This document shows positions 1 to 64,000 of a stretch of DNA of 64,000 nucleotides, piece by piece. The stretch covers positions 930,001-994,000 of the forward strand of contig JALRME010000014.1 in assembly GCA_026120035.1 (NCBI GenBank). The letters run 5' to 3'. A program made the translations under genes and the position numbers. How positions within the stretch are numbered: the first letter of the stretch is position 1; each line of letters begins with the position of its first letter. Under the pieces are notes generated by a model. The model saw only the letters and a list, made by a program, of their open reading frames with translations. It had not been told where the DNA came from and searched no databases. This DNA is from Coleophoma eucalyptorum (lineage: Eukaryota; Ascomycota; Leotiomycetes; Helotiales; Dermateaceae).

Positions 1-92
1 TTACATGTGCTCTCCATGCCCTGTCCTTGCGCACTTCTAGCCTTCCTTGCGCTAAACCTGCCTCTGCTGTCCATATTTCCTCTTGACCGACC

Positions 93-2952
93 ATGAACGA
101 CCCCCCACCAAATGTCATCGCGACCGAAGTGTTGGCGACCTCTCCGACCACTCCCCCAAAGCCTCTATCATGGCCGCGAAATCCCCGAACATCGTGTGAT
201 GCGTGCAAACAGATGAAGGCATGTCCTCTAGCGTCACGAGACCTCGATAAATCGACACAGCGGTATACACAGCTGCTGACTGGTTTCGGTGGAAATTCAG
301 ATAAAATGTCAAAGAAACGACAATGAAAGCTGCGCGCGATGCATTGCCCGGAAACTAAACTGTACTACAACACCGGTAGAGAGAAAGAGGCGAAAATTGG
401 CCAAGTATGGCAAAATCCAGCTTCAAATATAGTAGGGAGGACACTGATGTTGACCAAAGTAAGAAAGAGGCATACTTTGCTGAAATGGAAGACCGAATTA
501 AGCGCATGGAATCAGCTATAATCACCCCTGGGCCATATGGGGCAGCTGCGCCGGCAGAAGGGAAGGAAGAAGAGAAGAGTTCCTCTGAGATAATGGAAAG
601 CCAGGCCGAGCTGTCAAATCACCTCTCGAACCTAGTCATCGAATCTAATGGGTCTGCCAACTTCATCGGTATGTAGGGAACACTCTTCGAATTGTCTGCA
701 TTGCCACGTTGATACTGTTGTTTAGGTTGGGCCTCTGGGTTCTCGCTTTTTTCCCCTCAAGGACTTCAGTGGATCTCGGAAAAAGTGGGTGACAAGGAGG
801 TAGATCAAATTGTTCGCCAAATGCAACAAAATTATGGGAACTGGGGTAGCGGCGATGCCGATCTTTGGTCCCCTATGCCACGGTCACAACACACCCCACT
901 TCCCTCGAAGGATCTTGCGGTACAATACGTCAATTGTAAGCGATGAGCAAAAAACAAGGGTAGGAGAAGTTTCAGCTTATACTCTCAATAGGCTTCTTTA
1001 CAACCTTTAACAACGTCTTCCCGGTCGTCAATCAAAGAGTATTTAACACCTACTTTGAACGACAATACTCTACTAATCCTCCGGAAGGCACCGCATGGTA
1101 CGCATTGTTCAATGCCGTATTATGCCTAGGTAGTATCAGAACAAATTGTGAGCGAGAGAAGCACATAAGCAGTAGCTACCTCATTGATTATACATCAATT
1201 GCTCAGGAGACTGGTGTTGAGTATTTCCGCAATGCCTGCTGCTGTTTTCAAGATTTATTCTTCAAGGAGGCCAACTTGATGGCAATGCAAGCCATGACTC
1301 TCATGGTAAAAATTCTATTGAACATATTGTCAATAGTAGTCATATCTAACGCATAGAAAGTTATTCATCACAACCACGAGTCCCAACCCCCAGCCTGCCT
1401 ACGTATTGACGTCCGCAGTTGGAAATCTAGCAAATACTCTGGGCCTTCACCGGAATTATGCTGGGCTCGGTCTGGCTCCGGAGGAGATTGAACAACGACG
1501 AAATGTCTTTTGGGTGTTCTATCTAATGGAGAAAGCAATAAGCCATAATCTAGGCCGACCATCTGTCATAAACGATGATGATGTTGCCGTTGACTTACCA
1601 CTCAAGAAACCCGGATTAATACAGTCCCCAAGTGGAGCCAAAGTTTATGACATCTTCCATGATCAAATTATGTTAGCTATTATCGGAAGTCGTATATGTA
1701 GCGAATTATACTCGGCAAGTTCACAGACCAAATCAGGACTGGATCGCATGAAAGTACTAGGTAAACTGGACAATCATCTCCAACGCTGGCGGGATGCTAT
1801 ACCGGTTGATATTCGACCCGAGCTTCCAATCAAATGCTCAAATAAACAGTATGTCCCAGTAGTCATGATGCATCTCGTATATTTGGACGCTGTAATACGG
1901 CTACATCGCCTATCAGGTAATCAGGGATCATTTAAAAATGACGAGGCTGTGAATATGAAGAGCCACAATCAGCGACCGCGACTGAATCCCAGAGTATATG
2001 CAAGCCAGTTACTTTGTCTCGCTGCTGCGCGGAGATCAATTAAATTACTGGATACTTTCAGCAATAACAACTTGCAAAATCAACATCTCACATGGTGCGT
2101 AATACTTTCCTTTTCAAGCTAATTTCGTTAACCATGATCCTAGGTGGGCACTCTATTACCCACTCAGCGCCAGCCTCGTTCTCTTCGCAAATATCCTTTC
2201 AAACCCACAAGACCAGCATGCCACTTCTGATATTCAATTAATGAATTTGATTACTTCATTCATTACTCACTCTGTTCAACCAGGGACCTCGTTCGCTACT
2301 ACTCCGACCCTGAGTATGTTCAAAGAGCTTTGTGGTATTGCTACACGTCTTGTGGCAAGAGTATCTCCGCAATCTAGCCAGAAAATGAAGAGACTGCCTG
2401 GAAGTGACGACTTTGCACAATCAGATCTTATTCCACCATCTAGAGCACGACTAGTACCCGATAGGTCTTTATATTCCGACTGGAACACACAAACCCCGAT
2501 ATCATTTGTGAGTAGTTAATTCCTTATTAACCCCCCTAGAGATTTCTTCGAGGAAATTTTACCTTGCCTAATCTAAAGACTGATAATATAATCCCTAGGC
2601 TCCATGTGATTCAACGATAACGTATTCCGAAATTGACATACCTGCACCAGGACACCCCCCTGTACACAGTGACCAGCAGATCTTTCAAGGAGACGACCAA
2701 GATGTACAAAACACCACTACCGCTGAACGCTCGCAGAAATCCACCGGCGACAGCCCCCTCGAATTTGCACCATTCCTTGTCCCTGAACCGAACCAGTTCG
2801 ACTACATTCCGACAATGTACGACTCCCTGCTCTCGCCCACGGGATATGAGTGGGACATGACTGACATGTGGACGACAAGCTTTGAATCCGATCTGTGGGG
2901 TTCGGCAGGTCTTATGGAATCAAACCAAGAACCTGATGTCATGCACAAATGA
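93..2952 (+). CDS. Zn2Cys6 fungal transcription factor with one apparent frameshift
   Basis: Proposed exons are 93-218, 301-668, 726-935, 992-1305, 1361-2094, 2144-2507 and 2599-2952, about 822 residues. The zinc cluster is split by the first intron: CDACKQMK ends exon 1 and IKCQRNDNESCARC plus IARKLNC begins exon 2, giving the full six-cysteine spacing C-x2-C-x6-C-x7-C-x2-C-x6-C. That intron (219-300) uses a GC donor (AAG|GCATGT) and a normal CAG acceptor. A coiled-coil linker and a fungal-specific regulatory domain (PF04082-like) follow, with motifs such as FSLFSPQGLQW, FNAVLCLGSIR and NTLGLHR. The seven exons sum to 2470 nt, one more than a multiple of three. The extra base is probably in the AAAA run near 411-414, so this is either a pseudogene or a base error. 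The acidic, aromatic C-terminus suits an activation domain. Target genes are unknown. Confidence 0.8.
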
Positions 2953-3768
2953 GCGTATTCTGACCACTGGATGAGAGTGGATATTTACACTTGCACCAAA
3001 ACCCAACACCTGAACCTTGCAGCAGTATTTGTAAATAACCCCAGAAGCTCCTCTTCGCCCTCTTTTTACCTTTTTCTTAGATTCTTGTTAATTCTAGTTA
3101 ATTGCCTACGTAACTAAATCGGTATTTGTGACACTCTACGAGTTACACTCGGTTGGGACGTAGTCTTCTTTGGCTTCGATAAACCCTTTACCGGGCTCTA
3201 GAAGCTCGCACTCTTTGAAAGTATCCACATTGACTCTAGTTGTTAACTGTAGCTGCATTTTCACCTTCGAAAAGAGCTGCAATCCTTTCAAGAAGCAGAC
3301 CCTTGGTCTCTTTGGGGAAAAGAAATAGACATACATGATCTAGGAAAATTAGACATTTAACTGAAAACGAACTCCCATGTGAACACTTACTGAGACACAG
3401 AGTCTAATAAGTCAGGATTATGGAAGATTTCCTATAGAGGATGATACAGAGGATAATATAGAGGATGATTTGATATCAAATATATCTTTGAGTTCTTTGG
3501 GTAGTAAGACCGTAGATTAGATAGTATACTCTTAGGTATAGGTAGAAGAAATAGTGTTCTTTGGACAGGATTGAGGAAAAAGTAGTGTTTTCGCTAGTTA
3601 AATAGTTGACATCCGCTTTCCGTGGACATTCAATTTCCTGACTAGAAGCGAAGCGCACGTATGAGTGTGTAGAAGTAGGTCCGAGGATTACATCATTCTT
3701 TTTTTTTATTTAAGGTATCGAAGTTTTTAGTACATTCGCTTGTTTGACATATTCGCTATAGAACCACG
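2953..3768. other. Intergenic, no gene seen
   Basis: This stretch lies between the end of the regulator and the end of the convergent small hypothetical gene. It is AT-rich and has short open frames on the minus strand (for example 3136-3336) without recognisable domains. I see no convincing gene. Confidence 0.5.
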
Positions 3769-4173
3769 TTACATTAAGTAAGGTTTTCCCTCCAACTCTT
3801 CCTCATGCTCACCGAAGCTGTCTAATAGCTCTCTTACAGACTCGCAATCCTTAGGGTCCTTGTAATAGACGGCACCTTCTATTTCCATAGCCTGACACCT
3901 TTCTTCCATCGTATGAGCATTTACAAGCCTCCAGAAATCATTAACCTCAGGACCCCCTAAGGCTCCCCGCCCAGCTTCTCTTATAACCCAAACTCCTCCC
4001 TCTTTGGGCCATCCAAGAATGATAGCCTCTCTCTCTTTTGCCGACGTCGGCCTTGTTTGAGAGCTTAGAGCCATGTCAAAAGTGCCATAACTCTCCCACC
4101 ATTTCCCGCCAGTCTTACGAAGTAAGCGACAAAACTCGTCTTCCTCGGAGACACTCGAAGAGCGTGAGGAATT
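3769..4173 (-). CDS. Small conserved fungal hypothetical protein, 5' exon not found
   Basis: The open frame ends at 3769. It can be followed upstream past the first ATG (4074) to 4173, where an in-frame TAG coincides with a good acceptor TTCTAG, so at least one 5' exon is probably missing from this model. The protein reads SEEDEFCRLLRKTGGKWWES, then GWPKEGGVWVIREA, NAHTMEERCQAMEIEGAVYY and an acidic tail. This layout (EDEFC..LLR.TG, GWPE.GGVWVLR, MEERC..M...GA.FY) is one I associate with a widespread family of small cytosolic fungal proteins of unknown function. If translation instead starts at 4074 the product has 101 residues. It is convergent with the regulator on the left and divergent from the HET gene on the right. 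Confidence 0.6.
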   Translation of the reverse strand, partial: NSSRSSSVSEEDEFCRLLRKTGGKWWESYGTFDMALSSQTRPTSAKEREAIILGWPKEGGVWVIREAGRGALGGPEVNDFWRLVNAHTMEERCQAMEIEGAVYYKDPKDCESVRELLDSFGEHEEELEGKPYLM

Positions 4174-4838
4174 CTAGAACCATGGGAGCTTTAGGAAGTC
4201 AAGCTCGACGCTGCTAACTTGTTGGTTAATAATTATGCCGCCAACGCTTGGCCAACACAACACGGTGCTCCAGAATCCAAGGCCAAGAAGCTCAACACGC
4301 TCAGTCGGGTTTGGACGAAATGGTATGGCTAATATCTCCTATGTTATCCTCTTTTCGATCTGTGCCCACGTCTTTCCAGGTTCTAGATCAATTGTATGCA
4401 CATGGTTTGAACAGTAAAAGCGCTGGCCATGTCTTGAACTTCTCTTTGATCTTTCCACATGTGCCCATAGAGCCTCTTGCCATAATATCACTGATACAGT
4501 TAAGTTGTCTTGATAGTATACCCATTCAAACACTAATACGGCGAAGCTATATTCAATACAATATACTGATATATCTCTCATCGGCCAGAGGTTTTGGAAA
4601 TGGCACCATCATTTACCAACTCGGTGGCATAGATACTGCACATCGAAATCCTGATTCAGCCTGACCAACCTACGGCTAACTCAGCGCGACCTTTGTATTG
4701 GAGGTCAAGGTTGGAAATCCATGCTATGTATATCACGTGATCGTGACGCAAGGCGTACGCAAGGAGTAGAGCTTGTTGTCATGTATTCAGCCGCACCTGC
4801 TGATTGTATTCCTTCCTTTCTACATCTTTGACCTGAAA
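4174..4838. other. Intergenic region upstream of HET gene
   Basis: Overlapping short frames exist on both strands (for example 4248-4664 plus, 4339-4581 minus), with no domain and no splice-consistent extension. It probably holds the divergent promoters of the flanking genes and a missing first exon of the minus-strand hypothetical. Confidence 0.4.
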
Positions 4839-7643
4839 ATGGAGCATTTCATTCATCCTAGTACGTCGGCTTATACAATACCTAGAGTGCCTTATGTTGC
4901 TAGCAAACGCTACGATGGTCTGCCCTTTTTGCAGTATGCCCAACGCCAAAACGTCACATTTATTACTCACCCACCTTCTGACTGCAGCTTCGTACCCTGG
5001 ATGCGAAAGGCCCGCCCATTACCTGATCCCAAAGAACAAGCTGCTTTCTTTCAGGCGTGGTTAATTTTTGGTCTGCTTCTGGAAATTCTCGGAGAGGAGG
5101 TTTCTCCATCCGATTTTGAGGAACAGAATAAGAAAGTGAAGCAGAGGAAAGAGGAACTAGATTTGCTTTACAAGGAGTTCCTATATGAGGAAGATGGGAA
5201 GCTTTTCCTTACAACTGAACCTCTCCTTCTTCTCGTCGTGGCTGCGTTGAAGAATTTCAAGGAGAAAGACGTTGATATTGAAAACAAGAAGATGCGGACA
5301 AGGCATATGTCTTACTGCATCCTATACGCCTCTCGCATACACGTCAGTGCCGTGGAAAACTTCGATCCGCTAATTAGCCTATCAATCGCAGGAATCGGAG
5401 AAACTTTGATGCATTTTGTAGCTCAGTGCGCTAAGGAAGTTATCATTGATATAGACCCATGGGGTTTGTGGGCAAAACATTTCTGGGACGATGAAGTCAA
5501 GGCGGGCATGGCTGGCCTAGGCTGGTGTCCAAGTGAAATAGAGAAGTGCGAGAACACAATCAACTCTATACATATGGCGTACCTCGTCAGCAGGATAAAT
5601 AAATCCTTGCCAGAACGAAACCACACCGCTTGTACCAAACACAGGTGTACAGCTGGTCAGATTGACATGAAAATATATTCCGTCGAACACATAGAAAAAG
5701 GTTGCGAATGTCAGCGGCTAATAATTGACAACGAGTTGGTGATTGGAATTCTTGAAAAGGAAAATATGGTTCCTATCCTAGAGATTAGCGGTTACGAAGA
5801 GGATATAAACAAGTTAAAGGTCGAGGTGGTGGAAGCTACTTCAGAATCCAATTATGTGGCCATTTCTCATGTAAGTACGCATCCTTTAGTGGTCAGAGCT
5901 GGTTCGGTGCCTATGTAGGCAACTATTCTCTTAATCTGCTAACTGAAACAATCGTAGGTATGGGCAGATGGATTAGGGAATCCAAGATCCAACTCCCTTT
6001 ATCGTTGCCAATTAGGGTACCTCCGTGATTTCGTCAAAGCCATTCCAGGATTTACTCCAAAAAACAAAAATACTGGAACTAACAACCACGGGGAATACAG
6101 TGTACGCGTTTGGCTGGACACACTATGCTGTCCCGTTGGACCGCCATGGGCAAAAGCTCTTTCACTAGAAAAAATCACGGATGTCTACAAAGGTGCAGCA
6201 AAAGTCCTTGTCCTTGACTCAAGTTTAAGATCGTACAAAGTAGCGAACATATCACTATTCGAAGCTATGGCAAGGATCCTTAATTCTAGCTGGATGCGCC
6301 GGTTGTGGACGCTACAAGAAGCAGCACTTGCCAAAGATCTTATATTCCAGTTCGACCAACCAGTTGCCCTTAGCCTTCTCCACAATGAAGTTAAGAAGCT
6401 ATCGAGCAATAGCTTCTCTTATAGAGGGTTAGCTTTCGAGATATCAGACGAGATAAGCCTCTTACGATCTTTCTTTTACAATGAACAATATGGAAGACCC
6501 AAAGTCGACTTATATACCCTTGATTCCGCGCTTAAGAACCGCTCAGTCACAGAACCTACGGACGAACCAATTTGTATTGGAACATTAATGTCTTTAGACT
6601 TGCCTACTATCATGTCAGTTGAAGAACAATCAAGAATATACCAGGTTTGGGACCTGCTCGTCAAAAAGTGTGAAGTACCAAGTGGAATCATATTCCTCCC
6701 TGAACCTCGCCTGAACACGCCTGGCTTTCGATGGGCTCCTGAAACACTGCTGGGATTTGCGGCACAAGATGGCGGCCCTCTTGGTAGAGGAGAATATTTG
6801 AAAACACCCCGTGCTAAAGCCAAAACACCTTTTGGGCTACAGGTGCAATTTCCAGGATTTCGATTATATCCGCCCGTCTACCATGATAATCTTCCTCGTG
6901 ATACTTTTGCAGGAAGCTTAAGAACCAAAGATGGAACTATCAAATCAATACCAGAGGATTTTATATACTTTCGAACACAAGATAATTCCTTATTTAAGTT
7001 TACGGCGAGAGATGCAGTATACAACATTCGAATTGAGGGGAATGATAATGGAAGAGATTGGCGCATTGGAATGACCCATCCACTACATCATTTAGCCTCA
7101 ACGGGATACTGTGCGTTACTGTTACAGAAAATGCCTTTATTGGACCAAAATGGTTTCAAACAAGGTGGCCAAGGTATCATTACACAGATGGTAAAGGGAC
7201 CTATAGCACTGCATCCTACACAAGCTCTCACAGATGGTTATGTATCTCCGACCGACAAGAAAATTAGTGATTCTAAGGAAGTTGCGGTCAGGTCTGAAGG
7301 GTTTGTACTCACTTTACAATGTGGCCCAGAAGAAACACTAGTGGTGAACACTATCGAGCAAATTGCAATACAACTTCGAAAACACGAATTAACTAGGAAG
7401 TTATATGATATTGGGGACGTGGAGAACGAAGAATACAAACAAATCATGGGAATATTGAAGCAAGAGATGCAGTCTTTGATGAAGAGTGCTCAAAATGGTA
7501 GCCAGAGGCTCGTAGACGCTATCAACCACACCTGGCCTACTATTGTTCTAGATGATGTATGGAAAAGAGTTGCAAATTGGTATAGACAAGAGATATTTCT
7601 CGCACAGCGGTTGGAAGATGACCAGGTCTGGCTTGTTGACTAA
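4839..7643 (+). CDS. HET-domain (heterokaryon incompatibility-like) protein
   Basis: Two exons, 4839-5870 and 5958-7643, join into about 934 codons' worth of sequence: 344 codons plus 561 codons, 905 residues. I chose the ATG at 4839 (MEHFIHPSTS, A at -3) over the in-frame ATG at 4773, because the upstream segment looks like translated leader. The N-terminal 340 residues carry the FFQAWLIFGLLLEILGEEVS helix and paired Cys/His motifs (TKHRC, GCECQ). The HET domain follows: NYVAISH is split by the intron and continues VWADGLGN, then WLDTLCCPVG, VYKGAAKVLVLDSSL and SWMRRLWTLQEAAL. A long C-terminal region follows, as in many HET proteins. Members of this family act in the cytoplasm to trigger cell death on non-self recognition. 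The partner of this one is unknown. No internal stop or frameshift is seen, so it appears intact. Confidence 0.88.
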
Positions 7644-8414
7644 CCTTGAAGCTCTAACTCCAAGGTATATATAGAATGATAACTTGATGTATCTTTGATT
7701 TATTCTTAATAGTCAACATTATCGAATGATTAGTGAATACACAAGCTTTCAGCTATAGTAGAACTGATCTATGAGCAAGAAAAGAAGGAGCTCTTGACAG
7801 TAGAAAATCAAAGAATGTGTAGAGCCAAATCAGAGTTCATAACTTGAGTGGTGAACGAGAGAGTGATGTTAGGCATCAGGCCGAGCTTATAGCTTCAATC
7901 GAGCTAGTCCAGATCTAGATGATCTGGGATTAGTATCACGTGTCAGTTTCAAAAACTCAAGGGTAGCGTTAGAATCCTTATATATTTGTTGGTAGGTAGT
8001 TTCCTAATCGCAAATGAGTACCACTTGCAGATTGGTCAGCTTGTATGAAAGAACTTAAAGTGGCTAGAAGGACTAGCTAACAAGGTGTGTATGATTATTC
8101 CTACAACACATCTCTTCGTTCTGCGTCTCAGGAGCATAGATATCGTGATCTATGCCTATTGACTAAAATAGGTTAGCTTGAACTCGTCTATCGTACAGTA
8201 ACCAATAGCTAGTATAATAGAGGCTAATGCTGACATCTAGGACAGTAGAAATCAATTCCTCGTAATGAAATGGAAGAGTAACTTGATTATAAAACGGATC
8301 GATGTCCCTATTCTTCAAGAAGTTACTCGTCTCTACAAAAGTCATTCTTCTTCACAAGTTACTCCTCTTCCACAAATTTACTCCTGTTTATAAATACTAG
8401 GCATCGCAACAGAC
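7644..8414. other. Intergenic, promoter region of the monooxygenase
   Basis: AT-rich non-coding sequence. A TATA-like TATAAATA lies at about 8391-8398, shortly before the ATG at 8415, and CACGTG-type motifs are absent close to the start. No gene is supported. Confidence 0.4.
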
Positions 8415-10349
8415 ATGGAAACAGTAGCAGCCCCACTTCCCAGGCTCGTGCTGCACAAGGATATCAATCGAGACTCGATAGACCCTCATGGAATTGCCAA
8501 AACCTGGCTCGAAAATCTTCAACAAAAAATCTCTCAAGACCAGTTAGAGGATGTCGTCGACCTCTTTATTGACGAATCCTGGTGGAGGGATATCGTCGGG
8601 CTTTCCTGGAATATCACGACTAAGCGTGGCACAAATGAAATAAGTCAATACCTTCAATTGCATGTCCTTAAGAGCGGCTTTGGTCAGTTCGATGTCATTG
8701 ACCAAGGTGCCTTGCAACCGAGACTATCAGATATGGGTGGAGTTATCTGGATTGAATCCGGATTTACTTTCAAAACCAATACTGGTATTGGTCGAGGTAT
8801 TGTTCGATTAGCCAATGCCGGACCATTGCAGTGGAAGGCTTGGATTGTTCATACGAACTTGGACGAGCTCAAGGGATTTCCGGAACATTCACAACAGGAG
8901 AAATCAAATAAAGTCAAATCAAAAGATACACAGGTAATCATTATTGGGGCAGGTATGAATTTTGGATAAACTCTACTAAGCGGTAGTCCCAGTTGACACT
9001 TACTTAGGCCAGTCTGGACTAATGCTCGCGGCTCGATTGAAGGCGCTGAATGTCACAGCACTGGTAGTGGATAAGTCGCCTCAAATAGGTTCTTCTTGGA
9101 GGCAGCGATATGAGGTCCGTATTTTTATTCATTGTCGTCTCCGATACTAAAGCTTTGAAAGTCCATCAAGTCACATACGCCTCGCTATACGGATCCCTTT
9201 CCATATCTAGATTATCCAAACGACTATCCAGACTTCTTGGCAAGAAATGATATCATTAGCTGGATGGAGCACTACCAGAATATCCTGGATCTCAATATTG
9301 AACTTGGAGTCGCTATCGGTAAAATCGACTATAACGACTCATCTCACCAGTACACAATGGCAATCAAGTCACAGGATGGAAACGAACGAGTCGTAACATC
9401 TCACCACGTGGTTCTCGCAACTGGCCTTATCAGCAATGATCCTATTCGTCCCGAGTTTGAAAATGAAAGTTCCTTTACTGGCCAAATCTATCACTCTTCT
9501 GGTCACAAGTCGGCAAGTCTAGTTCCAGACCTCAGCGAGAAGAAAGTCGCCATAATTGGGGCGGGCACCAGCGCTTTCGATATAGCCCAAGACTTTGCCA
9601 GTTGTGGTGCGAAGGAAGTCACAATCATTCAAAGGAGTCCTATTTTTGTCTTGAGTCTAGAGGCACAAGACAAGTTCGTCTTGGCGGGCTGGCAAATGAT
9701 GCCCATTAGCGATGCAGATCTGTCTGGAAACAGTTTCCCACTCCCGATAGCTCTGACATTGCTCGTTGGGGCAACTCAAATGATGGCGCAATATGATGCA
9801 AAGCTTTTGTCTGGATTGGAGAAAGCTGGGTTGGCCTTGAAGAGAGGAGAAGACGGTATAGGGCTTCTGCACCACCAGCTTCTAAAAGCGGGCCATTTTT
9901 ATATTGACCAGGGTGCTTGCGAGATGATTTTGAAGGATAGGATCAAGATCAAAAGATCTCCTGAAGGAGTCAAAGGTTTTGATAATAGTGCCGTGATTCT
10001 TGCAGATGGTACAAGAATTGAAGCCGATATTGTGGTTATAGCAACCGGGTTTGAACTGTCCTCTAGTGTCGCTGAAAACATCATGGGTGAGGAGTTCATG
10101 GCAAAGGTTGGCCAGGTAGGAACATTAGATGAAGAAAATGAACGAATTGCGGTAGGTTTTAGCTCTGGTTGTTTTAGTTTTTTATCGACTAACTTGGCAT
10201 TATAGTGGTGGAGGCCCACAGCTGCCCCGGGATTCTGGTATATGACTGGCAGCTTCATCTGGTCCCGATCTTTCTCGAAGTCATTAGCTTTACAAATTAA
10301 GGCAATCGAAGAAGGGTTGAACCAGGATTACTATGCGAGCTCTAAGTAA
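8415..10349 (+). CDS. FAD/NADPH monooxygenase (YUCCA/FMO-like) with N-terminal NTF2-like domain
   Basis: Four exons, 8415-8952, 9008-9114, 9162-10151 and 10206-10349, give 592 residues. Residues 1-160 form a SnoaL/NTF2-like domain (FIDESWWRDIVGLSWNITTK). The FAD Rossmann motif VIIIGAGQSG spans the first intron and is followed by VVDKSPQIGSSWRQRY. The NADPH motif is VAIIGAGTSAFD, and IVVIATGFE is the C-terminal ATG motif. The protein ends FIWSRSFSKSLALQIKAIEE. It is expected to be a cytosolic NADPH-dependent oxygenase. Fungal members of this architecture oxidise small aromatic or heteroatom substrates, but the substrate here cannot be read from sequence. It is convergent with the Zn2Cys6 gene at 10551, which may be a local regulator. 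No defects are seen. Confidence 0.9.
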
Positions 10350-10550
10350 TTGCGAGGGTGCATCAATTATTGATAAGAGATTTATAAATTGCAAATTCCA
10401 CATTCTACTCACCAATCAAGGATATTGTCTTGACTACTACACAGCACTGAGTGGCATTTGTTCTAGTTATTTAAATTCGTTGATATAGCGTAGATTTAAT
10501 CAATATAATGCAATTTAAAGCTTGCTCCAGCTCGTTGAATTCACCATCTA

Positions 10551-12067
10551 CTAGTCCCCACACATCTGCAAACATCTTTCTCCATACTCTACAGCAGTCA
10601 CACTATCCCAAGCCCCTTCCCGCCTTGGTACGATGTCCTTTAAAACCTGAAGTGCATCCTTTCGGATGCTCGTATCCATACAGGCACCTATAACAATAGC
10701 AAGGCCAGGCACAATTCCACAATCCATAACAAATGATTTCAAAAAGTCTGGATCAGAAGCCACAACTTTACACAGATCTACTATTTCCCGAGAGTCAAGA
10801 TTAAGGAGATGTGAAATCGGATCCGTAACACATACTCGTTTTGCTGCAAGTTCCGTCGAGAGTGCCCTAACTCGAAGTATAGTCACAGCGATGAAGGTTT
10901 TCTCCCCATCCGGTATAAGAGTTTTGGCGTATAATGGCGCAAAAGCCACATTCCACTGACGCAGCTGAGAACACATGTTTAGATACATATCTCTTGCCTT
11001 GTCATCGATAGTAGTAGATGAGGGTGAGCTGCTACTCTCGACTAAATCTTGGGCGAGACTTGGTATAGCGGGGAATTGGATATGCTCGAGGTAGTTTCTA
11101 GCTTCAGATATGGTATTGAATCGTTCAGGGATTTCAGAGATGTCTTCCAAGTAATTCATTCCTAGTCTGCTGCCAGTCCCTGGAGCCTCGCAGATGTCAT
11201 CTCTAGATAATAGCCCGCTGTCGAGACGAAAAAAAGTTGCGACAAGATCGTCGTCCAAGTTAGGCGTAGGTGATGAATTCTTTGAATGTTTAAATCGGCG
11301 ACTTGCGCGTGCGAGCTGTTTCTGCATCAGCTGGAGTGCACTTTCCATGTGCCAAAGTGCCGAGTGAAGATCTCCGTGAAGATTTTCAAAGCAATATATC
11401 AGTAGCGAAGCAATCAAGGCTATTCTTGTTGTGTCTTGATCTTGATTAAAGGAGATCCTCGCTTGGACGCTTTTTAAAGCTCTTCCATATTGGTGAAACG
11501 CATACTGCCGATGGTGATATATTTCCCCTTTAGGAAGAGCCAATGCTCTTGGGTTGATAGCTTTGTATAAAGCTCCAAGTGATGCAACAATTTGACACAA
11601 TGATCGCTCATTCCAGGAAGATTGGATAATCACATGACCAAACAAGTTTTGATCAAAATGGCTTGCTATATCAAGCGCTACTTTGTCTTGAAAATACAGG
11701 AAGTACGAATATTCTCGACTATCTTGAAAGATAGCTGTGTAGGGAGCTTTTGCTAATGAAGGCAGAAGGAAGACTTGGGAGTGACTTGGTCGAGGAATGA
11801 TTTCCTTCGGACTCGGTCGAACAGAAGCATTTAACTGCCCCCAAATTTCATAGCCTTCACAATCTGCACCAAATTTGAGACATCTCGCACAAAAAGGCTT
11901 TCCCTCATCACATTTAACTCTGCGAATCCTATCGACTGTTAGCACGAACTCCCGCGGTTATGTGGTCTGCCAAACGTAGAGTAAAAGAGCACCTACTTGC
12001 AGGTCCTACAGCCGGTTCTGGTTTTGGGCTTCTTCGCTCGAAGCCTAGTGTGAGCTTGTGAGGACAT
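10551..12067 (-). CDS. Zn2Cys6 transcription factor (DUF3468/Fungal_trans_2 type)
   Basis: Exon 1 runs 12067-11997 and exon 2 runs 11928-10551, separated by a 68-bp intron that splits a Lys codon inside the zinc cluster. The product has 482 residues. The cluster reads GCRTCKIRRVKCDEGKPFC followed by ARCLKFGADC, with all six cysteines. Starting at 12067 gives a short basic N-terminus (MSSQAHTRLRAKKPKTRTG), typical for this class. The rest resembles the fungal-specific DUF3468 regulatory region, with FFRLDSGLLSRDDICEAPG and YLEHIQFPAIP. It should be nuclear and DNA-binding. It is arranged tail-to-tail with the flavin monooxygenase and next to a dead MFS exporter, so it may once have controlled a small metabolic locus. 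No frameshift is seen. Confidence 0.88.
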
Positions 12068-13465
12068 ATTTCAACCTCGAAAATAGAAGACAGGCAGCAA
12101 CAATAGAAAGCTTCGTACTTGATAGCAGAAATGCCGAGCTGATGTCGATGCTAGAGAAAGCGTTTGCTACAGTACGTACATTTCTAAGAAGACTCTCCAC
12201 ATGGCCACATCTTTGACGTAGTTTGTAAGGAATAGGCTTAGTCAGATTTTGGTGAGACTGGCCTAGAATTTTATATTGGATTTTATCGTAAGCTGGCTCC
12301 CCCACTTGGACCCACCACACACTATACCACATCCAGTGGGAGCAAGTCTTTTGGATATAGCCCCCTTTTGCGATATAGCCACCGGGCCGACTATTCTTCC
12401 ATAGGGACCTCTGCCCCGTGATCTGTTCTTCATGTACCGGAACTTCAACCTACACCTAATTTGACACCCATTTTGATGTCACTTGTCAGTAGACTTCCTC
12501 TAGGTCAATACAACCCCTTGGATTTATTAAACCCCCAGATCAACACTTCGTACCCAATATGAGGAGGTATTTCGGTATATGAATGTCCGATCCTAACTCT
12601 AGCATCCCTCGATAGCTAGGCTATCCTCGATGATGTGGTCTAGGTAGCCAGTACAGTCCTAGTTGACATAGCTTCAGGTGTTGCTATAGCTTTAGCTAAT
12701 ATAGTTATAGCTACCTTGGTCGTATACAAAGCCCTTATATGTTAGTAGCCAAGGGATTAGTAAGGTATAACCAAGTGGCAGCAGGCGTTAAGTATATTTG
12801 GCTTGGCTTATGATATCTTGGAACAAAGGGAAAGAGCTAAGGATCTACTTTCGCTAATTATATAAGAGTTCCTTATATAGTCGGCCAAGAGACTAATGGA
12901 AAGATAAAGAGCTAACAAGAGTAGTAGTAGCGGAGATGATAACTGGCGTAGGTATAATCTTAGATTGGATATTAGCTTAGAGGTCTCTTCATAAGATCTA
13001 TCGACATACTTTACTAGTAGCCTACTAAAAGTAGTATTAAACTGATATAGTAAATTTTTGCTTGAAAAGACATAGAGTTAAGAGTGCACTTTTGAAGTTG
13101 AAAAGTTCTTGATTATGACAGACTGGAAGAGTCCTGCCTTAAGTACTTGACTGACGCCTGGAGTGCAAACAAAGCATATCACATGACTATTTGATTCCAA
13201 CAAAATTAACTAAGGCAATAGTTACTCTAGCTATACCCTCTTTATTAGTTCAAAGCGCGTTTACTAGTATGCATTATGATTGCGATTTCTTCGCTATTAA
13301 GGAGGGCGCTTAGATCTATAAGCTAGACGTATGAAGAGTAAAAGACAAAGAAATTCAGCTCGGTTTGAGGTTAAGACGCTTGGATAATAAGTGAGGTATG
13401 TGGACTAACAAGAGGGACTTGCTAGGTACGATTACGAGGTAACCGGAGAAGCCTTCTCCCCACGG
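12068..13465. other. AT-rich degraded intergenic sequence
   Basis: Rich in short TA-rich words and stops in all frames, with no recognisable gene. The style (TAGCTATAG-type words) resembles heavily mutated repeat DNA, but I cannot name the parent element. Confidence 0.4.
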
Positions 13466-13469
13466 AGGG

Positions 13470-14805
13470 TGGTTAAAGCCTCTTTATTTGGCATCGATTC
13501 TAGGGTTTGAAATTGGCTCCATTGTAAGTGCCGCAGCACCTACATCTGTGGCCTTTATCTTGGACGATTCATTTGTGGCATTTTTGGTGGGGGCCTTTTT
13601 TGTGGGACATTAAAACTTGTTTCCCAATCAGTTCCGCTTAGGATATGACATCTCTATATGTCTGTCGTGACAAGTGTACTTGGTGGAGGTTTTACTTTTG
13701 GTTAAACTTGCGTAGAGTCCCCATTATCGCTTTCTCAAATGAGCAACTGCTAACATATTCATTTGGCAATCGGTTTTGTTGCTTTCCTCTTTATTGTAGC
13801 GTTTTTAAAGCCTCCTGATCAAAGTCCACTAGCCTTGTCTCTCCCTCTGAAAGAGAAGTTGGCAAGGATGGATATTGTTTGAACTCTTTTACTTACTGCT
13901 GCCTTTGCAAGTTTCTTTCTAGCCTTGCAATAGGGCGGTACTACGTTCGCATGGACTAATTCCAGAGTATGGGGTTGCCTATTAGGATTCGTGCTTATTA
14001 TATCTGTCTACATAATCGTGCAAATCCGGTTAGGAAATAGGTAGGAACAATTTGGCTAATTCATTTAAAAACTTATAGAGCAACTATTCCCACTCGGATT
14101 CTGAAGCAACGAACGGCGGCTGCTAGCTGCTGTTTTATTCTTCTCCTCAGCATGGGGCAAAGTGTGCATGTCACATACATCCCGTTCTATTTTCAATCTA
14201 TTCACGGTTATTCGGCTTTGGTATCCGGCGTCCATATTCTTCCCTATCTAATGCCACTCTTGATATCATCCTTACTAAGTGGGAGCCTCATAGCCGTCGT
14301 CGGATACTGTAATCCATTTATGTATCTGGGTATGGCCCTAATGGTCACAGGCTCTTCGCTCATTTTTACGCTCACTACAACAACTTCCAAGCTCAATTAA
14401 CTGGCTACCAGTTTCTTTCAGGATTCGGAATTGGCATATGTCGCCAATACCATATAGTACAGTGTTGATTAAACTTTATAAGGACGATCTAGCTACGGCA
14501 AGTGCTTTTGCAGTCTTTTGTAATAGTGGAGGTTCGATGCTAGGAAGTGTAATAGGGCAGTCAATATTTACATATCTTCTTGCTTAGAAGGTTGTACCAA
14601 TCCCAGGTGTTGATACAGCAGCGTTATTAAATGGCGGTGCCACTCATCTATTTAGCCTAGGACCTACCGCATTATTAGCCTGTGGTGAGGACTACATTCA
14701 ATTATGCTTTAACACATGCTTTTGCTTTGGCCATTCCTTGTGGTAGTCTTGCGCTGCTTAGCATTTTTTTTGTGGAGTAGATAAATGTGAAAAAGCATTA
14801 AGGTT
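13470..14805 (+). pseudogene. Decayed DHA2-type MFS drug transporter
   Basis: Fragments in different frames follow the order of a 14-TM MFS exporter. Near 13790-13860 there is FLKPPDQSPLALSLPLKEK-like sequence. Near 13880-14010 there is a TM region (LLTAAFASFFLALQ) followed by WTNSRVWGCLLGFVLIISVY. The longest clean stretch, 14152-14400, reads VTYIPFYFQSIHGYSALVSG and ILPYLMPLLISSLLSG. After it come a TAA where the coding sense continues (SKLN then WLPVSF), ATASAFAVF, GSMLGSVIGQSIF and a tail like IPCGSLALLSIFFVE ending near 14790. Several stops (for example CAATAG where the family has Gln-Trp) and frame changes make it non-functional. It probably once exported a metabolite. Confidence 0.8.
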
Positions 14806-16976
14806 TTCCTAAGAGAGACTGTTAGTATAAGGCTCGCTGAAGTTCTTTCTACCGGTATTCTACATGTTAATTTAGACGTTGAACAGAGAAAGAACCTGAC
14901 TAGAACAAAGGCAGCCTCTATGATATTTTAAGATTAAATTAGATGTATTCTTGTAGTCTACTATAGATTGTACATAATGTAGATTTAAAAACTTGTGATT
15001 TAAGTTGTACAGTGTTAGTGTTGATTTACGTAGCAAGACTATTATCCACTTCACCAAAGAAATTAGTTCATGGTCAGAAACTCTCATAACGAAGGAACTT
15101 AAGAATTTGGAAATAAAAAGTTCTATTTCACTCTTTTTTCCATGGATATATGGCCCTTTTAGCATATCGAATCTCACTTGGAGGCTGCCATTCGTAATAG
15201 TACTCGTCAATTGGTTTTCCATTCAATAGCACTGGAATTTGATAATTTAACACAGATGCCATATGAATATGCAGAATGGAATAAATCAGGACAGACTGGC
15301 GTTAGTAATGAGAGTTTCTAGAAGTTACCCTATTTTTGATACTAACTTACAGAGTCACTATATCTAGCAAAGACAGAGTGCTCGAAACTTCAATATCAAC
15401 GTTGTGTTCACCGATCAAACTATCATTGAGGCTGTTCCTACTGAGATTATTCCTACTTAATACGCTCGTACAAACCCGTCATAATCTTAAGCTAAACCTA
15501 TTTCATCTTTTGTGTCTTACAAGAAATAGGTATCTAATTTATAGATTCTTAGCCGATCTAAGCAATGCTTACAGAGGTTCTTATATGAGTCTGCCGCCCC
15601 GGTTAAGCATCAGTCAATGGAATGGGTCGGAGAAAGCTCGACGGTGATGTGGGGTGCGATAAGGCGGGAGTTTCTCTGGGCCAGGCCGTATATCCACAAA
15701 TTGTTGTGTACTAGAAATAGTCGTTCTTCCAATCTCATTAATCCTGTTATAGCTCCTGCAGGTTAAGCAAAGTGTGGTAGAGGTTATCGTGGGATGATTA
15801 AGAAAGGGCAGGGTGTCGTTTGCTAATTGTCAAAAGAGCAGGTTGTCGTGGGATAGTTCTTAAAGAAGCAGGTCGCTATGAGGCAGTGCTAAAGTGAAAG
15901 TTGTTGTTTTCAGCATGCAAGAGACATGCTAGATAACATATGTTCCGCGCCTTCCATACACTAGTCCCAACCAATGCATATGCAATAGCCTTGCTGATTT
16001 TCTGTTCCTGGATCTAGCTCTGCTTAGACTAGGTACTATAAAGCGGATGCTTCGACTACGTACGCGGTTATGTGAGTACTTGAGGCTGTAGCTTATCCAC
16101 GGTTTCTACCAGTGCTTCCAAGGCCGATCAAGGAAATTTTACTCTTTCCGCCTTAATCATTCCCCTCAATAATCAAGCAGCACAGGATTTTGGACTAGAG
16201 TACTTGAATTTGTGCGGAGCCTGATATAAGAATTGTTGGTTTCGTAGTACAATTGCGACAGATTTCGCGAAGCGATAGTTGGGGGGGGGGGGTGACCCTG
16301 GACCTAGAGGTGAGCTATTCGTGGCTAATTAGGGAAATTAATTAATTGGACAAAGCCATAGTTTATCAGATAGGAAAATTTATGGAAAGCTGCAATATCG
16401 TTAAATCAAGTTATTCAATCCTGCAGTGGAAATAAATTCCACTCCACTCAGCGGAGCTTACTCAAGACTATTAGCACTTTCAAAAAAATCGGAACATTTA
16501 CGACTATGCCTTTACTCATGAAGTAAATTAGAAGTCACCCAGGAAGTTTTCAACTGCTAAAATAAAACCATAGCTCATTTATCAAAGGTTTCTGAGCTTC
16601 TCACTTCGGTTCTCACGCTTGTTGTAACACAAGTTTAAGAGTAAGAAACAAACGAGAGCAGCTACCAGGGTAAATTACAAACCGTGAACTCATTTGCTTC
16701 TTAAGTTGAAAGCATACTGAATTCGATCCTGACAAGTAACACAAATTCTCTCGTCACCACAATTAATTCGAATATGCTCATAAAATTGTTGTACAGATAT
16801 GAATTGACAGTTAACTTTTTAACTTTCCCTGCGTCCCAACAACCTTGGCCATGTCCTCGTATCTAGCTGCGTTATAACAATCCTCGTGCTCCCCCCCCCC
16901 TGGTGGCTTTTCGGGACCGATTTGAGCTAACACTAAGCTCACTAGGATTGTAAGATAATGAAGGAGAGTGCCGAGT
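14806..16976. other. AT-rich intergenic region with weak local repeats
   Basis: I find no supportable gene; open frames at 14872-15222, 15005-15229 and 15336-15647 have no recognisable features. Around 15760-15880 a degenerate motif AGCAGGTTGTCGTGGGAT recurs about three times. A ten-G tract lies near 16281 and a C tract near 16891. Confidence 0.4.
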
Positions 16977-17975
16977 TTACAGATATGGTCTAAGAATTTC
17001 CTGCGTATGGTCCCAAATCTTTTCTAGCGCATTCTCTCGAAGCAAAAGCATGGCCTTAGTATTCAGGGTACAGTCGCACTTATAATTGACTAGAAACAGT
17101 CCATCCGCCGGCTTCCCCAGCGAATTCATACCTGGCTTGCCCTTCCATGGTACGCCACGACCACCAAAAGCAGCGCTGGTACATTGGAACAAATGTTTCT
17201 GTCCAGTCACTTCGTCGTTAAACGCCAAGAGGCCAATAAGAGGCTCAAGGATAAGCCAGACGAACCAGCCCATGATCGAATTCGGATCTGAAAGTCCTCT
17301 TCTTACATTTCCTGTGTTGACCCACCCGGGCCAGGAGTGGATGAACGTCACATTGGGATTGTCGTTGGCCAGCTTTTCCAAAGTCGTCGTATTCATGGCT
17401 ATGTATTGCGTCTGAGCTTTCATGAAGTTAAAATTGCCAGGCTTCTTCAGGTCCAAGTCGTCCAAGTCGATAGTCGCCCGCTCCAGTCCACCTCCCAAAA
17501 CACTGACGACTTTGGGGGCTTCCGCTTTGCTTAAGAGGGGGAGCAGGTGCAGAACAAACAGAATTCGTGAGTAGTACTCCAGGCTCTGAGCGATTTCCAA
17601 ACCCTCAGCAGTCTCGCTGCGCACCCCGAATGGTGCGTAGCCTGCAGTAAGGAACAGTAAATCGACACTGGACTCCTTGGTTTTAATGACCTCGCATACT
17701 CGGTTTGTTTCTGCTAGGAGCGCGACCTCGCCTTCGGTCCAAATGACTTCTGCCTTGGGGTTGATGGTATTCAGCTCCTGGATGAAAGAATTCATGCGCT
17801 CTTTGGAACTTTTGCGCCCGACTAGGTAAATTCGCACGCTCGCTCCCGTAGCGACCAAGGCCTTAACTGTGAGCTTTCCGATACCTGATGTGCCGCCGAC
17901 AAAGACGGCAATGCGTGGGCTAGTTACATCGTTGATGAGCGCGTTGGAGGCTTGTATTTCTTTGTAAGAAACCAT
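16977..17975 (-). CDS. Short-chain dehydrogenase/reductase
   Basis: A single exon of 332 residues if translation starts at 17975 (MVSYKEIQASNALI), the usual start in this family. An in-frame ATG at 18110 would add 45 residues that look like basic leader sequence. The Rossmann motif is VFVGGTSGIGKLTVKAL, followed by YLVGRKSS, and VDLLFLTAGYAPFG stands in the position of the NNAG strand. The catalytic region has VVSVLGGGLERATIDLDDL and AQTQYIAMNTTTLEKLA. The Tyr is therefore followed by an Asn where classical SDRs have the YxxxK lysine. The family often occurs in secondary metabolism. Substrate is unknown and the protein is likely cytosolic. Its neighbours are a dead exporter and a broken membrane gene, so a working pathway is not evident here. 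Confidence 0.85.
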   Translation of the reverse strand: MVSYKEIQASNALINDVTSPRIAVFVGGTSGIGKLTVKALVATGASVRIYLVGRKSSKERMNSFIQELNTINPKAEVIWTEGEVALLAETNRVCEVIKTKESSVDLLFLTAGYAPFGVRSETAEGLEIAQSLEYYSRILFVLHLLPLLSKAEAPKVVSVLGGGLERATIDLDDLDLKKPGNFNFMKAQTQYIAMNTTTLEKLANDNPNVTFIHSWPGWVNTGNVRRGLSDPNSIMGWFVWLILEPLIGLLAFNDEVTGQKHLFQCTSAAFGGRGVPWKGKPGMNSLGKPADGLFLVNYKCDCTLNTKAMLLLRENALEKIWDHTQEILRPYL

Positions 17976-19105
17976 TAGGCTGTGGAAGATGTCAGGAGAT
18001 AAATGTTTTTTAAGATCTCTGACTTGGAGAGGATTCCGAGAGCGCCATAGATAGACGGGTGAAGGTATATTAGAGTATCGACGAGCTACGAATCGTGAAT
18101 TACGATCCATGGACTGCTGCCTGAGAAGTATCGCGGCGACGGATTATTTAAACGCCGTCATTCCTTCCCTCTTGCGATCCAGCGCCTGTCCGCCTACTAT
18201 TAATCCTAGTAAAACCGAATAGCACAGGTATTGGTTAGCTATATAGTTAGTTTTCTACATCTTAACAGTCTTAAAGAATAACCTAAGTTATAAGTATTAT
18301 AGTATGTAATGATTGAAGTACTCACCTCGTTAGAAGCTCCTAAACTAAGGAAACTATTCTAGCTTATATAAACCTTCGTGTCTCGTGAATCAGTTGGCTC
18401 ACCGGGATCACTCACTGATCCCACTGATCCTCCACCACCTGCTTACCTCCTGCTCACCTCTACCACACTAGGGTCTGTACTACATAGATATCGATAAATA
18501 GCCTGAGTTCGATTCCTGGCTATAAACTTAGTAATAGCATGATCTGGGGTCTCCTAATGTGTATCCTAGTAGTCTTCGATCTTGGTTTCGTGGTGTATAC
18601 TCATATATATCAGTACTCCAAGGTAGGTCACAAGTTCCGGCCGAGTAAGCTCATTCCAAAATTACGTCCATCAGGGGGCGGGGTTGCCAAGACATACCTT
18701 TGTCTAATGCGAAGCTAAAACTCATCCATGGCAGTCGATAAATGGGACTGGGTTTAGCGAGAAGTCCGCGAAGATCGTAGCGGTGGCAGTCAGTGGCGTA
18801 GGTTAGCAAGATCTTAATCTGTTCTAGGTAAGCGTTTGACTCTAAGGCGGGCGCCTCTTCTGAACCTTGTGGTTGAAATCTTATTATGTGGCTGAAATCT
18901 AGATTGCTTGTAAACCAAACGAGGCAAATTGTTTCTAGCATGTCCAGACGCCTTTCTGTAATCTGGGGGCTGAAGTCCTGAACCATAGTAGTACACAATA
19001 GCAGAAAAGGCACTTGTTTTGGATACAAATTCTCAGGCCTATCTTTTCGCGCCCAACCTCGATAATGCGAGGAATTCAGAGAACGATTCACCTCCAATAG
19101 AAAAC
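17976..19105. other. Intergenic; contains an LTR-like repeat fragment
   Basis: Upstream region of the dehydrogenase. It includes an inverted copy of a repeat also seen near 49.8 kb (listed separately at 18332-18431). A minus-strand open frame at 18651-19097 has no recognised domain and overlaps the next gene's leader, so it is not called. Confidence 0.4.
18332..18431 (-). repeat. LTR-like repeat fragment, copy 1
   Basis: Read on the minus strand, this stretch matches 49772-49870 on the plus strand. Shared words in the same order are GATCAGT...GATCAGT, GAGCCAACTGAT, ACACGAAGG, TATATAA, ATAGTTTCCTTA and TTTAGGAGCTTC. A TATA box followed by a conserved downstream block fits the promoter part of a retrotransposon LTR. 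No coding part is recognisable next to it. Confidence 0.6.
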
Positions 19106-20610
19106 ATGGATCAAGAGAAGGTACCGAATGTGCAGGTCAACGAAATTCCTGAAAAAGCACCACCAGCAAATCTTCCGCCTTACGACAAGGCCGACACAAC
19201 GCGATTACTTTGTCTAGTCGGCTTGATTTTCTCGTACATCCTTGCATTGATAATGATCGCGGGTTCTGCTATGGTCATACCGTCTTCTACCCCAGATGCC
19301 TCCCCGGATTTGTCGGTTGTCGTAGGAGTTCGACAAGTCTTTCTTTCTAGCGGGGCAACGCGAGTAGTTCCACTTCTTTTCAACGTTCTGGTAACATTAT
19401 GCACTGAGTCCTTAAGCTAAATCCACACCACTTCTTTGCGCTGGGCGCTATATCACGAGGAACGATTGAACTTCAACTCGAACTTGCGACTACTTAAGAA
19501 CGCGAAATCATCCATCGCCAATACTCAATTGGCAAATATGATATCAGCTATATGCCTGATGATATCTTATACTGGAGCTTCCCAGACCTTCACTTCACGC
19601 AACTCGTCCGATGGGCCCTTCCTATTTGTGAACGGTACAGCGCTATTAATGTTAGGACTTGGGTTACTCATACTATCAATCATCTCGACTATCAGCTTCT
19701 ATTCCAATCGGGGCCAGATTCTCAGTTGGAATCCTAATCCAATCAATACTGCCTTGGCTTGTGCTCATAGTGGTTTGCTAGTCCGCCGACCTGGGCGTGC
19801 GATGATGCCTGTGCAGCAAACAGACTCGCCAGCTCAGCCTACCGTACCATCGATAAGACAGGAGCCTATGAATTCCGCCTACAAGATGGCAGATCATGTA
19901 CTTAAATTCCTCTTCTTCATTTTCTGGTTCTGTCTTGTGCTAGGAATTATTTTCGTCGTTGTTAATTATACAACAAACCGGATTGCCATATTGTCTTTCT
20001 TTCCCTTCGATGAGGGTCAGTCACAAATTTGGTGGGGTTGGTATTTGACGATTCCAGGACCATGGCAGTTGTTCCTCGTTATGCTTTTTAGAACCGCGAT
20101 ACAGTCCTTTGTTGTAATAGCACTACACTGCGCGGAGTTGTTGATCAATGTCTGGAGAGATGAGTCCGCCTGGCGCAATGCTTACCAGGCAAAAGGTACG
20201 GCGAGGAAATCAGCGCTCTACAATCAGCGATATCGAGCATCCCGTGGCTTCTCCTATTCGTATTCAAACCAATCACTTAATGGATTTTTGGGTCAGTGGC
20301 TATCGACATTGATTGCTCGGGCATAAGCATCCGATTTGCCCCGCTACCATTCCTGGTGCTTAGTGGGATGGCACTTGCACTGGCAAATTTTGGGCGAGTA
20401 ATTACGAGGAAACATCTTACAGGTCCCCAACCTGCCACTTATGGTCATCTCCAGACTTTGGTGGACTTGATTGATGACTGGGGTACAAATGAAGGCAGAT
20501 GATTGTGGTGGGGTTCAGAAGGGAATCTCAATAGTCAGATAGTTACTGCAGGAACCAGTGGAAGAAAGGAAGGTGTTGGCCCTATTTCTGCGGGACAATT
20601 TTATAGCTAG
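19106..20610 (+). pseudogene. Broken multi-pass fungal membrane protein
   Basis: The frame opens upstream of 19106 (first ATG 19106, MDQEKVPNVQV). After a Pro-rich N-terminus come TM segments (LLCLVGLIFSYILALIMIAG, VPLLFNVLVTLC). A TAA at 19418-19420 interrupts the sequence in frame (CTESLS*IHTTSLRWALYHE), and the same frame then continues to 20323 through about four more TM segments. The C-terminal part (ISIRFAPLPFLVLSGMALAL, GPQPATYGHLQTLVDLIDDW) is in another frame from 20296. About 20-30 residues expected between the parts appear to be missing. A second in-frame stop (TGA, 20500-20502) precedes LWWGSEGN and the end GPISAGQFYS. The family is common in fungi but of unknown function. Two stops and a junctional deletion make this copy a pseudogene unless the assembly is wrong. 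Confidence 0.72.
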
Positions 20611-21520
20611 TTTAAGTTTTTAGAGCTGGTTTGTTTGCTATTTACTGTATATCTTAACACAAGGAAGCCAATTATGTATGCTATTCTATCTAAGGTCCCT
20701 AGATCATTAAATGTAAGCCTGATGTTCACCATATCTGAACTCTGATGCTTAGATCAGAAATTGATCGAGCAACCGCTGTTTCTTTGTAAATATCAATAAT
20801 TCAAGACCGTACAATGTATTCTAACTTACCTCGACAACAGTGTTTATCGAAGTCAACCCTGAGCGCAACTTTCTACATCGTTCATCGCTGAGCGGGTAAC
20901 ATCAGGAATACCCTACCTGCCCCTTTACTCTACCCATCCTATACAGTATCTGGTGCAAGTCAAGAGCGACCGAGTACCTAGCGATACAACGCGGTAGATT
21001 ATGCACGGATATAGTTTTTATGGACCAAAATATCGTTACGGTATAAATAGGGGATAATAGTGTTAGGAAGAATAATAACACTGACATTTTACTTGAAAAG
21101 GCTAACGTCCAGTCCGGTTTGCAGAGCTGTGCATCGTGTGCATTGTGAATGGGTTTGATATACACGGTCAACACGTGCTAAAAGAGGTGTAAGATGACTT
21201 GGAACATCTTGTTCGTATGGTCCACGCTACGTGGACGAATGGGTCGAGCGATATATTCTGCGCCGAGTATTTACGGAATGTTGAATTTCCACCTATTGGC
21301 GGTCAGGTATTACTGCGGCAACTGCCTTCATGTCATCATTGTGAATAGTTCATTCAGTTGATCAGCTTCCCATACCGAAGGACTGCGTGCCTCTACTCGA
21401 GCTCGTCTATTACAAACCAGCATTACGGAAAAGTGAGGAATTCACCATTCAGACGTAGAAATCCTACCCAATTCAACAAGGGTGGGAATAGAGGCAATCC
21501 GGCGAGGAGATCTTCATACT
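20611..21520. other. Intergenic, no gene seen
   Basis: Non-coding by appearance. The minus-strand frame 20902-21174 has no domain. Sequence from about 21180 may be the degraded start of the HET relic that follows. Confidence 0.4.
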
Positions 21521-21790
21521 AGTTCGAGAGGAAGGCAGCGAGACGAGCTTGCGACTTTCTTGCAGTCTTGGCTATATTTTGGTCTAATCGTTACAGTTCT
21601 AGAGATCCATATAGATATTTCCAAGTTTACAAGGCTGAATGATGCTTAAGAGCCCATGCTGTGAATCACATCCCTCATGTAGCGCATGCAGGAGTGGGCC
21701 AATCGAGCGGGAACTAGATTAGAAAGCGCCAATGAGACCATTCAAAGGCAGCAGACAGATGAAAAAGGGCGATATATCGAATTTAGCTAG
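21521..21790 (+). pseudogene. HET-type protein N-terminal relic
   Basis: Short fragments match the N-terminal layout of HET proteins. DELATFLQSWLYFGLIVTVL and a following IHIDISKF segment correspond to the FFQAWLIFGLLLEILG helix of the intact HET gene at 4839. A downstream frame MQEWANRAGTRLESANETIQ ends at a TAG after EFS. No HET domain is left nearby. Stops and frame breaks surround each piece. Confidence 0.5.
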
Positions 21791-24490
21791 ACCCTTCTTA
21801 GTCTGTCTATAGTCACTAGGAAGGTGCCTATTCTTCACGAATATTTCGATTTCTTTCAACAAGTATTGTTCTTCTGCACAAAGGGTGTTGTTTCCGCAGC
21901 GAAATTATAAGGCGTGAATTGTACAGCTTGTTATTTTCTAAATTTTACATGAGACAACTGAGTATAGAGGGAACTTCCAAAAAGAAAACTGACCTAAATT
22001 GGTTTCTTTGGATTTTCCTCTGCTTCATATAAACTCAATCAACGTTTCTGCCCATTTACTCTGCTCACTTAGCACTTTCTTCTTCAATATCGATAGCTCT
22101 TGTGAGTCTAGCTTTTCGCTCAAGGTATGAAAGTTTGTGGCGATCTTGTGGTAGCTTGAGTCACTTTAAGTAAATCTCAGCAAGTTGAGTTGATCTCGAT
22201 GAACTTTAAACCTGTCGGGGACATCAGAAGTTGGCTGAATTGCTGATTCTTTATCAACTAATGTATCACAGGAACAATTTAGCTCTCAATGAATCCCAAA
22301 TATCTATCCCTTGTGTTCAGCTATATTATGCTAGGTGACAATGATTAGACTGACCTTTGCAGTCTGGGCCTTCCTTGTTTCGTAAAGTGATAACAGCCGA
22401 ATATAATGATATGTCGCAATTCCAGTAAATTCCTCGTCAAGTTCTCTCACATATGGAAAGTCGGAAAGCAGATCTTGTACTGAAGGACTCGTTTCTCCTT
22501 GAAACTTTCCGCATGCAATGGGAATCAGATGTTACATTCTCCTTATTCCTTGCGATGGCACGCCAAATAAGAAGATCTCATCGACTTTACCAATAGTGCT
22601 TTCCTCCCCTTACTCGAATTTGCCAAGCCGATCAAGTCTCGTTCATGAGGGTATTTTATTAAGGAAGAATATTTCTACTAATACTTACAGAATGAAAGCT
22701 AAATAAACCATATTACACTCTTTAGTATAGACTATAGGTAGAAGAAAATTAAGAAGAACGATAAGAGCCTACGCTTAAGGGTCCTAGGTAAAAGTAGTCC
22801 TTCTTAGCTAGGAGGAATAAGAAAACGGCTTAGGATAATAGATATAACCTTCAAGTCAAGCTTGATAGATAGCTATAGAACTCTAATTAAACTCGTAACT
22901 CTACTATTCTTCCTATAGAGGCTTTTCCTTATACTCCTTGGATTTCTTAATATATACAACCATATAATCTCGTATATATAACAAACAGATAGTAAGAAAT
23001 ACTCCTACCCTACAAAGCAAACACTAGTAGCTAGTCCATAGCTTAAGATACTAAATAGTTAGACTTCTACTGATAAACCTTTTATCTCGAAGACTTTCTA
23101 GTGGTTATAAAACTAAAGAGTCGATATACTTAAGATAGCTCTTTAAAACCTAGCCGGTAAGGCGATATAGCGTCTTTCGTAGGTCGTCCTTAATACTCTT
23201 CTAGCTAGGTCCAAAGTACGTCTAATAACGCTTGTATACTACCATCTGGTGGTCTAAATTATATTCTAAGTCTATTGGAGGCAATTAATAAAAAAAGGAC
23301 GCTAAGAGACTAATTGTAGTGTTAAAAACTTACTTGATATATGATTTTACCAAAACCCTTTTGGGGGTAAACCTTTTAGGAGTGAACCAGGGATTCGTTA
23401 GGGTATTTATAGACCACAAATAGGTCCGAGAACTCCTTTTGACAGTTAAAAGGGCCCTCACATAAGAGGTAGGCACGTGACTCGGCAAAGCTGGACAGGA
23501 ACTCAACTCTAAGATTGGGCAGCCTCATCATAAGAACAGTCGACTATTCCAGCTCTTGGCATCGGTGGCTGCTCCTATGTTACCCGTAAAGTGAAGTGCA
23601 ACCCAGCCGGCGAGCTGCAGTCTCCGGGGAAGTACTATAAAGCCAAGAAGCCAAAATGTCAAGCGTTGGAAAGGAGGGTTCCCTAAAGGTATACGTTGGC
23701 TGCGAATGTAGTACCATCCGTTCGGTGCTAGTATAGCGACACCTATATTGATGTTGTATTATACTACCAAAGATGTGGATTCTGTGGCTGTAAGGTAGCT
23801 TTCTATAGTCGCTGAACTAATGGGAGACGGTAAGAGCCAATGCTAAGTGAAGGCTAAGAGATCTTCGACGGGGGCTTGGGGGGGGGGGGGAGAATGAATG
23901 GAGAAAGTAGCCATTAGCTGTCATTTGAGCCCCAATTGGTGGCTTTTGCTATGTCTTGAAATTTATAACCTCATTGGTGGTCATATGGATTGAATTGTCG
24001 CTTATGAACACTGACGGAGGCTGTGTCCTGACCTTGTGGCGTCTTGTTTGCAGTGCTGATACCCACCCAGCGTTCTAGTCCTATTAGTACATTGCGTTCG
24101 GTCGTTCTTAGGATTATCGATATATACATGGTGCCGGTTAAATAATATTATTGGCTCATCTGTTATAAAGTTGACAAGAGGATATCTTGGGTAGTACCTG
24201 ATTGGTTGCGAGTTGCCAAAAGCAGCCGAAATTTATGTCTTGTCAGCCGCCTCCAGCTCTCTCAGCCTTGTGTTATGCATTGTCAGACTCAAACAGGGTC
24301 TGGAATACGAGAAATAAGAACTCGGCTTACCCTTCACTATTCTTAGTAGCTTTGCCATGGACAGGCGTGAAGAGTTGTTTATATCCTGTTACATTTCTTG
24401 AAGTACTTCTTCTATTTTCTCTTATAAAGCCAGCGAGCAATAATTGCGCAACACCCACTCGCGGCTTAAGTGCATAGAATAATCGCCGAT
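21791..24490. other. Long AT-rich region, probable mutated repeat DNA
   Basis: No gene is supported over 2.7 kb. The stretch 22690-23330 is very AT-rich with dense TAG/TAT words and could be a RIP-mutated transposon; I could not identify it confidently. A 14-G tract lies at about 23878-23891. The last few hundred bases are the upstream region of the TRP-like gene. Confidence 0.45.
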
Positions 24491-26593
24491 ATGGGGACGT
24501 CTAGGTGGCTTCTATACACAGTGGCATTTCAAAGCCTTATTCTAGGAGTTTATGCGACTGATATTTTGAAGCTATCAAGCTTTTCAGAATGCGTTGAGGC
24601 GCCTGACATCGTTATTGACCGGGCCAACATTGAATATGATTCGAAGACTCGTGAGATTCAACTCGATATCGCAGGACGAAGCTCCAAGTCAGAGAATGTG
24701 ACCGCAAATTTGTATGTCGCAGCATATGGGAAGCAGTTATACAAAAATAGCTTCGACCCATGTGATAGCCAAACATATGTTGACCAACTTTGTCCTGGTG
24801 AGTAGATTCTGGTAGAGAATTATACATATTTGTTGATGAATTTGCAACAGTGCCTGTAGGTAATTTTGCTGCAGCTACTACCCAGACGATCCCCGCCGAA
24901 TTTGCAGATAAGATTCCTTCGATTGCATATTCGATACCAGATATTGCATTGCAAGCAACAATAGAGCTGAAATCCTTGGATGATGGTAGGAATGTCGGAT
25001 GTGTTGTTGCAGATCTTAGCAATGGAAAGTCAATCAACTCAGTGGCAACGACATATGTGGCGGCAGCAATTGCGGCGGCCACGCTTCTCCTCACTGGAAT
25101 AACTTCGCTTTTGAGCGGTGGAGGTGGAAGTGAGCCCGGAAAGGTTGGACCAAGTCCGAATTTCATGCATATAATGTCCTGGTTTCAAACTGTTGCGACC
25201 ACGGGCATGTTAAGCGTCAATTACCCACCTCTCTATCGAAACTTTACAGAGAAATTTGCCTTCTCCACAGGACTGATTTCTTGGACTAAAATGCAGTCAA
25301 CAATAGACTCTTTTAGATCTCGCACTGGTGGGAATATTACGACAGAAAATGTCCATTACTTGAAAAACGCCACATTAGTCTTTTCTGAGGACAATGATTC
25401 AACCAACGACGTTCATGTCTCCCGATCCCTTTTATCGACTCTGAAAGTAATTCGGGACTTCTCGTTCGGTGACGCCGGAAATGAGACAACAGGAAGCATC
25501 ACTGCGGGCCTTACACGCCGTGTTTCTGGCATTCAAGCATATTCTGAAGAAATCGGAATTGTTCAAGAGAATACCTTTATGACAGCATGTCTGATAGCTT
25601 GTATTGTCTTTGCGGCAATCATAGTGGCAATTCTACTGTTGAAGGCGTTTCTTGAATCCTGGGCTCTATGTGGGACAATCCCTAAATCACTTGCGGGGTT
25701 TCGAGAACATTACTGGGGTACCACTTTCCGATCTATTACCAACCTGATTTACATATTTTACGGCCCGTGGGTTGGCTGGTGTATTTTCCAATTTAAGACC
25801 GGAGACTCTTGGGCGGCTACATTACTAGCTGCGGTCACCTTGATACTTTTCTCGGCCATTCTTCTATGCTTTGCCGTCGTTATTGTTCGTACTGCCCAAA
25901 TATATATTAAGTCGCAGGGCTCCGCCGCCGCATTGTTTGAGGAAAAGAGAACCTGGCTTAAGTATAGTCTGTTTTACAATACATACCGCAAAAACTACTG
26001 GTGGTTCTTCAATGTAATCATTGCGTACAGCTTTATCAAGGGATTTCTCCTCGCAGCACTCAATGGTGAGGGCTTTGCTCAGACGGTCTCCCTGCTAGTG
26101 GTGGAAGCACTGATGTTTATTACCACCGTCATTATCCGCCCACATGAAAGGAATATCGAGAATATAGTCAATATCGCAACCCGATTTGTCCAGACCTTAA
26201 CGTTTGCAGGAATCATGGTTTTCGTAAATGAGCTGAAGGTTCAGAAATCAACACAAACAATTATGGGATTCGCATTGGTCATCTTTTCATTAGTAACTAC
26301 AGCAATCTTGGTCATCCTTTTGATCATTAGTACATCTATAACATGTTGCGTGAACAATCCGCATCGTCAGCGAAGGAAAGAAGCTGGTATGTACACAATA
26401 GAATATGGTTCCATAGGAACTTTTGAGGTAAAATACTAATTTTCTTATAGAGAAACAAAAGCGGGAATCAGAGGCATTGATAGCCCAAGGTCACTACAGT
26501 AGTAGCTATACAACCTCGGACAGTATGATCTACACGCGATCAATTAATAGAGATCCAGCTGCAGTGCCTTTATATACTCAAAATCATGTATAG
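24491..26593 (+). CDS. TRP-like / flavin carrier (Flc/Pkd2-type) membrane channel
   Basis: Exons 24491-24797, 24851-26386 and 26451-26593 give 661 residues. The start at 24491 places a clear signal peptide (MGTSRWLLYTVAFQSLILGV) at the N-terminus; an ATG at 24470 would only add seven residues. Residues 20-180 resemble the extracellular ML-like TRP_N domain, with Cys pairs and N-glycosylation sites. A glycine-rich loop (SLLSGGGGSEPG) and a lumenal segment follow. A bundle of about nine TM helices starts at FMTACLIACIVFAAIIVAIL and includes SITNLIYIFYGPWVGW and TRFVQTLTFAGIMVF. The last exon encodes a charged cytosolic tail (EKQKRESEALIAQGHYSSS). Known relatives act in the ER, vacuole or plasma membrane in calcium signalling, FAD transport and cell-wall integrity. 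No defects are seen. Confidence 0.88.
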
Positions 26594-27216
26594 TTTTTTT
26601 ATATAGAGCAGGGCTACTTCTATCTTGTATAGAGATATTTACCAAACCTTGTTAATTGTTGATTTGCGTCAGATAACGTAATAACTGACTCTTAAGTCAA
26701 ATGAGGTTCAAGTTGTGTTCATAAGTATTTGGTTCATTTTTGTGTGTTGACGAGAGTGTGAGGCAGGGAGGTATAAACCCCTCGCTATTGATACTGTATA
26801 CATGTGACTAGGTCTCGTGATTGAACTGTAAATGACATTCCGACATTAATCATAGTTAATTTAACATATGTAACAACTTATATGAAAATTTAATTGAAGA
26901 TTAAGACCTACAATAGAGTCTAATTCCTAGAATATTTAACTAATATTAGTGAGCTCAGCCTGATCATCTTATTGTACGGAACATTGTCTTAGGCAAAGAG
27001 AACATGCAAGACGAGGCCATGAGCCCAGAAACACGTACGAAATCGACTTCGTCTTGTATGGGACTCTTGACCACGTCATTAAAGAGACCTTGTCTTAAAG
27101 ATGCGTGATACTACTGAAGATCCAGGATCTCAAATTTCACTTTTCGCATGATGCACTGCTACTACGCTACCCTCGGTCTAATTTTGGTTATGGGTATGTA
27201 GGTTTAGATTCCTGAA
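26594..27216. other. Intergenic, no gene seen
   Basis: AT-rich 3' flank of the TRP-like gene. Sequence from about 27000 probably belongs to the degraded 5' part of the AAA relic, but no frame is long enough to define it. Confidence 0.4.
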
Positions 27217-28143
27217 ATGTATAGTAAAGTACTTTGCAAGGAGATCGAGGAGGGATGGTCTCATATCGCGCTAGACGTAGAAATTGAGAGGGTCATGAAG
27301 CAGATCATCCCCCAGGCCAAGGCAAGCCTTGCAAAAGGTCGAGCTGCTTGCGGTATTCTCAAGAATAGCAGATTTGGCTACTTGCTGCAGTACGGACCAC
27401 CAGGGACTGGCAAAACGCACCTTGCCCGGGTGGTGGCTCAAGGGTCCAATGTCGTTACTAATTGTGTATCTCTAGCTGACATCGAGAACACCGACGTTGG
27501 AGAGACAGAAAAAGCAATCACAGGCCTCTTCCAGCTAGGGCGCATGCTCGTCTCGACTATCATATTCATTGACGAAGTAGATGCGCTGTTTCGTTCTCAT
27601 TGTCCTTATGATCAAACCTGGGTTTGAAATCGGCTTAATTAGCTGCTTTACGAAATTGATAGCCCTGTCAAGTCGAAAACCGCTCGCTTTGTATTGTTGG
27701 CAAGCGACTTTTCCAAGATCTTGACCATGCTTTCTTGCGACGCGTATCTAGTAGCTTTCACCTTGGACTGCCTTCAAGGGCCCTTCGAAAGGAGATATTC
27801 CAAATTGCCTTACGAGACGAGATCTTGAGTGAAACCGTCAACCTATCTCTTCTAGCTAACATGACTTATCGGTATTCTGGATCACACATCTAGACGCTCT
27901 GTATTCAAGCCGTACTGTTGTGTGATGACACCTTTTTTGAAAATGGCGACCACGAAGGCAAGAGAATGCTTGACATTTTGCATTTGAAGAAGTCATTCAA
28001 GAGAGTGTCCCCGACCATCTTGGGGAAAGCTCTCGGTCTCATTCGGGAATTGGCAAGTGACTCCAATGCTATAGGATATGAAAAGATGCAGACAAAAATG
28101 AAAAGAGCGACATATGAGGTTCTTAGCAAGCACCGGAAATGAG
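27217..28143 (+). pseudogene. Decayed AAA-family ATPase
   Basis: A 136-codon frame contains the Walker A motif YGPPGTGKTHLARVVA, VGETEKAITGLFQLGRM and the Walker B motif IIFIDEVDALF. It then stops at TGA (27625-27627), with TAG 15 bases later. Sense continues after the stops (LLYEIDSPVKSKTARFVLLA), shifts frame near 27716, and runs through arginine-finger and sensor-like sequence (FLRRVSS, NMTYRYSGSHI) to another TAG. It resumes in the frame ending at 28142 (LCDDTFFENGDHEGKRMLDI). The TGA and TAG positions fall where related proteins have Arg and Gln, consistent with CGA-to-TGA and CAG-to-TAG changes. It is closest in style to Msp1/ATAD-like fungal AAA proteins. Confidence 0.8.
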
Positions 28144-28439
28144 AAACCTACCGGTCTAGAAACCCTGAAACCCAGAAAATAGAGGTAGAATTAGGGCCAG
28201 GATTATGGATCTGAAATGAGAGAAGATTCAGGCTTATTTATCATAGGGGAAGTTGCCTATCTTGAAAGACGTCATCCGCCAGACAGCGCCTGGTTCGCAA
28301 GGAACATCTGTGGTCAGTCAGGAAGATCAGACAAGGCCAGGGAAGGATCATGTCGAACAATTTACAGAACCGAGACATCATCTAAACTCCGCCAATATCT
28401 CTAAGGCTTGGTTATCTTACTGTAAGAAAATATAGCCGG

Positions 28440-29610
28440 CAAAATATCATATATTCCACGAAGCCCACTCGAGGGAAGACATCGAGGGATCCATCGTTCG
28501 GTACATTTGGGGCGACTACATCGCCTTTAGCTCACTTAATACATTGGCCAGGATCAAACCACATGCCTCCTTCTTGGAAGACTTACCCAGCTGGGCATTC
28601 AATCTTCACAGGCCGCTGATTGGATTTTTCATGTACGAGGAAAACATTTCTTCGATACTCGGGTGGTTGCGACTCAACAAGCATCACGACACGATTGAGG
28701 TCGCACAAATGTACCAATTCATGCAGTAACAGCTAGATCCCGAGCCGAAAGGAGGGATCCTAATACCACCGTCCGGACAATCTGTCTTCAGCACAGGGGA
28801 ATATTTTCCCGATGGAGGGCTGAAAGCGTCAATAAATTTCTCTGCGCGTCTTGCATTGCCAGGTGATGTTTGTTGACGCAATCGACGGCCTGGGTGCCGA
28901 CTCCCATCATCACGGGGAGACTGGGTTCCCAACGGAAGACGTGCATCTGCCCTCCCAGAAGATATTCAACGCATCAAAGAAGCCAGCAGTGCGGCGCGAG
29001 AAAGTCTCACGCCTCTCTGTGGCTCGAATGCTGATGTACGATCACGAGTACGAGTTTCCGGACGGTCTGTCGCTGTTAGATGTTCCTTGAGAACTCGCCG
29101 AGTCTCTCGCTACAGGTCAGAAAAGCTATGTCAATGATCAGGTATCTGTTAAAGCGACTTCTTGGGGGGAAAATAACTGGCTAGCTACGCTTTTCACAAA
29201 TTATATCAGATTTAAACGCCATCTTTGAGATAGGGGTGGTCCACTAAAAGATTATTTTAACTCAAATCAACCGTTTGACCCAGATAGCCAAGCCTCTGAA
29301 AAAATGATCCTTCGAGCATCAGCGTATCTGTTTAGAAGACGGCTATTCACCCCGGTTGGTAAACTCATAGGCACAGTAGCACCGCGCACCCAGTTCAACG
29401 ATAAAATCGTCATTTTGCTGGGATGCGACATGCCGGTCATCCTTCGCCCATCGCGTGACTGCTATCAATTTATCGGGTCTTGCTTCGCTGATGGATTGAT
29501 GGATGGATGGATGGAGCAGCAGCGTACAAAGTGCAGAAGGGGAGCGCCAAGATCCAAAATATCTCCTTATGTTAGACATGTCGACCTCCAAACGATCCGG
29601 AGCTTGTAGA
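28440..29610 (+). pseudogene. HET-domain protein relic (middle and C-terminal parts)
   Basis: Fragments in several frames follow the order of HET proteins. FSSLNTLARIKPHASFLEDL plus PSWAFNLHRPLIG (about 28520-28630) matches the conserved LPSWVPDW region. Then come GQSVFSTGEYFPDGG, FVDAIDGLGADSHHHG, and near 29330-29500 VGKLIGTVAPRTQFNDKIV followed by LLGCDMPVILRPS and YQFIGSCFADGLMDGWMEQ, which is the classic HET C-terminal module (GDVVCVLFGG..PYILRP...Y.FIGE.YVHGIMDGE). The HET domain itself is not recognisable. It directly follows the AAA relic; whether they were one locus is unknown. Confidence 0.72.
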
Positions 29611-29875
29611 GTTGACTCTCGGTCTCAAATGCTGCGAAGCTCATCATACACATGGTTGGCAATATTAAATACCTGGATAAATCAACCTCCCCCAACAGCT
29701 CAAGTCCAAGATGTGTATAAGACCAGTAACTGGGACCCTATTATTCACGTTTTATATATTAGTATAACTGCTGCAGCTTATTTTCCTCGAAACAACTGGT
29801 CATGTAAACTTTCTATTCTATAATAAATAGAAGAGATCTTATTTGTAAGAGACTAAGGGTATCTTTCAAGAGAAG

Positions 29876-30556
29876 CTATTTACAATCTGCAAAATATACT
29901 CCGAAGTATGACGTATATGGATTATGTGACTGATCCTTGTTAATTCCTTTTAGCACCTCTTTAGTGCAGTGCAGCGTATGGCTATAGTCTCCTTGATGAG
30001 GATCTATTCCAAAGCCTCCGTGAATGGATCTTTGGATCCTGCGACTCAAGAAAATACAGTGGCCAAGATGCTCTTCCCATGTCGTCCAGGTGAACTGAGG
30101 AAGAATTCGTTCGGAAAGTGCAATCTCATCGACAACGGAGTGTGTCAGGTTATCATCCGTAAAGAAGGGCCATGGTCCACGCTCGCGCTCAGAGCTCATC
30201 ACCCACTCACGAAATTCAGCAGATGTTTCTCGATCAAGGCACTCTTTTGGTAACCATGTGTAGCTCAAGAGATCAAACTCGCAGCCCCGAGCTCGTGCCT
30301 CTACTGTCGTGTTCCCACAGGGCGATTCTGATGCCGATGTGCTCGATTCTCGAGTGGCAGTTCGGTTAAGAAAGTGGGAACGGATCATCATCCAGCCCGA
30401 GATCATAAAGATGACACCCATAAGGAAAGATAATCCGCTACAGAAGAGAAACAGATACGAGTGACGCTTGACATGGTCGAATGGATTGGTAGGCGGAAGG
30501 TCATCTCCTGAGGTTCTTTGTGAGATCTTTGAGTAGGTCTGAGGCCACTTCCACAT
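29876..30556 (-). CDS. Membrane-anchored protein with two HxxHC motifs, divergent UstYa-like
   Basis: A single exon of 226 residues from the ATG at 30556 (MWKWPQTYSK). Residues about 38-60 are one TM helix (YLFLFCSGLSFLMGVIFMIS). The lumenal part starts with a Cys-rich signature, CGNTTVEARARGCEFDLLSY followed by TWLPKEC. Two His-Cys motifs come later: EEHLGHCIFLSRR and YSHTLHCTKEVL. The single TM plus two HxxHC motifs is the layout of UstYa-family oxidases, although overall similarity to the two canonical UstYa proteins nearby is low. The protein at 37473 has the same Cys signature and layout, so the two form a second family inside the cluster. Inferred role: oxidative modification of the RiPP core in the secretory pathway. 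No defects are seen. Confidence 0.75.
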   Translation of the reverse strand: MWKWPQTYSKISQRTSGDDLPPTNPFDHVKRHSYLFLFCSGLSFLMGVIFMISGWMMIRSHFLNRTATRESSTSASESPCGNTTVEARARGCEFDLLSYTWLPKECLDRETSAEFREWVMSSERERGPWPFFTDDNLTHSVVDEIALSERILPQFTWTTWEEHLGHCIFLSRRIQRSIHGGFGIDPHQGDYSHTLHCTKEVLKGINKDQSHNPYTSYFGVYFADCK

Positions 30557-31637
30557 ATTGTTAGACTCTAATTGGACCAACAACCATGGTATATTTAAAA
30601 GAAGTACAGATGCGATTGAATGGGCAACAAGCTATACGCATATGTGTGATAAGATTGCCACATGGGACAATGAGTTGAGCAGAAATAATTACAATACGTG
30701 GTGTCAAAGAAGCAACGTGCACAGCTGGTAGACGTCACGAATCTTACAGTACGATTCAAAAGCTAAGATAAAGGAAAATGTATGACATATAGCATAGATA
30801 AGACTTCCTTCCTGTAATGGCCGAATCAGCAGCGTATAGGATGGAAACTTGATAACTAGATAAGTGAACCCCTGTGCCTATGATCTGTCTCTACAGTAGT
30901 TGCAAAAATGCCCCCAAAGAATTCAAGTAAACTATACTAAAGACACATCGAAAGATAAGGATATTTATAGTGCATCCTACTTACAGTCTAAGAGCTTCCT
31001 CTACTGGCGAACAGTCCTAACACTTTCTAGATACGTTAGCTAGGTGAATGGCTATTACTCTCACGCTAGCAAGCCCCACTTTCGTCTCCACTTAGACTAC
31101 ACCATGCTTAGGAAAATCAGACCCATGACTTATATCCTTGTACAATTTACGAATATTGTTATCAATAAGGCTATAGACCCATGCCTTATGTCCTGTACAC
31201 TTTACGCACTTCAGTGTCAATAAGGCTATATGAAGATTTTATCATACGTAGGTGAGATGGCTGAGTCTCAATCATGTCGCGGTCCCGGCCAGCACTACCA
31301 CTCCAACGTACCCATTCTATAAGAACTATGTGGAATGGACCGCGGCTAGGGCTAAGCCAAATTAATAACTGATTCTAAAAAATGTTGTAATTTTATAAAT
31401 TCACTAAAGTTGATGCCGCAAATTAGAGAACATATAACTAGTCTTGCGTGTCCTAAACTAGAAAATTCATTATTTACTAGGTATCGCAAAGTACCAGTTG
31501 AGTGACAAAAGTGCCAGTTGAAGGACAGTCTTCTGGTTTTGATTACTATTTAACTTGATATTTTAGGACTTAATGAGATTAACGTGTCTGTCTTTCAGCT
31601 TACATTCGTAGGATTAGGCCGCAGTAGTCTTGACGAT
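30557..31637. other. Intergenic between divergent-family gene and arylsulfotransferase
   Basis: AT-rich with no supported gene. Near 31095-31235 a 60-base stretch is imperfectly repeated (CCATG.CTTATATCCTTGTAC and CCATGCCTTATGTCCTGTAC, each followed by ATCAATAAGGCTATA-like sequence). Confidence 0.4.
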
Positions 31638-33583
31638 TTAACTTCCTCCTAACTCTGAAGATACGCTACTAACACGTTTATAGTCGTATGACCTTTCTTT
31701 CCTTTTCAAATATCGAGAGGAAATCCAAAATAGCGCTATAAAAACCAGAGCGAAAGCTACGAACCCCCCTGTCAATTTCACGGAGGTCCTCAACATAGAA
31801 TTTTGCTTTGCATCAGAAACTGCGTTTGAAGGGCGAATGGTTTGATGAACCAAAGATCGCCCTAGTATTACTCCTTCCGCACCAAGTCCTTCAACATAAA
31901 CATATGCGATATTCCTTTCGGATACAAATGTTGTTTCAAAGCCTTCTTTAGGAACAGTTCCAAGCAGCGAGAATGACGAGTTATCAGCGGACCCGAAGAA
32001 CTTCCATGATAAAACCTCCGTCGCACCGTTCCAGCTGACATAATGCACAGTGGTAGAAGGGCCGTAAACATATGAGATGGCATCTGGATTCGTCACTGGA
32101 TAGCTCGTGAAATTGAACTTGTAAGAGCGATAGCTTGTAAAGCGATGGGACGCAAACCGCGCTTCATAAATGAGACGTCCGTCAGTTGTAAACTCGCTGA
32201 CATATCCATTATCGCTCCAACCAACAAAGGCGTGAGCATTCGGTAAGATCTGAACGTTCCCGCGGGCATACGACAAACCGTGATCAGGTCTCTCCCATCG
32301 GCGGAGAAGTCTCGCCTCCATAGTATTGGTATTCAGCTCTACAAGCAGAGCAGAACTGCATTCCGCCGACTGATGCTTCTTGTCATCAGCTGCATTATTC
32401 AGGAGTGACAGTATCGTAACAGTTCGGTCCTCGTATCGAACTCGAGCATCATGTTGATGAGAAAAGTTGAAGCCTTTGAGAGTAAAGGAGGAGCCCTTTC
32501 CTCCTAGCTGCCACACGATCGAGCCGTCAAGATGAGATATCTTGTAAATTGCACTGGTAGCTCGGGCGGAAACTATATAGTCTCCTTTGAAGGTCTTCTC
32601 TACAGAATTCATATGGCTACAAATTTTAGTATCTTGTCTCACTAGTGTGCAGCTGGGTGGACTGGTCTCACATCCAATCCCAATATAAGCTCATATCAAC
32701 ACCGGTCTCAGCCCCCGAAATCGGTACACTCCCGGGCCGGTGGTTTGGGTTGCCATCGCGCGGCCACTCATCATATGTTGCATTCAACTCAATATGGGTC
32801 AAGGGGCTCCACTGGAATAAGACTGCATTGGTGGCCACATCGATCTCAATAAAGCCATTATCAACAACTTTAAGCCCATTTATCTCTGCCGGAATGGCCG
32901 TTATAACCAGTGCAGATTTACCATCGTTGATGAGATTAAATTCATGCATATCGAAATCCGTGCCGCTCAAGGCTGGAGTCATCCCGATCAGCTGATACGA
33001 ACTGTTCAAATATACTCCTGTTCCGGCAGGAGTATTGTGACGGTACTTGTTAGGTGTCAATATGAAGGAGAGGGTCGGGACATGATTAACGTCAACGAGC
33101 TTGAAATCAAACGTGTTTCGGTTCGACAGCCATGCTGCACCCGTCCATATCAGTTCCTATTACCAATTAGTCGAAGGTAAAAACACAGGTATGTGGTCGG
33201 AGTACTCCATCAGAGGTGTATATTGCAGGGCCAATCTGCGCAGGTTGGAAGTTGTAAGGTTGTGGCTTGGGCCAGACATCGGTGTACGCGCCAACAAACA
33301 AATATCCTGAAGTCACCAGACCTCTCTCATAAATGGAGATATTCCAAGAAGGTGGACGAAGGTCTGGTGCCTATGGCCAATTGTGTTAAATATGTATTGT
33401 TTGGAGGGGAAAGGAGATATTCACCGACTTGAATGGGCCAGCTAGATCCTTACTGTTCCACGGCACAAAGTCTTTGCTCAAGTCTTCACTCAGACTGATC
33501 AAAGCGAAGCAGCCCTGGCCGAATACTGTGAGTAGCAAGGCATTGAGGAGCTGCATCTGAAGGCTAGTACCGGATCGGCGCAT
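31638..33583 (-). CDS. Arylsulfotransferase-like protein (ASST, Arylsulfotran_2 family)
   Basis: Four exons read right to left, 33583-33425, 33370-33206, 33156-32672 and 32616-31638, give 595 residues. The N-terminus has a hydrophobic signal or anchor (LQMQLLNALLLTVFGQGCFA). The body is a six-bladed beta-propeller-like sequence with the family's landmarks: TSDGELIWTG across intron 2, DVNHVPTLSF, MHEFNLINDGKSALVIT, WDWIHMNSVEKTFKGDYIVS across intron 3, IVWQLGGKGSSF and SHQHDARVRYED. Near the C-terminus there is VSWNGATEVLSWKFFGS and a TM helix (LTGGFVAFALVFIALFWISS) with a short basic cytosolic tail. Bacterial relatives move sulfate between phenols; activity of fungal members is largely unproven. 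It lies inside the RiPP block, so sulfation of a Tyr phenol is a possible but untested role. A paralogue lies at 61764. Confidence 0.85.
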
Positions 33584-34481
33584 TACTCAAGCCCTTTTTG
33601 CCTAACGGTTGGCAAATTGGAGACAGTGCGGAAGGAATATGGGAGAATTGTGTTGTGTTCAGCTCTTGCAAGCACATCTGGCAGATGAATCAGACCGATC
33701 CGTGTTGCTGGTGATAATCTAATTTCAGGTGAGAGAAATATGACTCAGGGCCGATGAAATTTAATTCGTATAGTAGAAAGTAACATGTATCCTATTTGCT
33801 ACATTCGTACTGTAGTTATACTATACCGTAAAAGTAACACCACCGTCCATGCACGAAATAGTGAATATGCGGATAATTAATCTTTTATTCTTTTACAACA
33901 AGAGATTTTAATGGTGGGGGGATAGATTTGGATGAAACCCAAATGCAGTGTGGGCTAAGCGGTAAAGGAAGGTAGTCCTGCAGAGAAACTGGAGTTGAAA
34001 CTACGAAAATTCAAAATAATTCCAGTGCAAGGATTAAGAGCTTGAACCTTTACAGATCAGGACCTAAATTATGAGGATTTTAGCCATTAGGTAAGTCAAG
34101 GTTGGGATGTACCGCTAACTTCGTGGTTGGGATTAAGGAAGGTCCGATACAGTCAGAAAATGATTGGTACTGCACAATCTCTGTTGTACGTCAAATCACG
34201 CCGTTAGGCTGCATGATATCTAGGCTTCAGAATATTTCCCAGGCTTGTTGCTAGGATAAATCGTTGACACCATATAGGGAAGGTGAAGGGATTATCGTTG
34301 ATACATGGGGAACTTATGATGCGCCACGAAGATTATCGGTTGTTAGTCGCGTCGTTATCTGCCCAGCCAGCTCTGGGGCCCTTGGGTACCTGATACACAC
34401 ACAACCATCAGCCTTTCCCCGATCCAGAGAGTGGTATTCTCCTGTTCTTCACAACACAACTTCTAACGATCAATAACCATT
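33584..34481. other. Divergent promoter region between arylsulfotransferase and UstYa genes
   Basis: About 900 bases with no supported gene, separating the starts of the minus-strand arylsulfotransferase and the plus-strand UstYa gene, so it probably carries both promoters. I see no strongly palindromic Zn2Cys6 site that I would assign. Confidence 0.4.
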
Positions 34482-35654
34482 ATGGATGTCAAATTTGAAG
34501 CAAGCGTACCGTTCTTGAAAAACGTCGACGACGATGGGGAGCTTTCTTACCATAAAAGATATGTTGAGATTCATGGACGATCATTCTCATGGTATCTTTT
34601 TGCAGTCGTTCTATTTCTCTTAAGTCATATTTTGACATTTGTCTTCGCCAACTGGACGTGGACCAGAAATATTGACAATTTCTGTGCACTTCACACATCT
34701 CAAAGCTGGAGTAAGTTTTATCTGGGATTGGAACTGCGAATAAAACTCACATTCAATTTTTAGGCCCTGTCCTCGATGACGTAGATATTAAATATACTAC
34801 GCGTACCTTTCATGGCTCATTCTTCAAAGATGATACAATATACAGGCAGTCAGCAAGTCCGGAAGTAGACCAGGCATGGCGAGATCTTGGCATTGATTGT
34901 AAGTATTTTCCGGTTTTCTTCTTAATGATTCTCCGAGAGGTTTGAGAAATAGTGCGAAGAAAAGCATTATCTCAGTTCATATTTGTGAAGCCATCTCAGA
35001 ATGCTACCAAAATATGGAATTAACTGATAACACCATATAGATAGAGGATTGCTCGTTGCACCTTCTAAAGCTGAGAAAGCAAATATCGCCTCGAACCGTG
35101 TCATGTTTAATGAAACCTGGGGCGGCCCTGGCTACCCAGGTATTTTTGAAGTCTTCCATCAACTGCACTGCTTGGTAAGTCACCTCACTCATTTCATATA
35201 ACCCTCAAATCCGGTCGTCTGATAATTTATATTCAAACACAGGACATCGTTCGCAAAAGCACCTTTTACAATTATGAGTATTATCTGAATCTTGGTGAGG
35301 GTGCATTTGAACACCCTAAGACCATACTTCCAGCACATGTTGGTTAGTATAACCCTGTCTCCCTACATACTTCGGGAGATACTTTATTCAAAGGATATTA
35401 ATTTCTATGATGGCTCAGCGCACTGCATTGATACCATCCGACAACAATTGATGTGTACGGCCGATACTGGTATCCACCCCTTTATTCTTGTCGGCGATCC
35501 TCCAATGGTCTTCCCAGAATTCACCCGCGAGCATAAGTGTAAAAACTTTGAGGATATCCGTGCATGGGCCGAAGAGCACCAAGGGAATTTTGATGAGAGG
35601 GCCCGTTTTCATACACCTCTCGAAGGCGAACTTATTTTGGATGAGATGCCGTGA
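34482..35654 (+). CDS. UstYa-family (DUF3328) oxidase, copy 1
   Basis: Five exons, 34482-34710, 34764-34898, 35041-35174, 35243-35342 and 35419-35654, give 277 residues. A short cytosolic N-terminus is followed by one TM helix (WYLFAVVLFLLSHILTFVFA). The lumenal domain has GSFFKDDTIYRQSASPEVDQ, AWRDLGIDY, and the two diagnostic motifs: FEVFHQLHCLDIVRK, split by intron 3, and HVAHCIDTIRQQLMC, split by intron 4. CTADTGIHPF and WAEEHQGNFDE follow. UstYa proteins are secretory-pathway enzymes needed for oxidative macrocyclisation of fungal RiPPs such as ustiloxin and asperipin. The gene is convergent with the RiPP precursor, whose stop lies 460 bases downstream. No defects are seen. Confidence 0.92.
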
Positions 35655-36111
35655 TGAAATATTAAATTTAAATCAAATTTCTATAGTTACCGCAGCCATA
35701 GAATGCATTTATCTGTATGCAAGAAATTTATGTAGAACTCATGATATGATAGATCATCCTTCACAATCCCTGTAAAAAATATTGCAGCTCAACTTCTCTT
35801 CTAAACAATTTGCATTCCTTCCCAGTAAAGAGATTTTCAAAATGTCAAGTCCAACATCTGCAGTCACTCGATCCTGATACCCAAAGACATAAGAAGGATT
35901 TTCATACTTTTATAGCTTCTTAAAATACACGGCGGGCCTTACGATGGCTTCTTACGAAACAAAAATGTACCAAATACAAATTAGAGCACGGCGCAGAATG
36001 TTGAATTCTACTTATACATCTATGGATATAATCTTCAACCATCCCTTCCCATAAGACGTCAAACAATAACATATGTTACTCCCGTACTTCTTCAAATCCT
36101 GCCTCCTATCC
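35655..36111. other. Short convergent intergenic region
   Basis: The 3' flanks of the UstYa gene and the RiPP precursor meet here. AT-rich, no gene seen. Confidence 0.5.
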
Positions 36112-36575
36112 TCAAGGACCAACCGAGTACTCTCCATAGTTGGAAAACTCAGGATCCCTCTTGGACTTTGCAGTCACACTGTACTCTCCATAGTTGGAAA
36201 ACTCAGGATCCCTCTTGGACTTTGCAGTCACACTGTACTCTCCATAGTTGGAAAACTCAGGATCCCTCTTGGACTTTGCAGNNNNNNNNNNNNNNNNNNN
36301 NNNNNNNNNNNNNNNNNNNNNNNNNNNNNNNNNNNNNNNNNNNNNNNNNNNNNNNNNNNNNNNNNNNNNNNNNNNNNNNAGTCACACTGTACTCTCCGTA
36401 GTTGGAGAATTCAGGATCTCTTTTTGCCACAGCTTCGGCAGGTTCTATGCATTTTATCAGTACAAGTTCATAACACATGCCACAAGGTTGGAAACCCACC
36501 TTCAATAATGGCGATTGGGCTGGCAAGAACCGTGGCTACGAGAGCGGCTGAAACAGTGTGAAAGAAGAACTTCAT
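36112..36575 (-). CDS. RiPP precursor peptide with Kex2-flanked tandem core repeats (dikaritin-like)
   Basis: Exon 1 (36575-36500) encodes the signal peptide MKFFFHTVSAALVATVLASP and then IAIIE. A 55-bp GT-AG intron (36499-36445) follows, and exon 2 (36444-36112) opens EPAEAVAKR. It then encodes 18-residue units KRDPEFSNYGEYSVTAKS, with Lys-Arg at each unit border for Kex2. One unit lies before the assembly gap (36282-36379, all N) and three after it; the last ends SVGP and TGA. Splicing keeps the signal peptide in frame with the repeats. The layout of signal peptide, one intron, KR-bounded identical Tyr-containing repeats and UstYa genes on both sides is that of ustiloxin, phomopsin and asperipin precursors. 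The core contains two Tyr and one Phe, none of which matches a core sequence I know. The gap as written (98 N) is out of frame, so true repeat number is unknown. Confidence 0.92.
36127..36430 (-). repeat. 54-bp in-frame tandem repeat with assembly gap
   Basis: Units at 36127-36180, 36181-36234 and 36235-36281 (cut by the gap) are identical; a diverged unit lies at about 36380-36430. The period of 54 bp equals 18 codons of the precursor. A run of 98 N (36282-36379) interrupts the array, as expected when short reads collapse an identical repeat. Confidence 0.95.
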
Positions 36576-37472
36576 GGTTCGGTAGGATATAATTGATTAC
36601 CACCAAGTAAATACTCCTTAAGTTGAGGGAAAAGATTGGGATCTGGGTTTTCACGGGTGTTTCTTGGTGATATAACTCTCCATTAAGTAGTAATAAACTC
36701 TCCGTTAAGTCTTAGTCTTTGTTGCTGCCATATCAGACGGGGTTCGGTGATGTCGGGCTTGCATCCGGAAATATTTTCTTGATTTAAGAATTTACGTGAA
36801 GGGACTGTTGTATTCGTTCTATTCCAGCAGGTAAAAGTAAGATCTATTATTGATAAGGTCAATTGAAGTCTTGTTGTCCGCTACAGCTTACCCCTCCCTG
36901 CATGGGGGAAACTGAAACTGCACCAATGCCGTTGGGTGCCACTTACAACCTACAGGTATAAAGCTCGCCCCGAGACACACGCAATTTGTCTAACCCATGA
37001 GGTACTCGAACTAGGTTTTCAAAAGTGGAGAAACCTCTTGCTACAATAGGAAAGTGATATATTTATGCGTAGGCTGGATCCCACGCTGGAAATCCCATGT
37101 GCCTGAATAGGATACTACGACCTTTCCTTGGTTGTAGTAGCCTATTACCTCTAGTTAATTGATGGAGGGAAATGATAGCACGATGTTTCATGTATCATTC
37201 TGGCTCGATCTATACTAAAAAGAGGGTTTTCTGCTATCGAAAGAGGATTGCATGATGTGCTGGGAGAATTACTAGGTTTTTATGACAATCAGCTCATGAA
37301 GCCTATAATGCTTAGACCAGAGATATTTTCAATTTAATCTGCGTATCATAGCTATACATATGCTATTGGCCCAGCGATAGCCGAAAAGTTCATTTCTATA
37401 GATACATACTACCGCATAGGAATGAATAAGTCTTTTTCTCATCTTTGACTATCTAAGTCGGTGTTGCCATTC
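36576..37472. other. Upstream region of the RiPP precursor
   Basis: About 900 bases with no supported gene. It lies between the start of the precursor and the end of the next minus-strand gene and should hold the precursor promoter. Confidence 0.45.
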
Positions 37473-38141
37473 TCATATAGAGTCCAATCTTAAACACCTG
37501 TAGAATCCTAACACCACATCGTTGCTAGCATTTTTCCCCTCCAGCCTCTGATTAAGCTCCATTGAACAGTGATTTGCGTGGCTCACATCAAGCGTCTTAT
37601 GATCAATCCACTCACTTCGGCGTTGTACCGCGATCGCCAACTTTCTCCACAAGAACAAGCAGTGTTCTCCATGATACCGGCGAGTGTAGATGTGTTTGTG
37701 TTTCCCAGCCCAGATGTCAGCCGAGGGAATTTTCTCCTCTTCTAAATATGAATTCGACAAGTACCAATCTCGATCTTCAAAGGGGTTGTATTGACTGGTT
37801 AATTCCGAAAAGTAACATGGCTTGGGCATCCAGCCATATACCATAGGTTCCATTATACAGCCGCGAGCTATAGCTTCTTCGTTGGTGGTACCGCAGGTGA
37901 GAATATTAGTCGTCGCTAGGATGTGGGAGTTGGAAGTTGGGGACAAGAGATAAGTCCCAACGGCGCCCAGAGAAGTCGCTGTCGCAAGACATAGAAAATA
38001 AAATATCCAGCGTGTTGGCATGACTTTGGCGGTTGGTTGTCTAACTGTCTCGGGATCTGAAGCATCGAATAGTCGATGATATGTAATTGATTTGGGACCA
38101 GAACTAGCCCAGCGCCAGAGGGATTTACTCTTGGAATTCAT
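37473..38141 (-). CDS. Membrane-anchored protein with two HxxHC motifs, divergent UstYa-like, copy 2
   Basis: A single exon of 222 residues starting MNSKSKSLWRWASSG. One TM helix lies at about residues 46-68 (WIFYFLCLATATSLGAVGTY). The lumenal part carries CGTTNEEAIARGCIMEPMVY followed by GWMPKPC, which is the same signature as in the 29876 protein (CGxTxxEAxARGC, then W.P..C). Two His-Cys motifs follow: YHGEHCLFLWRK and VSHANHCSMEL. It lies on the same strand as the precursor, which is 0.9 kb downstream, and is divergent from the second UstYa gene. By position and motif it is a candidate modifying enzyme or partner of UstYa in the secretory pathway; its chemistry is not known. No defects are seen. 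Confidence 0.78.
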   Translation of the reverse strand: MNSKSKSLWRWASSGPKSITYHRLFDASDPETVRQPTAKVMPTRWIFYFLCLATATSLGAVGTYLLSPTSNSHILATTNILTCGTTNEEAIARGCIMEPMVYGWMPKPCYFSELTSQYNPFEDRDWYLSNSYLEEEKIPSADIWAGKHKHIYTRRYHGEHCLFLWRKLAIAVQRRSEWIDHKTLDVSHANHCSMELNQRLEGKNASNDVVLGFYRCLRLDSI

Positions 38142-39193
38142 TTTCTTCCTTTTTGACTGTGAGTTAAATGGGATGTTCGAAGTGAGGTCTATTCACTTGA
38201 TGACCATAACAGTGGAGCATCAAAGGTCAGATACCGGTATTCTACGTTCTTGATATTTGATAACTGAGCACTAATGCAGTCTCATGGCATGGAGACTCCA
38301 CCAGAGAAGGATAAATCAACAAAATCATGATAAGGAAATCTTGTCAAAGTCCAACTATGTTATCCACAAGATGCTTCGAACGTTAATAAGCTATTACTGA
38401 TGAGGAAGGTTATATTCAAAGGTGTTTATGTTAATCAGCAAAAGGCAAAATTATTAGGACAAGGCTCTCCCACGCATTTGGTACTGCTCGTAATATGGAA
38501 TGAGTTATGATCTTCCTATTTGTTGGCGAATTCTTATCGGAGCTGATTACCCAAGTCTTGAGTAAGACGGTGATCGCTTATATAGCTGCAACCATCACGG
38601 GTACAACACTTGTTCATGCAGATGCCAGGGTTAGAACTCACTCATTGTTTCTTCGTACTATGTCCGCCCAACAGCGATAGTGGCGGTCGGGCCACCCCCG
38701 CTAAAGCTTATCTGCTTACAGTGCCGTACAGGCGAACAAAATAACCTCTATTAGGAAGGAATTGTAACGCACGTTTGATCGGTTCTCGCCTTCTATATAT
38801 GGGGTAAAGCTTTGCCATGAGGGACGTGGATAAAGTCAATCACCAACTACCATTATATCCTTGGCCAAAAAAAACCCGAACAACTAGGGAAATATTGCTC
38901 ACGCTAGATAAGTGATATATCAGCTTCCTAATCGGTACTAAAGCAAGATGTGTGGTATGAAATACGTACGAAGTAAAGCTTAGGAGTAGTACTAGTGGCA
39001 GATAGATCCTTCCCTGAAGAATTCTTATTACTACTTGCGCTCGGAATACAAAGTACAAAATCACTAGTAAGACTCATATTATGTGTCATCGGAAGGAATA
39101 TCGAGTAGATTGGTGTCTTTGTTGTATGATTAGTTTAGTTTTGTTCCAGTTTTCCCACCAATTTCTCTTGATAGCTTGAGTTCAAGATATATT
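38142..39193. other. Divergent promoter region inside the RiPP cluster
   Basis: About 1 kb without a supported gene between the divergent starts at 38141 and 39194; likely to contain promoters for both. Confidence 0.4.
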
Positions 39194-40294
39194 ATGGAGT
39201 CGCAAATTCAAGAAAATATACCTTTCTTGTCGGGCGACCTAGATCACGACGACCATAAGATCTACCATTCAGCAAAAGAACATAAGAGTCGTGAGCAATC
39301 ATTACAACGCTATCTAGCTCTCATCCTCATCTTATTCTTTCTCTCAAATATCTGTACCTTCATTTTTACACACTGGATTTGGACCAGAAATATCGACAAC
39401 TTAGTTGTGTCCTATACATCTCAAAGTTGGAGTAAGTACACCCCACATCTGGTCTTATTCATGAATAAAAGATTGGTCTGATTCAGCTCCGGCAGGCCCG
39501 GTTTCAGATGACATAAACATCCAATACATCACGACTGCCTTTGACGGATCTTTCTTTAAAGAGTCAATCTATCGGCAGACACCGAGCCCAGAGGTAGACC
39601 AAGCATGGCGAGATCTGGGGATTCAATGTGAGTTTGTCCATACTCGTCATAGGCCATTGACACCTTGAACCAAAAACGAAGAAGACCACTGACGACATAA
39701 CAAAAGACAAGGCTTTGGTCGTTCCGTCATCTCAGGCTGAAAAAGCGGGCATCATTCCTGATCGTGTGTCATTAAATGAAACCAATGGCGGTCCAGGCTA
39801 TCCAGCTATCTTTGAAGTATTCCATCAACTTCATTGCCTGGTAAAACTCCTGTTCTTATTATATACCGTAACTCCTAGCTGAAAGTATTAACATGTAGGA
39901 CTTTCTTCGTAAAGGATTATATTTCAATTACGAATACTATGTAAACCTCAGTGAAGGCCCGTTCAAGCACCCCGAAAAACAATTGAAGCCACATATTGGT
40001 AAGATTGACACCCTACATCCTAGAGTTGTCTACACATCTAACAGATCTAATCTTTCAGGGCACTGCCTCGACATGGTTCGGCAGCAACTGATGTGTTCGG
40101 CGGACACGGGTCTCCAGCCATTCATCTGGGTAGGCGACCCTCCGCATCCCTTTCCCGACTTCAACCAGAAGCACAAGTGCAGGAATTTTGACGCAATTCG
40201 AGAGTGGGCAGCGCTGCACCAAGGGAACTTTGATGAAAAGGCAGATTATCATGTGCCTCAAAAAGGAGAGTTGATCTTGGATGAAGTACCGTGA
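39194..40294 (+). CDS. UstYa-family (DUF3328) oxidase, copy 2
   Basis: Five exons, 39194-39431, 39496-39627, 39707-39840, 39899-39998 and 40059-40294, give 279 residues. Exons 3, 4 and 5 have exactly the lengths of those in the first UstYa gene (134, 100 and 236 nt), and intron phases match, so the two are paralogues. One TM helix (YLALILILFFLSNICTFIF) is followed by GSFFKESIYRQTPSPEVDQ and AWRDLGIQ, FEVFHQLHCLDFLRKG, HIGHCLDMVRQQLMC, CSADTGLQPF and WAALHQGNFDE. Both HxxHC motifs are intact. The acceptor of intron 2 is an unusual AAAAG (39706); a second acceptor choice exists for intron 1 (39486 or 39495), and I chose 39495 because it matches the paralogue. Expected role: second oxidative step on the RiPP core. 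Confidence 0.9.
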
Positions 40295-40574
40295 TGAAAG
40301 GAGCAAACGAGTTTGTTTCACTATCATTATACCTCCCTCCAATAAATTGGGCGACTATGATTATAATTAGTATGACCACATCTGACCTCGAAGTCGCCAT
40401 AATAATACGCAAGTTGTAATTAGTCTCTCGTGTTAATTGTTACTTTCCAATTTGAAGCTTAGTTTTTTTACAAGCGTACTTATATGACAAGATGACAATC
40501 AAGTTTCAGCAAAATCAACTGTAACATTTCTGTAATTCTCCATATACTTTTATAATAGATCTTTAGACACCTAT

Positions 40575-40845
40575 TGTTGGTTTGGTACACCTCTTATTTC
40601 AACTGTAATAGACAAGTCAAATCATGAGGCGAAAAAAAATATAGATCACTCTCCTAAGTAAATGTGATTGAGGTCATATAAATACTCCTATTGGGTATAG
40701 ATTCGACCTTCGTAGTAATAATACAAATCATATTGTTTGCATTTGAGTGCGAACAGAGGTATTAGGTAGTATAATGATATACTATCATCTGTAGGTAGTA
40801 TAGCGATAATCTAATACGTGTGAGTGATACAACGATACTCCAACA
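40575..40845 (-). repeat. Solo LTR-like repeat, copy A (inverted)
   Basis: On the minus strand the element starts TGTTGGAGTATCG and ends GTACCAAACCAACA, so its ends are perfect short inverted repeats TGTTGG/CCAACA of TG...CA form. It matches 43369-43660 in the opposite orientation over nearly its whole length. Flanking 5-bp target duplication is not evident. Confidence 0.7.
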
Positions 40846-40999
40846 CCAAGAACTCGCTTCGATAGAGAAGAACCTACATATTTCAAATATACTAAAAACG
40901 ATATAAAATACTAAGAATACTAAAGTTTAGTTCTAATACGTACTTCAATAGATGCACTTGGATTATTCTCATTGAAGAAGGATAACCTGAGCGATTAGC

Positions 41000-41973
41000 T
41001 AGTACGGTACCTTTATCGTGCGTCCAATGCGTAGGTTCAACGATGCCATGAAGTTTACCGGCAGTAGCAAGACCTTACTTCCTTCAAACTCGCATACTAG
41101 GGGCGAAGATAAGCACGGCTCACAATTTCCAAAGAAGACCAGTCGATCCCAGCCGTAAACCTAAGGGGTCTGCTTCTCTGATCGGTGTGCAATTTGATCG
41201 CGGAACGTGTGGTAAGTTGCCAGCCGAGGCCAAACCTCCTCGAGATATCGGAGCATCTCATAAGTGAACCCGCCGTAGTGTATACCGCCAGTGGATATCT
41301 CGGCAGCACCCTAGTCACTTTTACAAGCCGCCAGTAAGGTAAACCGGCTTGGATTGATGGCCCAGGACATATCAAGACTACTATCACGGTATATTGGCTC
41401 GGTGACAACCTCCTGTGCTGCTTCTTCGTCAGCAGGAAGATTCAGCGGAGGGATCGAGCCCTCTGGAGTTCGTAGGCAGCCATCATTTCACCAGGCACTG
41501 CCAGAATGACAGCTGTCTAAGCTCACGACTACCTGCACACCCTTATTATGAAGATCTTTCAACCATGAATTTAGTTGCCAGTCACGCAAGGCTGGCCCTC
41601 CTGAGCAGTAGTCAACTATCATCAAGGATGGATCTTCATCCGAACCATCCTGGGGTGATTTCTCGGTTTTTCTTAATCGTGCGCCGTGTCTAGAAGAGTG
41701 ATAAAAGAAGGATTCACCAGTATAAGCCTCAGACAAGACCTTGCTGAAATGCGCCTTTGTGTCTGAACCACGCGCCAAGATTAGGATATACGGGCTATCC
41801 AGTTCAAACTTCTTATTGACATAGGTCTTGATAGCCTGAACATCATTGACACAACCAGCTAGATTCTTTAGATAGAGCGGTTCACCATTCTCTTGTTTTC
41901 TCATACCGCCCTCCTGATTTACGTCTATTCCGATCAGCAACGCAAATCGTTTTGGCAAGAGGTTTGTAGACAT
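41000..41973 (-). pseudogene. Decayed caspase-like (peptidase C14, metacaspase-type) gene
   Basis: The frame starts at 41973 (MSTNLLPKRFALLIGIDVNQ) and continues with LAGCVNDVQAIKTYVNKKF. The catalytic His region reads FYHSSRHGARL where the family has SGHGA, and the catalytic Cys region is SLDSCHSGSAW. A TGA at 41490-41488 then stops the frame exactly where relatives have Arg (CGA to TGA is a RIP-type change). Sense continues in the same frame (NDGCLRTPEGSIPPLNLPAD, SRFTLLAACKSD) past two TAG codons to GWDRLVFFGN near 41110. With a substituted His loop and three stops it is unlikely to be active. It lies between two inverted LTR-like repeats. Confidence 0.85.
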
Positions 41974-42600
41974 ATTAGGTCAGTCGGTATAGAGAAACTT
42001 GTGCTTTGATAAGGTAGTTTAAGAAGTCAAGGTTATAATACTAGGCGCTAGGTTGAGAAGAAGACCGCCAATTCATGATTGACTATATACTAAGTACAAG
42101 TCGCAACAGTTTGGCCCTACATATAAGTATGTGTAAGTATAAATTGAAGGACATGTGAAAGCGGGCACGGGCTAACTTTACCGCTCGATCGATCTTGTAC
42201 ATAGGTGGAACTACTATAGGCTTAAGCAAAGTCACGTGGTATTTTTAGGCAATACAAGAGAATCATAACGTATTTCACAAGCAAACCGATGCCCCAAACG
42301 AACTACCACTGAGTAACATTAGTATCCTAACGTTAGTTATCGTCATTCACAGGGTGATTAAGTTTTTTTTGTATAATAAAATTAAGGTATAGTCTGTGCC
42401 CTATAGCGTAAATAGGTTAACCCTAAGTAACTCCAACCCTATCATTATCGCCTATAATTTGTCTAGAATCATTTGAAAATACTACAGACAACTAAGAAGC
42501 TATAGCCTAACATAACCCTAAAGTATTCGATTATATAGTTATGTTCAATGTTGAGTTTGGCGTATTGTGTTTGTAGTACAAACACGCCGTTTCGTCTACC
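41974..42600. other. Intergenic, no gene seen
   Basis: AT-rich. It contains single TAACCCTAA words (42418 and 42509 regions) but no array. No gene is supported. Confidence 0.4.
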
Positions 42601-42615
42601 GCTATTTCCCGATAT

Positions 42616-43357
42616 TTGGGTGATAAGTGTAAGAACCTGACCTGCCTGGATTGGACGCTCAATCCAACCCTAACTTGGATCGGGCAAGATATTATCATCT
42701 TTCCTTGCGTGACATGGTTCAAAATTACCGCCTTTAAGTTCGAAAATGTTAAAATCTCGAACAATTATGCTGAGTATAGACATGGTGCACAAAGTGGAAA
42801 TTTAACGCTTTCGATTGGCTGGTCTGCAGATCGAAAAGGTACCACGGCGCTATTCTATTATAAATATGGTAATCCTCATCCTGAATATACCTTTTGGCAT
42901 CCAATACCTATTATTCGTAGTCCACAACAAGCAGAAACTCGTCAGTGGACATCACTTTTGTACTGCCGAACATGGAGCGGCTAACTTGATCTAGGTCCCG
43001 TTATTATACAATGAGAAGAGCCGGATAATCAATGCATGTATTCAATGAGAGACAGTGCCGGAAACTGGGCTGGAATCATTTACCTTCATACCCCGGTAGC
43101 GGACAGCCGTAGGAACACAGCACTGCGAATTAATTCTCCTCTCGGATGGATACGTTACTGAGGGTAGCGACACTGTAGACTGGGTTCCAGAAATTAATTT
43201 TCCTGAAAGACCACGATCAGGGAGTCATTATAGATTCTATCATGTTATGTGGATCGAATGGCAATAAGGAGTAGCTTATAGAAAAGGTCTTGGTCGCATA
43301 AGAGAAGCTGTTTGGGATGGTCCACTTGAAAACCCAGTGGATATTTTTCTAGGATGA
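42616..43357 (+). pseudogene. Relic of a fungal hypothetical protein
   Basis: The first part (42616-42984) is an open frame with LTLSIGWSADRKGTTALFYY. Later fragments in other frames read VTEGSDTVDWVPEINFPERP and, at about 43238-43357, YHVMWIEWQ, then a TAA, then GVAYRKGLGRIREAVWDGPL and ENPVDIFLG. The last block (VMWIEW..GIAYRKGLGRV...W) is a common C-terminal module of fungal proteins of unknown function, often near HET genes. Stops and frame changes show that it is broken. Confidence 0.55.
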
Positions 43358-43368
43358 ATGTTGAATAG

Positions 43369-43660
43369 TGTTGGAACATCGATATACTACCTACACGTGA
43401 GATAACATCGTTATGCCACTTGCATATATTGGCATATCGCTACACTACTTATATGTGCATACATTTGGAATATCGCTATATTACGTGCTTGTTCCCTTGT
43501 TTGCGCTCGGATGCAAACACTACAACTATATTACTACGGAGGTCGAATCGATACCTAATAGGGGTATTTATATAACCACTATCATACTTACTTAGAAGAA
43601 TCATCTATATTTTTATCGTACGATTTTGACCTATTTATTATAGTTGAAATAAGAGGTATA
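43369..43660 (+). repeat. Solo LTR-like repeat, copy B
   Basis: Starts TGTTGGAACATCGATATACT and shares with copy A the ordered words TTGCGCTCGGATGCAAAC-like, ACTACGGAGGTCGAATCGAT, ATAGGGGTATTTATAT, CTTACTTAG and GTTGAAATAAGAGGT. It is inverted relative to copy A, with 2.5 kb of relic DNA between them. Confidence 0.7.
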
Positions 43661-46216
43661 TAGATTAACTAATACTAATTAGTATAGCGCGTAGAGATTA
43701 CGAGATGCGTACTTGTTGCAACTCAAGTTTCAGATCACAAGCACGTGATATAAGCTATGTTTGGAGGACATGAACTATATAGCTCACATCTGAAAACCAC
43801 TGTTTATCGGAAAACGTAGTTAGTATTTAAGAACACGAGGTTCCTAAGTAGATAGGAGGTTCATACTCAACTTCAGTTATTCATTTCACATCTGAACTTG
43901 ATCTAAATTAGTTACGTGCTTCTACTATTCATTAGTAGTTTGTTGATCCGATAGAGGTTTTGAGCAATGGTAGGATAGAGGCGTTTGGGAGCACAATAAC
44001 CTTATATTGAATAAATGCTATAGATATCGTACCAAGGACACAAAAAAGATAAGAAGAAACAGAAGAAAGAAACCAATTTCTATGCCATGTCCCCTTTATA
44101 TGCTTCCTGGGTCCGAAACCCTCCGACCCTGCTCATACTCGCTTATGCTAGTCCTATAGTTACGTGACATAAATACTGGATAGTCCAATTATGGCATCTG
44201 CGTAGGTCAGGTTCTAACACTCGGTGTAGAGTTTCATACTCTCGATGGGCTATAGTCCTCTTTGGAACACGTGCTATAAAGTGTATTAGTGTGTATAGTA
44301 GGTGAATGAGGTTGTATAGGAATCTAAAAAATCTGCACGGGAATCAGCCTCACCGCCTTGCAGGGGAGGTTGGCGGTCATTTTCTAACACCCCCTTTCGT
44401 ACGTAATGTGCTGGTGACTAGTACTTACGCTGTACTCTCGTCACATGTCATATAGCATAGGAATCATTTTTGAAAAGGGCGTATCCAGTAAAAGAGCACC
44501 AGCTTCAGTAGTTTTCGAGACATTTTTTTCAAGTCCCATTGTGCGAAGCCCAGTTTGGAGGTGTCAACCCAAACCTGGTTAGGAGGATCTAGGTGCGTAG
44601 GTTGAGACGGAAGGCTAAGCTAGACTAGAGGCGATCCTAAGTATTTGTAATGGTATTGCCTTTATAGATAAGCTTAGTTCCTAACCTTACTATCCCTTAT
44701 GTATAGTGTTAATGGCTTTTACCTTTCAAATATATTCCAAACTCATTTCGGAGGTGAAATGATTTACATCGGCGTACGGTAGAATTAGGCGGTCAAGTGA
44801 CCAGGGAATTAAATAATTTACAAAGGAGGGATTGAAATGGTTGATATCGCGACGAGCCCTCTCATCTGATATGCACACTCTCCTACGATCTGGAGCCCTA
44901 AGGGCTTTCTAAAGATACAAGTCTGATGTTACTTCGCGAGTAGCAGCCAACCCAATGTCACAAGGTTTTATACTTTCATAGCCTCGACAACAATTTGGGC
45001 TACATCACGCATTCCAATGGTACTCAATGGGTTTGAAGCCTTATATAAACCGCACAAAAGTAAATCTTTGTCTATGTACTATACACGTCACTTGCTTAGC
45101 ACTATTACGAAGAAGCCTTTGACAGATGCGAACAAGTGCCTAGGATATCCGTCTTCAATCTCTTTGCTCAGTGTTGCGATATAGGTAGTTATTCCCTCAA
45201 AAGAAAGAAGAGCCTTGTGCATTTTTGATTGAATATTGGTTCCTACATACCATGATTTGACTTCCATTGTACTTTCAGAGATAACAGTCTCTTCGGGAAG
45301 ACAATTAACCTAGTGGCTCATTGTTCTACTGCTTCCTTTTTAGACCCAATGCGATCGAAATGATCTTATTTGATGTCCTCCACGTAGCTCTACACGAATG
45401 CTGTGCTGGCTGCTTCTGATATAGCTGCTATCAAGCCTTGGACCTTCTCCAGGGCGACAGATACCAAGGGAAAGGCAATAAGAACAGCGTTGGTAGTGTT
45501 AGTAGAAGCACCTGCTGCCTTTGCTGTCGCAACTATATTGAGTTTTGCACAATTGTCCAAACTGTCTACAATATGGTCGAAAACAAATAACAGCAACGGC
45601 ACCGCCGGCCGATCTGGTGACCCGAAATATTAATTGCATGGTTAACCCTAACCTTGATCTAAGGAGAGGTTCTTAATAGTAATATTTGCGATTCTAACTA
45701 CATATAATATAGCTACAGATAAGCTTAACATTTCTTTCCACCTGTCATACCACAGGAGTAGTCACAATAAAGTGTATCGTATCGGTCGGTGGTGTTGATC
45801 CTATTATGGCTACCTATGGTTCTGATGAGAGCAGCTAGTGATGTATCTTCGAGACTTGAATCACGGCTTGGAAGCTCTACCAATCAAAAGGGCTAGGGTA
45901 AACCAATAAGTCAAACAATTTCAATAAGACAATTTTTTGATACCCTCCGAGCACAGACTGATGTCTCAAAGGTGAGAGGGCTAAGAGACAGTCGACAGGG
46001 ACGGAATAAATATAAGTGAATGACTTAAATAGAACGGTATGGGTGAAATCCACCATATAGGAGAGTTAAGAGGAAGAAGGAAAAAAAGAAGAACTTTTAG
46101 AGCAAGAACTACTACCTCAAAAGAAAGGTAAGAGCGATAAACAGTAGTTAAGGGTCCGGTCCAACAATGTAATACTACACCAAGAGCATATTGCCATCCA
46201 AATGTAGTTTAGCCGA
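43661..46216. other. AT-rich region without a supported gene
   Basis: Degraded non-coding sequence. Frames at 45390-45602 (minus) and 45403-45633 (plus) overlap each other and show no domain. A short repeat copy at 44774-44808 is listed separately. Confidence 0.45.
44774..44808 (+). repeat. Short dispersed repeat, also at 49567
   Basis: GTACGGTAGAAT, CGGTC and GAGTGACCAGGG-type words occur in the same order and spacing here and at 49567-49601, with a few transitions between copies. Probably part of one repeat family. Confidence 0.55.
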
Positions 46217-46450
46217 GTCATTATGGTTGTGTATTGCGGACAATATAAAGTTATGGGCCGAGTTCCTTCTGCAGCTTATATTACCTCAAAAACTGATCTC
46301 AATGATTTGTATACCCTACAGTATAGAGTTATAAGCCGAGTTCCTTCTGCAACTTATATTACATCAAAAACTGGCCTTAACGAGGTGTGTATCGTACGTT
46401 ATAGAGTTATAGGCCGAGTTCGTTCAGTAGCTCGTATAAAGCTCGTCTTC
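46217..46450 (+). repeat. Degenerate tandem repeat, about 78-bp period, three copies
   Basis: The block GTTATAGGCCGAGTTC followed by CTTATATTAC-like and CAAAAACTG...CTTAACGA-like sequence recurs with starts near 46248, 46326 and 46404. Copies differ by scattered transitions. The plus frame stays open through it, but no domain is visible. Confidence 0.65.
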
Positions 46451-46932
46451 AAGAAAAGTTAGGTAGGCAATGGTGCAAATGTTGCGCGGGATCGTAAAGT
46501 CAGCTATCGCTATTGTACTCATTTTACTACTGCTTTAATCGACCAATCTTAAATTAAGGGAGCAATTGCTGCCATAATACAAAGCATACTGTGAAGTAGC
46601 ACCAACATATATCCACGAAGACTACGGAAGGGAAGAGGGAGTGACATCGGAAGCGGGACAGAAGGTGGTCAATTTTCAATATAGTATCTTACTGTATATG
46701 AATTTCAGGATTACGCTAGTCTAGGAATTACCGCTGGGCCACTTCCTTTCTCTCCTTGCTTGCCATTAGATATTGCCTCTGAAACTCCTTTCAGCAATTG
46801 GACTACATGGTTCCAAGAGTTGAGGTCATATATCCAGATGCTCTACCAAATTGAAATCATCTTGCTCTCTTTCTCTCTATCCTCATTTTCTCTAATTGAT
46901 AACGTTACGTATCAAGCTGGTATTAGTTCATC

Positions 46933-48720
46933 ATGCTCATCGCTACTATTTTTATAGCTTTAAGCCTCTCAGCAGCATGTGCCTCTCCTCCACCCTACCA
47001 ACCTCGACCTTACTCTCCTCGACCTTACTTCCCTCAACCCTACCACTCTCAACCTCACCACCATTATCCACCCCACCATTATCCACCCCACCGTTGTGGC
47101 CCCAGCTTTGTAGTAGGGCAAATCGTCCAGACCAGCAGCGGGGCTATCACTGGCCATGCGGCAACAAATTACTCAGAGGTTTCTGAATACCTTGGAATTC
47201 CCTATGCACAACCTCCCGTCGGGGATCTTCGATTCGCGGCTCCTGTGAAATATGCAGGATCTTCATTGCTAAATGCCTCTGCTTTCGTGAGGTTACAATC
47301 TTCTCCTTTCTATTCATACTAGCTGACATGTCCTAGGGCTTTTCGTGCCCTGCACTTGCATCCCCAATTCCAGCCGAACTGATTACTCGAGTACCAGGTG
47401 CAAATATTACCGATATTGGCATCGAATTTTTCCAACCCCAAAACGTAGTACGTCGCGAAGATTGTTTATATTTGAATGTTTGGTCGAAACCTCAAACTGG
47501 TGAGCTGCAAAAGGCCGTAATGGTATATATTCATGGAGGAGGATTTTTTACCGGAAGTCCCACAACGTCCATTCTCAATGGTGCTGCTCTTGCAGACCGG
47601 GAAGATGTTATCATTGTGACTTTAAGGTAAGAAAATCCCAATTTTTTTTAATACACCTATTATTTAGAAATATATTGATTCTTACAAAAGTTATCGTTTG
47701 AGTATTCTAGGGTTTCCAGGAAATCCTAATACTCAAAATAATCTGGCCTTCTTAGACCAACGTCTTGCGATAGAATGGGTCCGAGATAATATTGCGAACT
47801 TTGGTGGTGATCCAGCAAGGATCACATTATTCGGACAATCAGCTGGTGCCTCATCGGCAGATTATCTAGCATACGCCTATGCATCGGATCCAATTGCTAG
47901 TGGAATAATACTAGAGTCAGGAACAGCCTTCAGCTATGGACTACCCTATACAGCAAATACATCAGCAGCCTCCTGGTATGCCGTCGCTACCACTGTTGGT
48001 TGTGGAAACGCTTCGACCAATTCTATAGCACTCCTAGCATGTATGCGAAACGTGGATATCGATACTCTTTTGGATAATGTTCCTAATAATGGCCCATACG
48101 CTTTTCTAAGTGCCTTCGCACCAACCATAGACAATACAATCGTCTTCTCTAATTATTCCCAAAAAACCCCTGCAAGTATTCCAGTTTTACTTGGAAGCAA
48201 CGATTATGAGGCAGGATACATCCGTACACTTCTCGCCCTAGTAAGCCTTACCTACTCAGACTCTGATTGGGATTATCTCAACCTCGCAAGCTATACCTGT
48301 CCGGCCGGAGTCCGTGCAAACGCTAGTCTAGTGGCTCATAATCCTACCTGGAGATATCGATACTACGGTGTATTTCCCAATACCAATATTAGCTCAGAAG
48401 GAAAAGCGTATCATAGTGCCGAACTGGAACTAGTATTCGGAACTACGCCTAGTATTCCAAGTTCAACAATAGAGGAAATAAAGTTTGAGGCCTATATCCA
48501 AGGAGCATGGGCTACGTTTGCAAAAGACCCTATCAACGGTTTAGCAACATATGAGGACAAGTGGCCTTTGTATAACCTGACTGAAAAGTCCCTTATCCGT
48601 CTTGGTTACAACAACCAAATTGGAACAAATCTTGATTTTCCAAGCCCCTATGATATAGCTTGCGTAGATATTAGTTTACCAGAGTTAGTATGTCGCTTTA
48701 ACCCTTCGCTGTGTTCTTGA
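46933..48720 (+). CDS. Secreted type-B carboxylesterase/lipase
   Basis: Exons 46933-47286, 47337-47626 and 47691-48720 give 557 residues. A signal peptide (MLIATIFIALSLSAACASP) is followed by a 35-residue low-complexity segment of Pro, Tyr and His (PPYQPRPYSPRPYFPQPY, HHHYPPHHYPPH), unusual for the family. The alpha/beta-hydrolase domain has EYLGIPYAQPPVGDLRF, EDCLYLNVW, the oxyanion loop VYIHGGGFFTG, the nucleophile LFGQSAGASS, the acid VLLGSNDYEAGYI and the His AYHSAELELVFG, so the catalytic triad is complete. It should be an extracellular serine hydrolase acting on esters or lipids. No defects are seen. It is flanked on both sides by repeats and relics. Confidence 0.92.
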
Positions 48721-48928
48721 TGTACAAGGAAAGCAAGTAGACGAAACAAGCGACCAGATTACTTTCTTCTTTTTCATTCAGACTGTACTTCGGCCGACTA
48801 CACTTTCTAACTGCTCAAGGACTTATCTTTAGCCAATGTAAGCCCTAGTGGCGTTGGCAAGAACTATAGATAACTCCCTCCTTCATCCTAACGTTCGTAT
48901 CCCTTGGTTGTTTGTAGAGTGGGTAGCT

Positions 48929-49055
48929 ATTGGAATATCGATACTATGATTATCACCTAATTATCACATGACCACTCGTTTGTAAACATATGATACTATA
49001 GGTGGTATTTATACCTCCTTTACATCATACTTACTTAAGAAGAATCACGACTTAT
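48929..49055 (+). repeat. LTR-like repeat, partial copy
   Basis: ATTGGAATATCGATACTA begins a segment sharing with copies A and B the words GTTTGTAAACATATG-like, GGTGGTATTTATA and CATACTTACTTAAGAAGAATCA. It is truncated or strongly mutated. Confidence 0.5.
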
Positions 49056-49566
49056 TATACTATACTAAATTGACCCCTTGATCTACTGATCCTATCGAAT
49101 ATTGATTCTGTTACGAACACATGATAGCTGACGCATTAGCGAAAAATAAGTCAGCTGATTCTCGGTAGTTTTACCGAGGTATCTATATCATCCAAATGTC
49201 GTCCAATTGATCTATTCCGCTGTTAGTTGGTTTGTTAGGTAACGAAGTGATCAATCAGCCCGTCGTTACTTGTACTTAGCTCGGCATCATCAGATTACTA
49301 GCTATTAGCTAGTAGTCTACTGATTTTATAGAACTATTAGCTAACTCGAACACAAACGTTAGCCAACTACAATATACTAATATCTATTCTATCTAATATA
49401 ACTATGAATCTTTCTTGTATGTTTAACCCTAACCCTCTTAAATTCATCTTCTAATAAGAAGTTATACTACTACTAATCTATATAGTTGTTAATATACCAA
49501 ATTTGCTTGGTGCTATCTAAGTTATAATCTATAATAAAATCGTGGTCGATTTCATTACTTTTGGCT
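49056..49566. other. AT-rich intergenic DNA
   Basis: No gene seen. A CCCTAACCCT word occurs near 49425-49434; this is too short to call a telomere repeat. Confidence 0.4.
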
Positions 49567-50000
49567 GTACGGTAGAATCAGCCGGTCGAGTGACCAGGGG
49601 TCGATTTTATTAAGTTGGAAATAGGTAACCCAACCGCTGTACAGCCCTAAGAACCCAGATTTGAGGTAAATGTCATGAACACGTGACAGCTGATGGCCTG
49701 AGGCTCGGCGAAGGAGGCTCGCACAGAGAACCATCAGTGGATACCACGTGACTAAGAGATACCACGTGATTAGATCAGTAGGATCAGTAAGTAATCCAAG
49801 TAAGCCAACTGATCCATGGAACACGAAGGACTATATAAAATAAAATAGTTTCCTTATTTTAGGAGCTTCGTGCTCAACTTAAATAACATCTTTTGACTAT
49901 TAGTAACGCGGTTCAAATACTTAACCAACCTACTACCTATGATACACCTATCTCTACAGCCAAACCCCCTAAGCACTAGCTTCTAACGAGATTAATACTT
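49567..50000 (+). repeat. LTR-like repeat region, copy 2
   Basis: It begins with the short repeat shared with 44774 and includes 49772-49870, which matches 18332-18431 in inverted orientation. TATA-like TATATAAAATAAAA near 49832 and the downstream GGAGCTTC block resemble an LTR promoter. The words CTTCTAACGAG and GTACTTCAA/ATACTTCGA recur downstream of both copies. Confidence 0.55.
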
Positions 50001-50059
50001 CGACCGTTACACTTTGAGGTACCGACTTATAGTAGTACTAATTATGTCTTCTAGGAAAA

Positions 50060-50380
50060 ATATTGCTAGTCCTATACCAAGCGTGGCCGGATAGACTGTT
50101 GTAACGACTAGGTATACCACGGATGCTAGCATAAACACAGGTGGAAACCTGCGTCTCGCCGGCCTCCTGATAAGCGCCCAACCCTCGGCGACTTAGGAAG
50201 GACTGTCCACATAGTCCCTGTAAGATTCCTAGTAGACCGATGGCGAAACCCCGTCGAATCCCTGGAAGGAAGCCTGAGGGGGAACGTGGAGGTCTTTTAT
50301 ATAGACTTCCCTTTAAAGTACCATCGAAGGGCCGGCGATTAGCTTGCACCTTCGATAGGGATAACTTGTCACCTAACCTA
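50060..50380. other. Locally GC-richer, unmutated-looking segment in a repeat region
   Basis: Base composition rises sharply compared with neighbours. The minus frame 50038-50349 and the plus frames are both open for about 90 codons, but no known domain is visible. It may be an internal part of the retroelement next to the LTR-like sequence. Confidence 0.3.
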
Positions 50381-50559
50381 CCTCTTCCTTTTTTACCTTA
50401 GTGATTGTGATAGGTTTACAATCATATTGATAAGGAAGACATCCTTAAAGCATATTATATTGTATATATAGACTATAAGTCCTATAAATATTGAGAGCAG
50501 TTTTTTAGCTACTAGAATAGTACCTTACGATCCTAAGAGAATACTCTCGCGATTACATA

Positions 50560-50985
50560 CTCAATTAAAGACTCTAACACTACCGCCACTTATAGCTGAA
50601 AAGGAAGGACTTTAGGTACTTGAAACACTTTATAATATTACTTAATTAGAGCTCCAAACAAAGGCAATCAAAGAGTACATTCAACGTCGTATAAATAGTC
50701 CACTAAGTCCAATAGATACTACCTTAACCCAACTAGTCAGAGGCTGTCAAGTGGCTACATATAATGCTGTACTTCTTACAAAAGAAAACAAGTATTTACG
50801 AGCTGAAATTGAAAGACAAAAGAGAAAGAGAGCTAAAAGAAGTCATATATAGCTGCTAATAGTATTCTTATAGTCCAAGAGGGTTTGGAACTATCGCAAG
50901 TAGCTAATAGAGAGCTAGAAGGTAGGGTAACGAACGAGGAAGAAACTAAGAAAAAGCGTACACCTAGGAAGTATAGTATATATGA
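50560..50985 (+). mobile_element. Pogo/Fot1-type DDE transposase C-terminal relic
   Basis: A frame reads INSPLSPIDTTLTQLVRGCQ followed by VATYNAVLLTKENKYLRAE and IERQKRKRAKRSH before a stop, then VQEGLEL. This polar, Lys/Arg-rich tail (QLVKGCQVAMHNAVLLA.ENK.LRAAN.RQKRKR) is the well-known end of fungal pogo-like transposases. Upstream the catalytic core is gone and stops are frequent. Confidence 0.7.
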
Positions 50986-51059
50986 AATCTAAGGAGCATA
51001 ATGCTCGTATATACCCTACTAAGTAGAGTTCCAAGATCCAAAATACGGACCTAGTTTGC

Positions 51060-51341
51060 CTTAGACCCTTGACCTTACATTGGGGCTCTTAACGCTCGCC
51101 CAATCAGACGCCCGGACCGGGCCGTGGACCAGCGCTTATACACAGCTTTTGCTGGCCCAGTTTCGCCCGTGTACTAGTATATATAGTATTTATATCCGAG
51201 CGCAAACACGGGAACACACAAGCCATACAACGATATCCCGAATACCTGCATATTCAGGTGATATCACGATACAACATTGTGTGCAAGTGGTATAGCGATG
51301 TTACCACGCGTGTAGGTGATAGATATATCGATATCCCAACA
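51060..51341 (-). repeat. LTR-like repeat, further copy (inverted)
   Basis: On the minus strand it begins TGTTGGGATATCGATATATC and continues with CACCTACACGCGTGGTA, AACATCGCTATACCACTTGC and GTTTGCGCTCGGATATAAAT, matching the 5' half of copy B. The other end is diverged. Confidence 0.6.
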
Positions 51342-52017
51342 CAAACCTTCGAAATAAACAACTATAGCTAGGAAATTAAAATATCGCAATAGTGACAACA
51401 CGCATAGAGATGATTTAAATGAACTTGCTTCTACTTTATTCGCACACCAAATATGCCATCGGAAGCTTTAAATTTGATGTCAATAGAATTCAATCCAAAT
51501 ATTATATGCATCTAATGACTGGAGCTGACCGGAAACGGAAAGTAGGTGATTAAGCGAAGTACGGGAAAACAGCGAAACTAGTGGCCTAGATGCATTTTTT
51601 CAGACTAGTATCGCCGGATGCAATAAGAGTATACATCTTTGTAAACACCTCTAAGGATAACAAGCATCGTAAGAAGGGCTATCAGACTTAAGATGTTGAT
51701 ACTTCTCTTTGTATTTATATATATGATAGAGGTGTTGTTGTGTAAATCTGAAGATAAAGGTCTAGGCGATAAGACAATGTCTTATGAATGTTACAATCAG
51801 TTTTCTTGCTAGATGGTGTAAGGTGCAAGATGTATTCGCATAAAGAGGCTAACTTCTACGTTTACTTCGTGGACCAGCTTAGTACCCCTGGATTGACCGC
51901 ATTCATCCGTAGGAGTGGAAGGCTTAGTTTGGAAGTTAAATGCTTTATACCTTCTCAAAGGTCATAAATAGATCACAGATTTCTTTTTTTTTTTGAAAAA
52001 TCAATCAGGCCTTCAAT
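51342..52017. other. Intergenic, no gene seen
   Basis: AT-rich, no supported gene. It contains the promoter region of the downstream rhodopsin-domain gene, including a T-rich tract at about 51982-51994. Confidence 0.4.
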
Positions 52018-53270
52018 ATGTCTAGTTTAGTTGTTGAAGCGTGGATAGAGTTTGGACTCGCCGGTGCGATAATATTGACTCGGCTTGCTGCACGATTGTA
52101 TATGGTAGGGATTCGCAACTTTAGAGGTGATGATTATCTAGCTATTGTAATTTTGGTAATGCTTTAGGACCAACATTCACCGAGCTTTTTTTGCTGACAG
52201 ACTCTAGGCTCTATATGCTGCCAATTGCGCGTTAACGACGGTTCGAAGTAAAATCTCCCTAGAAATCAATATAGCAGAGGATTTGCTGACAATGACCACA
52301 GCTAATATTGCTTTGCAATTGCCCTCGTTACAAGACAATCCAATTGAAGCTGCTGAAGACATTATATTGATTAGGAAGCTACTTTTTACAGACGTGCTTC
52401 TCTACAGTGGATTCATATGGACTGCAAAAGCAGCGCTACTATTCTACTATTCTAGTTTGACGTAAGTAATTCCTAGAAGATGCTCTATCTATAATATCTT
52501 AGAGGTGAATATAGATATCTGCATTGGCAACATCGAAAAATCGTTCGAGTCGCGATCATTATGTGCTCTATCACGTTTGTCCCTGTCGTCGCTGTAATTT
52601 TTGGAGGCTGCAAAACTTTTACCGACCACTGGGAGTCAACATCAACATCATATTGTAAGTGAATTTTCACGTTCCTAAAAGAAGATGATTTAACTAATCT
52701 ATTTCTTTAAAGCTTGCCAGACATCAATTACAATACCTCTTGTGATATTCTTTTGTCATCTAACGTATGATTTAAGTCATTTTCTCTATAAATATCCAAA
52801 GGCTTATATAATGATTAGGTCGGATTTATGCCTCTTAGCATTTCCAATTCCAGTTCTTATAACGCTGTTTAGCATACGTCTTCCTCTTAGTCGGTGAGTT
52901 AATAACGCCCAAACCTGCTTTAGGACATAACTCAAGTTCTGTGCCAGAAAACTCATAATCGGAGCAATGTCATGTACTGGACTCTTTACTATTGCTACGT
53001 CAATTATAGTTGTCATTAAATATACGACAACCCATGATCGGATTGGGCCAGCAAAGTGGACAAAGCGGGAATTAGTTAGTCTCAGTTATGCTTACGACTA
53101 TGAACTATGCTAATGAAAAGGAACAGTTTTTATGGGTCATTCTACTTAATATCCCATCTCTCCTGTCTATGTTCAAAAACAAGATTTTACCTAATTCAAC
53201 CTCTCAGGATGGAAGTAATATGCAACTACAAATAGAATTTTCAGGGCAGGATAGGAAAGCTACACCTTAA
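52018..53270 (+). CDS. PTH11-type rhodopsin-domain integral membrane protein, copy 1
   Basis: Six exons, 52018-52155, 52208-52461, 52503-52654, 52713-52893, 52948-53074 and 53127-53270, give 331 residues with all splice phases consistent. The sequence has the family pattern of seven TM helices: EFGLAGAIILTRLAARLYMV, NFRGDDYLAIVIL, LYSGFIWTAKAALLFYYSSL, HWQHRKIVRVAIIMCSITF, the loop GGCKTFTDHWEST (equivalent to the CxP...W..YP...C loop), DLCLLAFPIPVLITLFSI with RLPLSRKLIIGAM, and FLWVILLNIPSLLSMF. The tail is short and polar. Such proteins are plasma-membrane receptor-like proteins; some relatives act in host or surface sensing. No clear defect is seen, though many introns are short and the surroundings are decayed. 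Confidence 0.75.
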
Positions 53271-53750
53271 AGCCCTTCTATACCAGAGTCGACTTAGGTT
53301 GAATGCTACAGTTCTTGATTAGTCACATATAACCCTAAGCAGAAATTTGGCCTTAATCGGAATTGGTGAAATGAAGATGTAACCAACGCAGTTCGCCATC
53401 TTGAACCACAAGTTCAAACTTTGAAGAGACGCAAGACAGTGGGCTAAGTTGCACTTCGGAACGAAGAAAATTACGAAAAACTATATCGATATCACTTAAG
53501 TATATTCTATCTGCAATCTTTGTACCAAAGTTCTTCAGGAGAGTTCATCCGTAAGTCGGATTGGTTATATTGGTACCTAGGAAGAGACTATCAAGCTCAT
53601 AATTTCGGAAGCTTTCCAGCATTCTGCTTTTCTTTTATTTGGGATTATGGACAATGGACAATATATGGATCATGAAGGGGGTCAACAGTCTATATGGAGG
53701 CTATATGTAACAGCTACAGGCTTCGCCACCTGTTCATCTTGCTCAGGGAA
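53271..53750. other. Intergenic, no gene seen
   Basis: Non-coding by appearance. It may include a degraded C-terminal part of the permease relic that follows on the minus strand. Confidence 0.35.
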
Positions 53751-53822
53751 GTTCAAATCTTAGTGGGATATTGAATTTAGAAATGTACATGTCTTCTTTT
53801 TGAAATTACCTGGGTGAAATCC

Positions 53823-54440
53823 TTAGTTAGATGTCCCCGTGTAGTCGATGAACTCTTTGAAAACAAACGTGGCTGGCTGATGGATTGGAGCTTTGACTAA
53901 TAAAGCTACAATGAATGCTATCAATCCAAAATAGTTAATGGCAATTGTAAAGTAGAGAAACTGCCGTGTTATTGGACGGCCGATAGTGTTCATAAATAAC
54001 CATGATAGAAAAATGGCTGCGGTGAAGCCAAGAAGTTGTCCTAGTGTAGGTGAATATTGGATCTTGACCGCTACTGCCATCGAGATCATCTGAGCTAGGT
54101 CGTAGGCATACGATGTAACTGCTGCCACTAAGCCGATGAGGTTGAACCTATCTCTATCAGTTGAAGCTCGTTTTTATATCTTTTCGAACTTATCATGCTA
54201 TAATCCAAGAAGCAAAAGTAGAGTATTTGGACGGAGCCAAGAACGCTGCCTAAAAGTATAGACCCCTACTTGTTGGCAAGGGCGAGACAATCTCAGCTAT
54301 AACTAAAGCCTCGTAGAAAGTCAAGACTGGTATGACAATCCAGCTTATAACCATCGTAGCTGGAACTCCTATTGACAAACTATATCCAAAACAAAAGCCG
54401 TGGTAGTGCCAAGCACACCCTTCGTACTCAAAGATGTCAA
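53823..54440 (-). pseudogene. Decayed amino acid permease (APC superfamily)
   Basis: On the minus strand the N-terminal part (54430-54200) reads FCFGYSLSIGVPATMVISWI followed by PVLTFYEALVIAEIVSPLPT and SRGLYF. There a TAG replaces the Trp of the conserved GGLYYW motif, consistent with a G-to-A change. Sense continues AAFLAPSKYSTFASWI, then shifts frame into SYAYDLAQMISMAVAVKI and GRPITRQFLYFTIAINYFGL, ending QPATFVFKEFIDYTGTSN and TAA (from 53823). The C-terminal TM helices are missing. It was a fungal GABA/choline-type permease. Confidence 0.75.
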
Positions 54441-56164
54441 TGAAGTATTCTATCGGACTCTTTCAACTGGACGATTATAGAAACGTACGAGGAGGGAAAA
54501 TAAGATCCCAAAATTATAGAGAGGACCTAAATTCCGTAGCAGCTGCTACTTATACTCTAACTCCTCCAACATCTCCTCATAGAATTTCTGAAAGTAATTT
54601 TGATCCTATTCTACACATTAATTTTGTTCTGTAAGCTTCTTTCCTAGGAAAGAGTCCCTATCACTCAATAGATTGGATTCAAACAGAAAGGATACGAATG
54701 AAGAAAGCAAAGGAACGAAAAGAAAGAGCAGGATAAATTCGTGCGGAGTAAGTTCGAGGGGTGCAAAATCATAGGTAAGGTTCAAAACTAGTAGACTAGT
54801 TTGGAGTGATGGAGGTGGTATCTGTCTCCGATTCGCTTGTCGCCCGAAGCATAAAATGCTTTGGGATAGATCTTGCGTGCCAGCCGCATTCGATGAACCG
54901 AACTTGTAATAATCCACGGTCCATGGGCACAAGTGGTGGCTGCTCACGTCCAAAGGCTAAAAGAGAATCGACACAAGAGACCATCGGCATGCTCACAGAA
55001 TCATGAGAATTGGTGGTAGACTTATTTTTGGATGAGGGCCGTGGACCTATTTTCCTACCTACCCACGCTATATCGCATGTTTCATCCTACAAGTTTGTTA
55101 ACAGAATTGGGCTTCTTTAGAGTATTCGTATCTCATGTTACCAGTCCATACTACCAAATGGTCTATGTAACTTGAGAAGTGGAAATTGGCTGTAAGGTTG
55201 GGTAACATTCAACCTCGTCACAATACTCGAGAAGTACGGTTGAAATTCGATTAGTCATCAAAATGAGTTGTTAGTCGGCTTTATGGTCTGTTGTGAGCTA
55301 TCAGTGACTGCCAAGGTCGTCATTGAAATTTGCGTCTCGTATCGTGCACGATTGTAATAATAGTTCCAAGGCACAATAGCATCTATTTTGCGGGAAAGGA
55401 TTGCCAAAATTCGTGTTGCAACTATTGGTCGCATAAATATGATATCATGTAACAACATTCATCACTAAACCGCCTGCTCAGCTTTCAACAAATAGTTGGA
55501 CAGGCGAGAAACTACAATAAGCATCGTGGAATCTCCACAGTAAGATTGGAGGTGCCTCTCAAATTGAATGCAAGCTCAAATATATCATTTTTCTGGAGAG
55601 AGAGAGACCCAGCGAAATAACATGAAGTTCCGGGATCATAATCCGACATCGACAAAGATAAAGGGATCAAAATATGTAATATTTAGCATTCTGCGAGACA
55701 AAATAGGGACGAGGGACATATATGTCCACAGATCAATTAGCTTGTAATACTTTAAAGCCCTGAGAGGGGATGCCTCAAAATAATCGCTACAGTAAGAGTC
55801 CCGAAGCAAGAGTTTGTCCATTTGCACTGACATAAGTCCCTTCTGTACCCTCACTAGTGCCCTCAAAAATACAACGAACCCCAACTCGAGTATGATGGTG
55901 ATGTCTTTGACGATCAAAGTCGAGGAGATTTGTTTATAAGATTTAAATTCCGAAGCTTAGATTTATGTCAGGGCCTTGAAACCAAACTAAAATCATTCCT
56001 GTTTGTGTATGCACATTGCTTATGCCAAGCCCGCTACTGTATAAATTTATAGGTATCTCGATTTATGCCTTACGATTATACTTACTATTCTATTGCCTTA
56101 TGTACTTTACTATGTTATAGTGACTAAAACTTTATATATCCAGCATTTAACTATCAACTCCGAT
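54441..56164. other. Region without a supported gene
   Basis: Several 60-110 codon frames overlap on both strands (54434-54634, 54618-54953, 55258-55458, 55636-55917), but none shows a domain or consistent splice structure. Confidence 0.4.
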
Positions 56165-56500
56165 TTATGGGAATGCAAACATAGTCGACTGGTCTTGGAC
56201 CTTTAGTTGCAATAATAATGCAATAGTTGGAGGTCTGTAAATATAATCAAGAATATGAACAGTAATTCCCTCTGCTATGATAGACCAGTCTGTCTCTGTT
56301 GGAGTGTCTTTGAGCAGGACGCGGGCTACCAGATCGAGGGCATTTAGTTCAATAGCGCTACGAGCAACACCGATGATCTTCCCTGCCCCAAATTGACGTG
56401 CGAGCGAAATGGCAAGAGACCCCAATGCAGGGATTGCACCAATATTTAACACGGTGAAGTTTTCGGGGAGGTCGAAAGCTTGGGCTTTGATGCCCATCGA
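56165..56500 (-). pseudogene. Zinc-type alcohol dehydrogenase / quinone oxidoreductase fragment
   Basis: A 110-codon stretch reads DLPENFTVLNIGAIPALGSL followed by AISLARQFGAGKIIGVARSA, NALDLVARVLLKDTPTETDW, and ILDYIYRPPTIALLLQLK. This is the central cofactor-binding half of a medium-chain dehydrogenase; the glycine motif (normally GATSASGS-like) is altered to GAIPALGS. The N-terminal catalytic and C-terminal parts are absent. Confidence 0.65.
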
Positions 56501-58047
56501 GCTCCTGAAGTTGGGTTGATTATGCCGGCAATTTGGATAATAGATGTACCTTCAGGGACTGACGTAATGGCATAACAGGAATGATTGTTTTGTACCTCAG
56601 TTGCTGATTCAGTACTATTTATCTAGATAGTTGAATTCTTCGCCATCTAATAATTGTGCTGGGCTATCTTACCCTAAGCCCCTGCTGCCGGCCCCAAGGC
56701 GACAGAAATAGACGATGTATCGTCCAATACCAACACATGAAGACATCATCATGTAACTTTTAATTACTGAACGGTCAGCCAAGCAGATTAAGTGCATAAA
56801 CAACAAGGACCTGATTTTTTGGATGAAATTGAACATTTATAGGTACATCGCATTTCCCTGTTGCAACGTCTGATAAAGAAGGTTGCTCGCAATCTGCTCA
56901 CTTGAGGGCTTCAAACACCAACAGAGCGAAAGCTGAGCAACAAACTTAGACTATCAAAATGCGATGCTAATTAACACTGAGCGCATAGAGATATATCATA
57001 AATTTATTTGAATGTAGACACTTGTATCCAATCTCCCTTCTGGCAGTCACTATATGGACAAGATTCTTAAAATTAGCCCAGAGTACGACTGGCGAAGTTT
57101 CCTCTTGTTGTTGACAGCTGCTCAGGCATGTACAATAATCCATCGCTACCTTACTGTGTAGACTAAGAAACGAAAATGTTGGTAATATTTGTCGCGAATC
57201 AGTGGCAGAGAGACTACTCTTGCAAGCAATCCAGGGACAAGTATTTGGACTGACCATATTCGACTCATCAGTCTATATTATATAATTCATGGAAATTCTC
57301 TCCCGCTCGTGTCGGGCCTGGGAAGGTCAGCGTATTTATGTATGCACACTTAACTCTAACACTCTTCTCCAGGGCTTGACAGAAGCTTAACCTCTCAGCC
57401 ACATATCTAGTCAAGGTTAAAGTTACTACGCCAACACTCTACTGCTTCTTAAACGAGGTTAGAATGTAGCAATAGTAATCATGGTACCTTTTAAAGGGCA
57501 AATAAACTTGAATCTAGATTTTTCTGCTCGAAATCTTTATTTGGTTTAGCCAAGTGTGCTCGAGGCGAATGGAGACAAATCAGAGGACAACGGTGACAGC
57601 AAGATGTGAGAACCTTAACTGAAGCAGCCATAGCATTGTCTTAAAAGGGCGATTCATAACAGTGCTAGTTCCGGGATAAATTCCGTAGTGACCTCTATAG
57701 AGTTGCGATGTGGAGGGTCCATATCTGCATCCGATTGTGATCTTGGTGGTGCTACCGTTTGCGTTCGGTTCACGACAAATGCTGAAAAACTTTAAATCAT
57801 TTAGTATAAGAATGAAACAACCCACCTACAGGGACTGGGATTTTGCGATTATTATAGCTTTATTGAAATTATCACTTGACGCTCGGTATACGACGAGTGT
57901 GGGTTTCAAATGGATAGCCCTTACCCAATTGTAGATCCATATGACGGTCGAATTGTAATTCACTGTGGTTCTTCCTTTGGATTATGAACTTGGGATTGCT
58001 GACTCTCATCAAAGGGCCAAACAACATATCAGGTGGCCTTATTGGCT
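56501..58047. other. Intergenic; possible scrap of a rhodopsin-domain gene
   Basis: No complete gene. The plus frame at 57710-57934 (LHPIVILVVLPFAFGSRQML, PTYRDWDFAIIIALLKLS) resembles a hydrophobic first part of a rhodopsin-domain protein, but it has no continuation that I can join to the next gene. Confidence 0.35.
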
Positions 58048-59339
58048 ATGGAATGGTCATTCCTGATTATTGCAATAGCTATTGTGTCCTTGAGATTATA
58101 CACAAGATTTCGTATAGTGAAGGAAACCCGAACAGATGACTGGCTCATATTGGTTGCCTTGGTACGGATACATTGATATAATCTTTAGTTTCATCGATTG
58201 CAGCTAATCTTGTGATGGATACAGTGCACCCACGTGGTTTCTACGGTACTTGATATTGTCGGTGAGTTCCCGTAGTCAAAATGATTCAGTATATAGGCAA
58301 TGTTGTATCAGCATTCCACGAATACATATTACCTGACCGGTGGCTTACCAATATGATTTTCGCTTTAGGTATGAAGTATGGACTTGGAGTGCATGTCGAA
58401 CACACGACCTGGGATCAGTTCATCAAACTCGGTCAAGTGAGAATCCTATGCAACTATCTTCACATTATTGTCATAAAACTAATTTATTAGATAACATACG
58501 TGATACAGATAATATATATTGTGTCAATGACTCTTGTCAAGCTCTCTATCCTCGCTACCTATTTACGAACCTTCACGATCGGAATGATTCGGCCTATTAT
58601 TAAAATCTGCATGGGTTTCCTTCTCGGAATAGGCATCTCAAGCATCTTCGGAATAGTTTTCCAGTGTGTACCTGTCAAGGGGAATTTTTTTCAATCAACT
58701 TTCCAGAGACCAGGAGACCATTGCATCAATGGGTGGGCTCTCCAATACTCCATATCAAGTCTCATGATTGTTGCAGATCTTGCAGTACTCGTGTTACCAA
58801 TCAAGAATATCTGGGGTGCGCATTTCCAATTTCTGGCATTCGTCATAAATTCCAAGACAAAGAAAATTTAACTGACTTTGAAATTCATCAGAGCTTTCTT
58901 GTCTGTCCAAGAAAAAGCGTGCTGGACTTATCATCCTATTATCATTAGGAGGACTGTAAGTGAACTATATAAAAGACTGAACAATAGATCATGCTAACCA
59001 TAATTTCTCTAGAGCCTGCATTGCGTCAATTATCCGACTCAGGGTTGTGTACATAATAAAACATAGCCAAGACCGCAGCTGTGAGTTTGATTTTTTCTTA
59101 TGAATCTACCTCTTCCCTAGAGGGATTCTATTTATTGTGACTAACTCTCTGATTTGTCAACAGGGGATACATTTCAGTTTTCATTATGCTCCAGTCTAGA
59201 AGTCTCTCTAGGCATCATTGCGGTGTCTATTTCCGCATGTAAGGCATTTGTAAGAAAGCATTTCCCAAAATCGAAGATTCTAGATACGAAGGAGTCGTCA
59301 ACCAGCCAGAGACAGATTCTTGTGATAGAGGAGGTATAA
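58048..59339 (+). CDS. PTH11-type rhodopsin-domain integral membrane protein, copy 2
   Basis: Seven exons, 58048-58161, 58225-58261, 58369-58436, 58491-58815, 58892-58955, 59013-59080 and 59164-59339, sum to 852 nt and 283 residues with matching phases. Landmarks in order: MEWSFLIIAIAIVSLRLYTR, RTDDWLILVALCTHVVSTVL, YGLGVHVEHTTWDQF, VKLSILATYLRTF, QCVPVKGNFFQSTFQRPGDH with C, SSLMIVADLAVLVLPIKNIW, KKRAGLIILLSLGGLACIAS with IIRLRVVY, and WDTFQFSLCSSLEVSLGIIA. This is the complete Rhodopsin-domain pattern including the SSLEVSLGII helix. The N-terminus is shorter than usual, so a further 5' exon may exist. It is predicted to be a receptor-like plasma-membrane protein. The small exons make this model less certain than single-exon genes. 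Confidence 0.72.
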
Positions 59340-60567
59340 AGCAAACTGGTGGGTGGATATACCGTGGTGGATGTAACAAAGGCCATTTGAATCCATACAG
59401 GCTAGAATATTATAATAGTGAGCTATACTCACCTAGTATTCGCGATGGTGTATTTGGTCTACTGCAGATACCAGTCAAAGTGAGGAAGACTACCCCTAGT
59501 ATTTCGCCTTAGTTGACCATAATAAGTCCCGCGCATCTTCCTCGGACTAGGGGGGGGTGTACAGGCCAGTTGACCGTAATAAGTTGACCGTAATAAGTGT
59601 TTTCCCCCCGATCCGCCAGATGCCCCTATCTCCGCCTAAACCGTGGAGAAAGCGGCTCTGGGTTAGGGTGTCGGGTTCTAGTTAGGGTTTTAATGGGTTA
59701 GGGGCCCGCTGGTTTAACCGGGAGGATTAGAGTCTATAGATATAATTCGTCTTAGGGTTAGAGTATTTCATAATTTTTTGAAAACTTCTTTTTATAATAA
59801 ATTTACTGATGTCTTTAAAATCTAGATTCTGAAATATAAAGTTATAACTTTACCGAATCTTTTGTGACATATTTCCCTCATGAAACGTGCACCTTAATAA
59901 ACCGCGCACAATAACACCAAAACGCGTCAACTAACATTCCACCTACAATACTACTCCCAAATCAAGCTTTACCTTCTAATCAAGAAGGTAGCATTCTTTT
60001 AAGTATCTAGGTACTTGAATTATACTGTGGTGGGGAAAGTCCTATCAAAGCACATAGAGTTGCAGGACGTGGAATAGAGGGTAGTTCAGTAGTAGCACTA
60101 CATTTCGCAGTTATCGTCAAGTTTTGGGTTGGTTAAAAAGGTATGTAAATTGTTGTTTTTCTATAGTACAGCCCAGCTGCATTTATATATGCATGCATGA
60201 TCCTCGTGACAGAATGGAGTTGAAATCAAGTGACAGCAAGTAACCCCGTCACAATACCAATTTGAAAACGTTCGCGCTACTACTATTATATATAACGTAC
60301 CTATCCAAACCCTAACGTTAGCATCCTCCAACTTCGGTGTAATTGGATTTTTTTCCTATACCGAAAATATCGGTACACGGTCTTGGCGATAAAACTCAAT
60401 CACACTATAATTGGAATCTAGGGTTTATCTTTATTCTTTTCATTTTTTATTATTTCGTACGAACAATAATAGTAAATCAATTAGAACATTAAACTAAACC
60501 AATTCCCCAAGTAGTCTGCCTACTGTTCATTATTCTTCCCTCTTCCTTATTGCTTCAGCCTGTATGT
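59340..60567. other. Intergenic with short repeats
   Basis: AGTTGACCGTAATAAGT occurs twice in tandem at about 59570-59600, with a related AGTTGACCATAATAAGT at about 59512. At 59660-59770 GGTTAGGGT-type words recur (GGGTTAGGGTGTC, TAGTTAGGGTTT, GGGTTAGGGG, TTAGGGTTAG). No gene is supported. Confidence 0.5.
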
Positions 60568-60897
60568 TTAGAAAGGCGCTTCTCGATATCTTCCGGTCGT
60601 ATATTCTTTGGGAGAGGATAGGCAGTTTGCTATATAAGTATTAGCACTGGCTATGTATTTCAAGCAAGAAATCGCTTTACTTAATATCTCTGCTGTAGAT
60701 GGCGGCCAAGATATATGATCCCTGGATCTGTACGTGGTGTATCGACCATGCCTGCAAATAATCAGAGCAACGTCGATACCATCGAATTCCCCTAATTCAT
60801 AGGCTTTCTTAACCAAGGTATCCCCCCTATTTATTCCCTCGGTCTTTCTTTTTCTTCTTTTTCCCTCGTCATTTCGTTTCACGTTTATAATATCCAT
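60568..60897 (-). CDS. Small MADS-box-like (SRF-type) protein, possibly frameshifted at the end
   Basis: Residues 1-66 contain a basic stretch (KRNDEGKRRKRKTEGINRGD) followed by TLVKKAYELGEFDGIDVALI, ICRHGRYTTYRSRDH and SWPP, which fits the MADS DNA-binding fold as found in small fungal MADS-like proteins. The downstream sequence in another frame reads AYPLPKNIRPEDIEKRLSKH, a tail typical of this family. The open frame instead ends SSPKEYTTGRYREAPF. A candidate intron (GTAAAG...TATATAG) exists between them, but its phase does not connect the two frames. Either the end differs or there is a frameshift. It should be nuclear if expressed. Confidence 0.6.
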   Translation of the reverse strand: MDIINVKRNDEGKRRKRKTEGINRGDTLVKKAYELGEFDGIDVALIICRHGRYTTYRSRDHISWPPSTAEILSKAISCLKYIASANTYIANCLSSPKEYTTGRYREAPF

Positions 60898-61344
60898 GAT
60901 ACCAAAAGGTGGTCTGCCTAGGTCGGTTTTGATACACTTCGAGCATTAAGCCTGATGCAATTGAGAGTCCTCTGTAGTTCTGGACCTTGTTTTGTCAAAG
61001 ACCCTCTGTTCTAATGGTTGTCTTTTAAGACTTTCGTATTGGTGGGCAGCAGGGGCATAGGAGCCGATTTTGAGCCCGTGGTTTGGTTGCACAATGAGAG
61101 GCCTGAATCGATCCCCTCCAAATCAAAGTGGTAGGGAGTCGCATTTGAACCCTCAATCCTCTAAAGTCTTAGCCGAAGGAAGGGCTTAATTGGGCAATGG
61201 CCTTAATTGGCCCCATTTGAATCCAAGCGGTGGGAGCCAGATTTGGACCCTTCAGATATAAAAATTGCTAGAGTACTTTGATAGGTATACTCGTACGAAA
61301 GTAACTAGGAAATATCGCCTTCTTATCCTAGATAGCTATAAAAG
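60898..61344. other. Intergenic with a direct repeat
   Basis: Two related blocks (about 61110-61170 and 61205-61260) share CCCC..TTTGAATC.AAG.GGT..GAG-like words. No gene. Confidence 0.35.
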
Positions 61345-61653
61345 TTATGTATCGGCGGGGCAATTTCCGTCTAATTTATAGAGATATGACCCAGCCGTAG
61401 CAAGCGCCAGAGGAGATCCGCCTAATTTGGTTGCGAGGCTGACAGCATCTGGATCTAGTATACGAGTTCGTACTGCCTTTGTGATGTAAGCCACACCTAC
61501 CATCAACAAGTCCCTTTCGGCCTGACGTATTTGATAAGATCTGGAGACTATCCTACCGTCGATAATATCTTCCAGGTAAGAACATATGAGGAAGAAGCTC
61601 GATGGTTTCTGTAAATTAGCTATAGTGTTGTCTATATACAACGGCCTAGTCAA
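61345..61653 (-). pseudogene. NB-ARC-like protein scrap
   Basis: The segment SLATKLGGSPLALATAGSYL preceded by DPDAV matches the GLPLA motif (LDGLPLALATAGAYL) of fungal NB-ARC/STAND proteins. The frame stops shortly after, and P-loop and repeat regions are absent in the window, so only a fragment remains. Confidence 0.5.
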
Positions 61654-61763
61654 ATGATTTCTGACTGCTGGGGCTCCAAATGCGCCAAGCTGCAGTTCGA
61701 AACACTTTTAGATAAAGAGAAGCTCTTTGAAAGTCCCCCCGGAAATAGTAAATTAATAGCATT

Positions 61764-63479
61764 CTAGCCGACCAAAACAATATCCGATTTTCTCGATACC
61801 TTTCCGCAAGAGCGCTCAATAGCACCAGCCTGGACAGCTTCAGACCCAGAAGGAATAGAAAAGGAAGTCTCAAAGCCCTCCTTAGAGATAATTCCAACAC
61901 GCTTGAGTGTCTCGTTGCTGGACCCTGCATAAATTTCATATTCAGTGACGTCTGTCGCTCCATTCCAGCTCACATAACCACGGAGTAAAGAAGAAGTGCA
62001 GCTACTCAGTAAATCATTGGCTGTAAGCTGCTTAACTACCAGGCTTGGTTTCGCTGATGGAGTAGCATGCCATTCATCCTTGTAAACACGGTACGAATCA
62101 GCAGTGTCAGAGGTGCTGAATTGAGCAGACCAGCGCACGTCGCTACCATCGGGTTTGGAACCATATTCCTTGATAATTGGATGGAGACCATAGCCCATTA
62201 GGTAATTTCCATTTGATAGCGACGTGAATGAACCTGCGGCAGCGGTGAAAAGCGTCTGCACAGGGTCGGAGAGGTTGGTATAGACGACAGGAGGATGGTC
62301 GGAATCAGGAACTTTTGGGAGGATCAGCGAGAGACCAACCGTTGGGATGGTGGTGTTCAATTGCCAATTGTTGTTCGCGAACATGGTGTATAGATTGCGA
62401 TCCTTGGAAAACTCTTGGATACGAACCATGTGCTGCCAGGACTAGAGGAATGATTAAATGTTGGTCGGCTGGCTTAGATAGAACGGATGAAAGGATGAAA
62501 AGAAGAAACTAACAAATTGGACGTTGGATGGAAGAGCACCGAAGTCGCCTCCAGTTTCGCCGTTGATCTCCCACAAGATTTTTCCGGCTCGATTAACTAA
62601 ATATGATGTCCACGTGTGACGACTGTTGATTAAATAATTATCGCCAAAAGACTCGATAGAATTGGTGTGAAACCAGTCATAGGGAGTTGTCCTATTTAAT
62701 CCGGTAGAACCAATGGGCATGTGGGTGGCAGTAACAGGCACATGAGCCAATGGACTCCAGATAAACAAAACATTGCCAGTCTTTATATCGACTTCGACAG
62801 CAAGAGGGTCCAGGACCCATCCATTGTCAGGCCCACCTACAGCAGTGAGGTTGGTCTGTGTGAGATTATATGCTGTAACAAGCATAGTATCGCGAGGAGT
62901 GATAAAGGATTCGTGAACGTCATTTTGGCATGGTGGAATTATACCTGGAAAGTTCATGTCATTCAGCTGGAGACAAACGGTGTGAATGACTGAGTAAGAT
63001 TGATCAAGAATTGGCACTTTGCCGTACCCATATGAAGCCAGTCCATCGTTCGCAGGACTGCCTACACCGGTCCAGTATGTAATTACGGGTTTGTTGTCGA
63101 ATTTCTGAACCCGAAAGTTATTTGTGGCTTCTGTAGGCCCAGCCCAAATCAGTTCATTAGTGTCGGTAAAGATAATAGGTGCCTGTTGTTTAGCTCCAGG
63201 GGGAGTTGCATCATTCGTCTGAGCCAGGAAAAGAAAACCTGGGGCAAGCGGTTCGCCGGAAGCATTTATCCTCATGAAAGGAGGTGTCGCATTGAACGAT
63301 TGATAAGTCTGCCAGGGCCAGATACCCGCGAGAGAATCCTCCGCGACCTCGCGGCTATTGGCCGAGCAGACAACTGTTTTGTCTTCATGTCGATACCAAA
63401 ACCGAGAAGGTGAACACTCTGTTTGTGAAAGAGCCAGGGCAAAACACAAGAGTTCAGAAAATCTCCGATGAAGATACAT
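61764..63479 (-). CDS. Arylsulfotransferase-like protein (ASST), second copy
   Basis: Two exons, 63479-62514 and 62441-61764, separated by a 72-bp intron, give 547 residues. An N-terminal signal peptide (RRFSELLCFALALSQTECSP) is followed by the family's order of landmarks: PGFLFLAQTNDATPPGAKQQ, IIFTDTNELIWAGP, DVHESFITPRDTMLVTAYNL, WVLDPLAVEVDIKTGNVLFI, YDWFHTNSIESFGDNYLIN, ILWEINGETGGDF and SWQHMVRIQEFS. It ends VSWNGATDVTEYEIYAGSS and a short tail without a TM helix, unlike the 31638 copy. The QHDAR-type motif of the first copy is QHMVR here, so a conserved Asp is replaced. It is probably secreted; substrate is unknown. No internal stop is seen. Confidence 0.82.
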
Positions 63480-64000
63480 AGCTGCTTGGTTGATACAGGC
63501 GAGACAATCAAGTTGAAAGAAACTGGGCTTTGCATAGCGAAGGCCACGATATATATAGTCTTTAGGGATGGAAATTCATGGCAACTCTCTCTCTCTTTTT
63601 AGTCACTGGTTATCCGAAATAAGGCAAACCCTTCTCCAGTGCAAATTCCCCAGGAATATTTCGTACATGGACCCACATAATGAGAGTGCGGGGAGTTTGC
63701 GATGTAAAGATAAACGACCGGAATCCGGCAGCCCAGGGCTTGAATATACCTGACAGCCCAAATCTAACAGGGAAATATAACTACGTGACCTTAGTCTACA
63801 CCGCAAAGATCCTCCCACATTAGAGCGTCATGAATAAACTTTTCTGGGTCAACTTATCTCTCAGACGCTTATATAATCGTATTAAATTTGCATTTTCTGA
63901 TATCTAGGTTCCGTGCCTCACGCATAGAGCCTGTATAACAGTCTCAAACCTCAGCTTTCTCGATTAACCCATAGGTAGTGATGATCCAAACCACAGAAAT
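63480..64000. other. Upstream region of the second arylsulfotransferase
   Basis: Non-coding by appearance. A TATATATAG word lies about 70 bases upstream of the start on the minus strand (near 63550). No further gene is visible before the window ends. Confidence 0.4.

What the first reader, a model, noticed from the sequence alone, without database searches (positions are those of the whole stretch)
29876..40294. Probable undescribed dikaritin-type RiPP cluster built on a KR-flanked NYGEY repeat
Seen: a signal peptide, a short intron, then tandem 18-residue units KRDPEFSNYGEYSVTAKS on the minus strand at 36112-36575, with UstYa (DUF3328) genes on both sides. Known: ustiloxin, phomopsin and asperipin precursors share the layout of signal peptide, Kex2-cut repeats and UstYa genes that cyclise the core. 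Inference: the product is a Tyr-crosslinked cyclic peptide from the DPEFSNYGEY region. It matches no core I know (YAIG, YVIPID, FYYTGY). I see no tyrosinase, methyltransferase, FMO or peptidase gene in the block, so the pathway may be short.
Basis: partly seen in the sequence, partly recalled or inferred. Interest (0 to 1): 0.95.

Follow-up and report, generated by a model that had tools for sequence, protein, structure and literature searches.

The report
Fungal secreted-peptide cluster with copper-type enzymes
This fungal gene cluster appears to make a small secreted, tyrosine-containing peptide cut from a repeated precursor and altered by copper-type membrane enzymes, some of which belong to an unnamed enzyme branch that may serve many similar peptides.

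Summary
A minus-strand gene at 36112-36575 encodes a signal peptide, a 55-nt intron and KR-flanked 18-residue units (four read); a run of 98 N interrupts the array, so the copy number is unknown. Canonical UstYa (PF11807/DUF3328) genes flank it. Two unnamed JGI proteins share the signal region and keep YGEYSV in every unit, while residues after KR vary (DP, EA, VPEA, APEA), like Ste13-type trimming dipeptides. Best reading: a Kex2-processed, UstYa-modified RiPP (dikaritin type) with a new core. A Tyr crosslink is plausible, not shown.

The two other flanking membrane-protein genes (29876-30556, 37473-38141) belong to a family Pfam does not recognise (PF11807: 0 of 28 aligned members at E<=0.1). 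It has one predicted membrane helix, a fixed Cys pattern and usually two HxxHC motifs (25 of 28); profile comparison makes it a remote UstYa relative. In this genome its 15 genes lie at 10 loci: PF11807 hits are within 5 kb at 6 of 10, and KR-repeat precursors sit at 4 of 10, two of these without a PF11807 hit nearby. This looks like a second, unrecognised set of modifying enzymes for such peptides. Everything is computational.

The parts
36112..36575 (-). precursor gene: signal peptide exon, 55-nt intron, KR-flanked repeat units
   Evidence: relatives P0001 and P0019
36500..36575 (-). exon 1, signal peptide (by eye)
36445..36499 (-). intron, GT...AG, 55 nt
   Evidence: inferred from sequence, no RNA data
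36282..36379 (.). 98-N run inside the repeat array, copy number unknown
36127..36281 (-). readable tandem array, 54-nt unit, 2.9 copies, 100% match
34473..35654 (+). UstYa (PF11807) gene A, several exons; motif HQLHC read directly
   Evidence: ends and exon joins by eye, the script returned no spliced model
39194..40294 (+). UstYa (PF11807) gene B, several exons; motif HQLHC read directly
   Evidence: same caveat
37473..38141 (-). Pfam-less membrane protein with HGEHC and HANHC, remote UstYa relative
29876..30556 (-). second member of the same Pfam-less family, HLGHC and HTLHC
   Evidence: start codon by eye
31638..33156 (-). arylsulfotransferase-like gene (PF14269 on two ORF pieces), possible but unproven cluster member; an upstream exon to 33586 is likely by eye only

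Best explanation
The cluster makes a ribosomal, secreted, modified peptide. The precursor enters the ER through its signal peptide. Membrane-anchored enzymes facing the lumen (two canonical UstYa proteins and two remote UstYa relatives, each family carrying HxxHC...HxxHC) oxidise the YGEY part of each unit, most likely forming a side-chain crosslink or ring on Tyr. Kex2 cuts after KR, a Ste13-type peptidase removes DP, a Kex1-type peptidase removes KR, and a product of about 12-14 residues centred on EFSNYGEYSV is secreted. Shown: the gene layout, the repeat, conservation of YGEYSV in two relatives, PF11807 membership of two genes, remote relationship of the other two, and their linkage across this genome. 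Inferred: all processing, membrane orientation and chemistry. The rivals on the kind of modification and on the role of the Pfam-less proteins are compatible with this main reading, so the odds do not sum to one.
For: Repeat, signal exon and intron read directly. PF11807 on both sides, about 0.5 and 2.6 kb from the precursor. Two relatives with the same signal region and YGEYSV in each of their 3 and 4 units: P0001 at E 2.3e-6, P0019 at E 2.5e-41 with a profile built from P0001 and the window; residues just after KR vary as DP/EA/VPEA/APEA. The two other flanking genes are homologous (E 2e-12 for that single comparison). Their family aligns to UstYa with both HxxHC motifs in register: hhalign probability 75.4, E 2.4e-5 for that single comparison, score 41.25 against a best of 16.9 in 200 column shuffles and 13.9 reversed. 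In this genome 9 of 15 family genes (6 of 10 loci) lie within 5 kb of a PF11807 hit; a simple binomial estimate gives 7e-10, or 4e-8 for 5 of 9 without the window. KR-repeat precursors at 4 of the 10 loci, the window included. DUF3328 enzyme CctR uses HxxHC...HxxHC as a two-copper site, proposed to face the organelle lumen (PMC12435403, abstract and passages).
Against: No tyrosinase in the pieces scanned, which ustiloxin and phomopsin need (PMC7329392 passages), though dikaritin clusters lacking some of the original genes are known (PMC12048977 passages). No expression or product data. Two of the three other precursors beside this family have no Tyr, so Tyr chemistry is not forced. Neighbourhoods of the relatives could not be fetched. 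Of 28 aligned members one shows a single HxxHC and two show none (C9:95.6k, itself in a precursor cluster, and C90). hhalign probability is 75, not near 100, and covers 53 columns around the motifs only. The fold could not be compared with UstYa.
Confidence: 0.72

Rival explanations
1. The precursor gives plain linear secreted peptides (signal, pheromone-like or surface peptides) and the UstYa genes serve something else nearby.
For: Most Kex2-repeat proteins have no DUF3328 neighbour: genes for 1758 of 7878 (22%) do (PMC7329392 passages). Ste13-like EA/DP dipeptides are shared with alpha-factor type precursors (recalled). No tyrosinase in the pieces scanned.
Against: PF11807 genes lie on both sides within about 3 kb, and the same paper found yeast mating factors and fungal pheromones almost never accompanied by DUF3328. 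The window piece and both relatives match no pheromone family in Pfam at E<=1.
Confidence: 0.17
2. A modified peptide is made, but by hydroxylation, halogenation or a crosslink not involving Tyr; the YGEY tyrosines are recognition residues.
For: DUF3328 enzymes are also implicated in hydroxylation and halogenation (PMC12435403). Two other arrays beside the Pfam-less family lack Tyr: GEQSVDPEGMFSTSVD and DILSQD.
Against: Two Tyr are invariant in all units read in three precursors. 65.6% of repeats with a DUF3328 gene nearby contain Tyr against 38.2% of others (PMC7329392).
Confidence: 0.3
3. The Pfam-less neighbours are not enzymes but partners, such as copper delivery or electron transfer proteins or dimer partners for the canonical UstYa proteins.
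For: The CctR authors propose an accessory protein delivering Cu(I) or electrons. Three of 28 aligned members lack one or both motifs. At 6 of 10 loci a PF11807 gene is close by.
Against: 25 of 28 keep both HxxHC motifs. Two precursor loci (C9, C56:126k) have the family but no PF11807 hit nearby, though C9 has an unrecognised UstYa-like piece and C56:126k lies about 3 kb from the end of its contig.
Confidence: 0.25

Closest known systems
Dikaritins / UstYa-type fungal RiPPs (ustiloxin, phomopsin, asperipin-2a clusters)
   Same: Signal peptide, Kex2-cut repeats with Tyr, DUF3328 genes adjacent
   Different: The string YGEYSV is in no paper of the library (0 papers); no tyrosinase, methyltransferase or peptidase in the block pieces scanned; two extra proteins from a Pfam-less family
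Kex2-processed repeat proteins (KEPs; PMC6339444 and PMC7329392, passages)
   Same: Repeat units separated by KR in a small secreted protein
   Different: Linked to canonical and remote UstYa genes; own repeat family with two relatives found
DUF3328 / UstYa enzymes (PF11807; CctR, AprY)
   Same: The Pfam-less family shares one predicted membrane helix, a domain after it, and HxxHC...HxxHC
   Different: PF11807 matches 0 of 28 aligned members at E<=0.1; of the 7 family members scanned at E<=10, one matches it at E 0.31, below the cut-off. Own CG...EA...GC...C pattern; no significant match in solved structures
Venturia inaequalis dikaritin clusters (PMC9632046)
   Same: Nine clusters found by DUF3328 next to repeat precursors in one fungus (passages)
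   Different: Precursor sequences were not compared here

Membership tests
Dikaritin (UstYa-type RiPP) | secreted precursor with repeated core units between Kex2 sites | tested here: met
   signal peptide by eye
Dikaritin (UstYa-type RiPP) | DUF3328/UstYa gene adjacent (class-defining enzyme) | tested here: met
   PF11807 on pieces of 34715-34942, 35289-35651, 39465-39665, 39899-40291
Dikaritin (UstYa-type RiPP) | Tyr in the core | tested here: met
   YGEY in all units read, also in relatives
Dikaritin (UstYa-type RiPP) | tyrosinase, methyltransferase, peptidase or transporter genes of the original definition | tested here: not met
   none in the ten ORF pieces scanned; later definitions name DUF3328 as class-defining (PMC12048977 passages)
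Dikaritin (UstYa-type RiPP) | side-chain cyclised product | not testable with these tools
   needs mass spectrometry or NMR
Kex2-processed repeat protein (KEP) | secreted protein with similar repeats separated by KR | tested here: met
Alpha-pheromone precursor | match to a pheromone family | tested here: not met
   no pheromone family in Pfam at E<=1 for the window piece, P0001 and P0019
UstYa/DUF3328 (PF11807), for genes 29876-30556 and 37473-38141 | Pfam score above cut-off | tested here: not met
   0 of 28 members match PF11807 at E<=0.1
UstYa/DUF3328 superfamily, same genes | two HxxHC motifs | tested here: met
   both window genes, and 25 of 28 members
UstYa/DUF3328 superfamily, same genes | statistically supported profile similarity to UstYa | tested here: met
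   limited to 53 columns
UstYa/DUF3328 superfamily, same genes | membrane helix followed by a folded domain | tested here: met
   model helix 43-66, later domain mostly pLDDT 94-98; tested for 37473-38141 only; side of the membrane inferred
UstYa/DUF3328 superfamily, same genes | same fold as UstYa | tested here: inconclusive
   UstYa model poor (pLDDT 61.6); similar order of elements around the motifs only
UstYa/DUF3328 superfamily, same genes | binuclear copper site | not testable with these tools
   shown for CctR (PMC12435403 passages)

The most novel reading that the evidence does not exclude
Fungi use a second, Pfam-invisible branch of HxxHC membrane enzymes to modify Kex2-repeat peptides, including peptides without tyrosine, so many precursors now counted as lacking a DUF3328 neighbour and assumed linear are in fact modified.
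Probability: 0.45. Interest if true: 0.75.

Novelty: new variant of a known kind. Interest (0 to 1): 0.55.

Why it matters
DUF3328 has been used as the marker of modified fungal Kex2-repeat peptides, and the kingdom-wide survey counted neighbouring genes by Pfam profiles (PMC7329392 passages). A family that Pfam misses but that sits at such precursors would not have been counted. It gives a concrete search profile and a testable claim: precursors beside this family but without PF11807 should also give modified peptides. The window also adds a precursor family (YGEYSV) with two relatives in public protein data.

Tried and rejected
Chance ORF: rejected, since the array, intron, UstYa neighbours and relatives agree. 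Paralogous copies of this precursor in the genome: a piece finds only its own gene. Plasmid collection, near mode: no match. tRNA and Rfam: nothing. Viral contigs with P0019: three stretches matched a pattern, none confirmed. Solved structures: none for UstYa, none significant for the Pfam-less family or P0019. A UstYa model for fold comparison was too poor to use. Spliced models of the two UstYa genes: my script, with narrow donor rules, returned none, so exon pieces only are claimed. Arylsulfotransferase as a core member: 20 exon-level hits genome-wide, only C7:962k and C11:319k within about 10 kb of PF11807, so left as possible; the one paper listed with both terms mentions them apart (passages). 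Motif text search: 52 papers held one of four strings, 30 listed, none about fungal peptides by title; YGEYSV alone: 0 papers. Organism not identified.

Dropped or limited rows: array scans covered the stretches held, often 1.5 kb on each side of a hit, so absence of precursors at other loci is weak evidence. One search also flagged short 18-nt arrays at C43 (L063, AKRDKR) and C4 (L034, RRTGWP); I discounted them because the unit is six residues and no signal peptide was seen, a judgement. Three of the 15 family genes (C4, C43, C16:571.6k), whose frames are broken in the genomic DNA, were not put in the 28-member alignment. C16:622077 was a weak single-seed hit and is not counted. P0018 (partial) was left out. 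The binomial estimate treats loci as independent and uses positions that I entered by hand. Counts of PF11807 hits are lower bounds by the tool's own note.
Full report
What is there. The minus strand at 36575-36112 carries a small gene: an exon encoding a signal peptide (by eye), a 55-nt GT-AG intron, and a second exon with KR-separated units DPEFSNYGEYSVTAKS, 18 residues with KR. The readable part of the array after the gap is 36127-36281, 54-nt period, 2.9 copies, 100% match. A run of 98 N lies between copy 1 and the three later copies. A second array in this genome has a run of the same length, so I take it as an assembly placeholder and leave the copy number open. Between copy 1 and copies 2 and 3 the differences over the 13 comparable codons are synonymous; the last copy keeps Ser-Val with other codons before its different end. 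This points to selection on the peptide.

Relatives. Against 5.8 billion proteins the precursor (X in the gap) found one relative at E<=1, P0001 (108 aa, E 2.3e-6). A profile of the two found one more, P0019 (122 aa, 29 contigs, E 2.5e-41). Both are unnamed JGI proteins, share the signal region, and carry YGEYSV in each of their 3 and 4 units. Just after KR the units read DP, EA, VPEA or APEA while the rest is stable. That is what X-Ala/X-Pro trimming by a Ste13-type peptidase would leave free to vary (inference from alpha-factor processing, recalled). So the mature core is probably EFSNYGEYSV, EVAYDYGEYSV or EKAYDYGEYSV with a short tail. Their neighbourhoods could not be fetched.

Neighbours. 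PF11807 (UstYa) matches exon pieces at 34715-34942 and 35289-35651, and at 39465-39665 and 39899-40291. Both genes show HQLHC; the second motif seems to span an intron in each (by eye; my splice script gave no model). The genome (45.3 Mb, 101 contigs) has 47 PF11807 exon hits, about 35 genes in 26 clusters by my merging. The genes at 29876-30556 and 37473-38141 match no Pfam family at E<=0.1, yet are homologous to each other. Seventeen relatives of the second were found in public proteins, none with a Pfam domain listed. Alignment A1 has 28 members: both window genes, 16 of these 17 proteins and 10 other genes of this genome. Invariant or nearly so are CG...EA...GC, W, C, the His and Cys of HxxHC and HxxHC, and a last C. 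Both motifs are complete in 25 of 28; one member shows one, two show none.

Remote UstYa relatives. Comparing A1 with ten UstYa sequences or pieces of this genome (A2) gave hhalign probability 75.4 and E 2.4e-5 over 53 columns, both motifs in register. As a control, 200 column-shuffled versions reached at most 16.9 against the real 41.25, and the reversed one 13.9. No member reaches PF11807 at E<=0.1 (0 of 28); of seven family members scanned at E<=10 one (L046, C9) shows PF11807 at E 0.31 over most of the profile. The AlphaFold model of 37473-38141 has a helix at 43-66 and a confident domain after it, with the two motifs on two helices. It has no significant match among solved structures. The UstYa model was too weak to compare. 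The layout is that of CctR, a DUF3328 enzyme shown to be a membrane-associated, copper-dependent homodimer using HxxHC...HxxHC (PMC12435403: abstract and passages).

Linkage in the genome. Five seeds give the same 15 genes at 10 loci (no single seed found all), plus one weak hit not counted. Nine of 15 genes, at 6 of 10 loci, lie within 5 kb of a PF11807 hit. The area within 10 kb of PF11807 clusters is 1.2% of the genome, so a binomial estimate gives 7e-10, or 4e-8 for 5 of 9 without the window. KR-repeat precursors occur at four of the ten loci: the window; C9 at about 94 kb (signal peptide, about 12 copies of EAEPAQMGTQAYKR), with three family genes around it; C56 at about 30.3-31.6 kb (signal peptide, 15 or more copies of GEQSVDPEGMFSTSVD), with a UstYa gene on one side and a family gene on the other, and a second family gene beyond the UstYa gene; and C56 at about 126 kb (signal exon, likely intron, about 17 copies of DILSQD), beside one family gene. 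The last has no PF11807 hit on the 96 kb between it and C56:28.7k, but the contig ends about 3 kb beyond. C9 has no PF11807 hit on the contig, though an unrecognised UstYa-like piece with HQIHC and HASHC lies at C9:97.3-97.7k. Two of these four cores lack Tyr. At the other six loci no comparable array was seen in the partial stretches held; two short 18-nt arrays there were discounted.

How it probably works. The precursor is made into the ER; lumen-facing HxxHC copper enzymes oxidise the core; Kex2, Ste13-type and Kex1-type peptidases release it; it is secreted. I hold the modified-peptide reading at 0.72 and a Tyr crosslink specifically at about even odds. The rivals are a linear peptide, a non-Tyr modification, and a partner role for the Pfam-less proteins; the last two are compatible with the main reading.

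Known or new. The precursor with UstYa genes is a new member of the dikaritin/KEP kind: genes for 22% of 7878 Kex2-repeat proteins have DUF3328 genes within 15 genes (PMC7329392 passages), and one Venturia genome has nine such clusters (PMC9632046 passages). Tyrosinase was not found, but a later definition names DUF3328 as the class-defining enzyme (PMC12048977 passages). What differs is the second, Pfam-less family. I saw no description of it in the listings or in the passages of the six papers that I opened; most listed papers I did not open, and subscription journals are missing, so this is not proof that it is undescribed.

Noticed in passing
L066, L053, L046, L041 (own genome C9:91.8-99.7k): A second precursor cluster: about 12 copies of EAEPAQMGTQAYKR with three Pfam-less family genes and an unrecognised UstYa-like piece (L067); one family gene (L053) has lost both HxxHC motifs.
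   Followed up: partly
L040, L023, L064, L060 (own genome C56:24.7-33.2k): Precursor with 15 or more units GEQSVDPEGMFSTSVD, no Tyr, with a 98-N run, between a UstYa gene and a Pfam-less family gene; a second family gene lies beyond the UstYa gene.
   Followed up: partly
L045 2550-3240 (own genome C56 about 126k): Signal exon, likely intron and about 17 units DILSQD separated by KR/KKR, next to a Pfam-less family gene, near a contig end, with no PF11807 hit on the 96 kb on the other side.
   Followed up: partly
L065 near 4619, minus strand (own genome C26:368.6k): Possible small secreted protein without repeats close to a UstYa gene and a Pfam-less family gene; could be a non-repeat precursor.
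   Followed up: no
window 62457-63575 and 31638-33156: Two arylsulfotransferase-like genes (PF14269) in one window; the family has 20 exon-level hits in the genome and one other copy near UstYa at C11.
   Followed up: partly
window 41491-41979: Weak caspase-like ORF (PF00656, below its cut-off) just beyond the cluster.
   Followed up: no
window 46240-46425: Tandem repeat with 78-nt unit, 2.4 copies, 82% match.
   Followed up: no
window 31119-31230: Imperfect 55-nt tandem duplication (two copies, 80% match).
   Followed up: no
P0016: A relative of the Pfam-less family is filed under the tree Carpinus fangiana; I guess it is fungal DNA in a plant assembly.
   Followed up: no
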